DNA of 64,000 bases, from positions 1,296,297 to 1,360,296 of the forward strand of contig NZ_LR027848.1 in the NCBI RefSeq assembly GCF_900607235.1, in the 5' to 3' direction. A model generated the notes under the pieces. That model was not told where the DNA came from. It ran no database searches and saw only the letters and a program-made list of their open reading frames with translations. Of this stretch, positions 1 to 64,000 are shown piece after piece (within the stretch, counting starts at the first letter, position 1; the number at the start of each line of letters is the position of its first letter). The position numbers were made by a program, and so were the translations under genes. This DNA is from Olivibacter jilunii. GTDB lineage: Bacteria > Bacteroidota > Bacteroidia > Sphingobacteriales > Sphingobacteriaceae.

Positions 1-140
1 AGCGTAGTCTTACCGACGCCTCGCGGTCCGGTAAGGCCGATCATTCGGCTTTCCCAATTTATTTCTGCATAGGTATAGCGAAGAAAGCTTGTATCAATAG
101 CCTGTAAAAGCTTATGAAAATATTCCAATAATTTCTCCAT
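1..140 (-). CDS. AAA ATPase, N-terminal fragment (runs off the window)
   Basis: Reading the minus strand from the ATG at 140 gives about 46 residues, beginning MEKLLEYFHK and ending in a P-loop, GPRGVGKTT, at the window edge. This is the layout of the short-N-terminus AAA ATPases of the DUF4143/ATP-binding family, in which Walker A lies 30-45 residues from the start; the gene at 17954-19126 has the same layout. The C-terminal part is outside the window, so the exact subfamily cannot be decided. Upstream lie a Bacteroidota -7 box and two palindromes (separate entry). The role is unknown; many members of the family carry a C-terminal nuclease-like domain. Confidence 0.75.
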   Translation of the reverse strand, partial: MEKLLEYFHKLLQAIDTSFLRYTYAEINWESRMIGLTGPRGVGKTT

Positions 141-155
141 AGCAGTTAATTTTCA

Positions 156-219
156 CAAAGATAGCTATTTTGCACTGTAATAGTGCAAATTTCAGTAAAA
201 AATGCACTGTGAGAGTGCA
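156..219 (-). promoter_or_regulatory. Promoter with paired palindromes upstream of the AAA ATPase
   Basis: On the minus strand a -7 box TATCTTTG (163-156) lies 15 bp before the ATPase start, with TTG at 188-186 as a possible -33 (spacer 22). Two 17-bp dyads of form TGCACT-N5-AGTGCA occupy 171-187 and 203-219. Their centres are 32 bp apart, about three helical turns. The first dyad fills most of the spacer between -33 and -7, so a protein bound there should block RNA polymerase. An equally spaced pair occurs at 4189-4237. Confidence 0.6.
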
Positions 220-240
220 AAATAGCACGCTTATGGATTT

Positions 241-693
241 TTATCCTGCCGGTTGAATGGGTTTAGGGATTTCCCGTACTTCTACCGTTCCGCCATATAA
301 CAAAACCGGGACGGATTTGGCGAGCTCCAGGGCTTGCTCTATACTTGCAGCACGTAGTACAACCTGGCTTACAACACGAAGATTGCCGGAAAGCACGCTT
401 TCTTTTTTTACGGTTTCCCCTCCGGTACCTGATACAGTGTAGCTTTCTCCGGGAAAAGCAAAGCTGAGCACATATATGCCTGCTGCTTTCCATTGCTCAA
501 TCAAATTGTTCCATTGCACACCTGCCGATTTAACCTGCGCTTCACTATAGGTTTCGGGTACACGTACTAATAAACTGAATTGTTTCATTTCCTGGTGTTT
601 TGCGGTTAACGTCAATGCTTGGGCTGACTGATTGAAGGTTCTGTAACTTATCAATGCCAGGCCTGCAAAGACGGCTAATAGACCTAGTTTCAT
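241..693 (-). CDS. YciI/YCII-related domain protein with N-terminal membrane anchor
   Basis: A 150-residue protein. Residues 1-20 are hydrophobic after MKLG and look like a signal anchor or signal peptide. From about residue 36 (MKQFSLLVRVP) the sequence resembles the dimeric alpha+beta barrel of YCII-related (DGPF) proteins, with the usual pattern MKQFxLLxR, then a helix rich in W and Q, then the GESYTVSGTGG and SVLSGNLRVVSQVV stretches. Function in this family is poorly known. The export signal is unusual, because most YciI proteins are cytoplasmic; the Met at about residue 36 could be an alternative cytoplasmic start. An AraC gene lies 60 bp upstream on the same strand and may be co-transcribed. 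Confidence 0.65.
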   Translation of the reverse strand: MKLGLLAVFAGLALISYRTFNQSAQALTLTAKHQEMKQFSLLVRVPETYSEAQVKSAGVQWNNLIEQWKAAGIYVLSFAFPGESYTVSGTGGETVKKESVLSGNLRVVSQVVLRAASIEQALELAKSVPVLLYGGTVEVREIPKPIQPAG

Positions 694-753
694 ATACTTT
701 TTTTATGCAAAGATGGCGCGTTGGAAAAAGCAATCCTTGTAAAAAATCATTGA

Positions 754-1524
754 TTACCAAAAAGAAGGTGATTTGAAAAAATCAGTGGGTGTTTGCCCGG
801 TAAATAGCTTGAAATCCCGGTTGAAATGGGGTTGATCGTAATAACCGTTTTCAAAGACCAGGTCAAGAAGCGATGCCGGATTAGGTTGATGAACAATAGC
901 GTTCATTTTTATAATCTGCGAAAATTGTTTAGGAGAAGCTCCTGTTACTTTTCTAAACCGCTTTTCGAAGGCGTCTTGGCTGATGCATAAAGCCGCAGCA
1001 AGCTCCTTTATTCGGATATTTCCCCTTGTTGAATGGATTTTATGGATCGCTTCTGTTACCAATAGATCGGGCGTACGGTTAATCAGTATGGAGATTAAAA
1101 ATTCCTCCATGCAGGCGATTCTCAATTGGTTGTTGCTCATTTCGGCTAGGCGCTCTTCCACAAGTGCTAGCGTGGCGGGTGGTATATAATGGTCTAAGGG
1201 AACGGTCTGCTCAAATAAGTTGTAAAGCGGTTGTCTGAAAAAGGCAGACAGGCCCTGTTCACTGAATGAGACAATAAGGGTGCCTGAGTTTTTCTTATAA
1301 TGGATAAACCGAACGGACTTTCGCAATCCTGACAAGGCGATGTTTGGTAAATCGACGGAGCGGTCGTTGTTTATATACGATATTTGGCCGCTAAGACGAA
1401 AAGCTAAAGCAAATGAGGCATTAGGTACCACTTGGTTGGTTGTATCATACTGGCTTTCAATGATTTTATAATCTTTGATAAATGGCGTTAATTGAGCCGT
1501 AGGTATGTACGTTGTAATTTTCAT
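754..1524 (-). CDS. AraC-family transcriptional regulator
   Basis: 256 residues. The N-terminal half (about 1-150) is a small sensor barrel of the type called DUF6597 (starts YIPTAQLTPFIKDYKIIES). The C-terminal 100 residues carry two helix-turn-helix motifs. The first follows IRIKELAAALCISQDAFEKRFRK; the second is the family signature ending GYYDQPHFNRDFKLFTGQTP. The product should be a cytoplasmic DNA-binding regulator. It lies directly upstream of the YciI-like gene on the same strand (60 bp gap), which is its most likely target or partner. The ligand is unknown. Confidence 0.85.
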   Translation of the reverse strand: MKITTYIPTAQLTPFIKDYKIIESQYDTTNQVVPNASFALAFRLSGQISYINNDRSVDLPNIALSGLRKSVRFIHYKKNSGTLIVSFSEQGLSAFFRQPLYNLFEQTVPLDHYIPPATLALVEERLAEMSNNQLRIACMEEFLISILINRTPDLLVTEAIHKIHSTRGNIRIKELAAALCISQDAFEKRFRKVTGASPKQFSQIIKMNAIVHQPNPASLLDLVFENGYYDQPHFNRDFKLFTGQTPTDFFKSPSFW

Positions 1525-1586
1525 TATAGGGGTAGCCTGCGTCCGTTTTCGTATTCTATGATAAATATAGTGAATAGAAAGGGAAT

Positions 1587-3967
1587 TTACTCATTTCGTA
1601 AACTCCTCACCGGATTGGCGGTTGCTGCTTTAATGGCTTGAAAGCCAACAGTGAGCAGGGTGATCACCAGCGCCAGTACAGCCGCTACGAGAAAAACAAG
1701 CCAGCTGATGTGAACACGGTAATCATAATTGTTAAGCCACTGGCTAAGGTAATACCACGCGACGGGCACGGCGATGATGCAGGAAGTGCTTACCAACAGG
1801 ATGAACTCTTTGGAAAGCAATTGCAGTAAGTTAGCGACGCTGGCGCCTAATACTTTGCGGATGCCGATTTCTTTCGTCCGTTGCTCGGCCACAAAACTGG
1901 CCATGCCGAAAAGTCCCAGACAGGAGATGAAGATGGCCAGTACGGCAAAGTAAGAAGAAAGCTTCCCGATGCGTTCTTCTACCTTGAATTTGTCTCCGAA
2001 TGCTTCGTCCACAAAGGAGTAATTAAAGGGTACGTCTTCCACGTATTTTTTCCAAACACCTTCAATGGCGCTAATGGATCGTCCCGCGTTCTGTTTGGGG
2101 TTTAGTTTCAGTACGATATTCACCATAGCATCATACGAATCGAGATGATAGAGCGTGGGGCGTACCGGAAAGAAAGGTGATTCCTGCAGGATATCGTTCA
2201 CGACACCTATAATGGTGAAACGCTCACCGCCTTGTCGGATTGTTTTCCCGACAGGATCTTTAAATCCCATAAACCTGGCGGCGGATTCATTGATGATAAA
2301 AGCCATGGAATCGGTAGCGAATGCTTTTGAAAAATCTCTCCCCGCCTTTATTTGCCATTGCACGGTTTTACCAAAATCAACGGATACCGAGTTGTTCGGA
2401 AAGTCGGTCGCCAAATCGGGGTCTTTGCCTTCCCAATCAAAACCGCCGTTGCTATTCCATACCCCGGTAAGGAGCTGACAACCGGCCATTTCTTCAATGG
2501 CACCGGCGTTTTTCAGGTCTGTTCTGAAGGCTTCAAAATGTTGTCTCAGTTCACCTTCGAGGGGCAGGTTTATCAATCCCTTTTTGGTATAACCGACCGG
2601 TCGGCTTTTGGCATGCTGAATTTGCTGATAGACGATAATGGTACCGATGATCAGCATAATGGAAACCGTAAACTGTACAACCACGAGTACTTGGCGCGGC
2701 ACCGAAGCAAATCGGCCAACTTTGAATGTCCCTTTCAGTACTTTCAAGGGTTGGAACGATGACAAATAGAACGCCGGATAGCTACCGGCCAATAAGCCGG
2801 TGATGACTATAAAGGCCAGGCTGGTGCACCAGAATAGGGGGTTGAGCCAAGGGATTTCGATTTTTTTGTCGGCCACCTCATTAAAAGAAGGTAGGAATAA
2901 GATGACTAATAGCAAGGAGAGTACAAAAGCGATCAGCACGGTGATATACGATTCTGCAAAGAACCTGCCGATAAGTTGCAGGCGATGCGAGCCGACGGTT
3001 TTACGGATGCCCACTTCCTTGGCGCGCTTTTCACTTCGTGCGGTCGTCAGGTTCATGAAATTAATGCAGGCCAATAGCAACACAAAGCCGCCGATGAGGC
3101 TAAACAATCGTACGTACTGGATACTCCCCCCGGTATTGATACCATTGCGGAATTCATTATACAAATTCCATTTACGCATGGGTGCAAGAAAACCACCCAG
3201 TTAGTTTTCGCTTCGTCTTTCCCTACCTTATCTGACTTTACATGTTTGATTTTACGGGAAATATTCTCCATATCGCCCTGTTCGGTAAGCTGCACAAAGG
3301 TTTGGCTGAAGTTGCTGCCCCATGGTTTTTCCATTTTGTTGACCCAGGGGTTTTGAATGATCCATAAAGACCAGGGCAGGATAACTTTTACCTTATTGAA
3401 AGAGCTGTTGTTGGGTAGGTCTTCATAAACACCGGTTACCTTCACCTCTTGGCTGCGGTCTACCCTCAAGGTTTTTCCCATGGGATCTTCCTCGCCAAAT
3501 AGGGCTTGGGCCGCAGAGGCGGATAGTAAAATGGAATGCGGATCATGTAAGCCGGCACGTGTTCCCTTCAGCATTTGCAAACTGAGCATTTCAGGGGCGT
3601 CTTCTTCGAAATAGATGCCTTCTTGGCTGATATGTTTGTCGCCCACAGAGAGCAAAGGGTTGTAATACCAGGATGCCTGTACCACATATTTGAAATCATT
3701 TCCGTATTTAGCCCGTAATTCCGGGCCCATCAATGCAGGGTTGGCGCTCTGTGTACCTATTTTACCGTTAAAATTGGCATGTTGCATCACTTGTGCGATG
3801 CGATCATAGTTTTTGTGGTAGCTATTGTACGTGAGTTCGTCATATACCCATAAACCGATCAGCATGACGACGGCCATCCCCACGGCAAGTCCCCCGATAT
3901 TGATAGCGCTATACCCTTTGCTTTTAACCAGGTTGCGCCAGGTGGTTTTCAAATAGTTTTTGATCAT
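1587..3967 (-). pseudogene. MacB/FtsX-type ABC permease, interrupted by one frameshift
   Basis: Two overlapping reading frames together match the intact permease at 19300-21681 almost residue for residue. The first frame (3967 to about 3180) covers the N-terminal membrane segment (LAVGMAVVMLIGLWVYDEL) and the MacB-like periplasmic core. The second (from the ATG at 3179 to 1587) begins MRKWNLYNEF and carries the three central and the C-terminal membrane segments, ending ATANPVRSLRNE. The total span is 2381 nt against 2382 nt in the paralogue, so exactly one base is missing, at the GGG run 3180-3182. The ATG next to the break could allow the second half to be translated alone. No ATPase gene is adjacent. 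A sequencing error at the homopolymer cannot be excluded. Confidence 0.85.
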
Positions 3968-4013
3968 AGCGTTTATATTCCGCGACCGATTTCCGGTGTT
4001 TAGCAGAAGGCTA

Positions 4014-4118
4014 TCATCAACTAAGCCAAAAATGTAAATGACTGATTTTGTGTTGTATAAGCTATTGATTGGTGGTGTAACTGTTCGATATTGAACACTC
4101 GCTGTTCATTTGTGGACG
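4014..4118 (-). promoter_or_regulatory. Sigma54-like promoter and two upstream dyads for the first FtsX permease
   Basis: Minus strand: TTGG-N8-ATGA at 4029-4014 has the -24/-12 spacing of sigma54 promoters, although the -12 element is GA rather than GC. Exactly 53 bp upstream of the -24 end begins a 16-bp dyad TGTTCGATATTGAACA (4082-4097), followed with a 21-bp period by a weaker copy TGTTCATTTGTGGACG (4103-4118). The same arrangement precedes the other two permeases (21740-21844 and 37022-37130). The intergenic stretch 3968-4267 contains this element, the palindrome pair at 4189-4237, and no gene that I can support. Confidence 0.5.
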
Positions 4119-4188
4119 GATAGGTTTGATTGCATGATCTCATTCGATATCGGCAAACCGAGAACGGCCTCTTTATAAAAGGGTACAT

Positions 4189-4237
4189 TGCACTATGATA
4201 GTGCAAAATGTTATAAAAAATGCACTGTCATAGTGCA
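4189..4237. repeat. Second copy of the TGCACT-N5-AGTGCA palindrome pair
   Basis: Dyads at 4189-4205 and 4221-4237 have the same arms as the pair at 171-219 and the same 32-bp centre-to-centre distance. The TAAAAAATGCACT joint between the two dyads is also conserved. Here there is no AAA ATPase gene: the pair sits between the 3' end of the GntR gene and the permease promoter. It may be a relic of a lost ATPase gene or a mobile operator-like repeat. Confidence 0.7.
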
Positions 4238-4267
4238 AAATGAAGATAAAATTAATTTATAGAAAAC

Positions 4268-4984
4268 TTAGCTACGGGCGAAAAGGCGAGCGAAATGATT
4301 ATCAAGATGCTTTCGCATGGCATTCCGGAATACCTCGGGATTACCAACTTTTAAAATGTCAACCAAACCCCGATGCGAAATGAATGTTTTCGATTGAGAG
4401 GCTTTGGTTAATAAGCCGCTCGTATGTACATATTGAAACACCGGTAAAAGCATATGCTGGAAATCTTTCAGCATTTGATTGCCTGATATTTCATAGAGCT
4501 TCCCGTGAAAAGCGATTTCATCTATAATATTAAATAGGGTCGCGTCCGGATTCAAGGGCTCATTGGCAACAATTTTGTCCAATTCTTCCAGGTCGGTATC
4601 CGTAATACGTTCAAATAGTAAGTCCGCCATACCAACCTCCAGCACCAAGCGCATTTCAAATAAATCCCGTAAGGTTTTCTCAGCTAATATGCTCGGATGG
4701 AGCGATTTTTTTAAAGGTGAGAGCAAGTCCGGATTGGTGAGCACAGCACCACGATGCTTTTTCGAATCGATCAGTCCTACCATGCGCAGCCGCAACATCG
4801 CTTCGCGGATAACCGTGCGGCTCACGCCCAAAATTTCAGCGAGCTCCACTTCTTTTGGAAGCGCATCCCCAACTTTCAAGCCCTTATTAATAAATAAGTC
4901 GATAATCTTCATTTCTACTCGATCGACCAGACTGGAAGTGTCTAATGTGCCAAATTGCTCTGAGATTGTGCTTTTACTGCTCAT
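4268..4984 (-). CDS. nanR: GntR/FadR-family regulator of the sialic-acid locus
   Basis: 238 residues. The N-terminal winged helix (about 17-85) carries the GntR pattern LPKEVELAEILGVSRTVIREAM, and the C-terminal all-helical FCD domain (about 100-230) has the metal/ligand residues DEIAFHGKLY, SHRGL and MRKHLDNHF. FCD-type GntR proteins usually repress sugar-acid catabolic genes and release DNA on binding the sugar acid or a phosphorylated product. The gene is transcribed divergently from susC and the sialic-acid genes, with GT-N3-AC dyads between them, so control of that operon and of itself is the likely role. The ligand is inferred, not shown. The symbol is given by function, since E. coli NanR belongs to the same family. 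Confidence 0.85.
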   Translation of the reverse strand: MSSKSTISEQFGTLDTSSLVDRVEMKIIDLFINKGLKVGDALPKEVELAEILGVSRTVIREAMLRLRMVGLIDSKKHRGAVLTNPDLLSPLKKSLHPSILAEKTLRDLFEMRLVLEVGMADLLFERITDTDLEELDKIVANEPLNPDATLFNIIDEIAFHGKLYEISGNQMLKDFQHMLLPVFQYVHTSGLLTKASQSKTFISHRGLVDILKVGNPEVFRNAMRKHLDNHFARLFARS

Positions 4985-5007
4985 AGGGTGTTATGCTAAA
5001 CTTGCAA

Positions 5008-5109
5008 CAAAGATAATGAATTGCAATCGTTATTATGTTATACATATACTTGTTTTTTTCTTGCATATTATTTTTTTAATCTCTATATTTGTGCATTATG
5101 TAATACTTA
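5008..5109. promoter_or_regulatory. Divergent control region of nanR and the sialic-acid operon
   Basis: Plus strand: TTG (5061-5063), 20 bp, then TATATTTG (5084-5091), a textbook Bacteroidota promoter for susC. Minus strand: TATCTTTG at 5015-5008 is the -7 of nanR. Two FadR/GntR-type half-site pairs are present: TATGT-TAT-ACATA (perfect, 5034-5046) and TATGT-AAT-ACTTA (5097-5109). Their centres are 63 bp apart, about six helical turns. The first covers the -33 position of nanR and the second lies at the expected susC start point, so bound NanR could repress both promoters, possibly by looping. Confidence 0.6.
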
Positions 5110-5135
5110 ATACTTTTATACCTGAACTAGTAATT

Positions 5136-8100
5136 ATGAGAGTAAACTTAAAAATCCACCTTGTAGCGATACTATGTACGCTGATAGTGGGCTATGAGCA
5201 AGCGTATGCACAGACGAAACGGATTGTCGGTCAGGTTGTTGATGCAACAACGAACGAAGTCTTGCCGGGCGTTACCATTACGCGCAAATCAACGGGAACA
5301 GCGGTACAGAGCGATCTGGAGGGGAAGTTTAGTTTAGATGCGGAACCGCAGGATGTGCTGATGGTAACCTATACGGGCTACACGCCAAAGGAAATTATTG
5401 TGGGGAAAGAAACCCGGCTCCGCATTAGCCTTGAAGTGAATGTGCAAACAATGGATGAAGTGGTGGTGGTAGGTTATGGAACACAGAGCCGATCGAACAT
5501 CACCGGTTCCATTGCTAAATTGGATAAAAAAGTACTTGAAAATGTACCGCGCGCAAACGTAGCTTCGGCCTTGCAGGGTGCTGTGCCGGGTTTACAAGTA
5601 GTTAATAAAACCGGGCAACCGGGTGCTGCTCCGATGTTGCGTCTACGAGGTGGCGCCTCCATCAATAATCCGGGAGGGCCCTTGGTTGTGGTTGATGGGG
5701 TTATACGCGATTTAAATGATATTGCTTCAGAGAATATCGAGTCGATGGAGTTATTGAAAGATGCTTCGGCCACCGCGATTTATGGCGCCAGGGCAAATAA
5801 TGGGGTTTTATTGGTGACTACGAAAACGGGTAAGGCCGGTACGGCGCAGATCACGTATAAGTTTACCGGTGGATTTAATCAACGGAGAAACGGTTATCGA
5901 TATATGAATGCCGGTGACTATATCTACTACACGCGTTTGGGTTATTTGAATGCGAACAGAACGGAGGCACAAGTGAATAGCTCCCGTGGGCTTGGACTGC
6001 TGACTGATCCGGCTAATTTAGCGACTTTTGATATTCGGCGGTATACACCGGAGCTTAACTATCTTGTAAACGAGGGCTGGGCTGTGCTGGATGACCCATA
6101 CGGCGGCCAAATTATTTATAAAGATCACGGTGGTGAGGTGGAGGATATTTTATTCAGAAACACCACAACGCAGGATCATTATGTCAATGTTACGGGCGGG
6201 AATGAACGGGGTAAGTATTTTGCCTCCTTTGATGCCTATAATGAAAAAGGGGTGATTGTGGGTTCGGATTATAAACGCTACTCGGCAGACGTAAATGGCT
6301 CGTACAAAATAAAACCTAATTTGGAGGTGTCTACGGGTGTTACGCTATCTACTTCCTCTCAGTATGGTGTTGCGGGGTCAGAAGTAAATGCGCTATATCG
6401 GACGCTGGCCATTTGGCCAACGTTCAATCCCTGGCTCGATGAAGCGAAGACTTTACCGAACCCCGGGAATGGGGTTAATGACGGGAACCCCTTGTATTGG
6501 TTATCACGTATCTCCCGAAAAAATGAAACCAATCGCGTCATTGTAAATGGCTCGTTGAAATGGGACATTCTTCCCGGCTTCTATTTTAAAGCTACTGCCA
6601 ATGCTTATATGCTCGAGCAGTTTAATGAGTCCTTTCAGAAGTCTACACAAACCTATGCTAACATCTTTTCGGATCCACCATCTATCGGTAGTACTTCCAG
6701 AGATGCTTACCGAAACTTGAATCGGGATTTTCAGACGCAGTTCAATGGCCTGTTCAATTATACCAAAACCTTTAACGATAAGCATAATTTCAATGCCATG
6801 GTTGGGGCGGAATACTACAATGTAAAAACGGATTACATGCAGGTGTACGGAAAAAATGCACCAACCGATGATATACCTACGGTAAATGCCTCGACGGTTT
6901 TTGTACCGGGAGATAACACCAGCACGCAGTCGGAATACCGCATTATATCTTCTTTGGGCCGCCTGGCCTATGACTTTGACGGTAAGTATTTAATTAATGC
7001 GGTCTATCGCTTGGATGCGGCGTCCAGCTTAGCGGCCGGAAATCGTACCGGATTCTTTCCGGGGATTTCAGCGGGTTGGAATATGCATCAGGAACACTTT
7101 TTTGCAGCATCGGCCCTATCGAAATATATCTCGACCTTCAAACCTAGGGTGAGTTATGGTGAGAACGGGAATATTTCGGGGCTGGGCAGGTACGAAGTGC
7201 AGGGAACCTATAGCCTGCAGACCAACTATAACGGTGTGGCGGGTTACTTAAACACCGAACCGGTTAATAGCAACTTGGCCTGGGAGAAGAGTAAAACGAC
7301 AGGGCTAGGATTGGATCTGGGGCTATTCGATAATAGAATAACGCTGTTGTTCGATTATTACGATCGCCGGACGAGTAACTTGTTGACCGATTTGTCTCTT
7401 CCAAGTTATATCGGGTTTTCTTCGATTACCACCAACCTGGGTACCTTACAAAATAAAGGATATGAGTTTGCTTTGAATGCGCAGCTACTGCGTAAGCCGG
7501 AAGGTATTAACCTGAATGTGGGTATCAATGCGGCTTTTGTTAAGAACAAAATTTTAGAATTACCCTATAATGGCAACGAGCATAATCGCCAGGGCGGCTT
7601 ACAGGTCTATGATCCGAAATCAGGTCAGGTCGTTTGGGTCGGTGGTTATCAGGAGGGGCAATCGATGGGCGACATTTATGCCTATAAACAGGTTTCTATT
7701 TTTAAGGATGAACAAGAGGTGCAACAGTTGGCCGGTAATCGAACCGATGCTATTGCCGGGATTACCGGACCTAATTTGCCGGCCGGGCCGAATGGACGCA
7801 TCACACCGGGCGACGTAAACTGGCTGGATGTAGATGGCAATAATATCATCGATTCGCGCGATCAGGTCTATATCGGTAATATTAATCCGAAATGGACGGG
7901 GGGATTTACAACCAATTTAAGCTATAAAGCCCTGAGCTTATTTACGAACTGGGAGTTTGCGTTGGGACATACCATCTATAACGATTTGGTAGCGCGGACC
8001 TTGGGAAATTATCAGGGAACTTTCAATTACATCGAGCTGCAGAAACAGGCTTGGTCTCCAACAAATACGGTAACGGATATTCCAAAAGTATATTTTGCCG

Positions 8101-8435
8101 ATCAGGTGGCGGGTTCGAAACAGAATTATACGCGCGGAAATAACGCAAACCCGGTGTTGAACAGTAATAATTCCAGGTTCTATGAAAAAGGGGATTACCT
8201 GGCTTTGCGTGAAATCACCTTGTCGTACGATCTGCCCAAAAGCCTATTATCAAAAACGCATTTGCTTTCGCAGGCTAGAGCATATGTAAGTGCTAACAAT
8301 TTGTTTTACATCACCGGGTTTTCGGGCCCGACGCCTGAGCCGCCGGTGAACGCGAGTAACCTCGCGACGGGAATATACAGTGGTACGTATCCAACGCCAC
8401 GCTCTTTTGTCATAGGTGTTCAGGTTTCATTTTAA
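5136..8435 (+). CDS. SusC/RagA-like TonB-dependent outer-membrane transporter (NanO-like)
   Basis: 1099 residues from the ATG at 5136. This start is chosen because it begins a clean signal peptide (MRVNLKIHLVAILCTL, cleavage after AYA) about 45 bp after the promoter; the open frame upstream overlaps nanR antisense. Domains in order: a carboxypeptidase-like beta sandwich (about 27-110), a TonB-box region MDEVVVVGYGTQ, a plug (about 120-230, with ANVASALQGAVPGLQV and LKDASATAIYGARANNG), then the 22-strand barrel ending in aromatic Phe (VQVSF). It should import sialic acid or sialoglycan pieces together with the SusD lipoprotein downstream. Comparable transporters of Tannerella and Bacteroides are called NanO. 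Confidence 0.93.
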   Translation: MRVNLKIHLVAILCTLIVGYEQAYAQTKRIVGQVVDATTNEVLPGVTITRKSTGTAVQSDLEGKFSLDAEPQDVLMVTYTGYTPKEIIVGKETRLRISLEVNVQTMDEVVVVGYGTQSRSNITGSIAKLDKKVLENVPRANVASALQGAVPGLQVVNKTGQPGAAPMLRLRGGASINNPGGPLVVVDGVIRDLNDIASENIESMELLKDASATAIYGARANNGVLLVTTKTGKAGTAQITYKFTGGFNQRRNGYRYMNAGDYIYYTRLGYLNANRTEAQVNSSRGLGLLTDPANLATFDIRRYTPELNYLVNEGWAVLDDPYGGQIIYKDHGGEVEDILFRNTTTQDHYVNVTGGNERGKYFASFDAYNEKGVIVGSDYKRYSADVNGSYKIKPNLEVSTGVTLSTSSQYGVAGSEVNALYRTLAIWPTFNPWLDEAKTLPNPGNGVNDGNPLYWLSRISRKNETNRVIVNGSLKWDILPGFYFKATANAYMLEQFNESFQKSTQTYANIFSDPPSIGSTSRDAYRNLNRDFQTQFNGLFNYTKTFNDKHNFNAMVGAEYYNVKTDYMQVYGKNAPTDDIPTVNASTVFVPGDNTSTQSEYRIISSLGRLAYDFDGKYLINAVYRLDAASSLAAGNRTGFFPGISAGWNMHQEHFFAASALSKYISTFKPRVSYGENGNISGLGRYEVQGTYSLQTNYNGVAGYLNTEPVNSNLAWEKSKTTGLGLDLGLFDNRITLLFDYYDRRTSNLLTDLSLPSYIGFSSITTNLGTLQNKGYEFALNAQLLRKPEGINLNVGINAAFVKNKILELPYNGNEHNRQGGLQVYDPKSGQVVWVGGYQEGQSMGDIYAYKQVSIFKDEQEVQQLAGNRTDAIAGITGPNLPAGPNGRITPGDVNWLDVDGNNIIDSRDQVYIGNINPKWTGGFTTNLSYKALSLFTNWEFALGHTIYNDLVARTLGNYQGTFNYIELQKQAWSPTNTVTDIPKVYFADQVAGSKQNYTRGNNANPVLNSNNSRFYEKGDYLALREITLSYDLPKSLLSKTHLLSQARAYVSANNLFYITGFSGPTPEPPVNASNLATGIYSGTYPTPRSFVIGVQVSF

Positions 8436-8526
8436 GGCGATAAATCGGTGAGATCATCCTTTATCAAATGAACGAATGTAAAAAATAGTATAGCAACTTC
8501 ATTGCCATTGAAAAAAAATTATTTAA

Positions 8527-10062
8527 ATGAAAACTACAATGATCATATCGCTTATAGCGATCAGCATAGGTGCCACGGGCCTTACTTCGTGCAATAAAAA
8601 GCTGGATTTGGTACCGGTGAGTACCATCAGCGATGCCAGCTATTGGAAAACGCCGGATCAATTTGACGCCTTTGTTACAGGTTTGCATACCCGTTTCCGA
8701 GACCATGCGCAAGGTTTTATGTATCTGGGCGAACTGAGAGGCGATATTTTTGGAAATGATGCCGGTACCTCAGCCTCCTTTACCGGTGAAGCCTCGCAGG
8801 GCCTGGAACGGATGTGGTTACATAACCTTGACCTGGATAACCCCGGTGTAAGTAATTATGGAGATTTCTATAGTAACATCAATCAATTGAATTTATTGAT
8901 CAGCAAATTGAATAGCACAAATGTTGTAACCGAAGCAACCAAGCAATATTATTTGGGCATTGCCCATGGTATGCGGGCCTTTTACTATTTTCAATTGTAT
9001 CGTTCTTGGGGGAAGGCTATTCTGCAAACGGAGGCAATAGCGGATATTGATGTTGCTAATTTAGCAAAGGAAGCGAGCCCCGCTAATGAAGTATTGGACT
9101 TGGTGAAGCAGGATATTGAGACGTCGATAAGCCATTTTGGCTCGGATTATAGTATCCGAAGCAACAAAGCGTTCTGGTCAAAGTCTGCTTCGCTGATGCT
9201 GAAAGCGGAAGTTTTTTTATGGACCGCACACCGCGAGGGAGGGGCAGCAGACGCGGAGGTCGCTAAACAAGCGCTGCTTGAGGTACAAAGCAACTTGTCT
9301 TTGAACCTACTAACAAGCTATAGGGAAGTATTTGATGCCGCCAACAAAGGAAATGCGGAAATGATCTTTGTAATCAGGCATCAACTGAATGAAGCTACAT
9401 TAGGGTTTATCGGCAATTTTGTTCCGCAAACGGGTTTGATTGCGAATTTCTATGATTCGCTTGAAAACAGGCAATTCAGTGTAACGGCCGATAATTATGG
9501 CGGTATACTGCGCGCCCCCACTAAAATACAGACCTATAGAAAATTTGAGGAGGACGATACGCGAAAAAATACCAGTATCCAGGCGGCCTATGAAAAGGAT
9601 AACGAGGGAAAATACCGTATGGCGGGTTGTTTCCTGAGAAAATTTCAGGGCGAACAGAATGCAGGAATGAGGGCCTATACCAATGATTATCCGATTTATC
9701 GATACGCTGATTTACTTCTGTTGCTGGCGGAAGCAAAAGCGATCTTGGGCGAGAATCCGGCCGACGAAATAAATCAGGTCCGTCAAAGAGCCTATGGAAG
9801 TAATTATCAAGCTGCCGTACACGGCTATCCCAATCAACTTGTGGACACTAATCCTGCGGAGGCCATCTTGCAAGAACGCTTTTTTGAGTTTGTGGGAGAG
9901 GGGAAGCGCTGGTATGATTTGCGTCGTTTTGGTGATGCTTTTGTTTATAAGTACACCGGGCTTCCTGCTTCCGATGCGTATAAGTTATACTGGCCGATTG
10001 ATCGGAATACCTTAACAAATAACCGATCGCTCGCGCAGACTGATGGCTATTCGCAATTTTAG
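8527..10062 (+). CDS. SusD/RagB-like surface lipoprotein (NanU-like)
   Basis: 511 residues. The signal peptide ends in a lipobox, with Cys at about residue 22 (GLTSC). The remainder is the SusD fold: N-terminal TPR helices (YLGIAHGMRAFYYFQLYRSWG) and the C-terminal segment with YRYADLLLLLAEAKA and the signature ERFFEFVGEGKRWYDLRR. The protein should cap the SusC barrel on the cell surface and bind the substrate; by context this is free or oligosaccharide-bound sialic acid, as for NanU. The gap to susC is 91 bp without a clear second promoter, and nanA follows after 19 bp. Confidence 0.93.
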   Translation: MKTTMIISLIAISIGATGLTSCNKKLDLVPVSTISDASYWKTPDQFDAFVTGLHTRFRDHAQGFMYLGELRGDIFGNDAGTSASFTGEASQGLERMWLHNLDLDNPGVSNYGDFYSNINQLNLLISKLNSTNVVTEATKQYYLGIAHGMRAFYYFQLYRSWGKAILQTEAIADIDVANLAKEASPANEVLDLVKQDIETSISHFGSDYSIRSNKAFWSKSASLMLKAEVFLWTAHREGGAADAEVAKQALLEVQSNLSLNLLTSYREVFDAANKGNAEMIFVIRHQLNEATLGFIGNFVPQTGLIANFYDSLENRQFSVTADNYGGILRAPTKIQTYRKFEEDDTRKNTSIQAAYEKDNEGKYRMAGCFLRKFQGEQNAGMRAYTNDYPIYRYADLLLLLAEAKAILGENPADEINQVRQRAYGSNYQAAVHGYPNQLVDTNPAEAILQERFFEFVGEGKRWYDLRRFGDAFVYKYTGLPASDAYKLYWPIDRNTLTNNRSLAQTDGYSQF

Positions 10063-10081
10063 ATTGAGTGTACGAAATTAA

Positions 10082-11017
10082 ATGATAACAAACATGAATA
10101 AACACTTAGCGGGTTTAATTGCTGCTCCTTTTACACCGATGCATGCCTCGGGAGCACTTAATTTAACGGGTATTGCCGATTATTATCGATTTTTGAAAGC
10201 CAATGGCGTTGCCGGTGCTTTTATTTGCGGTTCTACAGGGGAAGGGGCCTCGATGACCTTTGCCGAAAAGGTTGCTGTTATGGAGGCTTGGGCGGTGACC
10301 ACCGCGGAAGACAATGACTTTAACGTAATGGCATTGCTAGGGGGTACCTGCCTGAGCGACTGCAAGGAATTGGCAAAGGAGGCTTATCGGCTCGGGCTCT
10401 ATGGGGTTTCTTTCACGGCACCGTATTATTTTAAGCCGCCGCATGTAGCGGCGCTTGCGGATTGCTGTGCAGCGGTGGCTGCTGCGGTTCCGGACATGCC
10501 TTTCTATTATTATCATATTCCGGTGCTGACCGGCGTTGGTTTTCAAATGGCCGATCTTTTAGCGGCCGTTGATGGCAACATACCCAATTTTGCGGGCATT
10601 AAATACACGCATGAAGATTTCATGGATTTTTTAACCTGCTTACATTTTGCAGCGGGTAAATATGATATGCTCTGGGGGCGTGATGAAAATATGTTATCGG
10701 CTTTAGTGCTCGGGGCGAAGGGTGCGGTGGGTAGCACCTTCAATTATGCCGCTCCGCTTTACCACAAGCTTATCGCTGCTTTTGAATCGGCTAAGCTTGG
10801 GGACGCACAAAAGTTGCAGCAACAGTCGATCGATATGATTAGATTGCTCGGTAAGTATGGGGGCATCGCAACAGGCAAGGCCTACATGAAATTGGTGGGC
10901 ATCGATTGCGGTGGTTTTCGTTTGCCGGTACAGAATATGGGTGAAGAGGAAACCGAGCGCTTTAGAAAAGATGTTCTGGCCCTGGGTTTTGACCAATTCC
11001 GGTCGGTTTTGCCTTGA
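10082..11017 (+). CDS. nanA: N-acetylneuraminate lyase
   Basis: 311 residues of the DHDPS/NAL TIM-barrel family. NanA splits N-acetylneuraminate into N-acetylmannosamine and pyruvate in the cytoplasm. Visible active-site parts: the carboxylate-binding loop ICGSTGEG (48-55), the Tyr motif PFYYYHIP (140-147), and the Schiff-base lysine in GIKYT (Lys174). The YYYHIP plus GIKYT combination and the sialic-acid neighbourhood favour NAL over dihydrodipicolinate synthase. Either Met1 (10082) or Met5 (10094) could be the start. It is the first catabolic enzyme of the operon, 19 bp after susD. Confidence 0.93.
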   Translation: MITNMNKHLAGLIAAPFTPMHASGALNLTGIADYYRFLKANGVAGAFICGSTGEGASMTFAEKVAVMEAWAVTTAEDNDFNVMALLGGTCLSDCKELAKEAYRLGLYGVSFTAPYYFKPPHVAALADCCAAVAAAVPDMPFYYYHIPVLTGVGFQMADLLAAVDGNIPNFAGIKYTHEDFMDFLTCLHFAAGKYDMLWGRDENMLSALVLGAKGAVGSTFNYAAPLYHKLIAAFESAKLGDAQKLQQQSIDMIRLLGKYGGIATGKAYMKLVGIDCGGFRLPVQNMGEEETERFRKDVLALGFDQFRSVLP

Positions 11018-11033
11018 GCACCAATTTTTTGTA

Positions 11034-12173
11034 ATGAACACAGGTTTTTATCGTATTATTTCTCTTATATTCATGACAATAGCCATATCGGTGAAGGGCC
11101 GGCATGAACAAAGGCAGCTTGATTGGTCGGTAGCCTTTTCAATACCTGGCGCAGCTAAGGGGACGGTACATCCAGGTTTGGCCGGCCCCATTGTGGGGGT
11201 GTGCGATTCGTTGCTTTTAATTGGAGGAGGTGCAAATTTTCCGGACAAACTGCCTTGGGAGGGGGGTGTAAAGGCCTATCACCGGCAGGTTTATGTTTAT
11301 AAAAAGACAAAGAACGCGGAAGAGTTGATGGATCAGGTTGAACTGCCGGTTGATCTCGCTTATGGTGCGAGTTGGAGCACGGCGGATGGGATGGTAATTG
11401 CCGGAGGAGAAAATCGGGAAGGATTGAGCGATCAAACGCTCTTGCTGCAATACCGGAAGAAGGGCAAACACCTTCAAGTAAAAAACCTGCTACCGCTGCC
11501 GTTTCGGTTAAGCAATGCAGCGATGACGTCTGTGGGCGATATCCTTTATTTGGCCGGTGGCGAGCTGGAGAAGGGCGTTTCTGATCAGTTGCTTGCCTTG
11601 GATATGCGGCAACCGGAGAAAGGATGGATAAGGCAAGTGAATCTGCCCTACCCTGTTTCCCACGCTTATTTGTTTAGTCTGGGTGATGCTATCTATTTAA
11701 TTGGGGGCAGAAAAAGGAATGAAGGGACACTGAGTGATTTTTATCAGGGTGTTTGGCAATATCAAATCAAATCAAAAAAATGGATTGCTAAAGCGTCTTT
11801 ACCAGAAGCTTTATCGGCAGGTACAGGGCTCGCAATGGGTGAAGATGAAATTTGGATATTCAGCGGCGATCAGGGCGCTACGTTTAAAAAGGTGGAAAGA
11901 TTGCTGAGCGAAATTGCAGTGGAAGAAGATAGTGAAAAGAAGCGGGCATTGATCGACGAAAAGAATAACATACAGATCGCACATCCGGGTTTCGGGCGGA
12001 AAGTTTGGGCATACAATAGCTTAACTGATACTTGGCGGGTTAAAGAGGATCTTCCGATAAATGCACCGGTTACAACCACCGCAGTATGGTGGGGAGGGCA
12101 GGTATATATACCGAGCGGGGAGGTGAAAGCCGGCATTCGAACGCCGCTGGTGTTAAAGGGAAAGTTAAAATGA
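11034..12173 (+). CDS. nanM: Kelch-type N-acetylneuraminate mutarotase, cyclically permuted form
   Basis: 379 residues from the ATG at 11034. An in-frame extension upstream overlaps nanA and lacks a signal peptide, whereas this start gives one (MNTGFYRIISLIF, to about 22). The protein is made of kelch repeats with the pattern LLLIGGGANFPD, MVIAGGENREG, LYLAGGELEKG, IYLIGGRKR and WIFSGDQG. NanM converts the alpha anomer of sialic acid released by sialidase into the beta anomer and works in the periplasm. The GGANFPD segment near the N-terminus and a Bacteroidota host fit the cyclically permuted mutarotase subfamily. The stop overlaps the next start (ATGA). Confidence 0.88.
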   Translation: MNTGFYRIISLIFMTIAISVKGRHEQRQLDWSVAFSIPGAAKGTVHPGLAGPIVGVCDSLLLIGGGANFPDKLPWEGGVKAYHRQVYVYKKTKNAEELMDQVELPVDLAYGASWSTADGMVIAGGENREGLSDQTLLLQYRKKGKHLQVKNLLPLPFRLSNAAMTSVGDILYLAGGELEKGVSDQLLALDMRQPEKGWIRQVNLPYPVSHAYLFSLGDAIYLIGGRKRNEGTLSDFYQGVWQYQIKSKKWIAKASLPEALSAGTGLAMGEDEIWIFSGDQGATFKKVERLLSEIAVEEDSEKKRALIDEKNNIQIAHPGFGRKVWAYNSLTDTWRVKEDLPINAPVTTTAVWWGGQVYIPSGEVKAGIRTPLVLKGKLK

Positions 12174-13441
12174 TAAACGATCAATGGATAGACAAAACCA
12201 ATGATAAACACCGCGCAATGAACCGAAAAAAATATTATCCTTGGTTAGTAGTAGCCTTGCTGTGGGTAGTGGCTTTATTGAATTACCTCGATCGGCAAAT
12301 GCTGGCCACGATGAAACCCGCCATGCAGGTTGACATCACGGAACTGAAACTGGCTACGAATTTTGGCCATCTCATGGCGGTCTTTTTATGGATTTATGGT
12401 ATGATGAGTCCCCTTGCGGGTATGATAGCCGACAAAACGAATCGTAAATGGTTGATCGTTGGTAGCTTGTTTGTTTGGTCGGGTGTCACATTTGGTATGG
12501 GCTATGCAAGCACTTATCATCAGCTTTATGTTTTAAGGGCTATTATGGGGGTTAGTGAAGCTTTGTATATTCCTGCCGGTCTTTCGCTTATCGCCGATTA
12601 TCATCAAAAGCGGACCCGCTCTTTGGCCGTAGGCTTACATATGACAGGGCTTTATTTCGGGCAGGCACTGGGAGGTTTCGGGGCTACAATTGCCAGCAAT
12701 ACCTCCTGGCAGGCTACTTTTCATACCTTTGGTTACATCGGTATGGCTTATGCGCTGGTGCTGGTATGGCTATTGAAAGAATATAGACCCACGGCAACGA
12801 CGCCACCTAGCGTTACAAGAACACCTTTCAGTGGGCTGTCGGTTTTGTTGCGGAACGGCTCCTTCTGGATGATCTTACTGTATTTTGCCATTCCCAGTTT
12901 GCCGGGTTGGGCTACGAAGAATTGGCTTCCTACCTTGTTTTCGAATAATCTGAATATCCCAATGGCAGCGGCCGGGCCTTTATCGACGATTACAATTGCC
13001 GGGTCGTCTTTTGTGGGGGTCATTTTTGGTGGGATGCTATCGGATGCCTGGGTGAATAAGCATATAAAAGGACGGATTTATTGCAGTGCGATCGGACTGG
13101 GTTTAACGGTACCTGCGCTGCTACTTTTGGGCTTCGGAAACAGCTTGCTGTTTGTGCTATTGGCAGCGCTGGGTTTTGGCCTGGGCTTCGGTATGTTCGA
13201 TGCAAACAATATGCCGATCCTTTGTCAGTTCGTCGACACCAAACATCGGGCAACGGCTTACGGCTTAATGAATATGGTGGGGGTATTTTCCGGGGCGTTT
13301 ATTACGGATCTTCTGGGAAGATTTGTTGATTCAGGCCATCTGGGGCGTGCTTTCGCAGTGCTGGCTTTTATTGTTTTAGCTGTTGTACTCCTGCAATTAT
13401 CACTACTAAAACCGACCACAAATGATTTTCAAGAAGAATAA
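12170..13441 (+). CDS. nanT: MFS sialic-acid transporter
   Basis: About 423 residues with twelve predicted membrane helices. It shows major-facilitator hallmarks: the motif around LNYLDRQMLATMKPAMQ in helix 1, GMIADKTNRKWLIVGS in the helix 2-3 loop, and RAIMGVSEALYIPAGLSLIADY in helix 4. This is the anion:cation symporter branch used for hexuronates and sialic acid. It should move Neu5Ac across the inner membrane after SusC/D import. The ATG at 12170 overlaps the nanM stop and is favoured by this coupling. An internal ATG at 12218 (MNRKKYYPW) is also plausible, since family members often begin there. Confidence 0.85.
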   Translation: MINDQWIDKTNDKHRAMNRKKYYPWLVVALLWVVALLNYLDRQMLATMKPAMQVDITELKLATNFGHLMAVFLWIYGMMSPLAGMIADKTNRKWLIVGSLFVWSGVTFGMGYASTYHQLYVLRAIMGVSEALYIPAGLSLIADYHQKRTRSLAVGLHMTGLYFGQALGGFGATIASNTSWQATFHTFGYIGMAYALVLVWLLKEYRPTATTPPSVTRTPFSGLSVLLRNGSFWMILLYFAIPSLPGWATKNWLPTLFSNNLNIPMAAAGPLSTITIAGSSFVGVIFGGMLSDAWVNKHIKGRIYCSAIGLGLTVPALLLLGFGNSLLFVLLAALGFGLGFGMFDANNMPILCQFVDTKHRATAYGLMNMVGVFSGAFITDLLGRFVDSGHLGRAFAVLAFIVLAVVLLQLSLLKPTTNDFQEE

Positions 13442-15515
13442 GATAAAGCAAGGTGTTTGCTTTTTTATGATCTGCTGCTTGTATGTGTTTAAAAGCGGCG
13501 CTACCGAGGTGATGAAGGTAGCTTGTATGGGTAATTCGGTTACTTATGGATATGGTTTGCAGGACCCTTCTGTACAATCGTATCCGGCACAATTACAGCA
13601 GTTACTGGGATCGAAATATCAGGTCGGTAATTTTGGCCATAGTGGGGCAACCTTATTAAAAAACGGACATAATCCTTATTTCAAGACGCAGGAATTTTTG
13701 GATGCATTGGCTTTTAAGCCGGATGTCGCCATCGTCCATCTCGGCTTGAATGATACGGATCCGCGTAATTGGCCCCATTACCGGGATCAGTTTGAGCGGG
13801 ATTATCATTGGCTGCTTGATACCTTACAGGAGGTAAATCCAAAGGTAAAGCTTTATGTGTGCGTGTTAACGCCCATTTTTAGCGGTCATCCCCGCTTTAA
13901 ATCGGGTACTTTTGAGTGGTATAAGCAAATTCAGAAACTGCTGCCCCTTATTGCCAAAACACATCAGGCTCAATTGATCAACCTAAAGGAACCTTTGCAT
14001 AGCCGACCCGATTTGTTTCCGGATAACCTGCATCCGAATGAAGAGGGTGCTGAAATTATTGCCAAAACGGTCTTTAAAAAAATAACGGGAAATTACGGTG
14101 GTTTACAACTGCCAAGGGTATTTGCCGATCATATGGTGCTGCAGCGCGAAAGGCCTATTCATATTTATGGAATAGCGAATGCCGGGCAGCGCGTGGAAGT
14201 CCGTTTGGGCGAGGAGCAAGGCATGGCAGAAGCCGACGAGAACGGGTGTTGGACCGTATCATTGCGCGCAAGGGAAGCGGGAGGGCCTTATCAGCTGCTT
14301 GTGCGGAGTGAAAATCGAAATATCGTGCTAAGGGACATTTTAGTGGGTGATGTATGGTTGTGTAGCGGGCAATCGAATATGGCTTTTCCGCTGCGGGCTG
14401 CCCAAGGGGGAGCGATGCTTGCACAGCAGGCAGACAGCAGCATGAATTTACGCTTGTATCAGCTTCAAGGGGCCACGCCCACGAGTGATAAGGCCTGGTC
14501 TAAAGAAGATCTCAGGAAGACGAACGCATTGCAGTATTTTAACGGCATATGGAAGCGGGTGAACGCGGTAGATGCCGCGAGCTTCTCGGCCATTGGCTAT
14601 GTCTTCGGTAACAGATTGCAACAGGAAACGGGCGTACCGATTGGCTTGATACAGCTTGCGGTAGGTGGCTCGGGGATCGAGTCGTGGATAGATCGCTGCA
14701 GCCTGGAGAATGATCCGCTGCTGGTGGATATGCTCAATAACTGGCGGAAATCTGATTTTATTATGGACTGGAATCGCGGGAGGGCTGATGTGAATTTAAA
14801 GTTTGCAACAAATCCCGGGCAAAGGCACCCTTACGAACCGGCCTATAATTTTGAAGCAGGTGTGGCGCTATTAAAGGATTTTACGATCAAAGGGGTTATT
14901 TGGTACCAGGGTGAAAGCAATGTGCATAATCCGGAGCTTTATACGAAACTTTTCAAGACCTTCATTCAGGGTTGGCGTCGGTTTTTTAATCAGGATAGCC
15001 TGCCTTTTTATTATGTGCAACTTACTAGTATAGGTCGGCCGGCATGGCCATATTTTAGGGATGTACAAAGGCGTCTTCAGCAGGAGATTCCGAATACGTG
15101 GATGGCTATCAGTGCTGATGTTGGTGATTCATTGAATGTACATCCGACCAACAAGATTCCGGTTGGCGAACGTTTGGCCAATTTGGCATTGGCGCATAGT
15201 TATGGTCGGGATATCTTGGCGGATGCACCTGAAGTAAAGGAAATGAACCGAGGAGGAGCGGTTTTGAATCTATATTTTACCACCGACTTGAAAACGGCTG
15301 ACGGTAAGCCGGTAAAGGGCTTTGAATGGATTGACACGAAAGGAAATGTGCTACCCACAGCGGTGGAGATACAGCATAATATAATACGGATCGAAGTACC
15401 TAAAGGTGTTTTTCCAAAGGCACTCCGTTATGCCTGGCAGCCTTTCACACGCGCGAATCTGGTTAGCGAGCAGGGGGTGCCGGTATCGACATTTAGCATG
15501 GATATAACTGAATAA
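13422..15515 (+). CDS. nanS: Two-domain sialate O-acetylesterase (SGNH hydrolase fused to 9-O-acetylesterase)
   Basis: 697 residues; begins 20 bp inside the transporter gene. A hydrophobic N-terminus (VCFFMICCLYVFKSGA) suggests export. Residues about 30-220 are an SGNH/GDSL esterase with block I GNSVTYGYG, block III GLND and block V DNLHPNEEG. Residues about 225-690 are a sialate O-acetylesterase domain, with the catalytic serine in WLCSGQSNM, the GVIWYQGESN motif and an expected C-terminal His near DSLNVHPTNK. The enzyme removes O-acetyl groups from sialic acid so that sialidase and lyase can act. The same double-catalytic layout is known for NanS of Tannerella forsythia. Confidence 0.88.
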   Translation: MIFKKNKIKQGVCFFMICCLYVFKSGATEVMKVACMGNSVTYGYGLQDPSVQSYPAQLQQLLGSKYQVGNFGHSGATLLKNGHNPYFKTQEFLDALAFKPDVAIVHLGLNDTDPRNWPHYRDQFERDYHWLLDTLQEVNPKVKLYVCVLTPIFSGHPRFKSGTFEWYKQIQKLLPLIAKTHQAQLINLKEPLHSRPDLFPDNLHPNEEGAEIIAKTVFKKITGNYGGLQLPRVFADHMVLQRERPIHIYGIANAGQRVEVRLGEEQGMAEADENGCWTVSLRAREAGGPYQLLVRSENRNIVLRDILVGDVWLCSGQSNMAFPLRAAQGGAMLAQQADSSMNLRLYQLQGATPTSDKAWSKEDLRKTNALQYFNGIWKRVNAVDAASFSAIGYVFGNRLQQETGVPIGLIQLAVGGSGIESWIDRCSLENDPLLVDMLNNWRKSDFIMDWNRGRADVNLKFATNPGQRHPYEPAYNFEAGVALLKDFTIKGVIWYQGESNVHNPELYTKLFKTFIQGWRRFFNQDSLPFYYVQLTSIGRPAWPYFRDVQRRLQQEIPNTWMAISADVGDSLNVHPTNKIPVGERLANLALAHSYGRDILADAPEVKEMNRGGAVLNLYFTTDLKTADGKPVKGFEWIDTKGNVLPTAVEIQHNIIRIEVPKGVFPKALRYAWQPFTRANLVSEQGVPVSTFSMDITE

Positions 15516-15516
15516 C

Positions 15517-16707
15517 ATGATGTACACGATAGAAGAGCTAAAGGCATTGAAACAGTTTTATAAGAACCAACTGTTGCATGATACCGTTCCATTTTGGTTT
15601 CCGCGGTCTTATGATGAAGAAAATGGTGGTTTTCTGTTGATGCGCGATCAGGACGGTAGTTTAATTGATGATGACAAGGCGGTTTGGATTCAGGGACGGG
15701 CTACGTGGTTACTGGCGACACTTTACAATACAATAGAAAAGCGAGAAGAATGGTTGAAAGGCGCAAAGCTTGGATATGACTTCTTGATGAAGCATTGCTT
15801 TGATCAGGATGGACGGATGTTCTTCCATGTGACCCGATCGGGCGAACCGATTCGGAAACGCCGTTATTTTTTCTCGGAAACTTTTGCGGTGATTGCTTTA
15901 GCCGCTTACGCCAAAGCAAGCGGGAGTAAGGAGGCTGCTGATTACGCCCGCACGCTGTTCGGTAGCTGTTTGCGCTATGCTTCCGGTGAGCTTCAATTGC
16001 CGGCCAAGTTTATGAATACGCGACCTTCGAAGGGTATCGGCGTACCGATGATTATGATGAATACGGCGCAGCAGTTACGGGGAATTATCGGTGATGAACG
16101 TTGCGACCAAGCGATCAGTAATTGGATCAGTGAAATTGAATCGGATTTTGTGAAAGATGATATCCGATGTGTGATGGAGCAGGTGGCACCTGATGGTCGT
16201 ATCATTGATCATATAGATGGCCGGACCTTAAATCCGGGGCACGCAATTGAAGGAGCCTGGTTTATATTGCATGAGGCGAAACACCGGAATAATGATCCGG
16301 CATTGATTCAGCTGGGATGTAGGATGCTTGATTATATGTGGGAAAGGGGATGGGATAAAGAACAGGGTGGTATTTTATATTTCAGCGATGTATATGGTAA
16401 ACCGGTACAGGAGTATTGGCAGGATATGAAATTCTGGTGGCCACAAAATGAGGCCATCATTGCTACTTTGCTTGCTTACTTGATGACGGGGAACGAAAAG
16501 TATGCGCAATGGCACCGCATGATCCATGAATATGCGTATGGACATTTTCATGATCGGGTGCATGGCGAATGGTTTGGTTATCTTCATCGGGATGGCCGCC
16601 TTGCGCAGACGGCCAAAGGAAATTTGTTTAAGGGGCCCTTTCATCTACCTCGGCAAGAGTGGTACTGCTATTTACTGCTGGATGAATATTTACGTAAAAC
16701 AAGATAA
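15517..16707 (+). CDS. nanE: AGE-family N-acylglucosamine 2-epimerase (ManNAc/GlcNAc)
   Basis: 396 residues, all-helical (alpha6/alpha6) barrel family. The N-terminal region has PFWFPRSYDEENGGFLLMRD and IQGRATWLLATLYN, followed by FFSETFAVIALAAYA. The C-terminal half has the catalytic histidine regions NPGHAIEGAWF and PFHLPRQEWYC, and DMKFWWPQNEAI. It interconverts N-acetylmannosamine and N-acetylglucosamine, channelling NanA product toward amino-sugar metabolism. This AGE-type enzyme replaces the ManNAc-6-P epimerase of enterobacteria, as in Bacteroides fragilis. It starts 1 bp after the esterase stop, so it is translationally coupled; the ATG at 15520 is an alternative. No GlcNAc kinase or deaminase lies in this cluster. 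Confidence 0.9.
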   Translation: MMYTIEELKALKQFYKNQLLHDTVPFWFPRSYDEENGGFLLMRDQDGSLIDDDKAVWIQGRATWLLATLYNTIEKREEWLKGAKLGYDFLMKHCFDQDGRMFFHVTRSGEPIRKRRYFFSETFAVIALAAYAKASGSKEAADYARTLFGSCLRYASGELQLPAKFMNTRPSKGIGVPMIMMNTAQQLRGIIGDERCDQAISNWISEIESDFVKDDIRCVMEQVAPDGRIIDHIDGRTLNPGHAIEGAWFILHEAKHRNNDPALIQLGCRMLDYMWERGWDKEQGGILYFSDVYGKPVQEYWQDMKFWWPQNEAIIATLLAYLMTGNEKYAQWHRMIHEYAYGHFHDRVHGEWFGYLHRDGRLAQTAKGNLFKGPFHLPRQEWYCYLLLDEYLRKTR

Positions 16708-16718
16708 AATAAGAGAAT

Positions 16719-17918
16719 ATGATCAAGAAATCGATGGTGGTAGCCTGGTGTATGCTGTTATTGCAGCAGATGAGCTTTGCAAAGGAAAAGATTGAGGGAT
16801 TGCGGGAAGATACTACTGCTGAAAAGGCAGTTTTTGTTTCTGGAAGGGAAGGATATCAAAGCTATCGGATTCCCGCCATTATTAAACTTAAAAATGGCGA
16901 TTTACTCGCGTTTTGCGAGGGTAGGGTGGCTCATGCGGGTGACTTTGGGGATATCGACATTGTGATGAAACGGAGTGCCGATAACGGAAAAACCTGGAAC
17001 ACCTTGCAAAAGGTGGTCGATTACGGCGATTTACAAGCGGGCAATCCGGCGCCAGTAGTGGATTTAACGGATCCTGCTTATCCGCAAGGCCGTATTTTTT
17101 TGTTTTATAATACGGGTAATAATCATGAGGGTGAGGTGCGCCGGGGAAAAGGGGTACGTGAGGTATGGTATGTTACTTCCACGGATCACGGACAAACATG
17201 GTCTGAACCTGTGAATATTACACTGCAGACGCATCGACCCAATCAACCCGCTTTTAATCCTGCTTACCGTTTTAAGGAGGATTGGCGCAGTTATGCGAAT
17301 ACGCCCGGACATGCGGTGCAGCTCGAGGCCGGGAAGTTTAAGGGAAGGATCTTTATTGCGGCCAACCATTCTGCCGGCATGCCACAAGATGCGTTCAAAG
17401 ACTACCGGGCACATGGTTATTATACGGATGATCATGGGAAGACGTTTAAACTGGGCGAGAGCGTTTCGTTTGAAGGGGGGAATGAGTCGATGGCGGCTGA
17501 GTTGACTGGAGGCAGGCTCTTGATGAACACCCGTAACCAGCAGGGACAGGTGCGAAATAGAATCGTGAGTATCAGTAAGGATGGGGGGGCGACTTGGGAC
17601 ACTACCTTTTATGATAAGCAATTGCCGGATCCGGTTAATCAGGGAAGTGTGCTTTCCTTTTTAGATAAGAGAAATCGGATACTGGCTTTCTGTAATGCGG
17701 CAGCTACGCAGAACCGCGACAGCCTGACCTTACGTTTGAGCAAAGATGATGGTCAACATTGGTTTTATAATAAGCGGGTTGCCACGGCCCCTCTTGCTTA
17801 TAAAGGTGGTTATGCAGCTTATTCTGATCTTGTTCGACTTGGGAAGAGAACCGTTGGTATATTATACGAGAAAGACAACTATAAGTCGATTGTTTTTATT
17901 CCGGTTAAATGGAAATAA
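16719..17918 (+). CDS. nanH: Exo-alpha-sialidase, GH33
   Basis: 399 residues with a signal peptide (about 1-21, ending MSFA). This is a six-blade sialidase: the first catalytic arginine sits in the (F/Y)RIP motif (YRIP, Arg50) and the acid/base Asp lies in GDFGDID (about 74-80). The nucleophile pair is carried by GGNESMAAEL (Glu) and YAAYSDL (Tyr). Five Asp-box repeats are visible: SADNGKTW, STDHGQTW, TDDHGKTF, SKDGGATW and SKDDGQHW. It releases terminal sialic acid outside the inner membrane and is the last gene of the operon. A convergent ATPase gene ends 35 bp away; I see no strong terminator between them. Confidence 0.94.
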   Translation: MIKKSMVVAWCMLLLQQMSFAKEKIEGLREDTTAEKAVFVSGREGYQSYRIPAIIKLKNGDLLAFCEGRVAHAGDFGDIDIVMKRSADNGKTWNTLQKVVDYGDLQAGNPAPVVDLTDPAYPQGRIFLFYNTGNNHEGEVRRGKGVREVWYVTSTDHGQTWSEPVNITLQTHRPNQPAFNPAYRFKEDWRSYANTPGHAVQLEAGKFKGRIFIAANHSAGMPQDAFKDYRAHGYYTDDHGKTFKLGESVSFEGGNESMAAELTGGRLLMNTRNQQGQVRNRIVSISKDGGATWDTTFYDKQLPDPVNQGSVLSFLDKRNRILAFCNAAATQNRDSLTLRLSKDDGQHWFYNKRVATAPLAYKGGYAAYSDLVRLGKRTVGILYEKDNYKSIVFIPVKWK

Positions 17919-17953
17919 AGCGGCGCCAAATGAAGATGAACCGATTTAAAAAG

Positions 17954-19126
17954 TTAAGAGTACAGCTTTCCGATATCTCTCCAGCTTAACACCTTATATT
18001 TTGTGCGCTCTTGGTTTTCATTACCACCATAAATTAAGGTTTTATTCACGGGTTGTGGACTTGCTAGCTCAGCGAAATAGTCCATATTGGCGAAAAGCTT
18101 TGGTGTAACGGTTTGTGTGGCTTTTACTTCGAAGATCTCAAAACCATTGGCTTTTTTAAGAAGGAAATCAATTTCGTGTTGATTGCTGTCTTGCCAGAAA
18201 TAGGATTCTTGATGAAGATATTGATGTGCGTTGTGCTTAATGAAATCAGCGATGACCATGTTCTCAAAAATGTTACCTTTTAAGCGGTTTTCGGACACTT
18301 CTTCTTGATGGCGAATACCCAATAGATGACATAATAAACCGCTGTCATAAAAATATAGCTTGGGGCTTTTGATTAGCCGTTTGTTAAAATTTTCGTGATA
18401 AGGATTGAGCAAAAAGATAATATAACTGCTTTCTAGAATAGATAACCAGGCTTTAGCTGTAGGTTGACTAATATCACAAGCATTTGCCAATGCGCTGATA
18501 TTAAGTAGTTGGCCGGCGCGACTGGCGCATAGGCCAAGAAATGTGCGGAAGGTTTTTAGATCACGGATATTGATCAAGGTGGTTACATCCTTTTCGATAT
18601 AGGTTTGGATGTAATTTGCATAAAATATATTCGGGTCGATTTCACGATCGAATATTGCCGGGTAAAAGCCCTTGAAACAGGCATCGGTATAGGTCTTGGA
18701 CAATAACCGTGCGTTTTCCATTTCCTGTATATCAAAAGGTAATAATTTGAACAGCGCTATCCTTCCGGATAGGGTTTGCGTAATACTGTTCAGCAGGTGA
18801 AAATTTTGGGAGCCTGATAGAATGAATTGTCCCATTTTACCGGTTTCATCCACCTTTGATTGGATGTAAGAAAAAAGTTCAGGTGTTCGTTGTGCTTCAT
18901 CTAAAATAACCTTTCCGTCATATTGTTGCAAAAAGCCGTTGGGGTCTTCATTTGCAAAAGAACGGATGTCAGGATTTTCTAACGTTATATATTTATAGTC
19001 TTTGAATAGATGCTTCAATAAAGTTGTTTTTCCTGATTGCCTAGGACCGGTAATTGCTAATACCGGGAACTTCTCCTTTTGGGCCAGCAGGATACTTGAA
19101 ACAGAGCGGTTTATGAATTTTTCCAT
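17954..19126 (-). CDS. AAA ATPase with DUF4143-type C-terminal domain
   Basis: 390 residues. The P-loop is GPRQSGKTT (about 27-35), Walker B is KVILDEAQ, and sensor 1 is FILSGSQN. A helical/winged-helix part follows with LLNISALANACDISQPTAKAWL. The C-terminal 130 residues carry YFYDSGLLCHLLGI, then HEIDFLL and FEIFEVKA, which resembles a PD-(D/E)xK nuclease-like core. Cellular function of this very common Bacteroidota family is unknown. It converges on nanH and probably has nothing to do with sialic acid. Four 22-bp direct repeats lie upstream of its start, the kind of array repeatedly seen next to this family. Confidence 0.87.
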   Translation of the reverse strand: MEKFINRSVSSILLAQKEKFPVLAITGPRQSGKTTLLKHLFKDYKYITLENPDIRSFANEDPNGFLQQYDGKVILDEAQRTPELFSYIQSKVDETGKMGQFILSGSQNFHLLNSITQTLSGRIALFKLLPFDIQEMENARLLSKTYTDACFKGFYPAIFDREIDPNIFYANYIQTYIEKDVTTLINIRDLKTFRTFLGLCASRAGQLLNISALANACDISQPTAKAWLSILESSYIIFLLNPYHENFNKRLIKSPKLYFYDSGLLCHLLGIRHQEEVSENRLKGNIFENMVIADFIKHNAHQYLHQESYFWQDSNQHEIDFLLKKANGFEIFEVKATQTVTPKLFANMDYFAELASPQPVNKTLIYGGNENQERTKYKVLSWRDIGKLYS

Positions 19127-19156
19127 CTTCCTATTTTTTCAAAAATACGTAGTAAT

Positions 19157-19241
19157 TTTGAAAATACATAAGATTAATTTTGAATTTACATGAACTAAAC
19201 TTTGAAATTACATGGAATAAATTTTGAATTTGCATAGAAAT
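19157..19241. repeat. 22-bp tandem direct repeat upstream of the DUF4143 ATPase
   Basis: Four units begin at 19157, 19179, 19201 and 19223, each with the core TTGAAnnTACAT followed by an A/T-rich tail. The period is exactly 22 bp, about two helical turns, and the last unit has TGCAT. The units are contiguous, without the spacer/repeat pattern of CRISPR. The position, 31-115 bp before the ATPase ATG, fits a cooperative operator. Confidence 0.8.
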
Positions 19242-19299
19242 CAACTATTGTAGTTCTTGCAAAAGTGAAATGTGAAAAATATACTTGCATACAAATCGT

Positions 19300-21681
19300 C
19301 TACTCATTTCGCAAACTCGTCACCGGATTGGCGGTTGCTGCTTTAATTGCTTGGAAACCAACTGTGAAAAGCGTGATAATGAGCGCCAGTACGGCGGCGG
19401 CGATAAACACGAGCCAGCTGATCTCTACCCGATAGTCATAATTACTAAGCCATTGGCCAAGATAGTACCAAGCCACGGGCACCGCGATGATGCAGGAAAT
19501 GGTAACCAACAGTACAAACTCTTTTGACAGCAGGCGCAGTAAATTTGCGACGCTGGCACCTAATACTTTTCGGATGCCGATCTCTTTGGTCCGTTGCTCT
19601 GCCACAAAGCTGGCCATGCCGAACAGTCCGAGGCAGGAAATGAAGATGGCAAGTACAGCGAAATAAGAAGATAACTTGCCGATGCGTTCTTCTGTTTTGA
19701 ACTTGTCGCCAAAAGCTTCATCGACAAATGAATACTCAAAGGGAACATCATCCACGTATTTCTTCCAAATATTTTCAATGGTGCTAATGGATTGGCTGGG
19801 GTTCTGTTTTGGATTTAACCTTAAGACAATGTTTACCATTGCGTCGTACGTGTCGAGGTGATAAAAGGTTGGCCGCACGGGGAAGAAAGGCGATTCTTGC
19901 AAGATGTCGTCAACTACGCCTATAACGGTAAAGCGGTCGTCACCTTGCCGAATCGTTTTTCCTACGGGATCTTCAAGGCCCATAAATCGGGCGGCCGATT
20001 CGTTGATGATAAAGGCCGATGAATCGGTAGCCATATCTCGTGAAAAATCCCTCCCCGCTTTTATCTTCCATTGTATGGTTTTGCCGAAGTCGTATGATAC
20101 GGAGTTATTCGGGAAGTCGGTAGCTAGATCGGGGTCTTTGCCTTCCCACTCAAAGCCGCCATTGCTGTTCCATACACCCGTAACAGGAACGGCTCCGGCC
20201 ATCTCCTCAATGGCACCGGAATTCTTTAATTCGGTTCGGAATGCCTCGAAATGTTTCCGCAGCTCGTTTTGGAAGGACAAGTTTACTAAGCCGTTTTTGG
20301 TGTAACCAACGGGCCGGGCTTTGGCATGCTGAATTTGTTGGTAGACGATTATGGTACCAATAATGAGCATGACGGATACCGTGAATTGGATAACGACCAA
20401 CACCCTGCGGGGAACCGATGCAAAACGGCCGACTTTGAAGGTTCCTTTCAACACTTTCAGCGGATGGAAGGAGGATAGGTAGAAAGCCGGATAGCTGCCG
20501 GCCAGTAGGCCGGTAATAAAAACAAAAACCAAGCTTGCCGTCCAGAATATGGGATTGAGCCAGGGGAGGCCGATTTTCTTGCCCGCGACTTCATTGAAGG
20601 CCGGTAAAAATAACACGACCAACAGCAGCGATAAAACAAAAGCAATCAGCACGGTGATATACGACTCGGCGAAGAACCTTCCAATGAGCTGCCAACGATG
20701 CGAACCAACAGTTTTGCGGATGCCTACTTCCTTCGCCTGTTTTTCGCTCCTTGCGGTGGCCAGGTTCATAAAATTAATGCAAGCTAATATCAATACAAAG
20801 CCGCCAATAAGGCCAAACAGTCGTACATAACGGATACCTCCACCGGTATTTACTCCGTTACGGAACTCATTATATAAATTCCATTTGGACATAGGCTGCA
20901 GGAAAACTACCCACTCGGCTTTTTGATCCTCGTCCCTTACATTATCCATTTTCACGTTTTTGATTTTCGAAGAGATGCTTTCCATATCTCCTTTCTCGGT
21001 AATCTGCACGAAAGTTTGACTGAAGTTGCTGCTCCAGGGCTGTTCCATTTGGCTGGCCCAGGGGTTTTGGATCAGCCATAAAGACCAGGGTAGGATAACT
21101 TTCACATTGGCAAAGGAGCTGTTGCTGGGGAGATCGTCGTATACGCCGGTTACTTTTACTTGTTGGCTGCGATCTAAGGTTATGGTTTTGCCCATGGGAT
21201 CTTCATCGCCAAATAGGGCTTCTGCAGCCGAGGCTGAGAGCAGAATGGAATGCGGATCGTGCAGGCCCGCCCGGCTTCCTTTCAGCATGTGGAGGCTCAG
21301 CATGTCGGGGGCATCTTTTTCAAAGTAGATACCTTCTTGGTTGATACGTTTATCACCGATGGAGAGCAGCGGATTGAAATTCCAGGACGCCTGTACTACA
21401 TATTTAAAATCGCTTCCGTATTTAGCCCGTAATTCCGGGCCCATCAAAGCAGGATTGGCAGTTTGGGTACCTATTTTGCCGTTAAAGTTGGCGTGCTGCA
21501 TCACCTGCGCGATGCGATCATAATTCTTATGATAGGTATTGAATGTCAGTTCATCATATACCCATAACCCAATCAACATCACGACGGCCATACCCACTGC
21601 GAGGCCACCGATGTTAATGGCGCTGTATCCTTTGCTTTTTGCTAAGTTGCGCCAAGCGGTTTTGAGATAATTTTTGATCAT
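19300..21681 (-). CDS. MacB/FtsX-type ABC transporter permease (intact paralogue)
   Basis: 793 residues. Membrane segment 1 lies at about 20-42 (INIGGLAVGMAVVMLIGLW), followed by a MacB-type periplasmic core to about 270. Three helices with LFGLIGGFVLILACINFMNLATARSEKQAKEVGIRKTVGS form the first FtsX unit, then another periplasmic domain, and a C-terminal FtsX unit with FVAEQRTKEIGIRKVLGAS. These permeases normally pair with an ATPase, but none is adjacent, which is usual for Bacteroidota orphan permeases induced by envelope stress or antimicrobials. It is nearly identical in architecture and length to the frameshifted gene at 1587-3967, so this copy presumably supplies the function. Confidence 0.88.
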   Translation of the reverse strand: MIKNYLKTAWRNLAKSKGYSAINIGGLAVGMAVVMLIGLWVYDELTFNTYHKNYDRIAQVMQHANFNGKIGTQTANPALMGPELRAKYGSDFKYVVQASWNFNPLLSIGDKRINQEGIYFEKDAPDMLSLHMLKGSRAGLHDPHSILLSASAAEALFGDEDPMGKTITLDRSQQVKVTGVYDDLPSNSSFANVKVILPWSLWLIQNPWASQMEQPWSSNFSQTFVQITEKGDMESISSKIKNVKMDNVRDEDQKAEWVVFLQPMSKWNLYNEFRNGVNTGGGIRYVRLFGLIGGFVLILACINFMNLATARSEKQAKEVGIRKTVGSHRWQLIGRFFAESYITVLIAFVLSLLLVVLFLPAFNEVAGKKIGLPWLNPIFWTASLVFVFITGLLAGSYPAFYLSSFHPLKVLKGTFKVGRFASVPRRVLVVIQFTVSVMLIIGTIIVYQQIQHAKARPVGYTKNGLVNLSFQNELRKHFEAFRTELKNSGAIEEMAGAVPVTGVWNSNGGFEWEGKDPDLATDFPNNSVSYDFGKTIQWKIKAGRDFSRDMATDSSAFIINESAARFMGLEDPVGKTIRQGDDRFTVIGVVDDILQESPFFPVRPTFYHLDTYDAMVNIVLRLNPKQNPSQSISTIENIWKKYVDDVPFEYSFVDEAFGDKFKTEERIGKLSSYFAVLAIFISCLGLFGMASFVAEQRTKEIGIRKVLGASVANLLRLLSKEFVLLVTISCIIAVPVAWYYLGQWLSNYDYRVEISWLVFIAAAVLALIITLFTVGFQAIKAATANPVTSLRNE

Positions 21682-21739
21682 CGCGTTTATATTTTGAAAC
21701 AGCGTATTGGTTTTTTGCCAGTATGCTGCTCAAAATACA

Positions 21740-21844
21740 TCAGCAACTACGCCAAAAGTATAACTTATTGATTATGTTGTTGTTAATTGAAAGTATGCTT
21801 GAGTAAGTGTTCGATTTTGAACAGGTGCTGTTCGTATCCGGACG
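21740..21844 (-). promoter_or_regulatory. Sigma54-like promoter and two upstream dyads for the second FtsX permease
   Basis: Minus strand TTGG-N8-CTGA at 21755-21740, then, 53 bp upstream, TGTTCGATTTTGAACA (21808-21823) and TGTTCGTATCCGGACG (21829-21844), again with a 21-bp period. Spacing is identical to the element at 4014-4118. The 21682-22005 interval otherwise holds only the 5' side of the nucleoside hydrolase gene; an imperfect TACTTTTA at 21984-21991 is the only candidate -7 box there, without a good -33. Confidence 0.5.
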
Positions 21845-22005
21845 AATCGCTAATGTTGTTAGGTTAGTTGAAAGTATTTGATGAAAATAACGTTTATTTT
21901 GAGCCCAATATGGATAGAAGCCTATAGGAGGGCGGATAGTGGCGGATTTTTTGTTTCGGTATAAAGATTAAAAGGATTTTTTATACTTTTAAAACAAACA
22001 AAATT

Positions 22006-22989
22006 ATGAAAAAGGCCATTTATATGTTCGCCGCATGGGTGATGCTAAGTAGTATGCAGATGCAAGCACAAGAGCGAACGAGCAAAATTCCAAAACTGAT
22101 CTTTGATACGGATATGGGGCCGGATTACGATGATGTGGGCGCTATTGCAATCTTACATCATTTGGCAGCGAAGGGCGAGTGCGAAATATTGGCGACCGTT
22201 GCCAGTGATAGCCATGTATCGATAGCACCGACTATTGAATTGTTTAATCGGTATTTTAAAAGGCCGGATATCCCGGTTGGGATGGCCGCTGCAGATGCAC
22301 CGACAATTGAAGCGGGTAATCACTGGAACGATTTGCTGATCAAGCGCTTTGATCCTTCTTTGCAAGGAAAGCGTTATCCTTCGGCTATTGAAGTATACAG
22401 GAAAATATTGGCCGGTCAGCAGGATCATAGTGTAACGATTGTTACCGTCGGCTTTCTGTCGAACCTGAAAGCGCTGTTGCAATCGAAACCTGATCAGTTT
22501 TCGCCACTTAACGGCGCGGAGTTGGTAAAACAAAAGATAAAAAAGCTGGTTGCCATGGCCGGTAGCTTCCCACAAGGTGCTGAGTTTAATGTAATGAAAG
22601 ATGCATCAGCTTCTTATGAGGCTTTTAGGCACTGGCCAAGTCCGATCTTGTTCAGCGGCTTTGAAATCGGTAAAGAGCTCTTTACCGGCGGTCGTGTAGC
22701 ACAGGAAAACACCGAGGAGAATCCGGTGGCCTGGGCCTATGCTTATAATCTCCGGACCTACGCCAAGGAAGGCGAAAAAAGCAGACCCTCCTGGGATCAA
22801 ACAGCGGTGTTGTGTGCGATACGGAATCCGGAAGACTACTTCTATGTAAATGGTCCGGGGCAGTTTGTAGTTGACGAAAAAGGTAATAATGTTTGGAACC
22901 CCAACGGAAAGGCCGAGCATTATTTCCTTTCGCATAAATATCCCTATAATGAGATGGCGAAAAAGATTGAAGATTTGATGATGCCGTAG
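22006..22989 (+). CDS. Secreted inosine-uridine-type nucleoside hydrolase
   Basis: 327 residues with a signal peptide (about 1-22, ending MQAQ). The hallmark Ca-binding aspartate cluster of nucleoside hydrolases is present as FDTDMGPDYDDVGAI (about 33-47). Further conserved parts are IVTVGFLSNLKALL, a MAGSFPQGAEFNV stretch and the C-terminal SWDQTAVL with its Asp. The enzyme cleaves ribonucleosides to base and ribose, here in the periplasm, so it would scavenge external nucleosides. It stands alone on the plus strand, divergent from the FtsX permease and abutting the convergent lipoprotein gene with no gap. Confidence 0.9.
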   Translation: MKKAIYMFAAWVMLSSMQMQAQERTSKIPKLIFDTDMGPDYDDVGAIAILHHLAAKGECEILATVASDSHVSIAPTIELFNRYFKRPDIPVGMAAADAPTIEAGNHWNDLLIKRFDPSLQGKRYPSAIEVYRKILAGQQDHSVTIVTVGFLSNLKALLQSKPDQFSPLNGAELVKQKIKKLVAMAGSFPQGAEFNVMKDASASYEAFRHWPSPILFSGFEIGKELFTGGRVAQENTEENPVAWAYAYNLRTYAKEGEKSRPSWDQTAVLCAIRNPEDYFYVNGPGQFVVDEKGNNVWNPNGKAEHYFLSHKYPYNEMAKKIEDLMMP

Positions 22990-23676
22990 CTAATAAGGCG
23001 CGTAGATACCGGTAACCACAGATAACAGTTTACCTTCTTCAAAATAGAGATGAACACGCTTTTGTTTGCCATCGGCTTCGCTATGGGCAAAATACCATTG
23101 GGGTGATCGAGCCATAGCCGGGTCAAAATCTTTGTTGGTATTTTTGGAGAATAGGGAAATGCGCTGGAATTTACGCGCGTACTGGTTGATACTGCTAAGT
23201 GCTAATAATTGCGGATAGACGCGGCTAACTTCCATACCCACGTTAACACGCATGGGCGAAAAATTGTTGTTGGGCCAGCTGTTAAGCTGCTTGCCATCAT
23301 TGGTATAAATGGACTTGATGCGGTCGTCTTCAAAATAAAGCTGAACGCCGGTGCCGGTGCCCTTTTCTTCATCAAAGAGTAAGGCATTGTATAAGCCGAT
23401 TTTTCCGGCTATGTCTTCCATTTTATGATAGATGTTGGATACTACTTGCACGTTGGGGGTATGGCTTTGCAAGCGCTGCTGTACGACCTGATAGGCCTCG
23501 GTAGCATTGGCGCCAATGGTAAAGCCTTCTACGAGGCCGCTGCTAATGCTGTCTTTAGCGATTTCTCTCCATTGTTGGGGCTCTACAATGATGGGGTTTT
23601 CAGTTTCTTCTTTCTCGCAACCGATAACGAATAAGATACCGAGAAAGAGGGCGCAGGCTAGGTGTATTTTTTTCAT
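22990..23676 (-). CDS. Lipoprotein of unknown function
   Basis: 228 residues. The signal peptide is followed by a lipobox Cys at about residue 20 (LFVIGCEKEE), so the mature protein should be anchored in a membrane facing the periplasm or surface. The rest is a mixed alpha/beta sequence (QQRLQSHTPNVQVVSNIYHKM; VQLYFEDDRIKSIYTNDGK; VHLYFEEGKLLSVVTG) with two similar YFEx(D/G) strand motifs, which hints at an internal duplication. I do not recognise the family. It lies 151 bp downstream of ridA-like on the same strand and may be a separate unit. Confidence 0.7.
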   Translation of the reverse strand: MKKIHLACALFLGILFVIGCEKEETENPIIVEPQQWREIAKDSISSGLVEGFTIGANATEAYQVVQQRLQSHTPNVQVVSNIYHKMEDIAGKIGLYNALLFDEEKGTGTGVQLYFEDDRIKSIYTNDGKQLNSWPNNNFSPMRVNVGMEVSRVYPQLLALSSINQYARKFQRISLFSKNTNKDFDPAMARSPQWYFAHSEADGKQKRVHLYFEEGKLLSVVTGIYAPY

Positions 23677-23827
23677 GACCTTGATTTAGGGGTTTATAAA
23701 GAAAACGGGAAGAAGATGGAAAGCGCTACAAGTGAGCCGGCGCGAATTGACCTAGGATATCAAACGGAAAGTAATTGAATACTTTCCGGAAGCGTAGGTA
23801 GATGGAGTAAAAAAAGGTTTATGAAGA

Positions 23828-24250
23828 CTACAACCTTGCCATGGCACTTATTTCAATGTGTGCGTTTCTGGCAAGTTTTTGTACGGCTACACAAGTCCGC
23901 ACCGGGTAGGGTGCTTTGAAATGAGCAGTATATAGCCGATTGAAGGTGTTGAAGTGAGTCATGCTGCTCAAATAAACCGTTACGCTGAAAATCTTTTCTT
24001 TACTGCTGTTGGCCGTGCTTAGCACCTGATCTAAATTGCCAAATAGCTGGAGCACTTCTTGTTCGAATGTTGGCGGGATGCGGCCTGCCGCGTCTAAGCC
24101 TAATAGGCCGGATGTATAGACGACTCCTTGCTGCACCACGTAATCGCTATAGGGCTTTAGCACTTCGTCTGTTTTTGTTTGTGCACTTAGTTGCAAGCAT
24201 ATGACGCTGTAACATAGCGCTAAACAGGTTGTTAAGATGTTAGTTTTCAT
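23828..24250 (-). CDS. RidA/YjgF-family protein with signal peptide
   Basis: 140 residues. A 23-residue signal peptide (ending LQLSA) precedes a RidA fold with VVYTSGLLGLDAAGRIPP, EKIFSVTVYLSSMTHFNTFN and the active-site arginine in YPVRTCVAVQKLA, ending IEISAMARL. Cytoplasmic RidA hydrolyses reactive enamines/imines; an exported version is less usual, and its substrate is unknown. It is the last gene of a three-gene minus-strand unit (MBL hydrolase, M28 peptidase, RidA), 24 bp after the peptidase. All three have export signals, pointing to a shared periplasmic pathway. Confidence 0.87.
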   Translation of the reverse strand: MKTNILTTCLALCYSVICLQLSAQTKTDEVLKPYSDYVVQQGVVYTSGLLGLDAAGRIPPTFEQEVLQLFGNLDQVLSTANSSKEKIFSVTVYLSSMTHFNTFNRLYTAHFKAPYPVRTCVAVQKLARNAHIEISAMARL

Positions 24251-24274
24251 GGAGATAAATCATTTTATTGTTTT

Positions 24275-25660
24275 TTACAAACCGTACTCGCTTATCAGGA
24301 AGGCCATCACGGTCATGGCCACCGCTCCTAAGGTCACTTCCCTATAATTGAGCTTATCAAGGGTGTCTAATTCGCTATGGTGAATGTCAAACAGCCGATG
24401 CGATTCACAATCTAAACTCAGTAATACCTTGGATAAATCTTTCATGGCGACAATGTCTACGCCTCTATGCTTCGGAAGGATACGTCCCATGCCATATTGG
24501 GATAAAAGCGAACTATAAGCCGTGATCTGATCCACGGGTTGTGGGTCGCCATCAATACGAAATCCAACCGGTTGAAAGCCGCCGGCGTCAGACTCGATGG
24601 ATGCAAGGTGTTTCTCCTCATTTTCTCTTGCCGCAGACGCATATTTACTGCCGCCATGAGCACCGGATTCCTCGTTCATATAGAAGATAAAGCGAATGCT
24701 TCGTTTGGGTTTGGACGCTAAGGTTTTAAATAAGCGAAGCGCCTCGATGGTCTGTACAATACCCGTGGCATCGTCGCTGGCACCTTCGCCTACATCCCAC
24801 GAATCAATATGTGCACCGATGGTGATGAATTCATCCGGGAATTCGGCCCCGGTTATTTCGGCAATGACATTGTTCGAAACAATCGCGGGCAAGGTGCTGC
24901 AGTGCATCTCTAAAGAGAATCGGAGCGTGGGATTATCTTTAAGCTTTTGGCTCAGCAGGTCGGCGCTGCGTGTGCCGAGTGCGGCAGCCGGGATTTTGCT
25001 GATTCCATTCGCATACTGCATGGCGCCGGTATGTGGATAATAATCCTTGGCAAGTGTTAGTGAACGCACTAAGGCGCCTACAGCCCCTTTTTTGGCAGCT
25101 TCAATGGCGCCTATGGAGCGCTGATCAACAGCTTCTAGGTAGGCTTCAAATGGATCGATTTTAGTGGGATCCATAGCGCGGTTGTAGAAAACAAATTTGC
25201 CTTTTACTTTATCGGCCGGTAAGGCTGACAATTCCGCCCATGATTTTACCTCCACAACTTCGGCACGCAAGGTGCCCTTGGTGGCCACCGATCCACCAAG
25301 GGCGAGTACCTGCATTTGTTGCAAGCTATGACCGGCCGTTTGGATGAAAGCCTTCTCTTTTGGGCCTCTTTTCCATACCGGAATGTTAACGGCTTGTAAA
25401 TAGACGCTGTCGGGCCTTAATGCTTCCAGCTGCATCTTGATCCAGTGCACGGCTGCTTCTGCCTGTGGTGAGCCGGAAATCCGGTGGCCGATCTGTTTGG
25501 TTAAATCGTGCAGATGGGCCGGTATAGGCGCATTTGTTAGTGACTGATTGAAAAAATGTGCAATCGTTGCTTTTTTGTCTTCGTGCGTCGTTTGGGCTGA
25601 AAGATTCTTGAAAAGAAGAAAAACAGCGGCAACGCAAATCCAATACTTCATGTGTCTCAT
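24275..25660 (-). CDS. Secreted M28-family zinc aminopeptidase
   Basis: 461 residues with a signal peptide (ending NLSA). The protease-associated insertion covers about 110-250. The catalytic domain then gives all five zinc ligands and the general base: GAHIDSWDVGEGASDDATG (His, Asp), NEESGAHGG (catalytic Glu and ligand Glu), ESDAGG (Asp) and IHHSELDT (His). It is similar to carboxypeptidase Q/aminopeptidases of M28. It should remove residues from peptides in the periplasm. The start at Met1 or Met4 (25651) is uncertain. It sits 9 bp after the MBL hydrolase gene in the same unit. Confidence 0.9.
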   Translation of the reverse strand: MRHMKYWICVAAVFLLFKNLSAQTTHEDKKATIAHFFNQSLTNAPIPAHLHDLTKQIGHRISGSPQAEAAVHWIKMQLEALRPDSVYLQAVNIPVWKRGPKEKAFIQTAGHSLQQMQVLALGGSVATKGTLRAEVVEVKSWAELSALPADKVKGKFVFYNRAMDPTKIDPFEAYLEAVDQRSIGAIEAAKKGAVGALVRSLTLAKDYYPHTGAMQYANGISKIPAAALGTRSADLLSQKLKDNPTLRFSLEMHCSTLPAIVSNNVIAEITGAEFPDEFITIGAHIDSWDVGEGASDDATGIVQTIEALRLFKTLASKPKRSIRFIFYMNEESGAHGGSKYASAARENEEKHLASIESDAGGFQPVGFRIDGDPQPVDQITAYSSLLSQYGMGRILPKHRGVDIVAMKDLSKVLLSLDCESHRLFDIHHSELDTLDKLNYREVTLGAVAMTVMAFLISEYGL

Positions 25661-25669
25661 TTTTTTGTT

Positions 25670-26647
25670 TTACTGTCCCTTGCCTGTTGGGTCGATTGTA
25701 TAGTTGATGGGATACCAGCGATAACCATTTCCTTCCTTTTTGATATGGCCAATACCTGGATAGGAGAGGTGATCTGCCGCAATCCAGTATTTATGTTGAG
25801 CGGCATCGGCAAAAGCCTTTTTACGTGTCATTGCAGCCTGCTCTGGATTGATGTCGTAAACTATTCTTACGTCGGGATTGGGGAATTGTACGGCGGCAGA
25901 ATGCAATAGATCACCCCAGAACATGATTTTTTCATTTTTGCTGATTAGCTGATAAAAGGTATGCCCCGGCGTATGTCCTTGAGCAGCCACAGGCGTCAGA
26001 CCTGGAAACAGTTCTTTCCCAAACGCAAAGGTTTTGACCTTTCCCGCGTTCAAATAGGGCAGGATTCTTTCCCGCGCTTGCTCGAAATATACTTTCTTAT
26101 CGGCCGGAGCGTTTTTATAACTTTCCTCGCCTAACCAAAAGTCCAGTTCGGGTTTGCTGACATATACCGTAGCATTGGGGAAAACCATTTTGTCGCCATC
26201 CATCAGTCCACCGGTATGATCGGTATGAATATGTGTCACCAGAATCACATCAATTTGCTTCGGATCATAACCTGCTTTCAAAAGGTTACGGGGTAGAAAG
26301 CCTAAAGACGGTCCGTATAAATCGGCCGTTCCGGCATCTACCATCATCAGTTTGTTATCTAATTTAAATAAATAGGCGTTTACAGACGCTTCGTTTTCGT
26401 CGGTTTGAAAGTTCTCAGCAGTAAGGTGGTCAATTTCTTCATCGGTAGTGTTTATCAACAGGTCTTTAAGAACTTGGTTGACACTGCCATCTAAGAGTGC
26501 GGTGATTTTAACGTCGCCCAATACCATTTCGTAGCTACTGGGCTGCTTTAAGTAAGGGGATCTTTGTTGTGCGGGCAGCTCGGCATGAATGCCTACAAAG
26601 AGGCTGAATAAGGTGCCGAATAGGAGTTTTGAACGTTTAATCTTCAT
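25670..26647 (-). CDS. Secreted metallo-beta-lactamase-fold hydrolase (lactonase-like)
   Basis: 325 residues with an N-terminal signal peptide (to about AELPA). Metal sites are complete: the HxHxDH motif in VTHIHTDHTGG, the later His in GHTPGH, the Asp in FWGDLLH and the final His in AADHLSYPG. This set and the DAGTADLYG element resemble the lactonase-like group (AHL lactonases, methyl parathion hydrolase) rather than beta-lactamases; the substrate cannot be told from sequence. It is the first gene of the MBL-M28-RidA unit. Its promoter shares a control region with the divergent HxlR gene. Confidence 0.88.
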   Translation of the reverse strand: MKIKRSKLLFGTLFSLFVGIHAELPAQQRSPYLKQPSSYEMVLGDVKITALLDGSVNQVLKDLLINTTDEEIDHLTAENFQTDENEASVNAYLFKLDNKLMMVDAGTADLYGPSLGFLPRNLLKAGYDPKQIDVILVTHIHTDHTGGLMDGDKMVFPNATVYVSKPELDFWLGEESYKNAPADKKVYFEQARERILPYLNAGKVKTFAFGKELFPGLTPVAAQGHTPGHTFYQLISKNEKIMFWGDLLHSAAVQFPNPDVRIVYDINPEQAAMTRKKAFADAAQHKYWIAADHLSYPGIGHIKKEGNGYRWYPINYTIDPTGKGQ

Positions 26648-26700
26648 TGTTAATGCTGTTTAAATTAAAAAGTTGAATTCTGCGCGCAAGAATTAGAATG

Positions 26701-26803
26701 CAAATCTAGGGTCGTAGGATCTGATAAACAAGTACGTACTTGATTGTAGCATAGGTACAAAAAAGTACCTATGGCTATAAAATAACAAATTGTTTTACCT
26801 TTG
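26701..26803. promoter_or_regulatory. Divergent HxlR/MBL-operon control region with two GTAC palindromes
   Basis: Minus-strand promoter: TTG (26731-26729), 20 bp, TAGATTTG (26708-26701). Plus-strand -7 box for the HxlR gene: TACCTTTG (26796-26803). Two perfect dyads are present: CAAGTACGTACTTG (26729-26742), which includes the minus-strand -33 TTG, and ATAGGTAC-N6-GTACCTAT (26751-26772), which ends where the plus-strand -33 should lie. The two dyads share the GTAC core and have centres 26 bp apart. This is a convincing operator pair for the HxlR protein, repressing both directions. Confidence 0.65.
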
Positions 26804-26823
26804 TATATAAATACCAGCATGCT

Positions 26824-27168
26824 ATGTACGAACGTAAGATTCCAAAAAATATAGATTGTGGCGTGGCAGCAACCATGGATATTATAGGTGGGAAGTGGAA
26901 GCCCTGCCTTATTTTTAACATCATGAACGGAAACAGGCGGCCCAGCCAATTGCAACGACTCAATCCGCTGGCGACCAGAAAAGTGCTCAACCAGCAATTA
27001 AAAGAGCTGGAAGAGCGTGGTGTTATCAGACGGGTAGTATATCCTGAATTGCCGCCGAAGGTGGAATATTTTCTAACGGATTTTGGAGAATCATTGATTC
27101 CGGTAATAAAGGTGATAGACCAATGGGGCACTGAATTATTACAAAACCAACCGGTTGAAGCACTTTGA
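26824..27168 (+). CDS. HxlR-family winged-helix regulator
   Basis: 114 residues, the usual size. The first conserved Cys is present in NIDCGVAATMDIIGGKWKPCLIF (quoted in two parts of the same region: Cys at about 11 and again at about 28), followed by LQRLNPLATRKVLNQQLKEL and the wing ELPPKVEYFLT, then GESLIPVIKVIDQWG. HxlR proteins often sense quinones, aldehydes or other electrophiles through the N-terminal cysteine. The gene is divergent from the MBL-M28-RidA operon, and palindromes lie over both promoters, so it is the likely repressor of that operon. Confidence 0.9.
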   Translation: MYERKIPKNIDCGVAATMDIIGGKWKPCLIFNIMNGNRRPSQLQRLNPLATRKVLNQQLKELEERGVIRRVVYPELPPKVEYFLTDFGESLIPVIKVIDQWGTELLQNQPVEAL

Positions 27169-27180
27169 TGCTTTTTCTAG

Positions 27181-28344
27181 TTACCTGTGCCCGCTAAAGA
27201 AAGCTAACATTTTTTCCAATGCATGCTCGGAATGCATCGTCTCACCATTTTCGAGCGACTCCCGAGCGGCTTTTGAGGCTCGTTTGCGCATATTCGCTTC
27301 GTAAAACGAGAGGGCTGCTTGCAGGGTGCTGAATTTGCCGGATGTTAAGCATTCGCTCAGCTCCAGGGCATCACGCATGGCCATGTTAACCCCTTCACCG
27401 GCAAATGGCGGCATCACGTGTGCGGCATCGCCCAGCATGGTAAGGTTGGTTTTGGTTTCCCAGTGCTGGTTTAAAGGCATGCAATAGATAGGCCGCGGAA
27501 TGAAAGGGGGCACAGCATTTTCGAAGAGTTCATTCCAAATAGCACTCCATCCGGGATATTCCTTTTTAAACCAATCCAGCATCCGGCTCGTATCGTTATA
27601 ATCCAAACCACAATTTTGCGGCCATTGCTCATCGGCTTTGAAGCTGGCGTAAAAACCCAGGTCGCCATTGCCTTTTTGACCGCCCAATATACACTTACCG
27701 TTGCCGAAAGCCATTACTTTGCCGCCATTGAATAAGGCTGCCATAGCAGGCGTTGTTTCTTTTGCCTTGTGTATATTGCCTTCTAGCATGACAATGCCTG
27801 AATAGAAAGGTTTGATCTCGGTGATGTAAGGGCGAATTTTTGAATTGGCGCCGTCGGCAGCAATCACAATATCGGCATAAACGGAGATCCCATTTTTGAA
27901 ATGTAGCCGCCAGCCTTCGCCTTCCGTCTCCATGGAAATAAAATGGCTATTCCACACAACCGTTTCGGGTTTTAACGATGTGAGCAATAGATTTCTTAGC
28001 GGGCCGCGGTCTATCTCCGGACGGAAATAATCCGCACCGAAATTCTCTTCGGGTTTGGCGTCGTGATCGCTAAAGAGGATTTCGGCATGGGCATTGGTGA
28101 TGACCTTTTTATCTGCCCCGCGAAGGAAATTCTTTTTAAACGCATCCAATAACTCTGCTTTACGCAAAGCCGCCAATCCGGCGTCTTCATGCAAGTCGAG
28201 CGGTGCGCCCTGTACGCGGGCATTTTTGTCTAAATCTCTTTCATATACGTTTACATTGGCGCCTTTTAGCTGTAGTAGCCGAGCTAAAGTGAGCCCGCCG
28301 GGGCCACCGCCAACAATAGCAATTTGCTTGTTATTCAGTTCCAT
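27181..28344 (-). CDS. FAD-dependent monooxygenase, Tet(X)-like family
   Basis: 387 residues. The Rossmann dinucleotide motif GGGPGGL lies at about 12-18, the VYERD acid end of beta-2 follows, then the RPEIDRGPLRNLLL arginine helix, and the second FAD motif LGDAAHVMPPFAGEGVNMA. Length and layout match Tet(X) flavoprotein monooxygenases. Many chromosomal relatives in Bacteroidota do not inactivate tetracyclines, so I do not assign resistance. It lies 24 bp after an AraC gene on the same strand and converges on hxlR (12 bp). The AraC protein probably controls it in response to the substrate. Confidence 0.87.
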   Translation of the reverse strand: MELNNKQIAIVGGGPGGLTLARLLQLKGANVNVYERDLDKNARVQGAPLDLHEDAGLAALRKAELLDAFKKNFLRGADKKVITNAHAEILFSDHDAKPEENFGADYFRPEIDRGPLRNLLLTSLKPETVVWNSHFISMETEGEGWRLHFKNGISVYADIVIAADGANSKIRPYITEIKPFYSGIVMLEGNIHKAKETTPAMAALFNGGKVMAFGNGKCILGGQKGNGDLGFYASFKADEQWPQNCGLDYNDTSRMLDWFKKEYPGWSAIWNELFENAVPPFIPRPIYCMPLNQHWETKTNLTMLGDAAHVMPPFAGEGVNMAMRDALELSECLTSGKFSTLQAALSFYEANMRKRASKAARESLENGETMHSEHALEKMLAFFSGHR

Positions 28345-28368
28345 ACCATTGTATTTAATGGCACAAAA

Positions 28369-29124
28369 TTATTGCTGTTTTAAAACGGATAATAGTACAA
28401 ATCGGTCGTTTTGGTTTTTGGACAGTTCTTTGGGAACTACGCCGGCGAATTTTTTAATCTCTTTGATAAAATGGTTTTGGTCTGTAAAGTTGAGCTCGGG
28501 AAATAGCTTGCCCTGTGCAATGTGTGCTAGGGAGGTCCTGAAACGAAGGATGTTGCAATAGGCTTTTAGCGGCAGGCCGAATTGATGTTGGAAATACCGA
28601 TTGATTTGCCGACTGCTCCAGCCTACGTTCTCTGAAAGTTCTTTAACGCTCATTTCGCCCTTGGTGGCGTAGATTAGCTCGAAGAGCTTTTGTTTTCTTG
28701 CGTCAATTTTCTCGGGAAGAAATGCTCGAAGGGTTTGAGATGCTTTCTTATAAAAGGTGTCAAAATCTTTGAAGTCACCTGCATTAAAATGCCAAAAATC
28801 AGGGGGTAGATCTTGGGCACTGTTCAAAAAATCGGCGATGGGCTTCTGTAAGATATATTCAACGGCTAAGGGTTTAAAGCTGATAACGAACGTGCGCATT
28901 TGGGGCGGAACGCTTCTTTGTTCAGGAAAGGTTTCCAAACCCATCAACATCACCCGAAAAGGGGCGGATGCCGTTTGTGTGAAAAATAAATCGACCCGTC
29001 CGTCGGGTAATACTACCACTTCTTTTGGCTGCCGGGCCGGATTATGAAAGAATCCAATACTTTCTACGAAATCGGCAAGGGCCTCTTCCGGATCTACAAA
29101 TTTGTAATGAAAGTGCTGATCCAC
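28369..29124 (-). CDS. AraC-family regulator of the adjacent monooxygenase
   Basis: 251 residues. The N-terminal DUF6597-like sensor (about 1-130, with VVLPDGRVDLFF) is followed by an AraC DNA-binding domain: MSVKELSENVGWSSRQINRYFQ and FPELNFTDQNHFIKEIKKFAGVVPKE. No ATG fits the conserved N-terminus; the start is a GTG at 29124, since an in-frame stop lies about 40 bp further upstream. Its end is 24 bp from the monooxygenase start, so the two form one unit. Confidence 0.85.
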   Translation of the reverse strand: MDQHFHYKFVDPEEALADFVESIGFFHNPARQPKEVVVLPDGRVDLFFTQTASAPFRVMLMGLETFPEQRSVPPQMRTFVISFKPLAVEYILQKPIADFLNSAQDLPPDFWHFNAGDFKDFDTFYKKASQTLRAFLPEKIDARKQKLFELIYATKGEMSVKELSENVGWSSRQINRYFQHQFGLPLKAYCNILRFRTSLAHIAQGKLFPELNFTDQNHFIKEIKKFAGVVPKELSKNQNDRFVLLSVLKQQ

Positions 29125-29462
29125 TGTTCCGTTTTGATTGCTAGTGCAAATTCTTTTTTATAGGTACGAAAATAATAAACAAGGCGGAAATTATACAGCT
29201 CTTTTAATTTGAAGTAATTGATTTTTTAGTATCTTAGCTATACTTTTTTATGTGAGCTGTTTCGCTTCTTTTAGTGTATTTTTGTTCCGTTTTATATATC
29301 TTTTCTCAGTTACCTTTCGTTTGTTAAGATTCTTCAGTAAGGAATTCTCATAATACGTACAACTCTCAAATTTTATAGATTTATCGACAAATAATTCTTA
29401 CTTTAACTAGCTGTAAGTCAGAGAATAATAATCAATAAAATCAATAATTAAAAGCCTGTATT
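29125..29462. other. A/T-rich intergenic region upstream of the tyrosinase operon
   Basis: 338 bp without a coding sequence that I can support. On the plus strand a single good -7 box TATTTTTG lies at 29277-29284, but no TTG stands 20 bp upstream, so the promoter is weak or activator-dependent; this would give a long leader of about 170 nt before the tyrosinase ATG. I see no convincing hairpin or riboswitch in the leader. Confidence 0.4.
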
Positions 29463-31715
29463 ATGATTTTAGAATTTGCCATCAACGGAAAAAAACAAGG
29501 GCCCTTTTACGTTGGATACACACCTGCGCAATGTACATTGCGGTTGTCGGACGGTGTGCCGGGTGGCCTCCCTGTGACTATTGTGCTCAGCAATAACGAT
29601 CCTTTAACGGGTGGCCAATTAGTATTTTACCCCAATCTTAGCTCACCTGTAAGCGAAACATTAACATTACAGGTTCCTGGAGATGGGGCTACGGTTAGTT
29701 ATTATATTGCTGGTAAGCCGGATGTTCCAAGTACGCAATACAATGATGCCGCTATCAATTTCAAGCACAATGACCAATCTGTTCGCATTATTAAATTCAC
29801 GGTTAGAGTGCGGAAGAATGCAAACTCACTGACAACTATAGAGCGTGATAAATTTTTAAATGCTTTTGTCAACGTTTTGCTGTCGGGTAATTATCAGAGC
29901 TTCCTTGATATGCATAATGAAGCAGCGAATAGTCAAATTCATAACCGGGCAGCTTTTTTACCTTGGCATCGTATGTATCTCCTTGATTTAGAAAGGCACT
30001 TGCACGAATTTGATAAAAGTGTGATGATTCCTTATTGGGATTTTCAATCACCGGCACCAAATGTTTTCACCCTTGATTTTATGGGGGTCCCCACAAGTTC
30101 GACAGTAGGTGAATTGCAATTTTCTGTTAATAATCCCCTCAACAACTGGTATATCAATAATTTGCCACCTTTGGCGAGAATACCGCGATTCAACGCGCAA
30201 CAAAGTCGTGCAAATGTTGAAGCGCGAAGTACTACACTTGGCAGATTGCCTGGCTTCCGGCAATTTGCGAGCATGGAAGGTAACCCACATGGCTCCGCTC
30301 ATACATCTTTCACGGGGCCGGTAAATTTTGCACCTACTGCTCCTCGTGATCCTTTGTTTTTCATGATACATGCGAATGTCGACCGTATCTGGGCAGAATG
30401 GCAAAGCTTGGGTACCGGTAACACGCTTTACGATTCAACTAATATAAATGCTTATAGCCCCGAAACCAATAGATCGCCAAACCCACGGATTGGTGACTAC
30501 TTGGACGATACTATGTGGCCTTGGAACGGTGTTACGGGCGGAGACCGTCCGCCCACCGCTCCTGGTGGCCCCTTCATCGCTTCGGTATTTACTAATTATC
30601 CGGGACCGACACCTAAAGTTATCGATACGATTGATTATCAGGGTAGGCTTACTAACAAAAGTCTTTATTTTGATTACGATGCCATTCACTTTGTCAATAC
30701 GGTAGTTCCCCAGAATATATCAGCCATGTCTACAGAAAAAGCAGGGGCAGCGGAAAGCCTAAAAGCAGATATTAAAAAGGCGAAAGATCAAAACCGTCGC
30801 GCCCTTGAATCTTTTGTAAAATCAACCGATACAAATGATCTGATGGCTTTCTTAAATAATATGGATATGTTAACAGACCCTGAAAGCATAAAAAAAGCAA
30901 TTGAAATCCTCAGAAATAGGAAAAATGAAACGGGCATCAGAGTATCGGCTTTGGTTAAATTATTGGAAGCGATTTCGCTGGACGAAAACTTGATAAAATA
31001 TGTGCTAAGCTTGTTGACGGACAAAAGAGAGCCATTGGATTTAAGAAAAGAGGCGTTGAGAACCATTGAAACAATGAGTTTCACGTCACCTGTTTTTCCT
31101 GCTTTGCAACCGGAGATCATTCAGGCATTTAGGGGCCTGATAAACGATTATGATCACGAAATCCGTAGAGATGCCATTGCTTATCTTGCTAAATCGAACG
31201 ATGAATTCCTTCAACGAACATTGATCAATGGGCTTCAAAATCACGAAGAAGCCGTTGTCTCGGAGGAGATGGCTGTACATTTTTTAGGTTATGACATCCA
31301 CGCTGGCATTTATCCACTACTACAGAAAATCGTAAAAACCTCAAGTAATGATAACAGTCGTGCAGAAGCACTTTATTTGCTTGCCGGCGATCCGCAGGCA
31401 AAGGAATTGTTGCGGAGCGTGTTCAGCGACAGAAATGAGCTATTCGACGTCAGGAAGAATAGCTTACTGGCATTAAAACAGCAGTCGCCGGAGGATTTTC
31501 TTGAGCTTGCACAAAAAGCGGTGCTTGATAGTGATGAAAGCGAAAATATACGCGCAATAAGTTTCAATGTGTTAAGCCATTATTGGGCAGTAAGCGGTAA
31601 ACCGGATGAAAAGTTTTTGGATCAAGTGAAGAAGGACCTTCCTAGTTTACCAAAGGAGCTAGCAGCAGGAATTACTTCGTTCTTGGAAAACAGGGATGAA
31701 GAACCCGAGCGGTAG
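29463..31715 (+). CDS. Tyrosinase (type 3 copper oxidase) fused to HEAT-like repeats
   Basis: 750 residues with no signal peptide. Residues 1-125 look like an Ig-like/beta domain. The tyrosinase core (about 130-330) has all six copper ligands. CuA is His151 (DMHNEA), His160 (QIHNR) and His169 (FLPWHR), with eight residues between each. CuB is His276 and His280 (NPHGSAH) and His303 (FFMIHANVDRIWAEW). From about 440 to 745 the sequence is all helical with HEAT-like repeats (EIRRDAIAYLAKSND; NSRAEALYLLAGDP; DVRKNSLLALKQQ). The enzyme oxidises phenols or diphenols; the repeats may bind a partner or polymer. A copper-chaperone-like gene follows after 46 bp. Confidence 0.9.
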   Translation: MILEFAINGKKQGPFYVGYTPAQCTLRLSDGVPGGLPVTIVLSNNDPLTGGQLVFYPNLSSPVSETLTLQVPGDGATVSYYIAGKPDVPSTQYNDAAINFKHNDQSVRIIKFTVRVRKNANSLTTIERDKFLNAFVNVLLSGNYQSFLDMHNEAANSQIHNRAAFLPWHRMYLLDLERHLHEFDKSVMIPYWDFQSPAPNVFTLDFMGVPTSSTVGELQFSVNNPLNNWYINNLPPLARIPRFNAQQSRANVEARSTTLGRLPGFRQFASMEGNPHGSAHTSFTGPVNFAPTAPRDPLFFMIHANVDRIWAEWQSLGTGNTLYDSTNINAYSPETNRSPNPRIGDYLDDTMWPWNGVTGGDRPPTAPGGPFIASVFTNYPGPTPKVIDTIDYQGRLTNKSLYFDYDAIHFVNTVVPQNISAMSTEKAGAAESLKADIKKAKDQNRRALESFVKSTDTNDLMAFLNNMDMLTDPESIKKAIEILRNRKNETGIRVSALVKLLEAISLDENLIKYVLSLLTDKREPLDLRKEALRTIETMSFTSPVFPALQPEIIQAFRGLINDYDHEIRRDAIAYLAKSNDEFLQRTLINGLQNHEEAVVSEEMAVHFLGYDIHAGIYPLLQKIVKTSSNDNSRAEALYLLAGDPQAKELLRSVFSDRNELFDVRKNSLLALKQQSPEDFLELAQKAVLDSDESENIRAISFNVLSHYWAVSGKPDEKFLDQVKKDLPSLPKELAAGITSFLENRDEEPER

Positions 31716-31761
31716 GTAAACAAATGAACGGCATTATTGCAATTTCTATCGTGAATAGGTC

Positions 31762-33306
31762 ATGGAAGAATCTATATTTAGGCAACGGGTGGATGAACTT
31801 AGAAGTTCATCCAAACCCTATCGGCAGCTGACGTCTTTATTGAAAGAAGAACATGTTGTTTATAGAAATAAAAGTGCAAATGCGGTTACCCGAATGAGAG
31901 GTTATGTTTTGTACTCATTCTTCTTAAAAGGTTTACCGGACAGTGCGCTAATTTTTGTCTATGAAGAATTGTCATCAAGTAGAGAAGCTTATCTGGTGGC
32001 TGCCGCTTCACTAGCTTTAAGAAAAGCTGAAAAAAAGCGCCCTGTGATGGCCGACTATTTGTTAAAAGCCCTTCAAAATGTCAAATTTTTTGACAACTAT
32101 TTTTCATTTGATCACTATTATCAACAATGGCCTTTAGACAACAAAACAACGGCCGTTGCAGAAATTCTGAGTACCATGAAATGGTTGGGTGCTTACGCGA
32201 AAACATGCCTGCCCACACTTAGAACCCTTGCCGCCAATGGCGACAATAAGCTAAGCCTGAAGGTTGTCACCGCTATAGGCGAAACCATAAAAATAATTGA
32301 AAATGACAATACTCCGATAGAAGATTGCTGTGGTAACATTCCTTCATTTCTTGGAGCAGATCTAAATTTATCGTTGAGTAAAAAAAGAGGTGTCAGGATG
32401 TTTAGGGAGATCGTGCTTGAGAATCAGGACGGCCGTCAGGCCCACCTCCACGATTTTACTGATGGGCGGCCCACATTGGTGGCTTTTTTTTATACTAGAT
32501 GTGATAACCCGCTTAAGTGTTCGCTAACCATTACAAACTTAGCGGCAATCCAACGACAATTGATGAAGGAAAGTTGGGGCCAAAGTGTTGCGCTTTTAGC
32601 CATAAGTTATGATTCTTTTTATGACCTTTCTTATCGGATTAAAAATTATGGAGTATCGAGAGGGATTGTATTCAACAAGAACATGCAAATGTTTAGGGCG
32701 GTACCGGATATAAATCTAGTGAAAGATTATTTTGAGTTAGGCGTTAACTATACTGGCGAAGCAGTAAATCGCCATGTAATCGAACTTTACATATTGGATA
32801 AAAATGGCCGGATTGTAAAGGGGTTTCAACGAGGTGAAATGGATAATACAAACATCATCGGTCATTTAAGAAGCATGGCTCTTTCAGCAGATAATGCGGG
32901 AGCTCGATGGCTTTCCACTGTTAAGGATGGATTTAAAGGCGTAACCTCAGTGCTTGTTCCGTTATTTATTATGCTCCTTCCAAAATGCCCCTTTTGCTTT
33001 GCCGCTTATTTGAGCATGTTTGGGATAGCTGGCATGCAGTTTATGCCTTATGTTAAATTTATTTTTCCCTTACTTGTAGTCGCGATGGCAATCAATATGT
33101 TTGCACTATATAGAATGGGTGTGCAAAGAAATAGCTTTTTTCCGTTGTATTTATGTGTCGTCGGATCCGCGATAGTTGTAACTTTTGGATATTTTATGCC
33201 GACGAAACTCGCATTGATTATTGGACTAACTTTGCTTTTTTTAAGCGCGGTTCTAAACGCTTTGCCTCATCACGTTTACCTTAAATTGAAATCGAGAATA
33301 GGCTGA
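31762..33306 (+). CDS. SCO1/SenC-like copper protein with N-terminal helical repeats and C-terminal membrane domain
   Basis: 514 residues. Residues 1-190 are helical and HEAT-like. About 205-365 is a thioredoxin-fold SCO domain: FFYTRCDNPLKCSL with Cys247 and Cys253 (C-x5-C, longer than the classical CxxxC), and the third copper ligand His338 in VNRHVIELY. The C-terminus has four membrane helices, and the first contains PKCPFC (Cys409, Cys412), a MerC/MerT-like metal pair. It is encoded 46 bp after the tyrosinase, so copper loading of that enzyme is the natural inference. With no signal peptide, the SCO domain is predicted on the same side as the tyrosinase, perhaps the cytoplasm. Confidence 0.82.
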   Translation: MEESIFRQRVDELRSSSKPYRQLTSLLKEEHVVYRNKSANAVTRMRGYVLYSFFLKGLPDSALIFVYEELSSSREAYLVAAASLALRKAEKKRPVMADYLLKALQNVKFFDNYFSFDHYYQQWPLDNKTTAVAEILSTMKWLGAYAKTCLPTLRTLAANGDNKLSLKVVTAIGETIKIIENDNTPIEDCCGNIPSFLGADLNLSLSKKRGVRMFREIVLENQDGRQAHLHDFTDGRPTLVAFFYTRCDNPLKCSLTITNLAAIQRQLMKESWGQSVALLAISYDSFYDLSYRIKNYGVSRGIVFNKNMQMFRAVPDINLVKDYFELGVNYTGEAVNRHVIELYILDKNGRIVKGFQRGEMDNTNIIGHLRSMALSADNAGARWLSTVKDGFKGVTSVLVPLFIMLLPKCPFCFAAYLSMFGIAGMQFMPYVKFIFPLLVVAMAINMFALYRMGVQRNSFFPLYLCVVGSAIVVTFGYFMPTKLALIIGLTLLFLSAVLNALPHHVYLKLKSRIG

Positions 33307-33336
33307 CATCTTGCGCTTGATTGACTACTGGCCAAT

Positions 33337-33387
33337 GTAGATGGCAAGTCTACTATTTCCTGAGTACGAAAGTAGACATGCCATTAC
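33337..33387. terminator. Imperfect hairpin between convergent genes
   Basis: GTAGATGGCAAGTCTAC (33337-33353) and GTAGACATGCCATTAC (33372-33387) are imperfect inverted repeats between the SCO gene and the convergent DUF2911 gene. It could terminate either transcript, but no strong T-run follows. Confidence 0.35.
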
Positions 33388-33431
33388 GTTTGGGGTTGGG
33401 ATGAAAAACTAAGCGATATCCCTTTCTCTTA

Positions 33432-33956
33432 TTATTTTATTTTTACCGGAACCTTTACTTTCTCCCATATCAGGGCGATTCCGTCACTGTTGACTTCATA
33501 CGTCAGAGCCTCCGTCATGGTATTGCTTACCGGTTTAACGGTAACGGTCAACACATCATTGGCACGATCTAAGTTCGCCTCGCCACCCTTTTTGGTGCCG
33601 GGTTGCCCGGTCTGTGAGTTGAAAATGATCGTCCATGATGATTTGCCCGGGATGGCAAATAAGCTGTAGCTTCCGGCGGGTAGTTTTTTACCTTCTACTT
33701 TTAGGTCCTTATCGGTTGTAAAAACCGTAGCGGCATTAGCCCCTGCGCGCCAGATTTTGTCATAGGGCACCAGTTCTCCCCATATGGTTCTCCCCTTAAC
33801 ACTTGGGCTGCTGTACTGTATGGATACGGTTGCACCGCCGATTTTACCTTCCGCGCTTTTTTTAGGACTTTGAGCGCAGGCAATTAAGCTGACATTGGTC
33901 AGAATGAAAAGGATAGCGAATATTCGCTGAACACCTGAATGGATACTAGATTTCAT
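33432..33956 (-). CDS. Exported DUF2911 protein
   Basis: 174 residues with a signal peptide (IFAILFILTNVSLIACAQ; the Cys could also be lipidated). The mature part shows the DUF2911 pattern: VSIQYSSPSVKGRTIWGELVPYDKIWRAGANAATVF, then LKVEGKKLPAGSYSLFAIPG and WTIIFN. The family is widespread in Bacteroidota and its function is unknown. It is a monocistronic unit converging on the SCO gene. Confidence 0.9.
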   Translation of the reverse strand: MKSSIHSGVQRIFAILFILTNVSLIACAQSPKKSAEGKIGGATVSIQYSSPSVKGRTIWGELVPYDKIWRAGANAATVFTTDKDLKVEGKKLPAGSYSLFAIPGKSSWTIIFNSQTGQPGTKKGGEANLDRANDVLTVTVKPVSNTMTEALTYEVNSDGIALIWEKVKVPVKIK

Positions 33957-34042
33957 GAAGATATTTTTTATGTATGATACTAATATAGGATTAATTTTTA
34001 TTTAAGCTAATGGTGGTGTCTAATGATTACATAAAGGGCTTG

Positions 34043-34402
34043 CTAGGATGAGCTTTGTCCAAATGTTAGCAGATTATTATCGGGATCCAGCAATGAAAAT
34101 TCTTTCTGTCCCCAGGGCTTGGTTTGCAAGGGTGCTAGGGGATGTATACTTACTTTATTGGCCAGAAGAGATTCGTATAATTCTTCAATATTGTCTGTTC
34201 GGATATAAACCTGTCCGTAATTCGTTTTAGGATCCAGTTCTTCAAACAAAAAGAAATGAATTTGTATATGATCCTTCTCAACCATTAAATAATCAGGATA
34301 GTCGGCACTGCCGAATTCCTCGAAACCGAGTTCCTTAAGGTAATAATCTTTTGTTGCGGCTTTGTTCCGCATCGGCAACTTGGGGTTTATATCCGTTAGC
34401 AT
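34043..34402 (-). CDS. VOC-family protein (bleomycin-resistance/glyoxalase fold)
   Basis: 119 residues from the ATG at 34402 (MLTDINPKLPMRN). An upstream in-frame ATG at 34432 would lie almost at the predicted transcription start (TATCTTGC box with TTTG 20 bp upstream), so the shorter form is preferred. It has the two beta-alpha-beta-beta-beta modules of the VOC fold: TKDYYLKELGFEEFG, HIQIHFFLFEELD, then QVYIRTDNIEELYESLL and EFSLLDPDNNLLTFGQ. Small cytoplasmic proteins of this type bind or sequester drugs or act on small metabolites; no specific activity can be inferred. Confidence 0.8.
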   Translation of the reverse strand: MLTDINPKLPMRNKAATKDYYLKELGFEEFGSADYPDYLMVEKDHIQIHFFLFEELDPKTNYGQVYIRTDNIEELYESLLANKVSIHPLAPLQTKPWGQKEFSLLDPDNNLLTFGQSSS

Positions 34403-34525
34403 AATGGTAGTTTTTTGCGTCCGTTGATACATCGGGTTTATACCTGCAAGATACGGTAATTTGCCTCGATAAACAAAGTAAAAGCGTACAACTTAAAGCT
34501 TATAACTTATAACCTATCTCAGATA

Positions 34526-36988
34526 CTATTCACTCCTCAAGCTCTTTACCGGATTGGCAACGGCCGCTTTGATTGCCTGAAAGCTGATGGTTACAAGGGC
34601 TATAACTACGGCCGTCAATCCGCCAATGGCAAACAGCCACCAACTAACATGGATTCGATAGGCATAATCCTGCAGCCATTGGTGCATATAGTACCAGGCG
34701 ATAGGAGTGGCTATAGCAAAGGCGATAGCAATCAGTACGATAAATTCCTTTGAAAACAAATAAACAATGTTACCTGTACTGGCTCCCAGTACTTTACGGA
34801 TACCTACTTCCTTGATTCGCTGCACGGCCATAAAGGAGGCTAAACCATATAGGCCTAAACAGCTCAGGAAGATGGCAATAGCGGCAAAAATTTTATATAG
34901 GACAGCTAATTGATTTTCCTGTTTGTAAAAGTCTCCAATTTTTTCGTCGAGAAACTTATATTCATAAACGTAATCCGGAAATGCCTGCTCCCATATTTTT
35001 TTGATCGCTTGCATGGTGGATGAAATATTGGAAGTTGTTAGCTTTATTCCTGCCTGACGGTACATGGTGCTGTTTGTTGCCATAAGTAAAGGCGCAAGAT
35101 GGTGGTGAAAAGACCGATCGTTAAAATCTTTCACTACACCAACAACAGGGCATTTTATGACGTCGCCAAACATGCTTATTTCTTTACCCAATATTTCTTC
35201 GGGGCTTTTTAAGCCCAAACTTTTTACCAGCGCTTCGTTCACCAGGAATTCCCTTGTCATGCCGGAGGCTTGCAAGTTTCTTCCCGCTATCAGCTGTAAT
35301 TGATAAGCGGGCACATATTCATTATCGACGAACTTGGTTATGGCCTGGAAGCCTGCCTCTTTGATTGCATGGTCAAATTTTAGTTCGGTCCATAAATCAT
35401 TATCATTTTCAGCCGGTGTATGGGAGCTGAAACTTACCGCCTGCACACCATTTACAGACAATAATTGCTGCCTTAAATAATCCGTTAATTTGGTGCCGGT
35501 GCTATCGGGGCGGAACGGAATGTTTACAATAGCTTCTTTATCGAAACCCAAAGGCTGATTCATGAAAAAATTCATCTGCTTCACAATGACCAATGTGCCG
35601 ATGATCAGTGCCTGTGCAATGATAAATTGAAACACAACGAGCGCTCGTCTCAGTGAAATGCCCTTTGTGGTACTTGCCGTAAGTTTGCTCTTTAAGGCAT
35701 TAACCGGATTAAAGCGGGACAATACCAGCGAAGGATAAAATCCTGCCAGCGCAGTTACCACTAGGGTTACCGTTAGGAGAAATAAGATAACAGAAGGGCT
35801 GCCGAGTATATTAAATGGCAGGGAAAGTTCAAGCAATTGGTTGATAGATGACAGGGCCAGTACGCTGATAAGGCTTGCAAGTACGACAGCGAAGCTAACG
35901 ATCAAAAAGGTTTCAACGATGAATTGGATTTGCAACTGCGATTTATTGCTACCTAAAACCTTTCTTACGCCGACTTCTTTGGCACGGTTTACCGCTTGGG
36001 CAGTAGAAAGATTGATAAAATTGACGCAGGCAATTAACAGAATAAATGCAGCGATTAACCACAATACATTGATCAGTTCGCGACTTATGGTTTTGTCGCT
36101 GTAATTGCCTGTTTGTGTATCATAATGCACGGCATCCAATGGTTGTATAAGGTAGCTGTCCTTATGATCGGGCGCTTGCACCCTTTGCGCGTAATCACTT
36201 AATTGCCGATTAAAATTGTCGGCGGCTATATGAGGAGGCAATAGAACGTAGCAACCAAATTCAGGTGCTGTGGCCTTCCAATCAGGAATCTGAAATCCGT
36301 ATTGTTCATCGCCGGTAAAATCCGTTCCGAAGGCAATGACGAGCTTTAGCTGGAAATCTGTATTAGCGGGTATATTGGCGAGGATGCCGGAAACTTTCAG
36401 TGCGACCGGTGGGGATTGAAACAAGCCTGCGCCGACGCGATACGATACGATTATTTTGAGACTTTTGCCGATGGCTGTCTTCCAATCGCCGAAGTATTTT
36501 TCTGCAATCTCTTTGGTAAGTAATACATGGTTCGGATCTTTCAGGGACGCATAAGAACCGGCAAGTAGCGGAAAATCAAAGATGTTGAAGAACGAGGGGG
36601 TTGTATAAAACACACCACTCTGCTCTTTAAAACTCTTCACCGGATTTCCGTTTACGTCTAATACCTGTAACTGATCATTATGGCTTGCATAGATCGGTGC
36701 CACCTGTTCTAATTCGGGGAAGGTTGTCCGTAATCCTTTGGGCAGCGGAAAGGGAACGCCTTTTCCATACGATACATTGGCTGCATCTGTGTGGGGATAT
36801 TCAGTTAATACACGATAGATACGATCTTTTTTGGTATGAAAATTATCGAAGCTCGTCTGAAATTGTATAATGATAAAAATCAGCATGCAAACGGCAATAC
36901 CCACAGCCAAGCCAATAATATTGATGGCTGCGTAGCCCTTATTGCGAAGGAGGTTGCGACCGGCTATCTTAAAATAATTCTTAAACAT
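34526..36988 (-). CDS. MacB/FtsX-type ABC transporter permease (third, divergent copy)
   Basis: 820 residues from the ATG at 36988 (MFKNYFKIAGRNLLRNKGYA); a GTG 30 bp further upstream would lie before the predicted start point. It has the same topology as the permease at 19300-21681: first membrane segment INIIGLAVGIAVCMLIFIII, MacB-like periplasmic core, three central helices including LIACVNFINLSTAQAVNRAKEVGVRKVLG (two pieces of one region), and the C-terminal FtsX unit with VQRIKEVGIRKVLGAST. It clearly differs in sequence from the other two copies. No ATPase is adjacent. It shares their unusual upstream element, suggesting common control. Confidence 0.88.
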   Translation of the reverse strand: MFKNYFKIAGRNLLRNKGYAAINIIGLAVGIAVCMLIFIIIQFQTSFDNFHTKKDRIYRVLTEYPHTDAANVSYGKGVPFPLPKGLRTTFPELEQVAPIYASHNDQLQVLDVNGNPVKSFKEQSGVFYTTPSFFNIFDFPLLAGSYASLKDPNHVLLTKEIAEKYFGDWKTAIGKSLKIIVSYRVGAGLFQSPPVALKVSGILANIPANTDFQLKLVIAFGTDFTGDEQYGFQIPDWKATAPEFGCYVLLPPHIAADNFNRQLSDYAQRVQAPDHKDSYLIQPLDAVHYDTQTGNYSDKTISRELINVLWLIAAFILLIACVNFINLSTAQAVNRAKEVGVRKVLGSNKSQLQIQFIVETFLIVSFAVVLASLISVLALSSINQLLELSLPFNILGSPSVILFLLTVTLVVTALAGFYPSLVLSRFNPVNALKSKLTASTTKGISLRRALVVFQFIIAQALIIGTLVIVKQMNFFMNQPLGFDKEAIVNIPFRPDSTGTKLTDYLRQQLLSVNGVQAVSFSSHTPAENDNDLWTELKFDHAIKEAGFQAITKFVDNEYVPAYQLQLIAGRNLQASGMTREFLVNEALVKSLGLKSPEEILGKEISMFGDVIKCPVVGVVKDFNDRSFHHHLAPLLMATNSTMYRQAGIKLTTSNISSTMQAIKKIWEQAFPDYVYEYKFLDEKIGDFYKQENQLAVLYKIFAAIAIFLSCLGLYGLASFMAVQRIKEVGIRKVLGASTGNIVYLFSKEFIVLIAIAFAIATPIAWYYMHQWLQDYAYRIHVSWWLFAIGGLTAVVIALVTISFQAIKAAVANPVKSLRSE

Positions 36989-37021
36989 ATTAATACAATT
37001 TAAACAAGTGATTTCCACACT

Positions 37022-37130
37022 TCAATCTTTGTTCCAAACAGTTATATTGCTTATTGTTAGTGCATTATAGCGATTTTGAGATGCGGTAATTGTAACGATA
37101 GCGAACAGGAAAGTGTTCGTTATTGTTACA
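37022..37130 (-). promoter_or_regulatory. Sigma54-like promoter and 40-bp inverted repeat for the third FtsX permease
   Basis: Minus strand TTGG-N8-TTGA at 37037-37022. Upstream, 55 bp from the -24 end, TGTAACGATAGCGAACA (37091-37107) and TGTTCGTTATTGTTACA (37114-37130) form an inverted repeat with 17-bp arms (15 of 17 matching) and a 6-bp centre. The inner GAACA...TGTTC corresponds to the dyads before the other two permeases. The 36989-37268 gap holds only this element. Confidence 0.5.
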
Positions 37131-37268
37131 ACTTGCGTTGATCATAAAAACAGCTTCTGTGCGTCATGAAGGTTAAACTCCTACATAAAAATGTGCTGTA
37201 CAACAAAAAGTCGTACGTGTTTTTGTAAAGCAGCAAGAGGTAACACATCGCAGGTTAATAAAAGAAAA

Positions 37269-38375
37269 CTATAATTTAAAAAAGATACGTTTCTGATAAA
37301 GCCAATAGCATAGATACCATTCGCAAAACAGGGTAGCAATAGCAACAAGGATAGCCGTTGGATCAGCCGATAAACCGAGGAGGTGAAGCCCTCCGCCGAC
37401 AAATAGATTCACGATGCCATTGAACCATTGCTTGCCAACGGTTTCAAAAAATAGATAGATGAAAATGGGGTTCATACCAACCACCACAAAAATCCAGGCG
37501 CCTGATTGGTATCCTTTAACATCAATCAGCCACCGGAAGAAGGCAAGTATAGCCAATATATAGCCACCGGAGACGAACACAAAACCGGGCGTACTGATGC
37601 GTTTGATGATAGGGCTGAGCAACGTCCAATCTAGCATATAACCGATGAGCAGACAGCTTAGGGAAGCAAGGATTAATTGCTTGCTTTTTGCCACATCGTT
37701 GGAGACGCTTGATAGGACTTTTCCTGCAAGGACACCCCAAATGGTATGGGCGGCGGTTGGGATGAAGTTGATGGTTACCCAACCGCCATCGTTATCTTTG
37801 CCCATTACGAGCATATCGATGTAAGTGCCGAAGTTTTTCCCCAATACGAAAGGCTGATCATATCCCGGTATGGTGGTAAAACGATAAAGGATATCGGTAA
37901 GCAGCAGCAAAAAAAGACTGAATAGCAATTGCTGAAGAAAAGACCAACGGATGATCAGATAAGCGATGATGGTTGTAAAAGCCAATTGGGTTAGTACGTT
38001 CCAGAGTTCCCAAACGAGTTTGCCACTGTACACGCAATGCAAGGCAACGCCACAAAGGAAAAGCTTTGCCGAACGCCAAGCAACGCTTTTAAAGTGCGAT
38101 GACCAGCTGACACCAGCGGCTTGTTTACGTTGAAAGGACAGATACAGTGAGGTACCGGCAATGAACATAAAGGCGGGCTGCACCAGATCCCAAAAATAGA
38201 GCCCATGCCACTCGTGATGAAAAAAATGATGTATGATACCCTGTGGCCATCCGCTTGAATAGGTTGAGGATAAGGCCGTATAGAGCTCGCAACTTTCCGC
38301 GGCCAATAAGATCATAATGAGCCCGCGCATGACATCGAGCGATAGAATCCGTGTTTGAACTTTTTTTTCTTCCAT
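37269..38375 (-). CDS. HGSNAT/DUF5009-like membrane acyltransferase
   Basis: 368 residues from the ATG at 38375 (a TTG 24 bp upstream is the only longer option). About ten to eleven membrane helices. The N-terminus RILSLDVMRGLIMILL matches the SLDxxRG signature of the heparan-alpha-glucosaminide N-acetyltransferase/DUF5009 family, with HHEWHGLYFWDLVQPAFMF holding the likely active-site His. Such proteins acetylate sugars across a membrane or remodel glycans. The sialic-acid locus is far away and no functional link is visible. Divergent from an AraC gene, with a perfect palindrome GTATTAATAC at 38464-38473 between them. Confidence 0.8.
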   Translation of the reverse strand: MEEKKVQTRILSLDVMRGLIMILLAAESCELYTALSSTYSSGWPQGIIHHFFHHEWHGLYFWDLVQPAFMFIAGTSLYLSFQRKQAAGVSWSSHFKSVAWRSAKLFLCGVALHCVYSGKLVWELWNVLTQLAFTTIIAYLIIRWSFLQQLLFSLFLLLLTDILYRFTTIPGYDQPFVLGKNFGTYIDMLVMGKDNDGGWVTINFIPTAAHTIWGVLAGKVLSSVSNDVAKSKQLILASLSCLLIGYMLDWTLLSPIIKRISTPGFVFVSGGYILAILAFFRWLIDVKGYQSGAWIFVVVGMNPIFIYLFFETVGKQWFNGIVNLFVGGGLHLLGLSADPTAILVAIATLFCEWYLCYWLYQKRIFFKL

Positions 38376-38592
38376 CTGATTTTGGCTTCTTTTCTGCAAA
38401 ACATGAAGATTGCGAGTACCTGATATACTACCTTGTTACAGTAGCGTTTGTAATTGGCTTTTTGTATTAATACTTACAATGCTAAAAAAAGTATTTAATG
38501 TAAACAACTATTTTGGGAACGCAACCGTTTGTCTAATTTGAATGATTAGGGGATTGCACAAAAGGCCTGCTTTATATAAGTTTGTATCAGCT

Positions 38593-39462
38593 ATGGAGAA
38601 ACCGGTAAATGCAGATGAGTTTGTAGAACGATTTATGGTGGGTAACATGGATCACCTGCGTTACCAGCATTCGCCGGTAAAGGTGTTCCGCCTCAGCGAA
38701 ATTGCGCCGTATATCAAGATCCCGGTACCACCCATCCTTTTTGGTTATAATTTGCTGGTGCATATCACCGCGGGTTCTTTTGCACATCAGGTTGGATCTA
38801 AGGTATATACAGTGAAAGCCCCGGCGATCCTTATCAGTACTTATGGCAACATCGCCGCCATCAAATCAGTCGATCCATCGGCAAAGGGCCATTGCGTCTT
38901 GATAAACGATAGTGCGATGACCTCCATCTTTCGGGAACAGGAGATTCTGAACATCTTTACCATTTCACCGCTTGTGAATTTAACGGATGAGGAAAGTACG
39001 AGGCTCCACCAACTTTTCCAACTGCTTTACGAAGAGCTACATACGCGTGAACCTTATAAAGAGCTGGCCGAAAGCTTGTTGAAATCCCTGTTGCTGAAAA
39101 CTATTAAACTTTCCGCATCAAACCATAGCCTCAGCCGAATCCAAGAGATTGCTACGCTGTTTAAGCAACTGGTGCATAAGCATTGCCGGAAACAGAAACA
39201 GATTGGTTTTTATACCGACAAGCTTGCTATATCGGCCAACTATTTAAATCGATGTGTCTCCATGGTGTACAATAAGTCATCGAAACAGCTTATTCTGGAA
39301 GTGTTGGTAATGCACGCACAGCTTTTGTTATTGGAATCGAGCAAAAGCGTGTCGGATATCTGTTATGAACTGGATTTTCAGGATCCGTCTTACTTCTCGC
39401 GGGTGTTCAAAAAATTGGTAGGTATGTCACCTAGCGAATACCGCCAGTCCATAAAAAAATAA
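38593..39462 (+). CDS. AraC-family regulator
   Basis: About 289 residues from the ATG at 38593 (MEKPVNADEFVERF); an ATG at 38542 would add 17 residues but overlaps the likely promoter (TAATTTG at 38534-38540). A cupin-like sensor region (about 20-150) precedes a helical linker and the AraC DNA-binding domain: FYTDKLAISANYLNRCVSMVYN and SVSDICYELDFQDPSYFSRVFKKLVGMSPSEYR (two adjoining parts). It lies 98 bp upstream of the acyl-CoA dehydrogenase gene on the same strand and is divergent from the HGSNAT-like gene, either of which could be its target. Confidence 0.83.
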   Translation: MEKPVNADEFVERFMVGNMDHLRYQHSPVKVFRLSEIAPYIKIPVPPILFGYNLLVHITAGSFAHQVGSKVYTVKAPAILISTYGNIAAIKSVDPSAKGHCVLINDSAMTSIFREQEILNIFTISPLVNLTDEESTRLHQLFQLLYEELHTREPYKELAESLLKSLLLKTIKLSASNHSLSRIQEIATLFKQLVHKHCRKQKQIGFYTDKLAISANYLNRCVSMVYNKSSKQLILEVLVMHAQLLLLESSKSVSDICYELDFQDPSYFSRVFKKLVGMSPSEYRQSIKK

Positions 39463-39560
39463 TATGCACGATTTGTCCTAATCCTTGCACGGAATCAAAC
39501 AGGCTTTTGGGTTTCTGATCGGTAGCTTTGTGTGAGTTCATTGTAATAAAACATATACCT

Positions 39561-41078
39561 ATGATCAATACCACAGAGATTACCCGTGAAGTGCAAAATT
39601 TTAACATCTTTATAAATTCGTTCAGGAAGCGTTTAGCCAGCTTGTTTAACACTGAACATGACTATAATGCCCTCAGTTTGAAAAGGGGACTGCCACCTGG
39701 TTTTTTAAGTGAAATCATGGATATGCAGCCGCTTGCCGTGGCAATTCCCGAAAACTATGGTGGCCGTGGCATGAAGGTGAAGGAGTGTTTGAGCGTATTG
39801 TCTGCAGCGTCTTATGAGTCCTTATCGCTCTCGCTTATTTTTGGGATTAATATTGCCCTGTTTTTGGAGCCTTTTGCAAAATATGGCCATGTGGCTGCAC
39901 AGGAACGGGTTTTTAGGCGATTTTTGGAAAACAAGGCGATGGGAGGTTTGATGATTACGGAACCGGATTATGGTAGTGATGCACTTAATATGCAAACTTT
40001 TTATCAGGAAGAAGCAAACGGTTATCGAATTAAGGGCGAAAAACATTGGCAGGGTTTAACGGGCGCAGCTGACTTTTGGTTGGTAGCGGCACGGAAAAAA
40101 AATGAACAGGGCGAGTTGGTTCGGGATATCGACTTTTTCTTCACCGATAATGCGCTTGCTGAACAGCAGATCGACGTGAAAGAGCGTTATAACAGCTTAG
40201 GCCTATATGCTATTCCTTATGGCTTGAACCTTATTGATGTGGAAGTGCCGGCTACGCAGCGTCTGCTTCCGGAAAGTACAGGGCTTAAGTTGATGCTGGA
40301 TACCTTGCATCGCAGTCGATTGCAGTTTCCGGGCATGGGTATGGGCTTTATTAAACGATTGCTGGATGAATCGTTGCTGCACTGCAAAACGAGGGTAGTT
40401 GCAGGCCAGCGTTTGTACGAATTGGATGCGGTGCAATTTCAGCTATCGCGTATTCAGGCCGCCTACACGATCTGTTCGGCCATGTGCTCATACAGTTCTA
40501 AAGTTAGCTCGATTGAACAGGATGTTTCGGGCAACGGCGTGGATGCGAACAGTGTGAAGGCATTGGTGACCGACTTAATGCAGGAGTCGGCACAGATAGC
40601 ACTGCAACTGGCCGGGGCCAATGGTTACCGCTTGGATCATATAGCGGGTAGAGCAGTAGTGGATAGCCGACCTTTCCAGATTTTTGAAGGTTCGAATGAA
40701 ATGCTCTATACACAAGTGGCTGAATCGGTTGCCAAACTGATGCGGAAAAATAAAGAGTCGAATCTGCTACGCTATTTGAATGGCTATGAACTGACGGCAC
40801 AGGCTGCCCCTTATTTTGCCGGATGTTTAGATTTTAGCTTTCCCGAGCAACCTAAAAAGCGAGATTTGGTAACGCTTGGCCGGATCATTGCGCGGGTAAT
40901 CTGTTTCCAGATGGTGGTGGTGTTGCAGGATGCCGGATTTAACCGTGAATTGGTTGATATTACGCAAAAGCATATGGGGATGGATTTGAATATGTTGATC
41001 GGACAACTGACCGCTAATAATGATGCCGTACCGGTGATTGATTATGAAGAGGATGCGGCTTGGGCCGATTTCGTTTAA
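39561..41078 (+). CDS. Acyl-CoA dehydrogenase family protein
   Basis: 505 residues from the ATG at 39561; a GTG at 39528 is less likely. The ACAD fold is seen in order: helical N-terminus, AIPENYGGRGMKVKECL, the FAD/substrate segment MITEPDYGSDALNMQT, the mid beta domain (GEKHWQGLTGAADFWLVAARK), and the C-terminal helical domain with QIFEGSNEML, where the Glu is at the position of the catalytic base of medium-chain enzymes. A C-terminal extension of about 110 residues (from LLRYLNGYELT) is longer than in typical 380-residue ACADs. Substrate unknown; no other beta-oxidation genes are near. AraC gene upstream. Confidence 0.85.
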   Translation: MINTTEITREVQNFNIFINSFRKRLASLFNTEHDYNALSLKRGLPPGFLSEIMDMQPLAVAIPENYGGRGMKVKECLSVLSAASYESLSLSLIFGINIALFLEPFAKYGHVAAQERVFRRFLENKAMGGLMITEPDYGSDALNMQTFYQEEANGYRIKGEKHWQGLTGAADFWLVAARKKNEQGELVRDIDFFFTDNALAEQQIDVKERYNSLGLYAIPYGLNLIDVEVPATQRLLPESTGLKLMLDTLHRSRLQFPGMGMGFIKRLLDESLLHCKTRVVAGQRLYELDAVQFQLSRIQAAYTICSAMCSYSSKVSSIEQDVSGNGVDANSVKALVTDLMQESAQIALQLAGANGYRLDHIAGRAVVDSRPFQIFEGSNEMLYTQVAESVAKLMRKNKESNLLRYLNGYELTAQAAPYFAGCLDFSFPEQPKKRDLVTLGRIIARVICFQMVVVLQDAGFNRELVDITQKHMGMDLNMLIGQLTANNDAVPVIDYEEDAAWADFV

Positions 41079-41112
41079 GGCTGGTCCGGTTCGAAATCAA
41101 GGCAGAGAGAAT

Positions 41113-41682
41113 TCATGCAATATCGTCATTTTCATCTTCGTCATTTTTTTTAAGTACAGGTGCCTCTGGAAAATCAAGCGGCACTTGCATCGTTTTTGCC
41201 ATGAAGTTGCTCATATAACTTTCTCCTATGGTTTCTAGGACATCTAATAGATGCTCTTTCGTATAGCCCGCATCGAAGAAGGCATTTAGTTCATTGGTGA
41301 TATTTTTACCTTTGCGTACTGCCATACTTTTTACCAAACGGGCGAGCGTAGCAAGTTTGGTGTCGAAATTTGCTTTTCCGTCACGTAATTGCATAATTTC
41401 CTCCTCACTAAATCCATTCAGTTTGGCAATCATGGTATGGGCGCTGAGGCAATAAAGCGAATTGTTCAGCTGGGCCATGACGAGGCTAATGGCTTCACGT
41501 TCTTTTAAAGAAAGACTGGTTTTCCGACCATGAAAGCGATAGAAGTTTCGAAAGGCATGATTCGAATGCATCATGGATAGATAGAGGTTTGGCACGTGCC
41601 CGAGTTTTTCATCAAAATATCGAATATAATTTCTATTTTCCTCACTGATCGCCTGTATGAGGGGCATCTCAATAGTTATCAT
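41113..41682 (-). CDS. AhpD-like carboxymuconolactone-decarboxylase family protein lacking one active-site Cys
   Basis: 189 residues, all helical. AhpD-type proteins use C-x-x-C-x3-H with a preceding Glu. Here the motif reads SLYCLSAH: the first Cys is Ser75, Cys78 and His82 remain, and the acid is in KEREAIS (about 61-63). The paralogue at 43801-44340 keeps both cysteines. The C-terminus is acidic (NDEDENDDIA). A one-Cys version may still act as a thiol peroxidase but cannot form the intrasubunit disulfide. Last gene of a six-gene minus-strand unit, 12 bp after the AraC gene. Confidence 0.85.
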   Translation of the reverse strand: MITIEMPLIQAISEENRNYIRYFDEKLGHVPNLYLSMMHSNHAFRNFYRFHGRKTSLSLKEREAISLVMAQLNNSLYCLSAHTMIAKLNGFSEEEIMQLRDGKANFDTKLATLARLVKSMAVRKGKNITNELNAFFDAGYTKEHLLDVLETIGESYMSNFMAKTMQVPLDFPEAPVLKKNDEDENDDIA

Positions 41683-41694
41683 AGCTTGGCTCTT

Positions 41695-42546
41695 TTAATC
41701 ACGCTCTTCGGTTGTTCTGAATTCGGAAATATTATGCCCGGTATGTTGTTTGAAATATTTGCTAAAATGGGCGGGGCTTTCGAAACCGAGCTCATAGGCA
41801 ATTTCTTTGGCCGACCGATCGGTATAATGGAGGTAGCGTTTGGCTTCCAGGATGATTCTGTTACGTATAAGAACTGAGGGGGCCGACTGTTTTAACAAGG
41901 CAAATACATTACTTAAGGTTTTGGGTGATTTATTCAGCAGGGCAGCATAAAACTTTACCTCGTGTTCGGTTTTGAAATTTGCTTCCAAGAGAAGGGAAAA
42001 TTTCCGCACGATATCCATCTTTTCGTCCGGATTCAGCTGATAGCTTTCATGCTGTTGCTTGGCAATACGGGTCACCTTAATGATGACGCGTTTGAGCAGC
42101 GTCCGTAGCATTTCGCCCTGAAAATTATCCCGGACCTTTAATTCACGGGAAAAGACATCCGCTAGATGCTCCATTTCGCTCACCTCTTCCGGCTCCAATC
42201 GAATAAACATGGGATGCTGAATGCCGTAGAAGAGAAAGCCGACGCAACCTACTTCTGCGTCATGATCTACGATGCAATAAAACTCGCGATTGAATTGCCA
42301 AGCAACTAGATTTTCCGGATGTTCAAACCGAAAGTGTTGATTGGCTACCAAGGGTAGGATACAGGTTTGGGGCATAATGTATTCAATTTCATCGATGATA
42401 ACGCGCTGGGATTCTCCGCGATTATAAACGAATGTATTGATAGGGACGGGGTTCCCTTCCCGTATGCCCTTCCCTGCGAGCAGTCGGTTGTTGCTATGCA
42501 TGACAAACCGACCCAATGTTCTGTTTTCGATGTATTCACTGATCAT
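41695..42546 (-). CDS. AraC-family regulator inside the redox operon
   Basis: 283 residues. The N-terminal cupin-like half includes IMPQTCILPLVANQHFRFEHPE; the C-terminal AraC domain shows EVKFYAALLNKSPKTLSNVF and SAKEIAYELGFESPAHFSKYFKQHTGHNISEFR (two adjoining parts). It sits between the thioredoxin gene (55 bp upstream) and an AhpD-like gene (12 bp downstream) on the same strand, so it most likely regulates these thiol-redox genes. Confidence 0.86.
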   Translation of the reverse strand: MISEYIENRTLGRFVMHSNNRLLAGKGIREGNPVPINTFVYNRGESQRVIIDEIEYIMPQTCILPLVANQHFRFEHPENLVAWQFNREFYCIVDHDAEVGCVGFLFYGIQHPMFIRLEPEEVSEMEHLADVFSRELKVRDNFQGEMLRTLLKRVIIKVTRIAKQQHESYQLNPDEKMDIVRKFSLLLEANFKTEHEVKFYAALLNKSPKTLSNVFALLKQSAPSVLIRNRIILEAKRYLHYTDRSAKEIAYELGFESPAHFSKYFKQHTGHNISEFRTTEERD

Positions 42547-42601
42547 TGTCTACCGCTCAATTTTTATCAAATCTATGGATTATCATGCCAAAATTTCTTT
42601 C

Positions 42602-43063
42602 CTAGCTTTTTGTTTTTGCTTGTTTTCCGAAGTCAACGAGTTTATCACCGGTAACAAAGCCCACTTGCCGCATAAGCAACTTACCTTCGGGGCTGAAGAA
42701 GAGCAAGGTAGGATAGGCACTTACCTGCCACTTTTCGGCTAATTTCGGTCCTTCTCCTTTTTCCATGTCAATACGGTAGTTAATGTAATTGGTATTGTAA
42801 TAACTTGCCGCATGGGCCTCTTTGAAGGTTTTTGATTTCAACAGTTTACAAGGTGCGCACCATGAGGTATAAGCGTCAACGAAGATATATTGACCACTCT
42901 TTTTGGCTCTTGCCATTACATCTTTCCATTTACCTCCTGTAAACCGGATTTCGCTTTCCGTTGTCATCGCTTTTTCTTTCATTTGAGCATCGAGCTTGGC
43001 TGGCAATAGCGAGCAAAAAGGGATGATCAGGATACTGCTTAAACAGATTTTTATGTTCTTCAT
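42602..43063 (-). CDS. Periplasmic thioredoxin-family protein
   Basis: 153 residues with a signal peptide (to about KLDA). The thioredoxin fold carries the active site SWCAPCK and the cis-proline loop SAYPTLLFF. The KWKDVMARAKKSGQYIFVDAYTSWCAPC layout (in parts) is that of the DUF255/thioredoxin_7-like group in Bacteroidota. It should reduce or oxidise periplasmic disulfides. The start is 1 bp after the stop of the peroxiredoxin-like gene, so the two are coupled and probably partners. Confidence 0.88.
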   Translation of the reverse strand: MKNIKICLSSILIIPFCSLLPAKLDAQMKEKAMTTESEIRFTGGKWKDVMARAKKSGQYIFVDAYTSWCAPCKLLKSKTFKEAHAASYYNTNYINYRIDMEKGEGPKLAEKWQVSAYPTLLFFSPEGKLLMRQVGFVTGDKLVDFGKQAKTKS

Positions 43064-43064
43064 G

Positions 43065-43772
43065 TTATAGTTCTTTATAGAGGGTTTGTGTTACAGCTTT
43101 TAATAGTTCTGTACTGAGCCTTTGCTTGAAATCGGGATTAATGTACTCATAGTGTATTTTGCCACTTTTATCGAGGATAAAGACGGAAGGTACGGGTAAT
43201 AGGAGCTCTTGATCCATACCACCGGTGGTTTTGGGCAACATTTCCCAATACGCTTTCGGAGCCTTAAAAGCTAATCCGAATTGCTTGGATGCATTTAAAT
43301 CGGCATCGGAAAGTAGGGTATAACCCAGAAGCTTTTCTGTTGCAGAGGCCTGTAATCCTTCCGGGCTGTCCGTGCTAATTGCAATTAACTGATAACCCAT
43401 TTTTTCCAACTCGGGCATTAATTCTTGCAACGCGGCGAGTTGTTTGCTGCAGTACGGGCACCAGCCACCTCGATAGAAAACAAGTATGGTGGGTTTAGTC
43501 GCTACCGCCTGATGGAGTTCGAAGTCTTTACCGGAAACATCTTTCAGTGTGATCATCGGGATTGTTTCGCCTGTCAGTAACGGACTGATATCTTCGGGTG
43601 ACTCAGGAGCCTTATACATCAAATCCGTCCCCTCCTTTTTCATCATTTTCTCATCGCCCTGCATCGAATTTTGACCGAAGGTATGCGTTGCTATGATTGC
43701 ACTCATCATCGACAAAAGAGTCACTTTATAGATCAAACGGAAAGACTTTCCTGTTGTATTCTTCTTTTTCAT
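43065..43772 (-). CDS. Periplasmic AhpC/TSA-type peroxiredoxin-like protein
   Basis: 235 residues with an export signal (hydrophobic 15-30, ending THTFG). The thioredoxin-like core begins at about 70 (GETIPMITLKDVSGKDFEL) and carries FYRGGWCPYCSKQL, the CPYC version of the active site, then LIAISTDSPEG and VPSVFILDKSGKI. The GGWCPYC motif is that of AhpC/TSA-like proteins with two close cysteines. It probably reduces peroxides or methionine/protein thiols using the thioredoxin encoded next. Preceded by an AhpD-like gene (28 bp). Confidence 0.86.
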   Translation of the reverse strand: MKKKNTTGKSFRLIYKVTLLSMMSAIIATHTFGQNSMQGDEKMMKKEGTDLMYKAPESPEDISPLLTGETIPMITLKDVSGKDFELHQAVATKPTILVFYRGGWCPYCSKQLAALQELMPELEKMGYQLIAISTDSPEGLQASATEKLLGYTLLSDADLNASKQFGLAFKAPKAYWEMLPKTTGGMDQELLLPVPSVFILDKSGKIHYEYINPDFKQRLSTELLKAVTQTLYKEL

Positions 43773-43800
43773 TTGTAAGTTAAATAGCGTTCTACTTTAT

Positions 43801-44340
43801 TTATACGAGTTCTTTGGCCAAGGGAAAGTCGACAGGCACCTCGGTTACGGCATGTAGTAAATTGCTGATTGTTCTATCACCAATTAACATGATTAAATCA
43901 ACGAGGTTTTCTTTGGTATAACCTGCTTCAAAAAAGGCGGTCAACAGCTTACGGTCAATCTGCCCCTTTTTTTCAGTGATCTCTTTGGCGAGCTTTACCA
44001 GGGCATCTAATTTCGGATCGGAAGGAATAGTTCCACCCCTAATGGCCAGGGCCGCATTTTCTCCAATGCCTGTTGACCGTGCAATGAGGGTGTGGGCGCT
44101 GAGGCAGTAAATGCAATTATTCACCTGACTTACTACCAGATTGACAGCCTCTACTTCTCGAGGGCTAAGAGAGGTGGAACTATCTTCCAAGGTGAGATAA
44201 GCTTCTAATGCATGTTCAGAATAAGCCATTACATTGTAGAGATTGGGGATTTTACCGAAGGATTTTTCCATCTTCTCGAAGAGCTTTTTATTTCTTTCGG
44301 AGACTTCTTCTTTTGTTAAAACATGGAATGCATTTTTCAT
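43801..44340 (-). CDS. AhpD-like carboxymuconolactone-decarboxylase family protein
   Basis: 179 residues, all helical. The complete active site is present: Glu in PREVEAVN (about 62-64), then NCIYCLSAH with Cys76, Cys79 and His83. AhpD-type proteins reduce peroxiredoxins or act as weak alkylhydroperoxidases in the cytoplasm. It is followed by the peroxiredoxin-like and thioredoxin genes (28 bp and then 1 bp gaps), although those two carry export signals, so direct electron transfer between them is not obvious. Confidence 0.9.
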   Translation of the reverse strand: MKNAFHVLTKEEVSERNKKLFEKMEKSFGKIPNLYNVMAYSEHALEAYLTLEDSSTSLSPREVEAVNLVVSQVNNCIYCLSAHTLIARSTGIGENAALAIRGGTIPSDPKLDALVKLAKEITEKKGQIDRKLLTAFFEAGYTKENLVDLIMLIGDRTISNLLHAVTEVPVDFPLAKELV

Positions 44341-44406
44341 TTTTATTATTTTTAATGATGGGCGAGATGCATTGCTACAAGCTCACCCATCGCACTAAGC
44401 ATTGAT

Positions 44407-45699
44407 TTATTGGAGCGTTACTTTGATAATATGATTGATTGCGGGTAATGTGGTAAATGCATTGGGATTGGGCACTTCTTGAATAGGCTCGCTTTCTTCC
44501 AGCGGGGTACCTGCCAAATTGAACTGGGTGATACCGGCTCCGGGGAATTGATTGACGGCCGTCCCGTTATCGAATAAGCCTATTGTGGTAGAGATATCTC
44601 CTTTTTGAGTAGCATCTACACCATTATCTTTACTGGCGAAGAACCAATCGTTCGATAGTCCATACATCGTGGCAATTGCCAGCCGATCTCCTTCGGCGAT
44701 ACTCAATTGTTGCGAGACACTGCTTCCTGCCTGTTCTCCTACTTTTGGTAACAACACCGTTGAATTGGCAGCCGGTAAAACGTAAACGGCTTTTACACCC
44801 TCAACTGTTTTGAGATGATCGGCCAATATGCTGGCATCTCCTTGTTGGGCAAGCTCTTTTAAACCTTGTCCGCGATCGTTTTCGCCGACTTTGTAAATGG
44901 GATTGTCTATATCCTTGTATACGACGACCAATATTGGCGATAAGGGGGTGAAAATGCCGGTTTGACTTTGGATATATTCGCCGAGCACGCTGTTGTCGCC
45001 CATCTCTGCAATGTTTGTTAAACCATTCGCGCTTGGTTTACCGGATTCATACAAGGGTGTCGGACTTAAAAGATCGCCTCCGGCAATGTAGGAAATTGCC
45101 CATACACCTGGACTGAAGGGGGTTGGGTTGTTGGTGTTTCCGGAGGTATTGTTGATGGTGAGCGTAAAGGTTGAATTACCTTCATAATGCAGACTGACAT
45201 TCATCAGAGCCGAGGCGGCAGCATAAGTGTTACCCTGTGCATCGGTGCCCGCAACTTCGGTGATATTTTGAGTAGCTGTTTCTGCGGTACCGGGATGACT
45301 TACGGAAGCACCGGGTACCTGATTGATACGGGTACCGTTATCCCATAGCTTGATCTGGTCAGATACATCGCCTTCAATCGGGGTGCCGTCTTCTTTGTAA
45401 AGGGTAATGCCCGGATTTTCGGGTGCAAAGAATAAATCATTGGACCAGCCGTACATGGTGGCAAAGGTGAGCGCTTGCCCTTTTGCTGCTGAGAATTGGA
45501 AGGATAGGGATTCTCCAGGCATAATCACCGGCGCAGAACCTTCATTTTGAAATGTTCCAGATTCAACCAAGGGGCGAGAATCTAATACGTTTTCTACCGT
45601 GATGGTAGAGGGTACTCCCATTTGTGACCCCTTGTCGCAAGCCGCAAACAGGATCGGCAAAGCTACTAGTGATAACCATACTAATTTTTTGTGTTCCAT
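44407..45699 (-). CDS. Lipoprotein with two spondin-like domains
   Basis: 430 residues from the ATG at 45699 (MEHKKLVWLSLVALP); a GTG upstream would hide the signal peptide. Lipobox Cys at about residue 20 (LFAACDKG). Two homologous halves follow, each with the spondin_N pattern: TFATMYGWSNDLFFAPENPG, LWDNGTRINQVPGAS in the first, and AIATMYGLSNDWFFASKDNG, LFDNGTAVNQFPGAG in the second. Spondin_N lipoproteins are common in Bacteroidota and often adjoin redox enzymes; the role is unknown. First gene of the redox unit; a TACCTTTG -7 box lies at 45733-45726. Confidence 0.88.
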   Translation of the reverse strand: MEHKKLVWLSLVALPILFAACDKGSQMGVPSTITVENVLDSRPLVESGTFQNEGSAPVIMPGESLSFQFSAAKGQALTFATMYGWSNDLFFAPENPGITLYKEDGTPIEGDVSDQIKLWDNGTRINQVPGASVSHPGTAETATQNITEVAGTDAQGNTYAAASALMNVSLHYEGNSTFTLTINNTSGNTNNPTPFSPGVWAISYIAGGDLLSPTPLYESGKPSANGLTNIAEMGDNSVLGEYIQSQTGIFTPLSPILVVVYKDIDNPIYKVGENDRGQGLKELAQQGDASILADHLKTVEGVKAVYVLPAANSTVLLPKVGEQAGSSVSQQLSIAEGDRLAIATMYGLSNDWFFASKDNGVDATQKGDISTTIGLFDNGTAVNQFPGAGITQFNLAGTPLEESEPIQEVPNPNAFTTLPAINHIIKVTLQ

Positions 45700-45838
45700 A
45701 ATCAATGTCTTTAATGTTAACAAAACAAAGGTAGATTGGAGCAAGGCCCTGAGTGATACCTGTATTTCCCGTAGATATGTCGGTATTTCCCGAATGCTGT
45801 GGTTCACTGGAGGAAATTGTTAAGTATAAGCTGCTTAA

Positions 45839-45976
45839 TTATCCCTTCAAAAAACGATAACCATTTTGCTTTCCTTATCGATGGTAGTGATTGCCGGTAT
45901 GATTGGCATGAACATCAGAATCTTGTTAAGGCTTGGTTTAGTGAAGAATAGTTTTGGCAATGGGCTTCTCTTTTGA
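45839..45976 (+). pseudogene. Possible C-terminal remnant of a membrane-protein gene
   Basis: A 46-codon frame with no start codon of its own context reads as a hydrophobic helix then a basic end (ILLSLSMVVIAGMIGMNIR, then ILLRLGLVKNSFGNGLLF). The pattern resembles the last helices of YeiH-type transporters, but this is a weak impression. It is flanked by noncoding DNA and stops at 45976. It may simply be chance. Confidence 0.25.
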
Positions 45977-45996
45977 GCGCGAGTTCCATTCACCAA

Positions 45997-46215
45997 TCAC
46001 TTTCCTATTTGTGAGCTGCCCCACATACGCAAGGGGTTATCTGCCGTGATCATTAATCGATCAGCCTCTGCTTTTGGGGATTTATTGTCTGCAATTACCT
46101 GAAGAACTCGCTGATTATGTTGCATTCTCGCATTCGTACTTTCAGAAGAACAGTTGTACAGTACGATGGCGTAGATGAATATGAAACCTAATGCAAGTTT
46201 ACGAGCGATTTTCAT
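45997..46215 (-). CDS. Small exported protein of unknown function
   Basis: 72 residues. An N-terminal hydrophobic segment (LALGFIFIYAIVLYNC) followed by a Cys suggests a small lipoprotein, although the lipobox (LYNC) is poor. The mature part is polar (ADNKSPKAEADRLMITADNPLRMW). It lies between the redox operon promoter and the LytS gene. I do not recognise the family. Confidence 0.45.
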   Translation of the reverse strand: MKIARKLALGFIFIYAIVLYNCSSESTNARMQHNQRVLQVIADNKSPKAEADRLMITADNPLRMWGSSQIGK

Positions 46216-46391
46216 AGTTGCTTGTTAATTTCTTACCTACGCGGAGTCGGTTTTGGTTTGTCATGTGATCGAAGTTTTGTGTTAGAGCGTGGGTTTAAGC
46301 TGCTCAACCTCATGACAAAATTTGGTGTTTTTTGACAACCGACAGAAGAAAATCAACAAGACCGGGCTTTTTTTGCTACCGTTTACCGTTA

Positions 46392-46472
46392 TTTTTCAAT
46401 GCTTCATCTATTGAAAAAACTGCAGTAAGCATTGAAAATGATTGGAAATCAGGCATCAACTTGATACTTTTG
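46392..46472 (+). promoter_or_regulatory. LytS/LytTR promoter with upstream inverted repeat
   Basis: TTG (46442-46444), 20 bp, TACTTTTG (46465-46472) is an exact promoter match ending 5 bp before the kinase ATG, which predicts a leaderless or nearly leaderless mRNA. Upstream, TTTTTCAAT (46392-46400) and ATTGAAAAA (46410-46418) form perfect 9-bp arms around a 9-bp centre; ATTGAAAA recurs at 46431-46438. This may bind the LytTR regulator itself. Confidence 0.55.
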
Positions 46473-46477
46473 GGGCC

Positions 46478-47506
46478 ATGATAAAGGTGTTTAGCAAAGA
46501 CGTGCCTGTTAATCAACTTCAGTTAGTGATTTGGCTTTTTATAACCGCTATTACAAGTTTTTCCTATTTCATGTATGCCGAACCGATAAGGTCTCTCGTT
46601 TTTGGCTTTATGAATATATTTTCTTATTTCATTATCGTCAATGTAAATGTATACTACCTCATTCCACGTTTCTATAAGCGTAATCGTAAGCTGCTTTATC
46701 TTACATCGGTTTTACTACTGCTTTTGACTGTTTGTTGGGCCCGTGTTGCGTTCAGGTCTTATTTTTATGCTATGTTTTATCCACAAGAGCAAGACACAAG
46801 CACGAGCATGGAAGTTTTCGTCGCTTTATTAATCCCTTCTATATTGGTTTATATAATAAGCTGCATACTTCGGGTGGCATTGGACTATTTTGTTTTGCAT
46901 CGTGAGCAGGAACGATTGAAACAGCACTCAGCTGAAATGGAGTTAAAGCTGCTTAAAGCGCAAGTGCAACCTCATTTTCTATTTAATACGTTGAATAATA
47001 TTTATTACGTAGCCCAACAGCAGTCGCCGGAAACAGCAGCACTATTAAGTAAGCTCTCTAATATCATGCGCTACTTTGTAGATACAGGGCAACAACAATT
47101 TATTCAGCTAAACGAGGAGTTGAACTTTATTTATGATTATATTGATCTGGAGAAAATGCGTATGCGCTACCCGCTACAGACAACAATCAGGGAAAAAGGG
47201 ATAATCAATGGTATAAAAGTACCTCCAATGCTGATTATTCCACTCGTTGAAAATGTATTTAAGCATGGTATCGATAAGCGTAGTAAGACCAATGAACTCT
47301 TTCTGCATATTAATGTAGAGGTTGAAAGCTTGTCTATAGACGTGCGTAACCGGATCTTTAGGCCATCGGTGAACAAAACAATGGGGGTAGGTCTGCAAAA
47401 TCTTCGTTCGCGATTGCAGTTGCTTTACAAAGACCAATTTCGATTGGATATTGTTGAAAAGGATAATTATTACTTTGCCACATTAAATATACCGCTATAC
47501 ACATGA
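46478..47506 (+). CDS. LytS-type sensor histidine kinase
   Basis: 342 residues from the ATG at 46478; a TTG at 46442 would extend it but coincides with the -33 box. Four membrane helices occupy residues 10-140, with short loops and no large sensor domain. A coiled linker leads to the His_kinase module: phospho-acceptor His166 in QVQPHFLFNTLNN, the N box in IPLVENVFKHGID, and a G box in GVGLQNLRSRLQLLY. It overlaps the response-regulator gene by 4 bp (ATGA). Together they form a two-component system; the signal is unknown. Confidence 0.92.
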   Translation: MIKVFSKDVPVNQLQLVIWLFITAITSFSYFMYAEPIRSLVFGFMNIFSYFIIVNVNVYYLIPRFYKRNRKLLYLTSVLLLLLTVCWARVAFRSYFYAMFYPQEQDTSTSMEVFVALLIPSILVYIISCILRVALDYFVLHREQERLKQHSAEMELKLLKAQVQPHFLFNTLNNIYYVAQQQSPETAALLSKLSNIMRYFVDTGQQQFIQLNEELNFIYDYIDLEKMRMRYPLQTTIREKGIINGIKVPPMLIIPLVENVFKHGIDKRSKTNELFLHINVEVESLSIDVRNRIFRPSVNKTMGVGLQNLRSRLQLLYKDQFRLDIVEKDNYYFATLNIPLYT

Positions 47507-48210
47507 TCAATTGCTTAATTGTGGACGACGAACCCAATGCTGTGAGTTTATTGGAAGACTATATCCTGAAAGTGGATTTTCTGAACTTAAAGCAGAAATG
47601 CTACGATGCTTTTGAAGTAGTGACTTTTCTCAGAAATAATAAAGTCGACTTAATTTTTTTGGACATCAATATGCCTAATATATCCGGGTTGGAGCTGGCT
47701 TCTATGCTGCCGAAAGACCAGTGTATTATTTTTACGACAGCCTATTCGTCACACGCCATGGAAGGTTATGAATACAATGCCATTGATTACCTGTTAAAGC
47801 CTATAACTTTTAAGCGATTTATGCAAGCGATTCGTAAAACGGAAGGATATTTCGCTCTCCGGCGCCCGGCCGGACTTAAGGAGCTCACGTTGTCAGATGA
47901 TACGATCTTCATAAAATCCGGAAAGCAGATAATGAAAATGAGATCCAGGGATATACTTTATTGCAAAGCAAACAAGGAGTACGTCAATATCGTATGCGTC
48001 AACGAAAGCGTCCTTATTTATAGGCGCATGAAACAACTGGAAGAGCAGTTACCGCCAAACTTCATACGTATACATAATTCCTATATTATTAACTTGGATC
48101 ACTTGGAGAAGATTGTGGATAATCAAGTCTTGATCCGACAAACAAAGTTACCGATTAGTACGGGGTATAGAGAACAACTGCTCGCTTTGATCTCAAAAAA
48201 ATTGTTTTAG
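47503..48210 (+). CDS. LytTR-family response regulator
   Basis: 235 residues. Receiver domain 1-120 with acidic pocket Asp8/Asp9, phospho-acceptor Asp54 (FLDINMP), a Thr in FTTAYSSHA and Lys in LLKPITF. The C-terminal LytTR DNA-binding domain (about 135-235) shows IFIKSGKQIMKMRSRDILYC, ANKEYVNIV and the FIRIHNSYIINLDHLEKI signature (one region quoted in part). It is translationally coupled to the kinase by the ATGA overlap. An AraC gene follows after 100 bp on the same strand. Confidence 0.93.
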   Translation: MINCLIVDDEPNAVSLLEDYILKVDFLNLKQKCYDAFEVVTFLRNNKVDLIFLDINMPNISGLELASMLPKDQCIIFTTAYSSHAMEGYEYNAIDYLLKPITFKRFMQAIRKTEGYFALRRPAGLKELTLSDDTIFIKSGKQIMKMRSRDILYCKANKEYVNIVCVNESVLIYRRMKQLEEQLPPNFIRIHNSYIINLDHLEKIVDNQVLIRQTKLPISTGYREQLLALISKKLF

Positions 48211-48310
48211 ATGCAGCGAATTTCTTGGGAGCTAAAAGGAATGGTTTTAAATATTGCTGTTTAATCATTTCTCCTTTTAACGGACAAATGACTAACTTCG
48301 ATATCGCATT

Positions 48311-49231
48311 ATGAGAAAAAACTTCGAGTCTAAATCGCTGTTAGAGCTATATCAATACCTTCATCTGCCGGTTGACTTGCTTGATGTTACAGAAGGCTTT
48401 ACCATTTTTAATCTAAAGGATGTTGGCTTTACGCTACCCTATCAATCAGCCTCCTATCGCCCCAACTTTTTCTCTTTCTTATTTGTAAAAGAAGGTTCCG
48501 GGAAATATACGATCGATGAGCTTACTTTTGAAGTAAAGCCGCATTCGGTCTATTTTACCAATCCGAGTAACTACCGCACGTTTAGTTGGACTCATATTGA
48601 GGATATCTGTCTAATCACCTTTGATGAGGCATTTCTTAAAAACTATATCAGTAAAGAAATTTATGATAACTTCCCCTTTCTATTAACGGAAACCGTTAAG
48701 CCTCAAGTGGTATCAGACGCTTTTTTTCAGTCGGTAGAAGGCATTTATAAGCAAATTCAACAGGAATACTTGGGTAAGGCTGAGGCGAAATACCCTATCA
48801 TCGGGCATTTGCTTGCTATCCTTTTGTATAAGATAAAGGAACATATTTGGCAAGATTATAATCCGATTTACGAAGGTAACCGGAGTTCGCAGATCGTTAT
48901 TTCTTTCAAAAGGTTATTGGAAAAACATTACCGCGATCTAAATAACGGCAATGTAGAGGTCGTATTTAAGGTACAGGACTACGCCGACGCGCAACATTTA
49001 CATCCTAACTATTTAAGCAATGTGATAAAATCCAAAACCGGCAAACCCATCGTAACCTGGATTGCTGAAAAGACCTTGGTTGAAGCGAAAACACTCTTGC
49101 AGCGTTCTACCATATCCATTAAAGAGATTACGTATAAGTTAGGTTTCTCTGAAACCGCTCATTTCAGTAACTTCTTTAAAAAACATACCGGTACCTCGCC
49201 GGTGCAGTATCGGAAGGCGCATCTTCTTTAA
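48311..49231 (+). CDS. AraC-family regulator of the SDR genes
   Basis: 306 residues. N-terminal cupin-type sensor (FTLPYQSASYRPNFFSFLFV; VKPHSVYFTNPSNYRTFSW) and C-terminal AraC domain (VQDYADAQHLHPNYLSNVIK; SIKEITYKLGFSETAHFSNF). The layout is that of AraC regulators regularly paired with SDR oxidoreductases in Bacteroidota, and an SDR gene starts 87 bp downstream on the same strand with its own -7 box. Confidence 0.88.
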   Translation: MRKNFESKSLLELYQYLHLPVDLLDVTEGFTIFNLKDVGFTLPYQSASYRPNFFSFLFVKEGSGKYTIDELTFEVKPHSVYFTNPSNYRTFSWTHIEDICLITFDEAFLKNYISKEIYDNFPFLLTETVKPQVVSDAFFQSVEGIYKQIQQEYLGKAEAKYPIIGHLLAILLYKIKEHIWQDYNPIYEGNRSSQIVISFKRLLEKHYRDLNNGNVEVVFKVQDYADAQHLHPNYLSNVIKSKTGKPIVTWIAEKTLVEAKTLLQRSTISIKEITYKLGFSETAHFSNFFKKHTGTSPVQYRKAHLL

Positions 49232-49318
49232 AATTTGCAACACTTGCTGTAATACACGTAAAGCCACCGATTATTGCGCATATTAACTTTGTTCTATCAA
49301 AATTTAAAAGATAGACAA

Positions 49319-50059
49319 ATGAATAATCTAGCAGAAAAAGTAATCCTAGTGACCGGTGCTTCTAAAGGTATCGGTGCTGAAGTGGCCAAAAAATTGGCAG
49401 CAGCTCATGCAAAAGTTGTGGTAAACTATGCCGGCAGTAAAAGCGATGCCGACGCGGTTGTATCTTTCATAAAAGAACAAGGAGGTGAGGCGATCGCCGT
49501 ACAGGCTGATGTGAGTAAAGTCGCCGATGTAAAGTCGTTGTTCGATCAATCTATTGCTCATTTTGGTCGGATTGACGTATTGGTCAATAATGCGGGTATT
49601 ATGATCAACAAACTTATTAAAGACACAACCGACGAGGATTTTGACCGGATCTTCGATATTAATGTGAAGGGCGTTTTTAATACGTTACGTGAAGCCGCGA
49701 CTCGCTTGGCGGATAATGGAAGTATTATCAATTTTTCTACCAGTGTAAACCGTTTGATGTTGCCTACTTATGGTACTTATGTTGCTACCAAATCTGCCGT
49801 TGAACAATTGACGCGTGTATTTGCCAGGGAAATAGGCAGTAGAGGTATTAACGTCAACTCCCTCTCACCGGGCCCTACTGCTACCGCTTTATTCCTCGAA
49901 GGCAAATCGCAGGAAACGATTGATCGTTTAGCCGCTTTAAATCCCTTCAATCGGATTGCAAATACGGATGATATTGCCGAGGTGGTGGTGTTTCTGGCCA
50001 GTGATGAAGCAAAATGGATCAATGCACAGAATATCGGCGCCAATGGAGGAATGGCTTAA
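49319..50059 (+). CDS. SDR-family oxidoreductase
   Basis: 246 residues from the ATG at 49319 (a TTG at 49274 overlaps the -7 box TAACTTTG at 49284-49291). Classical short-chain dehydrogenase: cofactor motif TGASKGIG (about 12-19), NNAGI, the Ser in INFSTSVN and the catalytic YxxxK (YVATK), then SPGPTAT. An Asn-Tyr at the end of beta-2 (VNYAGSKSD) suggests NADP preference. It is 25-45% alike by eye to the next SDR gene, and the pair may be a tandem duplication (36 bp apart). Substrate unknown. Confidence 0.9.
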   Translation: MNNLAEKVILVTGASKGIGAEVAKKLAAAHAKVVVNYAGSKSDADAVVSFIKEQGGEAIAVQADVSKVADVKSLFDQSIAHFGRIDVLVNNAGIMINKLIKDTTDEDFDRIFDINVKGVFNTLREAATRLADNGSIINFSTSVNRLMLPTYGTYVATKSAVEQLTRVFAREIGSRGINVNSLSPGPTATALFLEGKSQETIDRLAALNPFNRIANTDDIAEVVVFLASDEAKWINAQNIGANGGMA

Positions 50060-50095
50060 TTAATTTTCAGGTGGTATAAAATTAAGATAAAAGAA

Positions 50096-50848
50096 ATGAA
50101 CAGTTTACATCATAAAACAGCCCTCATAACCGGTTCTGCAAGAGGCCTTGGTAAAGCAATTGCTGAGCGCTATGCCGCTTTGGGTGCTAATATCGTTATT
50201 AATTATTCGAGGGATATATCCTCGGCTGACGAGGTGGTTTCGAACATTAAGGCAATGGGAGCGAACGTAATAGCTATACGGGCAGATGTTAGTAAAGTAG
50301 CGGATATTGAACGCCTATTCAAGGAGGCAAAGGCCGCGTTTGGGAAGATTGATATTGTAGTGGCCAATGCCGGTATCGAAATGGTAGAAACACCGGTTAC
50401 AGCTTTCACGGAAGAGCAGTTTGACAGGCTATTTGCCATCAATACCAAAGGGGCTTATTTTACAATGCAACAAGCCGCCAAAACGGTAGAAGATAACGGG
50501 CGTATTATTTACATCGCCTCAAGTACGACGGCCTTTCCGGTAGCCGGAATGGCGGTGTATGGTGGAAGCAAAATTACACCACGCTATCTGGTGGATGTGC
50601 TATCGAAAGAAATTGGACACCGAGGGGTAACGGTCAATTCCATCATACCCTTTGCTGTTGATCATTCCGGAATTTTTGCCGAAGAAGGCAGTTATCCCGA
50701 ACTCCGAAAATCGCTCATCGATAGCTGTCCGATGAAACGACTGGCCGAGGTGGAAGATGTAGCGAATATTGCCGAGTTTTTTGCCAGCGGTTTGTCGTCA
50801 TTTGTTAACGGGCAGCACTTGTTGGTTAATGGTGGAGCTACCCAATAG
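50096..50848 (+). CDS. SDR-family oxidoreductase
   Basis: 250 residues. Cofactor motif TGSARGLG (about 12-19), VNYSRD-like beta-2 end (INYSRDISSAD), ANAGI, the Ser in IYIASSTTAF and YGGSK as the catalytic YxxxK. Its shorter active-site loop after IIPFAVDHSGIF differs from the upstream SDR, so the substrates are probably different. Co-directional, 36 bp after the first SDR; likely co-transcribed. Confidence 0.9.
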   Translation: MNSLHHKTALITGSARGLGKAIAERYAALGANIVINYSRDISSADEVVSNIKAMGANVIAIRADVSKVADIERLFKEAKAAFGKIDIVVANAGIEMVETPVTAFTEEQFDRLFAINTKGAYFTMQQAAKTVEDNGRIIYIASSTTAFPVAGMAVYGGSKITPRYLVDVLSKEIGHRGVTVNSIIPFAVDHSGIFAEEGSYPELRKSLIDSCPMKRLAEVEDVANIAEFFASGLSSFVNGQHLLVNGGATQ

Positions 50849-50883
50849 CTTATTTGTTTTTGGTTCCCAACTTGACTTTCAAA

Positions 50884-51831
50884 TTAAACGGTAGTGGTAT
50901 TGATAATCGTCGTTATATCGCCTACCGTTTTTCCTGCGTCGGTTTTTGCAAGCGCTCGTAGTTTGAAATAGGCGCTGCTTTGGGCCTCCAGTCGAACTTC
51001 TAAAGATACGATATCACCCGCCAAGGCTAAGTTGTCAGCTAGTAACGTACATCCGTCTGCAATAAGTCCATTTTGCATACTACCGGTTGCATGTTGAACA
51101 AAGGCGATACATAGATCGAGAAGGGCGCCCATAAGCACTGCTACCGGTAAGGCCGGATGATTGGGGAAATGGCCACTGCAATCTTGTTCTTTTATTTCAC
51201 CCAAAGAGGCTGTGGCACCGGTATCGTACAATTTTAAATCATATAGTGTGTTTTTACGCGAATAGGGACTTGTTAAGGCGGGTAAATAATCTCGATAAGC
51301 ATGGGCGAATAGCCTATTGAACATCGCTTGGGGGATTACATGAAAGCTGACATCGATACCGCAGATCAGCTTGTTCTCTGCGTCAATGAGACAAGCTTTG
51401 GCCTTAGCAAGTCGCTTATCGAATGATACACACTCAGCCAAAATGGTGAGGGGTTTGCCGATCGCAAACTTTTCGTTTGAAACTCGTTTGTAGGTTCCTT
51501 TATGGGCTAAGTAGTAGTGCTTTGACTGATTAGGGTTGACGGTAGCGCAAGCAACTGAACCGAGAATGGCAAGATGTCGACAGGCTTCGGCCATTGTAAT
51601 GGGTGATTGCTCAAATCCAAGGGGTGATTCGGCAATTACTTTTGCGGCTACGATATTGTCTTTTAACACATGAACATCTTGAAGCGCGTAATAAGGTGTA
51701 TGCACGTCAATAAGTTGAAATAACTCCTCCCGCGATCGGGGCCCGAGATTGTTTTGGCTAAGGGAAGGGTCCAGGATTTTGGAATGGATAAGGGCTAATG
51801 ATTCGGGTGTAATCGTTGCGAGAGCTTCCAT
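50884..51831 (-). CDS. Double-hotdog-fold protein, FabZ/dehydratase-like
   Basis: 315 residues from the ATG at 51831 (a TTG 24 bp upstream is the alternative). Two hotdog-like halves: the first (about 40-160) with ITMAEACRHLAILGSVA and the second (about 195-310) with CSGHFPNHPALPVAVLMGALLDLC, which mimics the H-F-P-x-x-P-x-x-P helix of FabZ/FabA dehydratases. It could be a hydroxyacyl dehydratase or thioesterase-like enzyme in fatty-acid or polyketide-type metabolism. It converges on the SDR genes (35 bp), but shared function is only a guess. Confidence 0.7.
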   Translation of the reverse strand: MEALATITPESLALIHSKILDPSLSQNNLGPRSREELFQLIDVHTPYYALQDVHVLKDNIVAAKVIAESPLGFEQSPITMAEACRHLAILGSVACATVNPNQSKHYYLAHKGTYKRVSNEKFAIGKPLTILAECVSFDKRLAKAKACLIDAENKLICGIDVSFHVIPQAMFNRLFAHAYRDYLPALTSPYSRKNTLYDLKLYDTGATASLGEIKEQDCSGHFPNHPALPVAVLMGALLDLCIAFVQHATGSMQNGLIADGCTLLADNLALAGDIVSLEVRLEAQSSAYFKLRALAKTDAGKTVGDITTIINTTTV

Positions 51832-52030
51832 ATAATGTGTTTTAGTAATGAGCAATTAATAGATTCAGTGTTATTGTAATAAAGAAAGTAACTATTTAGG
51901 CTTTTACAAAAAAGATTACACGGAATGCTTGTTTGCTTACACTAAAGCGTTGCGTGAGGAAACTGAGGTTAAAAAGGTGTAAAGTTTAAATGAAGCGATG
52001 TTAATTTGACCGGTTACGCTAGCGAGTCGC

Positions 52031-53011
52031 TTATTTTTTTAATTGGCTTGGTAATATTCCATATTTCCTTTTAAAAGCAGCTGAAAAATGTCGCTGATCC
52101 TTATAGCCTACTTGAAAGGATACTTCGCCAACGGTCATCTGCTGTTCGGTGAGCATTTGTTTGGCTTGCGCCATTTTAATGTCGTTCCAGAAACCGAATA
52201 CGGTGGTGCCGAATAATTCCTTGAATCCCCTTTTGAGCGTAAACTCATTGGTACCTACATGATGTGCCAAGTTGATGAGAGAGCAGGGGTTATTTAGATT
52301 ATTTTGCAAGTATTCTCTAACTGCATAGATTTTGTCTATATCATTTTTCTTTAAAGAAGTATGATAGGGTTTGGCATCACTCAGTTGTTCAAATTGTAAC
52401 AATAGCAGCTCAATCACTTTGGCCTCCAGAAACATTTTCTTAAATATTCCCTTTCGGTTGCACTGCATGATTTCATGAATGAGCTGATACATTGGATGGC
52501 TGATACGATTGTTATACGGCTGCAGCATACCTGCCTCGCCTTTTTCCATTGCCTGTTGAAACTGCATAAATAGTGTGGAGTCTTCGGGTAGAAATCGTCT
52601 AAAGAAAGCCGGGGAAAAATTGATTTCGCAGATCTCAATGTCTTTGCTTTCCCATCGCATCTCGCCTCTCATCTGATTGGCATAAATGATATTATGTTGA
52701 TTGGACTCAAAACCGATACTCCTACCAAAACGGTCAGAATAAGCAGCGCTTTTCCCTTTTAATGCAAAATGCATTTCCACGGTTTCGAAGTCACTTTCAA
52801 AGCTGAGGAAAACTTTTTCTGTAAACGACGCTTTTCCATAGCCGATATGAATGCCATCGAAATAAATTTCCTGAAAATATCCGTTGGCAACGGGGTGTAT
52901 TAATCGTGTCCGTTGTTCACATACATCCCCCTCGTTTGACAACAGTATACCGGGATAATCCCTTTTGATAAGGAGATCACCAAGCTCATAATCATACAGT
53001 CTTAGGGCCAT
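52031..53011 (-). CDS. AraC-family regulator (PchR-like)
   Basis: 326 residues. A long N-terminal sensor (FQEIYFDGIHIGYGKASFTE; VEMHFALKGKS) is followed by a C-terminal AraC domain with CSLINLAHHVGTNEFTLKRG and TVGEVSFQVGYKDQRHFSAAF. The N-terminal type and the KxGFKELFGTTVFGF element are those of AraC regulators for siderophore systems (PchR-like), which in Sphingobacteriaceae stand beside ABC exporters. Here the divergent neighbour is only a relic ABC ATPase, so the original target may be lost. Confidence 0.85.
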   Translation of the reverse strand: MALRLYDYELGDLLIKRDYPGILLSNEGDVCEQRTRLIHPVANGYFQEIYFDGIHIGYGKASFTEKVFLSFESDFETVEMHFALKGKSAAYSDRFGRSIGFESNQHNIIYANQMRGEMRWESKDIEICEINFSPAFFRRFLPEDSTLFMQFQQAMEKGEAGMLQPYNNRISHPMYQLIHEIMQCNRKGIFKKMFLEAKVIELLLLQFEQLSDAKPYHTSLKKNDIDKIYAVREYLQNNLNNPCSLINLAHHVGTNEFTLKRGFKELFGTTVFGFWNDIKMAQAKQMLTEQQMTVGEVSFQVGYKDQRHFSAAFKRKYGILPSQLKK

Positions 53012-53214
53012 AGTTGTCTTTTATTGTCCAAATATTCCTTTTGACAGACATTTTACTCCGTTTTGCGGACCTCTTTGCGTTTAATAACGCGCTAGCTTTG
53101 TACAAAAGTATAAATTGTTCGGAACGATTGTCTGTAAAGAGGAATTTTAAATAAAAAAGAGCATACAACCTCTACAATCGTTTGAACATAGTTAGGGTTG
53201 ATATCTACGTTTAT

Positions 53215-54033
53215 ATGGATGAGCATTTAAAAAAAATTATTACAGTAACAGAGGAGCCGATGCTGGAAGCAGAGAGGGGCAAGTTACCACAACATTACGC
53301 TATCAGCTTTGACCGGGTAAATTTTGGCAATCAAGATAAGTTAGCGGCCCGGGAGCTGAATTTAGAAATTCCCGAAAATTCCATATTAGCATTGGTAGGG
53401 GGTACGGGTTCGGGTAAAGCGACGATAGCCTCGCTGATCGCGTGCTGCCGGGGTGTAGATACCGGTCGCATTAAGATCGGAGGCGTGGATATTCGGCATA
53501 TTAAACAGGATAAATTTTATAGCTTGATCACCAACGTGTTTCAGGATGTCGATCTAGTTGACGACACTATTTACAACAACATCAAGATCGGAAAGCCAGA
53601 CGCAAGTGAGGAGGAGATTATTGCTGCGGCAGATAAGGCACAGGTGTTAGATTTTGCCTGGGAATTGCCAAAGGGAATGTACGCTTTGATTGGTAACGGG
53701 GGGAATAAGCTCTCCGACAGCCAAAAGCAGCGCATAAGTATTGCTCGTGCTTTATTGAAGGATACGCCTATTGTGCTGTTGGACGAGGCTACGGCAAGCC
53801 CCGATCTGGAAGATGAACTATATGTTCAGCAGGTAATTCAGGAATTAGTGAAATTGAAAACGGTTGTAGTGATTGCGCATAAATTGGCAACCATTCAACA
53901 GGCAGATCAGATCTTGGTTTTAAAGGACGGTGAGATGGCGGAGCTGGGTACGCATAGCGCATTATTGGCAAAGCAGGGGATTTATCGAAGCATGTGGGAT
54001 ATACAGCAAAAATCACGTGGATGGAAGGTTTAA
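53215..54033 (+). CDS. Orphan ABC ATPase domain with degenerate motifs (relic of an ABC exporter)
   Basis: 272 residues from the first ATG (53215; a TTG at 53182 extends it). It is a complete nucleotide-binding domain without any transmembrane domain. Walker A is GGTGSGKAT, so the Ser/Thr after Lys68 is Ala69; the signature is LSDSQKQR instead of LSGGQ; the D-loop reads ASPDLE. Walker B (IVLLDEAT), the Q-loop region and the H-loop (VIAHKL) remain. Flanking sequence resembles the second half of siderophore-type ABC exporters. An open frame of this length with several damaged catalytic sites suggests a recent decay or a non-hydrolysing role. Tail-to-tail overlap of 4 bp with the peptide exporter. 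Confidence 0.7.
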   Translation: MDEHLKKIITVTEEPMLEAERGKLPQHYAISFDRVNFGNQDKLAARELNLEIPENSILALVGGTGSGKATIASLIACCRGVDTGRIKIGGVDIRHIKQDKFYSLITNVFQDVDLVDDTIYNNIKIGKPDASEEEIIAAADKAQVLDFAWELPKGMYALIGNGGNKLSDSQKQRISIARALLKDTPIVLLDEATASPDLEDELYVQQVIQELVKLKTVVVIAHKLATIQQADQILVLKDGEMAELGTHSALLAKQGIYRSMWDIQQKSRGWKV

Positions 54034-56216
54034 TGCGAAGCTACCACTTGTTGTTCGGTCATCTCCGTAGGCGGCAGCTGCGGTTGCCATAGCTGATAAT
54101 AGTGGGCTTGTTTTTTCATGAGCTGAAAATGAGAGCCTTCTTCTACCACTTGCCCTTCCTTCATTAAAATAATTTTATGGGCGTTTACAATGGTGCTCAA
54201 TCGATGCGCGATGACGATGACTGTTTTACCGAGTGATTGAAAGGTATGAAGTGCTCTTTGAATGTGATTTTCAGAACTTGTATCCAGTGATGAAGTAGCC
54301 TCATCTAAGATGAGGATTTCAGGACGTCGATATAGCGCACGAGCAATAGCGATGCGTTGTCGTTGACCACCGGATAAAGCCGTTCCGTTTTCTCCAATAT
54401 AGGTGTTGAAACCGTTCGGTAATTTTTCAATAAAGGGAAGCATGCCGAGCGATGAGCATATTTCCATTATGTAGTTAATATCGGGCGTTAAATCGCCAAT
54501 GGCGATATTGTCTATTAGATTACCTGCAAATAGATCGATCTGCTGTGGTACAACCGATACGATCTGACGAAGACTTTCCAGCTTTACATATTTAATATCA
54601 AGACCTCCGATAAGAATGCTGCCACTTTGAATATCATAGATTCGCTGAAGAAGGGAAAGGAGGGTGGTTTTTCCGGAACCACTTTCACCCACGATGGCTG
54701 TGACTTTACCCTTTTCAATATGAAGATTTAATTTTTCAAACACTTGTGTGCGTGATCCATATCGAAAAGATACTTCTTTAAAGTGAATATCACCTATCGA
54801 TTCCTTATTTAACCAAGCTTTTTGATCGTTGTCTTCATGATGAAGATCCATGACTTCGAATAACCTATCGGCAGCAATCAAAGCGTCTTGCATGGTGCGA
54901 TTCATATCAATGAGGGATTTAACTGGTCCGGTAAAATAACCGATCAATGCATAGAAAGAAAGTAATTCGCCGGGGGTAAGGGCTCCGTTTAAGACAAAAC
55001 TTGCGCCGGCCCATAAAAGGATAATAGTGAATAAACTGGATACAAATTGATTGGTATTGCCTATCCAGAGCATATTGACGGATGATTGATATACATTTTG
55101 CAGTAAATGGATGAAACGACTCTCCGTCTTAAGGTTGGCAAACTGCTCTAATCCGAACCGTTTAATGGTTCCAATGGAATTGATAGATTCAACCAGTTGC
55201 GTCTCTAGATCGGCTGATCGCTCCATCATAGTACGCTGTGTTTTTTGATTCAATTTATTGGATATGAAATAGATAAGGCTATAAATGGGAATAACGAGCG
55301 CCATGATGATAGCCAGTTTCCAATAATAGGTGAACATCAAGCCAAAAGAGAAGATAATAATAAATATATTTACGGCAATATTGACGAGCACATCGTTTAT
55401 AAAGGTCCGTATTTTGACGGCATCATTAATACGTGAGATGATTTCCCCTACACGCATATTATCAAAAAACTGTTGTGGTAATTGTAGCAAGTGTTTGTAA
55501 TAACCCAGGATGAGTCGGGCATCAATTTGCTGTCCGCTTTGCAAGGTGAATATCGTTTTTGAATGGTTGATGAAAAATTGCAGCAGGAGAATAACAATCA
55601 TGATAAGCCCCAACAAATTCAGCAGATTTTGATTGCCATCGGGCAATACCTGATCGATCAGCTTTTGCACAAAAATAGCTGTGGATAAGCCCAAAATAGT
55701 ATAGATAACCGAGCCGAATAGTACTTGCGTGAAGACAGACCGATGTGGCTTCAATAAGAAGGCAAAGCGACGAAACACCGAGATGCGCTCATTCCCTGTC
55801 CGGAAGTTTTCATTTGGTGCGAGGAGAATAAGTACGCCGGTCCATTGTTCCTTAAAAGTCTCTAACGGGACTTTGTGCATTTTTCCATCTGCTGGATCCA
55901 TGAGTTGCACGTACTGTTTGCTGAGCTTATAAAGTACAACATAGTGATGTAAACCGTTTTTGAAAACGATATGGGCAATTGCTGGTAGCGGGATTTTTGC
56001 CAAGCTGTCGAGCGTGCCTTTAACACCTTTTGCGCTGAAACCGAGTTGCTGCGCAGCCGAAATCATGCCTAGTATGTTGGTTCCTTTCTGATCGGTACTA
56101 GCAAATGCGCGTATTTTTGCAATGGGCATCTTCAGATTGTAGAAGCCGCTGACGGATACTAGGCAGGCTGCGCCGCAGTCCGTAATGTCATGTTGCTTTA
56201 TTTTTATCTTTCCCAT
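54030..56216 (-). CDS. Peptidase-containing ABC exporter (C39 peptidase, double-glycine peptides)
   Basis: 728 residues. The N-terminal C39 cysteine protease (1-140) has Gln8, Cys14 (ITDCGAACL), His91 (GLHHYVV) and Asp107 (LMDPADG), so the triad and oxyanion Gln are intact. Six membrane helices follow (about 165-440). The ATPase domain (about 480-715) has Walker A GESGSGKTT, the signature LSGGQRQR, Walker B ILILDEAT and the H-loop IAHRLS. It cleaves double-glycine leaders and exports the mature peptides through the inner membrane with the HlyD-type protein encoded 5 bp upstream. Likely substrates are the peptides at 57457-58249. Confidence 0.93.
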   Translation of the reverse strand: MGKIKIKQHDITDCGAACLVSVSGFYNLKMPIAKIRAFASTDQKGTNILGMISAAQQLGFSAKGVKGTLDSLAKIPLPAIAHIVFKNGLHHYVVLYKLSKQYVQLMDPADGKMHKVPLETFKEQWTGVLILLAPNENFRTGNERISVFRRFAFLLKPHRSVFTQVLFGSVIYTILGLSTAIFVQKLIDQVLPDGNQNLLNLLGLIMIVILLLQFFINHSKTIFTLQSGQQIDARLILGYYKHLLQLPQQFFDNMRVGEIISRINDAVKIRTFINDVLVNIAVNIFIIIFSFGLMFTYYWKLAIIMALVIPIYSLIYFISNKLNQKTQRTMMERSADLETQLVESINSIGTIKRFGLEQFANLKTESRFIHLLQNVYQSSVNMLWIGNTNQFVSSLFTIILLWAGASFVLNGALTPGELLSFYALIGYFTGPVKSLIDMNRTMQDALIAADRLFEVMDLHHEDNDQKAWLNKESIGDIHFKEVSFRYGSRTQVFEKLNLHIEKGKVTAIVGESGSGKTTLLSLLQRIYDIQSGSILIGGLDIKYVKLESLRQIVSVVPQQIDLFAGNLIDNIAIGDLTPDINYIMEICSSLGMLPFIEKLPNGFNTYIGENGTALSGGQRQRIAIARALYRRPEILILDEATSSLDTSSENHIQRALHTFQSLGKTVIVIAHRLSTIVNAHKIILMKEGQVVEEGSHFQLMKKQAHYYQLWQPQLPPTEMTEQQVVASH

Positions 56217-56221
56217 CTCTT

Positions 56222-57409
56222 TTATTTTCTAAGTAGCATTTTCGGTTTGTTTTGGCGTGGATCTAACCAATCATCCACCTTATCATAGAGCAATTGAAAG
56301 AGAGATCGTTTTGCTACCATAAACCTGGCCTGGAAACCAAGCCCTTTTTTTAAGGTGCCTTCATAACCATTGTTTGACCGTAAGGCGTTTTCTTTTAAGG
56401 AGCATTTTACCTGAAAATAAGGTGATTGGTTTTCGTCTAAGTATACATCTCGTGAGATGTCAAATACGGTACCATGGGCAACGCCCCATTCGTTGTAATT
56501 AAAGGCATCAATCTGAAAGCGAACGGGTTGATTCAGAGAGATTAAGCCAATATCTTTCGGAAGAATGTTTACGGTGGCTATCAAGCCAGAATCGGGCGAA
56601 ATTTCGGCTACCGTTTCTCCTGCAGAGACGAAATTGCCCGATAGAAGACCACTAAATTGTTGAATAGACCCTTTAATAGGGGCCCTGACGGTATAAAAGT
56701 CTAACTCTTGCTTATATTTATCTCGTTGCGAGTGTATTTCACTCAATTCAGTCTTTAAATTAGCCAAATCATTTTGCCACTGTGAAATTTGTTGCTCTTG
56801 GACTAATTTTCTTTTGGAAGTAGCACGATCTTTTTCATACACGAATTTTTCAAACTCCGCGTCAGATAATACGCGTTTTTCGTGTAATTGCCTGTTACGG
56901 TTAAACGATACCAAGGCGTTTTCTAATGCTAAATCAGCTTCTTTCAGCTGTTGAATATATAGGTTTTGTTGCTGTCGGTAAATAGAAGTCCGTAAGGACA
57001 ATTGAGTGTTAAAGTTGTTTTTTTGTGTTACAAGTGCTGATAAATCGTTAATTCGTTGTTGAAGATCCGAACTTTTTCGCATTAGATATCCCGATTGTTC
57101 ATCGATAACATTTGTTTGAACAGTGAATAGGATATCACCCGCCGCTACCGGTTGATTTAGTTTGAAATAAACCTTGTCGATTCGGCCGGCAACAGGAGCT
57201 TTAACCACGTTCCGTTCTGCAGAAGGAGTAAGGATACCTGTACCTTCTACGCTTACGTCAACTCGAATGAAAAAGAGCGAAATAAAACCGATACTTATTG
57301 CCAATAGCGTCATTAGATAGATGATTTTACTATTGTTATAATGTCGGTTGAAATGGCCTTCGGTAGTGAGATTGGCAATTTCTGCTGGAAAAATAACCTT
57401 ACTGTTCAT
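56222..57409 (-). CDS. HlyD-family membrane-fusion/adaptor protein for peptide export
   Basis: 395 residues from the ATG at 57409 (MNSKVIFPAEIAN); a GTG 36 bp upstream is less likely. One membrane segment (about 30-52, IYLMTLLAISIGFISLFFI), then a lipoyl half (VKAPVAGRIDKVYFKLNQPV), a long coiled coil (about 120-250, rich in Q, L and K) and the returning lipoyl half (FYTVRAPIKGSIQQFSG). It should bridge the ABC exporter to an outer-membrane channel, which is not encoded here. It lies 47 bp after the first peptide gene and 5 bp before the exporter. Confidence 0.92.
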   Translation of the reverse strand: MNSKVIFPAEIANLTTEGHFNRHYNNSKIIYLMTLLAISIGFISLFFIRVDVSVEGTGILTPSAERNVVKAPVAGRIDKVYFKLNQPVAAGDILFTVQTNVIDEQSGYLMRKSSDLQQRINDLSALVTQKNNFNTQLSLRTSIYRQQQNLYIQQLKEADLALENALVSFNRNRQLHEKRVLSDAEFEKFVYEKDRATSKRKLVQEQQISQWQNDLANLKTELSEIHSQRDKYKQELDFYTVRAPIKGSIQQFSGLLSGNFVSAGETVAEISPDSGLIATVNILPKDIGLISLNQPVRFQIDAFNYNEWGVAHGTVFDISRDVYLDENQSPYFQVKCSLKENALRSNNGYEGTLKKGLGFQARFMVAKRSLFQLLYDKVDDWLDPRQNKPKMLLRK

Positions 57410-57456
57410 CTTAGAAAAATGAGGTGCCCAATTTTTATCAGGCACCGAATGTGAAT

Positions 57457-57612
57457 TTAAGCGAACATTTTTGGAAAATTTCCTTTAATCCCGCCAACAA
57501 TAATGTCAATGATGGGAACCAGAATGGATCCGCCTGTTACATTAGCCAGTTCTTCTGTTGTCAGTTCTTTGATTTCGACTGCTTCTGCCGCATTTTTTGG
57601 TGTCTTTTCCAT
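57457..57612 (-). CDS. Double-glycine leader peptide precursor 1 (bacteriocin-like)
   Basis: 51 residues from the ATG at 57612; a TTG further upstream is not needed. Leader of 28 residues ending ELTTEELANVTGG, with Leu at -12, Glu at -8, Leu at -7, Val at -4 and GG, the class II consensus. The predicted mature peptide is 23 residues (SILVPIIDIIVGG, then IKGNFPKMFA), hydrophobic with a basic end and no Cys, Ser-rich or Thr-rich modification pattern. It is the first gene of the operon with the HlyD and C39 exporter genes. Promoter TTG-N20-TAATTTTG upstream. Confidence 0.82.
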   Translation of the reverse strand: MEKTPKNAAEAVEIKELTTEELANVTGGSILVPIIDIIVGGIKGNFPKMFA

Positions 57613-57660
57613 CTTTATAACTTGTTGTTTAACGCTTACTCTTTTCAAGATTTTCAGCAA

Positions 57661-57772
57661 CCTCTGGGTTAGAGGAGAATTTTAGTATCCTCTTCACTCA
57701 AAATTACCGAGCTAAGCTAGGTGAAGCAATCCCTGAAAACTGGTATTATCATAAATACCAGTTTTCAGGGAT
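57661..57772 (-). promoter_or_regulatory. Promoter, 17-bp dyad and leader hairpins of the peptide-export operon
   Basis: Minus strand: TTG (57729-57727), 20 bp, TAATTTTG (57706-57699). A perfect inverted repeat begins at the -33: ATCCCTGAAAACTGGTA (57729-57745), 10-bp centre, TACCAGTTTTCAGGGAT (57756-57772). Because the flanking genes diverge, it is more likely an operator or a shared control element than a terminator. In the leader, AGAGG (57671-57675) can pair either with CCTCT (57661-57665) or, as AGAGGA, with TCCTCT (57688-57693), giving two mutually exclusive hairpins. Confidence 0.55.
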
Positions 57773-57880
57773 GGTATCCGATTTTTGCTTTATATAATTT
57801 TACCATCGGTCATGATCAAAAAAGGGTATGCCGAAAACCTTAATTAATAGAGTAGGCCTAATTAATTTTTGTAAACACGT

Positions 57881-58057
57881 ATGAATACCGAAATTTTAAA
57901 TGCAGATTTAGTGCCTATGACTCAGGCAGAGCTTGAATCGACTAATGGCGGATTAGGATTTTTAGCGACAGTTGCAGCAGGGGTTCTTATTGCAGGTGCT
58001 ACTGCTGTAATTAGTGATTGGAAAGGCTTCAAAGCAGGTGTTGCTGAAGCTTTTTAA
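57881..58057 (+). CDS. Double-glycine leader peptide precursor 2 (class II bacteriocin-like)
   Basis: 58 residues. The leader (24) ends MTQAELESTNGG, with Met at -12, Leu at -7 and GG at the cut. The predicted mature peptide (34) is a Gly/Ala-rich hydrophobic helix (LATVAAGVLIAGATAVI) followed by SDWKGFKAGVAEAF. The Gly-zipper-like A/G spacing and the DWxxFKxG end resemble two-peptide (class IIb) bacteriocins reported from Bacteroidota. It is divergent from precursor 1. No exact promoter match; a near -7 TAATTTTTG lies at 57863-57871. Confidence 0.8.
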   Translation: MNTEILNADLVPMTQAELESTNGGLGFLATVAAGVLIAGATAVISDWKGFKAGVAEAF

Positions 58058-58084
58058 CTGTTTGTTTTAACTAATTTTATAGAT

Positions 58085-58249
58085 ATGAAAAGTGAACAAA
58101 TCATCGAATTATCAATGGATGAGCTTCAACAGATTGAAGGCGGACATATTGATGAAAATACTTCATTCGGCCATGATGTTGGTTATGCAGTAGGTTTATA
58201 TCTTCGGTATTGCACCATTCCGGGTTTGGTATATGGAATGCTGAAGTAG
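58085..58249 (+). CDS. Double-glycine leader peptide precursor 3
   Basis: 54 residues. The 20-residue leader MKSEQIIELSMDELQQIEGG fits the consensus perfectly (Leu -12, Glu -8, Leu -7, Ile -4, GG). The predicted mature peptide has 34 residues: a polar His/Asp-containing start (HIDENTSFGHDVGYAVG) and a hydrophobic end with one Cys (LYLRYCTIPGLVYGMLK). It starts 27 bp after precursor 2 and may be its partner in a two-peptide system. A hairpin terminator follows 15 bp after the stop. Confidence 0.82.
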   Translation: MKSEQIIELSMDELQQIEGGHIDENTSFGHDVGYAVGLYLRYCTIPGLVYGMLK

Positions 58250-58264
58250 CGAGGTCCTTTTTGT

Positions 58265-58290
58265 AGGTTGCCTGTATTTACGGGCAACCT
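58265..58290 (+). terminator. Terminator after precursor 3
   Basis: AGGTTGCC (58265-58272), 10-nt loop, GGCAACCT (58283-58290), followed by CTTTT. A perfect 8-bp stem with a short T-run; it could end or attenuate transcription before the small membrane-protein gene. Confidence 0.7.
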
Positions 58291-58307
58291 CTTTTAAATC
58301 AGATAGT

Positions 58308-58427
58308 ATGAAAGTAAAGAAAAGTGAATGGATGTTTTTGATCTTAATTGGAACTATTGTGTTGTTCTATGTGTTATTTACGGAAAAATGGATTCCGATT
58401 AAGCAGTTAGTTTTGTCATTTTTATAG
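58308..58427 (+). CDS. 39-residue single-helix membrane protein (possible immunity peptide)
   Basis: Starts MKVKKSEW, followed by one membrane helix (MFLILIGTIVLFYVLF) and a short tail ending LVLSFL. No leader or GG. Small membrane proteins next to class II bacteriocin genes are often immunity factors, but this is inferred from position only. It lies 17 bp after the hairpin terminator, co-directional with the two precursors. Confidence 0.5.
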   Translation: MKVKKSEWMFLILIGTIVLFYVLFTEKWIPIKQLVLSFL

Positions 58428-58450
58428 GGTGGTACAGCCTTAATAAAATT

Positions 58451-58526
58451 ATATCGCCAAGTGACTTTATTAAATTTCACTTATTTTGTTGTGTTTAACA
58501 TAGAGCTATTATATTAGTGGCGATAT
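58451..58526. repeat. Inverted repeat flanking the TonB-like gene promoter region
   Basis: ATATCGCCA (58451-58459) and TGGCGATAT (58518-58526) are perfect 9-bp inverted arms separated by 58 bp. They enclose an A/T-rich stretch just upstream of the gene at 58546. They could be a looping operator or coincidental. Confidence 0.35.
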
Positions 58527-58545
58527 TTAATCGTCTCTAGATTTT

Positions 58546-59541
58546 ATGAATATTTTTCTCCTGCGTTTCAGTACGCTCATGGTCTTTTTATTTGGTACGA
58601 TGCTTTCGTTGCCTGGTTTTGGACAAGATCAAATAGTTACTTACCTTAATAAGCACCGCCATATTGTTGCAGAAAAGGATAGCGCACAATATATACGTAC
58701 CCTAACACCGGGCAAAGAACCGAATGCACCCTATAAGCTGTTGGAGCAATACATAACCGGAGAGGTGTATCGTACGGGGAGTGCTTTTTTTTTTCACGAT
58801 CGGATTACTTTGGTCGATTTGGTGACAACCTTTCAAAAAGATGGTAAGAAAATAAGCGAAGAACAATACGTTGATGGTGTTTTGGCAGGTGATTGCCGCT
58901 ATTATTACAAAAACGGCCAACTCAAATCGGAAATGATTGCGCCGGGCAGGGTAGGGAAGGGAAGAGAAAACCTGAAAATGGACGTACCCCCGGCCAAGTT
59001 GATGGTATTTTATGATTCTCTCGGAACGCAATTGGTTAAAGATGGTAATGGACAGGTCAAGGATATGAATGACGACAAGGATTTTGAGGAGGGAGCTTAT
59101 AAAAATGGCTATAAAGACGGGCAATGGAAAGGGACTTTTTTGAAACGGAAATATAGCTATACCGAACGTTATGCCGAAGGTAAACTGATAGAAGGAACGA
59201 GCGTTGACTCCGCGGGTACAGAAGTGTCTTATAGTAAAGTGGAAGAACGTCCGGTGTATCCGGATGGGATGCCGGCTTTATATCGTTTCATTGGTATGAA
59301 CTACAGGTACCCACGACAAGCTTATCAACAACGAGTCAACGGGGCTGTTGTACTAAGCTTTGTAGTAGATAAAGAGGGGAAGCTGGTTGATATAAAAGTT
59401 GTGCAAGATTTAGGGCTTGGAACAGGGGAAGAAGGTGTTCGCGTGCTCCGTGCTGCTCCAAGATGGAAGCCCGGGAAATTGCGCGGGATTCCGGTTAGGG
59501 TGTCATTTACGATTCCTATTCATTTGAATCTGCAAGGTTAG
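58546..59541 (+). CDS. Energy-transducer TonB C-terminal domain protein
   Basis: 331 residues with a signal peptide (ending LPGFG). The middle has MORN-like repeats (YVDGVLAGDCRYYYKNGQLK; YKNGYKDGQWKGTF). The last 90 residues are the TonB C-terminal fold: YPRQAYQQRVNGAVVLSFVV, DKEGKLVDIKVVQDLG and APRWKPGKLRGIPVRV. Unlike classical TonB it has no N-terminal membrane anchor or proline-rich rod, so it is one of the exported, stand-alone TonB-fold proteins of Bacteroidota, whose function is unclear. Its 3' end overlaps the next, convergent gene by 26 bp. Confidence 0.87.
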   Translation: MNIFLLRFSTLMVFLFGTMLSLPGFGQDQIVTYLNKHRHIVAEKDSAQYIRTLTPGKEPNAPYKLLEQYITGEVYRTGSAFFFHDRITLVDLVTTFQKDGKKISEEQYVDGVLAGDCRYYYKNGQLKSEMIAPGRVGKGRENLKMDVPPAKLMVFYDSLGTQLVKDGNGQVKDMNDDKDFEEGAYKNGYKDGQWKGTFLKRKYSYTERYAEGKLIEGTSVDSAGTEVSYSKVEERPVYPDGMPALYRFIGMNYRYPRQAYQQRVNGAVVLSFVVDKEGKLVDIKVVQDLGLGTGEEGVRVLRAAPRWKPGKLRGIPVRVSFTIPIHLNLQG

Positions 59542-60571
59542 TCACATCTGCTACAAATATTTTCTTTTTTTGGAGGGCTTCTCTCAGTGCTTGCAACTGA
59601 CGCCGATACCGGGAAGTATCTTGTTGCTGTCGATCGGCTAATTTAATAGCCTGTTCTTCTTTGGATATAGCCTCCTGAAGTAATTGAAGTGAAGCTAAAA
59701 TCGTTGCATAGGTATGGTAATATTCCGGTACGTCGTTTCGCCATTTAATAGCGGCCTGAATCCAGTGTAAACTGTTATAAATATAAGGGCCTTTAGCACC
59801 TAACTTGATAAAACTGGCTGCTGCGCGGTGTAAGCTTTTGGCAAAGAGTGTATCATACTGCCTTTTTCTCGCTTCTGGAATATGTTCCCATCTTGCTTGC
59901 ATTGCACTGTCTAAGGGTTGGCGGTACGGCTTATTGTCGTGTGCTGCTAGGTTCATTTTTAACATCGAATCGGGTGTTGAATACAAATAGACGCGATCAT
60001 AATAATTGACCGCCCGTCGGAAATACTGTGTGGTATCAGCAACCTGTTCTAGGTATTCAACCATGACGCGATCTTGTTCAATGTCAGCAAGAAATGGATT
60101 GCTCTTCAGCCAGGCGTTATACATGAAACTCGATAGATTATAAGCCAGGTTGATATCTTTTTCCTGTATGGCTTTTTGAGTGGTATTTTTAATGATTTTT
60201 CCATTTATTTTTTTGCGTTCATCTAATGGAAGCTTATGATAGATGCTATCTACAATGGTTTGATTCATGTAGATTAGCCTATAAGTTTTGCTTTGGAGTA
60301 TAGGGCCTTGCTGTAGAAGAAAACTAACCGTTTCGAAATTGTCCAGATCACGTACTTGTAAAGTTCCCACATACTCATCCAGTAATTGCTGATCTACGGG
60401 TTGATCAAGTGAATCAAGTTTGCGTATATATTGCTTTAAAAAGGATGTGGATCGATTCCCTAGCGCATATTTTTGATGATAAGCTACTAAGCTATTATCC
60501 GTGGTATCGGGCTGTGCTAGGACACACTGGACAACAAGTAATAACAAAAAAGAGAATAACGCGCGAGCCAT
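59516..60571 (-). CDS. Exported helical (TPR-like) protein of unknown function
   Basis: 351 residues with a signal peptide (ending CVLAQ). The rest is entirely helical: a long segment with many charged residues, then two TPR-like helices near the end (SLHWIQAAIKWRNDVPEYYHT; LLQEAISKEEQAIKLADRQQ). I do not recognise a named family; similar thioredoxin-preceding helical domains are found in Bacteroidota. It is convergent with, and overlaps, the TonB-like gene. Confidence 0.65.
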   Translation of the reverse strand: MARALFSFLLLLVVQCVLAQPDTTDNSLVAYHQKYALGNRSTSFLKQYIRKLDSLDQPVDQQLLDEYVGTLQVRDLDNFETVSFLLQQGPILQSKTYRLIYMNQTIVDSIYHKLPLDERKKINGKIIKNTTQKAIQEKDINLAYNLSSFMYNAWLKSNPFLADIEQDRVMVEYLEQVADTTQYFRRAVNYYDRVYLYSTPDSMLKMNLAAHDNKPYRQPLDSAMQARWEHIPEARKRQYDTLFAKSLHRAAASFIKLGAKGPYIYNSLHWIQAAIKWRNDVPEYYHTYATILASLQLLQEAISKEEQAIKLADRQQQDTSRYRRQLQALREALQKKKIFVADVTNLADSNE

Positions 60572-60737
60572 AATTAGATAATACGATTTATGATGGTTAA
60601 AAATAATAACTTAATGTGTAATTCTTTACTTCAATTATAATTTTGCTTCTAATAAAAGCCGTGTACGAATGAAGATTCTTGACAATTAAATCACCAAGAC
60701 GATTTTATAAAACCGTATTTTTACGCTTTCTAGAACT

Positions 60738-61256
60738 ATGACAAACGAATTTACTTTACGAGCGGCAACAATAGAAGATAAAGACAGAATTTGGGAGATC
60801 TTACAACAAGCCATTGAATTAAGGAAACAGCAGGGAAGTGAGCAATGGCAAGATGGCTATCCGAATCCGGAGGCGGTAAAACAGGATATTGATAAGGGAT
60901 ACGGCTATGTGCTTATATCGAAAAACGATATTCTGGCTTATATGGCCGTTATTTTTGATGGTGAACCGGCTTACGAAGCGCTTGAGGGAGAATGGCTAAG
61001 CAATGAAAAATATGTAGTGGTTCATCGGGTAGCAGTAGCACAGGATATTAAAACCAAAGGAGCGGCGACGCATCTAATGAAGGAACTGGAAAAATTGGCT
61101 ATGGAGCGGGATGTTTATAGTGTGAAAGTGGATACCAATTTTGATAACAAAGCGATGCTACGTATACTGGAAAAGTTGAACTACCAATATTGTGGAAAGG
61201 TTTATTTTCGCGGCGGCGCACGGATGGCTTTTGAGAAGCTGTTAGATAAAGACTAA
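60738..61256 (+). CDS. GNAT-family N-acetyltransferase
   Basis: 172 residues of the GNAT fold: beta-1 TLRAATIEDKDRIWEILQQA, an aromatic lipid/acceptor stretch (EQWQDGYPN), the acetyl-CoA region VVVHRVAVAQDIKTKGAATHL (motif A, with K-x-K-G-A-A in place of the usual Q/RxxGxG/A), and motif B SVKVDTNFDNKAMLRILEKL. The substrate is unknown. Monocistronic, followed immediately by a strong terminator. Confidence 0.9.
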   Translation: MTNEFTLRAATIEDKDRIWEILQQAIELRKQQGSEQWQDGYPNPEAVKQDIDKGYGYVLISKNDILAYMAVIFDGEPAYEALEGEWLSNEKYVVVHRVAVAQDIKTKGAATHLMKELEKLAMERDVYSVKVDTNFDNKAMLRILEKLNYQYCGKVYFRGGARMAFEKLLDKD

Positions 61257-61289
61257 TGCTGAGGAAACGATATTCCGTTTCCTCAGCAT
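61256..61289. terminator. Bidirectional terminator between GNAT and phosphoesterase genes
   Basis: ATGCTGAGGAAACG (61256-61269), 6-nt loop, CGTTTCCTCAGCAT (61276-61289): a perfect 14-bp stem between two convergent genes. It starts at the last base of the GNAT stop codon, and a TATTTTTT run follows at about 61298. Confidence 0.85.
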
Positions 61290-61295
61290 ATGAAT

Positions 61296-63077
61296 CTATT
61301 TTTTCATCAGATCCAAATAATATCGCTTAATAGCATAAGGTATATTGACAACTTCTTCGATACCTGCATCAAACGGAATACTTTGCCCGTTAGCAAAACG
61401 AACGACTTTTGCTGCCGGATCAAATATGGCCGGTTGCACTTTACCACTTCCGTCGTAATCACCGGGAATGGGTAGATCACCCATCTTACCCAGCTTAATG
61501 GCTTTCTCAGCACCGTATACGAGCCATTCGCCGGTGCTCGGTCGCCATACTGCTATATCTGCTTTCCCGTCGCCATTGTAATCTGCCGGTAGGGGTATGT
61601 CGCCCGTTTCGCCAAAAGGTACATTCCCAACCGTGGCAATATACCAGGTTTTGTTGCTGGGACGCCAAATGGCCATTTCCGCCGCGCCATCTCCATCATA
61701 ATCGGCCGGTACGGGCACAGAGGCTTTCCATCCATGCTTAACGGGGTCTTTTCCTGCCGCTGACCATTCGGCTGTTTCCGGATTCCAAACGGCTAGATCA
61801 GTAATGCCATCGCCATCATAATCTGCAGGAACGGGAATGTCTCCCGGTTTTCCTAGTGGAACAGCTCGCCAATCGGCCACATAAAATGATGCGCCGGCAG
61901 CATTATAGACCGCTGGGTTGGTCTTGCCATAACCCGTATAAGGTGCCGGAACAGGAATATCACCTTTGCGACCTAATGAGCTTTTGATACTTTTAGCATC
62001 GTACCAATTTCCGTCTTTGAAACGATATAGATCGGCCTTGCCGTCTAAGTCAAAGTCATAGATCCTGCTGGCCGAAGCTTCGCGGAAAAGCGGTAAGGTA
62101 AAGAAACTGTCTTCGTCTTTTTCTTCTAGCTGATGATAGGGGGATAGCGTACGGACTCGTAATTGATCTTTTTCAAGATCAAAGGTCAATAAACGCATGA
62201 GTCCATTGCCGCCCATGGGTCGACTTTGATAGTCGGATAACATGGTTTTGATGGTATGGCCGGCAAAAGTATCTTGGCGATAGCCCTCGCCATTGTCGCC
62301 TACGTGACCGCAAAGCATCAGGAATACATTGGACTGGGTTTTTACGCGATCGTACAGACGTTGCCCTTGCTTGCCAAAGGACGCCTGCCCCGCCACATTG
62401 CTACCCGCTACGGGATTATAGCCAAGAATGTAGTGGCTGACGATAATGGCTTTTCGGTCTTTATACTGCTTCAATAAATTTACCGCCCAATCGTTCATGG
62501 CCTCTTGCTGCTCGTCGAAAGCATCAAATTCGAGGTAAATAATGATGAGATCTATCCCACCTGCTGAAATAAGGTCGTAATGACTATCGTTGTCTTTGCC
62601 AAAATAACCGCCATAATAGTTGCGACCTTTAAAGTGGTCAATACCAAAATATTGGTTATAATATTTCGTGGTACCGCTTACAGCAAATTGACTGGGGTAT
62701 TGATCGTGATTCCCTACAGCTAACCCATAGGGTAACCCATTCGGAAGTCCCGGTAGGGGTTTTTCCAATGGGTACATCGCCTTTGCAGCATTAGCCCATT
62801 GCTCAGGCTTACTGTCGCCCTTGTCGGTAATATCGCCTAAATGCGCTACGTAAACGATATTTTCTGCTTCCCGATTGGCCAGTATCCATTCGATCTGTGT
62901 CTCGAAGAGCTTGTTGGTGCCACCTTGGCTCTCCTCGGTGTTATACTGCGTATCCGGTATCACGGCAATAGAGAACGTATTTTTGGCTTTCGGCGGGGTA
63001 TTGCCTTTTTGTGCCTGTGTACTGAAAGGCAGTAACAGGGCGATCAAGAAGCTGAGTCTTAAAAATTTACTATACAT
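61296..63077 (-). CDS. Secreted metallophosphoesterase with FG-GAP-type repeats
   Basis: 593 residues with a signal peptide (ending FSTQA). The calcineurin-like domain (about 35-310) has all metal-site motifs: IPDTQ, VAHLGDITD, VGNHDQ, IVSHYILG and LCGHVGD. From about 340 to 560 there are five FG-GAP/VCBS-like repeats with Ca-binding DxDxDGxxD loops (DFDLDGKADL, DYDGDGITDLAVW, DYDGDGAAEMAIW, DYNGDGKADIAVW and a weaker last copy). Repeats of this type form beta-propeller blades, so the enzyme is probably attached to a surface or glycan. Preceded on the same strand by a SusD gene (9 bp), suggesting a phosphate/glycan utilisation locus. Confidence 0.9.
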   Translation of the reverse strand: MYSKFLRLSFLIALLLPFSTQAQKGNTPPKAKNTFSIAVIPDTQYNTEESQGGTNKLFETQIEWILANREAENIVYVAHLGDITDKGDSKPEQWANAAKAMYPLEKPLPGLPNGLPYGLAVGNHDQYPSQFAVSGTTKYYNQYFGIDHFKGRNYYGGYFGKDNDSHYDLISAGGIDLIIIYLEFDAFDEQQEAMNDWAVNLLKQYKDRKAIIVSHYILGYNPVAGSNVAGQASFGKQGQRLYDRVKTQSNVFLMLCGHVGDNGEGYRQDTFAGHTIKTMLSDYQSRPMGGNGLMRLLTFDLEKDQLRVRTLSPYHQLEEKDEDSFFTLPLFREASASRIYDFDLDGKADLYRFKDGNWYDAKSIKSSLGRKGDIPVPAPYTGYGKTNPAVYNAAGASFYVADWRAVPLGKPGDIPVPADYDGDGITDLAVWNPETAEWSAAGKDPVKHGWKASVPVPADYDGDGAAEMAIWRPSNKTWYIATVGNVPFGETGDIPLPADYNGDGKADIAVWRPSTGEWLVYGAEKAIKLGKMGDLPIPGDYDGSGKVQPAIFDPAAKVVRFANGQSIPFDAGIEEVVNIPYAIKRYYLDLMKK

Positions 63078-63086
63078 ACTTTTTCG

Positions 63087-64000
63087 TTAATAGCCGGGGT
63101 TCTGGATTAATTCGGGATTGACACCTACTTCTGCAAAGGGAAGCGGATACAAAAGCTTGTTCTCATCTACCTGATAGGAGGATGGTACTAAATAGCTATG
63201 TGTTTTCTTAAGTTCGGCCCCATAGGCATTCATGGTTTCGATCGCCTTGCCTGAACGGAGTAGATCAAACCAACGATGGTTTTCAAAGGCGAGTTCCACG
63301 CGTCGCTCATGTAGAATGAGCTTACGGGCATCTTCCTGCGAAGTGGCTGTTAAAGGTGCTGCTTGCGGGATTGCCCGGCTCCGTACACGATTGACATGTA
63401 CCATGGCTTCTTGGATTTTGCCTTGCTCGTTCTGTACTTCTGCTAATAGCAATAAAGCATCGGCAAAACGATATACCGGCCAGTTATCATTGGTATTGTT
63501 CTTATCGGTATGTGGATTGAGGTACTTTTTGATGAAAGGAACCCCTACCTTTCCTGCTGGAGCCTGATAGTTTACAATACTTTTTTGAGCGGTTAGGGTA
63601 AAGTAATAACTGCCATCGTACGTACCTTCAGCAACGCCAATGGAAGCTTCTAAGCGTGTGTCACCCGTTTCATACGCCCGAATGATATCTTGGGTCGGGG
63701 TGTTCCAACCGCCGCCGCCATCTGTGGCGGTATTTTGGGTGGCTACGCCGTAGGTAATAATAGCGGTATTATAACATTTAGGTAAGAAGATATAAATGAA
63801 GTTGCTTTGCATGCCGGTTTCCAGCCCTTGCATGAACTGTACTTCGAAGATGGATTCGCGACTGTTTTTATTGGCTGTGGAGAAGACATCCGCGTAGTTT
63901 GGCAGTAGACTATACCCCATCGCTTCTAGGCTCAAGAGCAAGTTTTCTGCTTGTGCGTATTCTTTTCGGGTGGCATAAATATCCGCCAGTAGCATCGTAG
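63087..64000 (-). CDS. SusD/RagB-family lipoprotein, C-terminal part (runs off the window)
   Basis: At least 304 residues read open to the window edge; the signal peptide and N-terminal helices are outside. The visible part has the SusD pattern: helical hairpin LLADIYATRKEYAQAENLLLSL, VYRFADALLLLAEVQNEQGK, and the C-terminal ERRVELAFENHRWFDLLRSGKA signature (parts). A SusC gene is expected just upstream, beyond position 64000. The phosphoesterase 9 bp downstream should belong to the same operon. Confidence 0.9.
   Translation of the reverse strand, partial: TMLLADIYATRKEYAQAENLLLSLEAMGYSLLPNYADVFSTANKNSRESIFEVQFMQGLETGMQSNFIYIFLPKCYNTAIITYGVATQNTATDGGGGWNTPTQDIIRAYETGDTRLEASIGVAEGTYDGSYYFTLTAQKSIVNYQAPAGKVGVPFIKKYLNPHTDKNNTNDNWPVYRFADALLLLAEVQNEQGKIQEAMVHVNRVRSRAIPQAAPLTATSQEDARKLILHERRVELAFENHRWFDLLRSGKAIETMNAYGAELKKTHSYLVPSSYQVDENKLLYPLPFAEVGVNPELIQNPGY

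Follow-up and report, generated by a model that had tools for sequence, protein, structure and literature searches.

The DNA analysed here, referred to as the window, is a stretch of 64,000 nucleotides from Olivibacter jilunii (contig NZ_LR027848.1, positions 1,296,297 to 1,360,296). Two genes on its forward strand, separated by 46 bases, encode a tyrosinase and a protein in which a helical region, an SCO domain and a membrane part are joined (the SCO protein). The pair is flanked by genes for an AraC-type regulator (DUF6597, HTH) and a DUF2911 protein. A preliminary description had listed the domains, six copper-binding His residues, cysteine motifs and lack of a leader on the tyrosinase; these were confirmed by open reading frames, Pfam, motif reading and hydropathy. 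The features are as follows.

29463-31715, + strand: gene for a leaderless type-3 copper enzyme (tyrosinase), ORF of 750 aa
29463..29798, + strand: beta-rich N-terminal domain of the tyrosinase, residues 1-112 (sequence comparison, strands in the model)
29799..30707, + strand: type-3 copper catalytic domain, residues 113-415 (Pfam, structure comparison)
30741..31691, + strand: HEAT-like helical repeats, tyrosinase residues 427-743 (Pfam, model)
31762-33306, + strand: gene for the helical region, SCO domain and four-helix membrane part, ORF of 514 aa
31762..32328, + strand: N-terminal helical region of the SCO protein, residues 1-189 (model)
32326..32331, + strand: C189-C190 pair ahead of the SCO domain (C189 in 28/28 aligned proteins, C190 in 24/28)
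32386..32886, + strand: SCO domain, residues 209-375 (Pfam, alignment, structure comparison)
32500..32520, + strand: C247-x5-C253, candidate Cu(I) site together with His338 (alignment)
32773..32775, + strand: His338, aligned to the conserved SCO His (alignment)
32941..33276, + strand: MerC-like four-helix membrane domain, residues 394-505 (profile comparison, hydropathy)
32986..32997, + strand: C409-P-F-C412 within the first transmembrane segment (aligned with the CPAC of a Variovorax MerC)

The catalytic domain matches the Tyrosinase family PF00264 at residues 143-315 (E 4e-31, above the cut-off), and its modelled fold aligns with 4p6r_A (Z 23.9, rmsd 2.6 over 240). The two copper sites are formed by His residues 151, 160, 169, 276, 280 and 303, all six of which are kept in 24/24 aligned operon tyrosinases. 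This alignment holds the window, genome G244 and 22 of 28 loci; L083, L087, L096, L098, L105 and L106 were left out because they contain no whole tyrosinase frame. Gly277 stands where the Bacillus megaterium enzyme has an Asn after the first CuB His, N205, and Gly is found in 22 of the 24 aligned sequences. By its His set, PF00264 match and catalytic fold, the window protein is a type-3 copper tyrosinase, for which, given Gly277, monophenolase activity is only a possibility. The domain at residues 1-112 is common to the operon tyrosinases and is present in two copies in the exported Daejeonella and Desertivirga enzymes. A search of the O. jilunii genome for a further copy of this tyrosinase returned only the query itself.

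HEAT_2 is matched by two stretches of the tyrosinase, the best at residues 619-695 (E 1e-10, Pfam), and the structure model predicts helices across residues 427-743 with pLDDT mostly 60-85. Helices are also predicted over residues 3-181 of the SCO protein. The presence of repeats in both proteins had been taken as a sign that they dock. In that form the argument is unsupported, because profile comparison detects no relation between the one helical region and the other (hhalign 0.2%). Better evidence for contact is the fusion of the HEAT part, a separate gene in most relatives, to the tyrosinase.

The SCO domain matches SCO1-SenC (PF02630) at residues 219-297 with 28.1 bits against a cut-off of 22.8, and aligns with 4hde over 162 residues (Z 19.1, rmsd 2.5). 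C247-x5-C253 and His338 are kept in 28/28 aligned SCO proteins (the window, G244 and 26 of 28 loci, with L105 and L106 left out), the conservation of C-x5-C being partly by construction because it belonged to the search pattern, that of His338 not. The thioredoxin fold is common to SCO domains, ResA and peroxiredoxins (Z 13-14), and the protein might accordingly be a thiol-disulfide or redox partner of the TlpA, ResA or peroxiredoxin kind, which protects or reduces the tyrosinase and delivers no copper. Its CPFC part would then be a DsbB-like electron carrier, and a DsbB chain is weakly matched over residues 361-456 (E 0.0036, phmmer). Such a role is unlikely, however: SCO structures head the structure comparison (best Z 19.1, versus 13.9 for the best row that is neither SCO nor SCO-like), the SCO His is invariant in the alignment, the usual neighbour is a copper enzyme, and in profile comparison the membrane part reached 0.9% with DsbB (three sequences only) versus 87-90% with MerC. 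As a relative of the CPxC domain, DsbB thus lacks profile support. PpoB2 (PF09948) lacks it as well and gave no Pfam match up to E 1.

The membrane part consists of four hydrophobic segments. Its match to MerC (PF03203) at residues 413-499 lies below the gathering score (14.6 of 27.6 bits), and therefore the domain is called MerC-like, not MerC; its relatives score 15.1-18.7 bits against PF03203 or have no match. The similarity of 87-90% to the MerC profile (hhalign, single-comparison E 2e-6 to 4e-6) fell to 0.3-0.7% with the reversed-sequence control and was 4.8% with two Bacteroidota MerC-domain proteins alone. These values were obtained after the MerC and DsbB sets had been remade without the wrong frames L235 and L241, with which MerC stood at 25.9%, and one of the two Variovorax MerC in the comparison, L237, itself has no CPxC.

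The MerC likeness also bears on the possibility that the unit serves to export or buffer copper or quinones, with the tyrosinase consuming phenols and the membrane part serving as exporter in a detoxification. The direction of transport is not readable from the sequence, and Pfam finds no energy-coupling domain in either window protein, both of which leave room for export. Against export, MerC, the nearest characterised relative, takes metal up; PMC5715351 refers to it as a transporter of Hg(II). The membrane domain is missing in both loci with exported tyrosinases, a weak point against export as it is also missing in 9 leaderless cases. Detoxification is very improbable.

Far from being rarely adjacent, as would have spoken against the preliminary description, the genes keep the order tyrosinase-HEAT-SCO in 24/28 loci, or 24/27 once the one locus truncated upstream by a contig end is set aside. 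The loci span Bacteroidota, Acidobacteriota, Proteobacteria, Actinobacteria and one Chloroflexi MAG; they were found in genome contigs with a five-row alignment as query, a single protein having returned nothing. The SCO protein was matched in 6 of 72,556 plasmid records, and the same 6 had the tyrosinase query covered to at least 80%; two pairs of these records are near-copies. When 144 genomes of a Bradyrhizobium family were searched with the tyrosinase alone, the sole new full-length match had both partners too. Over 24 loci, distances for the tyrosinase, the HEAT protein and the SCO protein are correlated with one another (r 0.84-0.92, 0/2000 permutations), a correlation to which shared descent contributes. 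No neighbour outside the operon recurred by eye across ten loci. As judged from gene order and sequence, the tyrosinase, HEAT-repeat protein and SCO protein form a conserved operon. The two-gene copper unit described earlier is therefore a real unit that recurs far beyond the genus, but it comprises three genes in most loci, the fused two-gene form occurring only in the window and G244. Two cases count against a dedicated tyrosinase unit: the SCO protein occurs in a Nitrospira MAG whose available sequence contains no such tyrosinase, and in L106 an SCO protein with C-x5-C lacks the helical region and is preceded by neither a tyrosinase nor a HEAT gene.

Neither window protein has a hydrophobic leader at its N-terminus (hydropathy) or a twin-arginine start by eye. 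The same holds for the hydrophobic leader in 26/28 SCO proteins, and 18 of 24 operon tyrosinases are without an N-terminal hydrophobic stretch; two have clear leaders, and in the remaining four (L090, L092, L093 and L095) the leader hinges on the start codon chosen. In the SCO protein, positive charges precede the first membrane segment and follow the second and the fourth, and its topology was read from hydropathy and charge only. These observations oppose the explanation that the tyrosinase gets to the envelope along some route not yet recognised, to be loaded there by the SCO domain, as for cytochrome oxidase. That explanation draws on accounts of SCO proteins as working outside the cytosol (PMC7558416, PMC3817396, in the parts concerned) and on Desertivirga and Daejeonella, in which all three proteins have leaders (hydropathy) and the loci share type II secretion genes. 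In these two the SCO protein is without a membrane part, which counts in favour of the cytosolic reading for the leaderless forms. For the window, loading in the periplasm is quite unlikely.

A membrane domain resembling a metal transporter is present in 17/28 aligned SCO proteins. Within the operon class CPxC occurs in 17/26 leaderless proteins versus 0/2 with leaders, a difference that is not significant (Fisher 0.15). Association with leaderless tyrosinases extends beyond the operon. Stand-alone CPxC proteins directly adjoin other leaderless tyrosinase types in seven genomes (G487, G364, G336, G264, G017, G520, G567), one heads a CO dehydrogenase cluster, and PF09948 genes also stand after leaderless tyrosinases in Bacteroidota. 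Among 36 Bacteroidota tyrosinase genes, 14/22 leaderless ones have a membrane partner of the CPxC or PpoB2 kind beside them or in their operon, versus 0/14 exported ones (Fisher 9e-5; 2e-4 without the window and G244; 6e-4 with near-copies merged). With CPxC partners only, the value is 0.003, or 0.03 without near-copies, the window and G244. Leaders were called by reading the N-termini and their hydropathy, starting from an internal Met in G017 and G487b; partners were detected with home-made profiles on stretches of 5 to 20 kb, and the two genome sets of this table overlap in some genomes. G616 was left out as it lies below the PF00264 cut-off; a count of 5 of 5 was made without G186 (a 50-residue match), P being about 7e-7 with G186 kept.

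Taken together, the recurring gene set suggests a way to load copper into an apparently cytosolic enzyme. At a probability of roughly 0.63, the tyrosinase, HEAT and SCO proteins would constitute a unit dedicated to the copper maturation of a tyrosinase retained within the cell. The SCO protein would be an inner-membrane protein whose two ends lie in the cytosol, and the apo-tyrosinase would be held by the HEAT part. Cu(I) would be passed to the C-x5-C/His site of the SCO domain and from there to the six-His site of the tyrosinase; more speculatively, copper may enter across the membrane via the CPxC helix, as Hg(II) does with MerC. The proposal that the second protein loads copper fits an SCO domain joined to a CPxC membrane part, with loading itself as the presumptive step. 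An extension, which we regard as possible but doubtful, is that the MerC-like domain is a dedicated inner-membrane copper importer feeding Cu(I) directly to the cytosolic SCO domain and, through it, to the HEAT-held enzyme, and that its stand-alone counterparts supply further copper enzymes of the cytosol, among them Mo-Cu CO dehydrogenase. Counting against these readings, 8/22 leaderless tyrosinases have neither CPxC nor PpoB2 adjoining, and SCO chaperones are stated to act outside the cytosol and cytosolic copper enzymes to be almost absent in bacteria in the pertinent part of PMC7558416. Also, 9/26 leaderless SCO proteins are without the MerC-like part, so in some cases import by this route is dispensable. 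If true, the importer reading would add a new class to the copper importers of bacteria, place the work of an SCO domain in the cytosol and provide a solution of general use to copper enzymes there. The widespread operon brings together, in one small, testable gene set, a copper enzyme that is apparently cytosolic and an SCO chaperone of its own, and it offers partners for the production of active tyrosinases.

No paper on a tyrosinase with SCO or HEAT partners was found in the open-licence literature. A membrane copper chaperone of a tyrosinase is already known (PpoB2); the tyrosinase-HEAT-SCO set is not in the open-licence papers searched. The available portion of PMC6769254, on co-occurring copper proteins of beta-proteobacteria, names no tyrosinase-SCO pair. 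The earlier statement that bacterial tyrosinases normally use caddies is incomplete. It omitted PpoB2 of Marinomonas mediterranea, a membrane protein of a tyrosinase operon described as involved in specific copper transfer (PMC2855505), and some tyrosinases, as reported in PMC9454253, do without a helper or carry a shielding domain at the C-terminus instead.

The closest parallel in arrangement is PpoB1/PpoB2 (PpoB2 = COG5486, PF09948 'Copper chaperone'), also a tyrosinase and a membrane protein in the same operon. In contrast to the window proteins, a scan of four PF09948 proteins showed neither an SCO nor a HEAT part in them, and PpoB2 has no profile relation to the window CPxC domain (hhalign 0.2%). 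Similarly, MelC1/MelC2 of Streptomyces is a two-gene operon of a tyrosinase and a copper helper, with the same catalytic fold. The MelC1 caddie differs: it is small and beta-rich, obstructs the active site and is sometimes Tat-exported with the enzyme, according to passages of PMC9454253 and PMC3817396. Upstream of the window tyrosinase there is no free ORF of at least 100 aa, so no small caddie-type gene lies there.

The SCO1/SenC chaperones of cytochrome oxidase share the fold, the two cysteines and the distal His. Their cysteine spacing is C-x3-C, versus the C-x5-C of the window protein, which is two residues longer per the alignment. The window protein also differs in being leaderless, fused to helical and membrane parts, and linked to a tyrosinase. 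An SCO gene beside a copper enzyme other than cytochrome oxidase is likewise found in the methanethiol oxidase/SCO1-SenC/MauG operon, for which an SCO role in maturation was proposed (PMC5739008); the enzyme is another one, the partner is MauG, and the passages on this operon describe no HEAT part, MerC-like part or tyrosinase. Finally, MerC resembles the window protein in profile over the membrane domain, the window CPxC falling on the CPAC of one Variovorax MerC. The window domain differs from MerC in scoring below the Pfam cut-off and in its fusion to SCO, with no mer genes recognised adjoining the SCO gene in the window, and its stand-alone forms lie beside copper enzymes.

The unit in the window comprises two co-directional genes, separated by 46 bases:

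29463-31715, tyrosinase-HEAT protein (750 aa), co-directional with the SCO gene
31762-33306, SCO protein (514 aa), co-directional with the tyrosinase gene

In the tyrosinase, residues 1-112 form a beta-rich domain; a type-3 copper catalytic domain follows, and helical repeats make up the tail (Pfam Tyrosinase, E 4e-31; HEAT_2, E 1e-10). Its model (pLDDT 77) matched the B. megaterium tyrosinase 4p6r_A with Z 23.9 and an rmsd of 2.6 over 240 residues. The SCO protein consists of a helical region, a SCO domain and four hydrophobic segments, the first of which holds CPFC (409-412). The model of this protein (pLDDT 84) matched 4hde (Z 19.1, rmsd 2.5, 162 residues), against Z 13.9 for the best structure outside the SCO kind. 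All residues named for both proteins in the preliminary description were found at their positions. In the stretch 30288-30305 (residues 276-281), directly behind the first CuB histidine, 22 of 24 operon-type tyrosinases carry glycine where B. megaterium has N205; the monophenolase activity of operon tyrosinases is therefore uncertain.

When 84,980 species genomes were scanned with a profile, the pattern matched 60 times, and 28 of these loci encode a relative. According to profiles built for this analysis, the tyrosinase gene is followed on one strand by the HEAT gene and then the SCO gene at 24/28 loci, including one with broken frames (L096) and one with a masked stretch (L098). The HEAT and SCO genes are present at L083, where a contig end cuts the upstream side; L105 is a remnant, and L106 encodes a SCO protein of different build with neither HEAT gene nor tyrosinase upstream. 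A Nitrospira MAG contains an orphan SCO protein of the operon kind (L087, 6971-8137), and no operon-type tyrosinase was found in its assembly. Spacing in the 13 operons measured, from first possible starts, ranged from 42 bases apart to 26 overlapping. Within the same family (301 genomes), SCO relatives of almost full length were found in G244, where the two genes are adjacent and arranged as in the window, and in Arcticibacter svalbardensis, where the three genes are separate. The two-gene unit of the window represents a conserved operon in fused form, and the pairing proposed in the preliminary description is borne out across genomes, also when the tyrosinase serves as the query.

Among 72,556 plasmid records, 46 contained some tyrosinase match, and at least 80% of the 416-residue query was covered in six (Rhizobium gallicum and Bradyrhizobium barranii counted twice each); the same six were the only records with a SCO protein match. 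The three genes lie in a row in all four records examined (L229-L232), as profiles confirmed, with the HEAT gene annotated 'hypothetical' in three. On the B. barranii plasmid the tyrosinase is broken and the HEAT and SCO genes are still there. The plasmids that carry the operon are large and belong to Rhizobium, Bradyrhizobium and Paraburkholderia; 5/6 records were typed conjugative. The only new full-length match to the tyrosinase profile in 144 Bradyrhizobium-family genomes (G1012) has both partners, and the only one in 149 Acidobacteriota genomes was an already known locus; remaining matches in both sets scored below 90 bits, against at least 500 for full-length ones.

The N-termini of 36 tyrosinases passing the PF00264 cut-off in 295 class and 301 family genomes were read. 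A CPxC protein or domain adjoined, or shared an operon with, 10 of the 22 leaderless enzymes, and a PpoB2-family protein four, compared with 0/14 for either partner among enzymes with a leader, lipobox, Tat-like start or anchor (Fisher 9e-5; 6e-4 after merging near-copies). Neither partner was found beside, or in the operon of, 8/22 leaderless tyrosinases in these genomes. At one such locus (L145, 8912-10072) the gene after the tyrosinase encodes a membrane protein of the DsbD_2 type, which may represent a third sort of membrane partner. Of the 24 operon tyrosinases, 18 have no hydrophobic start, two have a leader and four are undecided. The membrane part is present in 17/26 leaderless SCO proteins and absent in 9/26; within the operon class the link between SCO leaders and its absence (membrane part in 17/26 leaderless vs 0/2 with leader) is not significant alone (Fisher 0.15). 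In the Desertivirga and Daejeonella operons, from the same-family set, hydropathy indicates leaders on all three proteins, and the SCO relatives lack the membrane part. At these two loci (L061 and L062), all three proteins read as exported versions and adjoin type II secretion/pseudopilin genes; Daejeonella (L062) has three tyrosinases, with T2SSE, T2SSF and N_methyl detected at this locus.

Two other kinds of gene recur near tyrosinases. Proteins of one family, about 140-160 aa long and sharing a W-x-YRS motif, are encoded near leaderless enzymes; the four members scanned gave no Pfam match above cut-off. LodA-type lysine-oxidase-like genes (Pfam) adjoin tyrosinases at four loci, with a LodB-like flavoprotein also at L115 and L228:

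L063 9723-10145, W-x-YRS family
L066 9016-9441, W-x-YRS family
L073 10267-10683, W-x-YRS family
L115 2532-2993, W-x-YRS family
L146 3842-4321, W-x-YRS family
L115 3057-5210, LodA-type
L146 4290-6491, LodA-type
L148 8650-10827, LodA-type
L228 10026-12041, LodA-type

The CPxC domain also exists as a stand-alone protein. Nine small CPxC proteins (151-219 aa) were read; eight have CC or CxC near the N-terminus, and seven directly adjoin tyrosinases of other types (genomes G487, G364, G336, G264, G017, G520 and G567). The CPxC profile matched 6/295 class genomes and tyrosinase was present in 14/295, including 5/5 with a good CPxC match (P 1e-7; 2e-6 without the window's genome). The sixth, weak match is in a genome without tyrosinase (P 7e-7 with it kept), and in one good-match genome (G084) the two genes are far apart. 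A second small CPFC MerC-like protein of G567 (L116 9089-9568, C49) heads a CO dehydrogenase-type cluster with flavin, iron-sulphur and molybdenum subunits (coxM, coxS, coxL) and CoxG, MoxR-like ATPase, CoxE and XdhC/CoxI-like genes. CoxL contains AYRCSFR, the signature of form-I CO dehydrogenase, which has a Mo-Cu site; here the MerC-like partner goes with a copper enzyme of a second type. The XdhC/CoxI-like protein ends in a YHS domain.

The membrane part scored under the cut-off of the Pfam MerC model. In profile comparison, 27 CPxC sequences gave 89.5% against four MerC proteins and 87.4% against two from Variovorax, one of which (L237) is surrounded by frames reading, by eye, as MerT and MerA. 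The alignment spans about 90 columns and places CPxC on CPAC of the MerC protein L236; E-values are those of single comparisons, with reversed controls below 1%. Two Bacteroidota MerC-domain proteins alone gave only 4.8%. Comparison with DsbB gave 0.9% and with PpoB2 0.2%. The domain is termed MerC-like on its sequence profile and is not classed as MerC.

With gene content and order, ligand conservation, the MerC-like profile and the modelled SCO fold established, the conserved operon is best read, from its sequences, as serving copper maturation of a tyrosinase. By family analogy, the SCO domain would bind Cu(I) at C247/C253/H338 and transfer it to the six-His site of the tyrosinase. Hydropathy and charge suggest that both termini of the SCO protein are cytosolic, and the CPxC helix could conceivably import copper; operons whose SCO protein lacks the membrane part must obtain it from elsewhere. 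The core idea of the preliminary description, probable copper loading by the second protein, stands; its argument that the repeats of both proteins dock needs correcting. The HEAT-tyrosinase fusion is the one observation hinting that the HEAT part might hold apo-tyrosinase.

In the open-licence literature, no description of a tyrosinase unit with SCO, SenC, HEAT repeat or MerC was found; the operon is real, conserved and, within this search, undescribed. SCO proteins are described as acting in oxidase assembly outside the cytosol, where copper enzymes are said to be nearly lacking (PMC7558416). A SCO gene in the operon of another copper enzyme, methanethiol oxidase, has been published (PMC5739008). 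Caddie proteins are described in PMC9454253 and PMC3817396 as helpers of bacterial tyrosinases; the earlier contrast with caddie proteins needs correcting, as PpoB2, the membrane copper chaperone of a Marinomonas tyrosinase operon, is also a described helper (PMC2855505).
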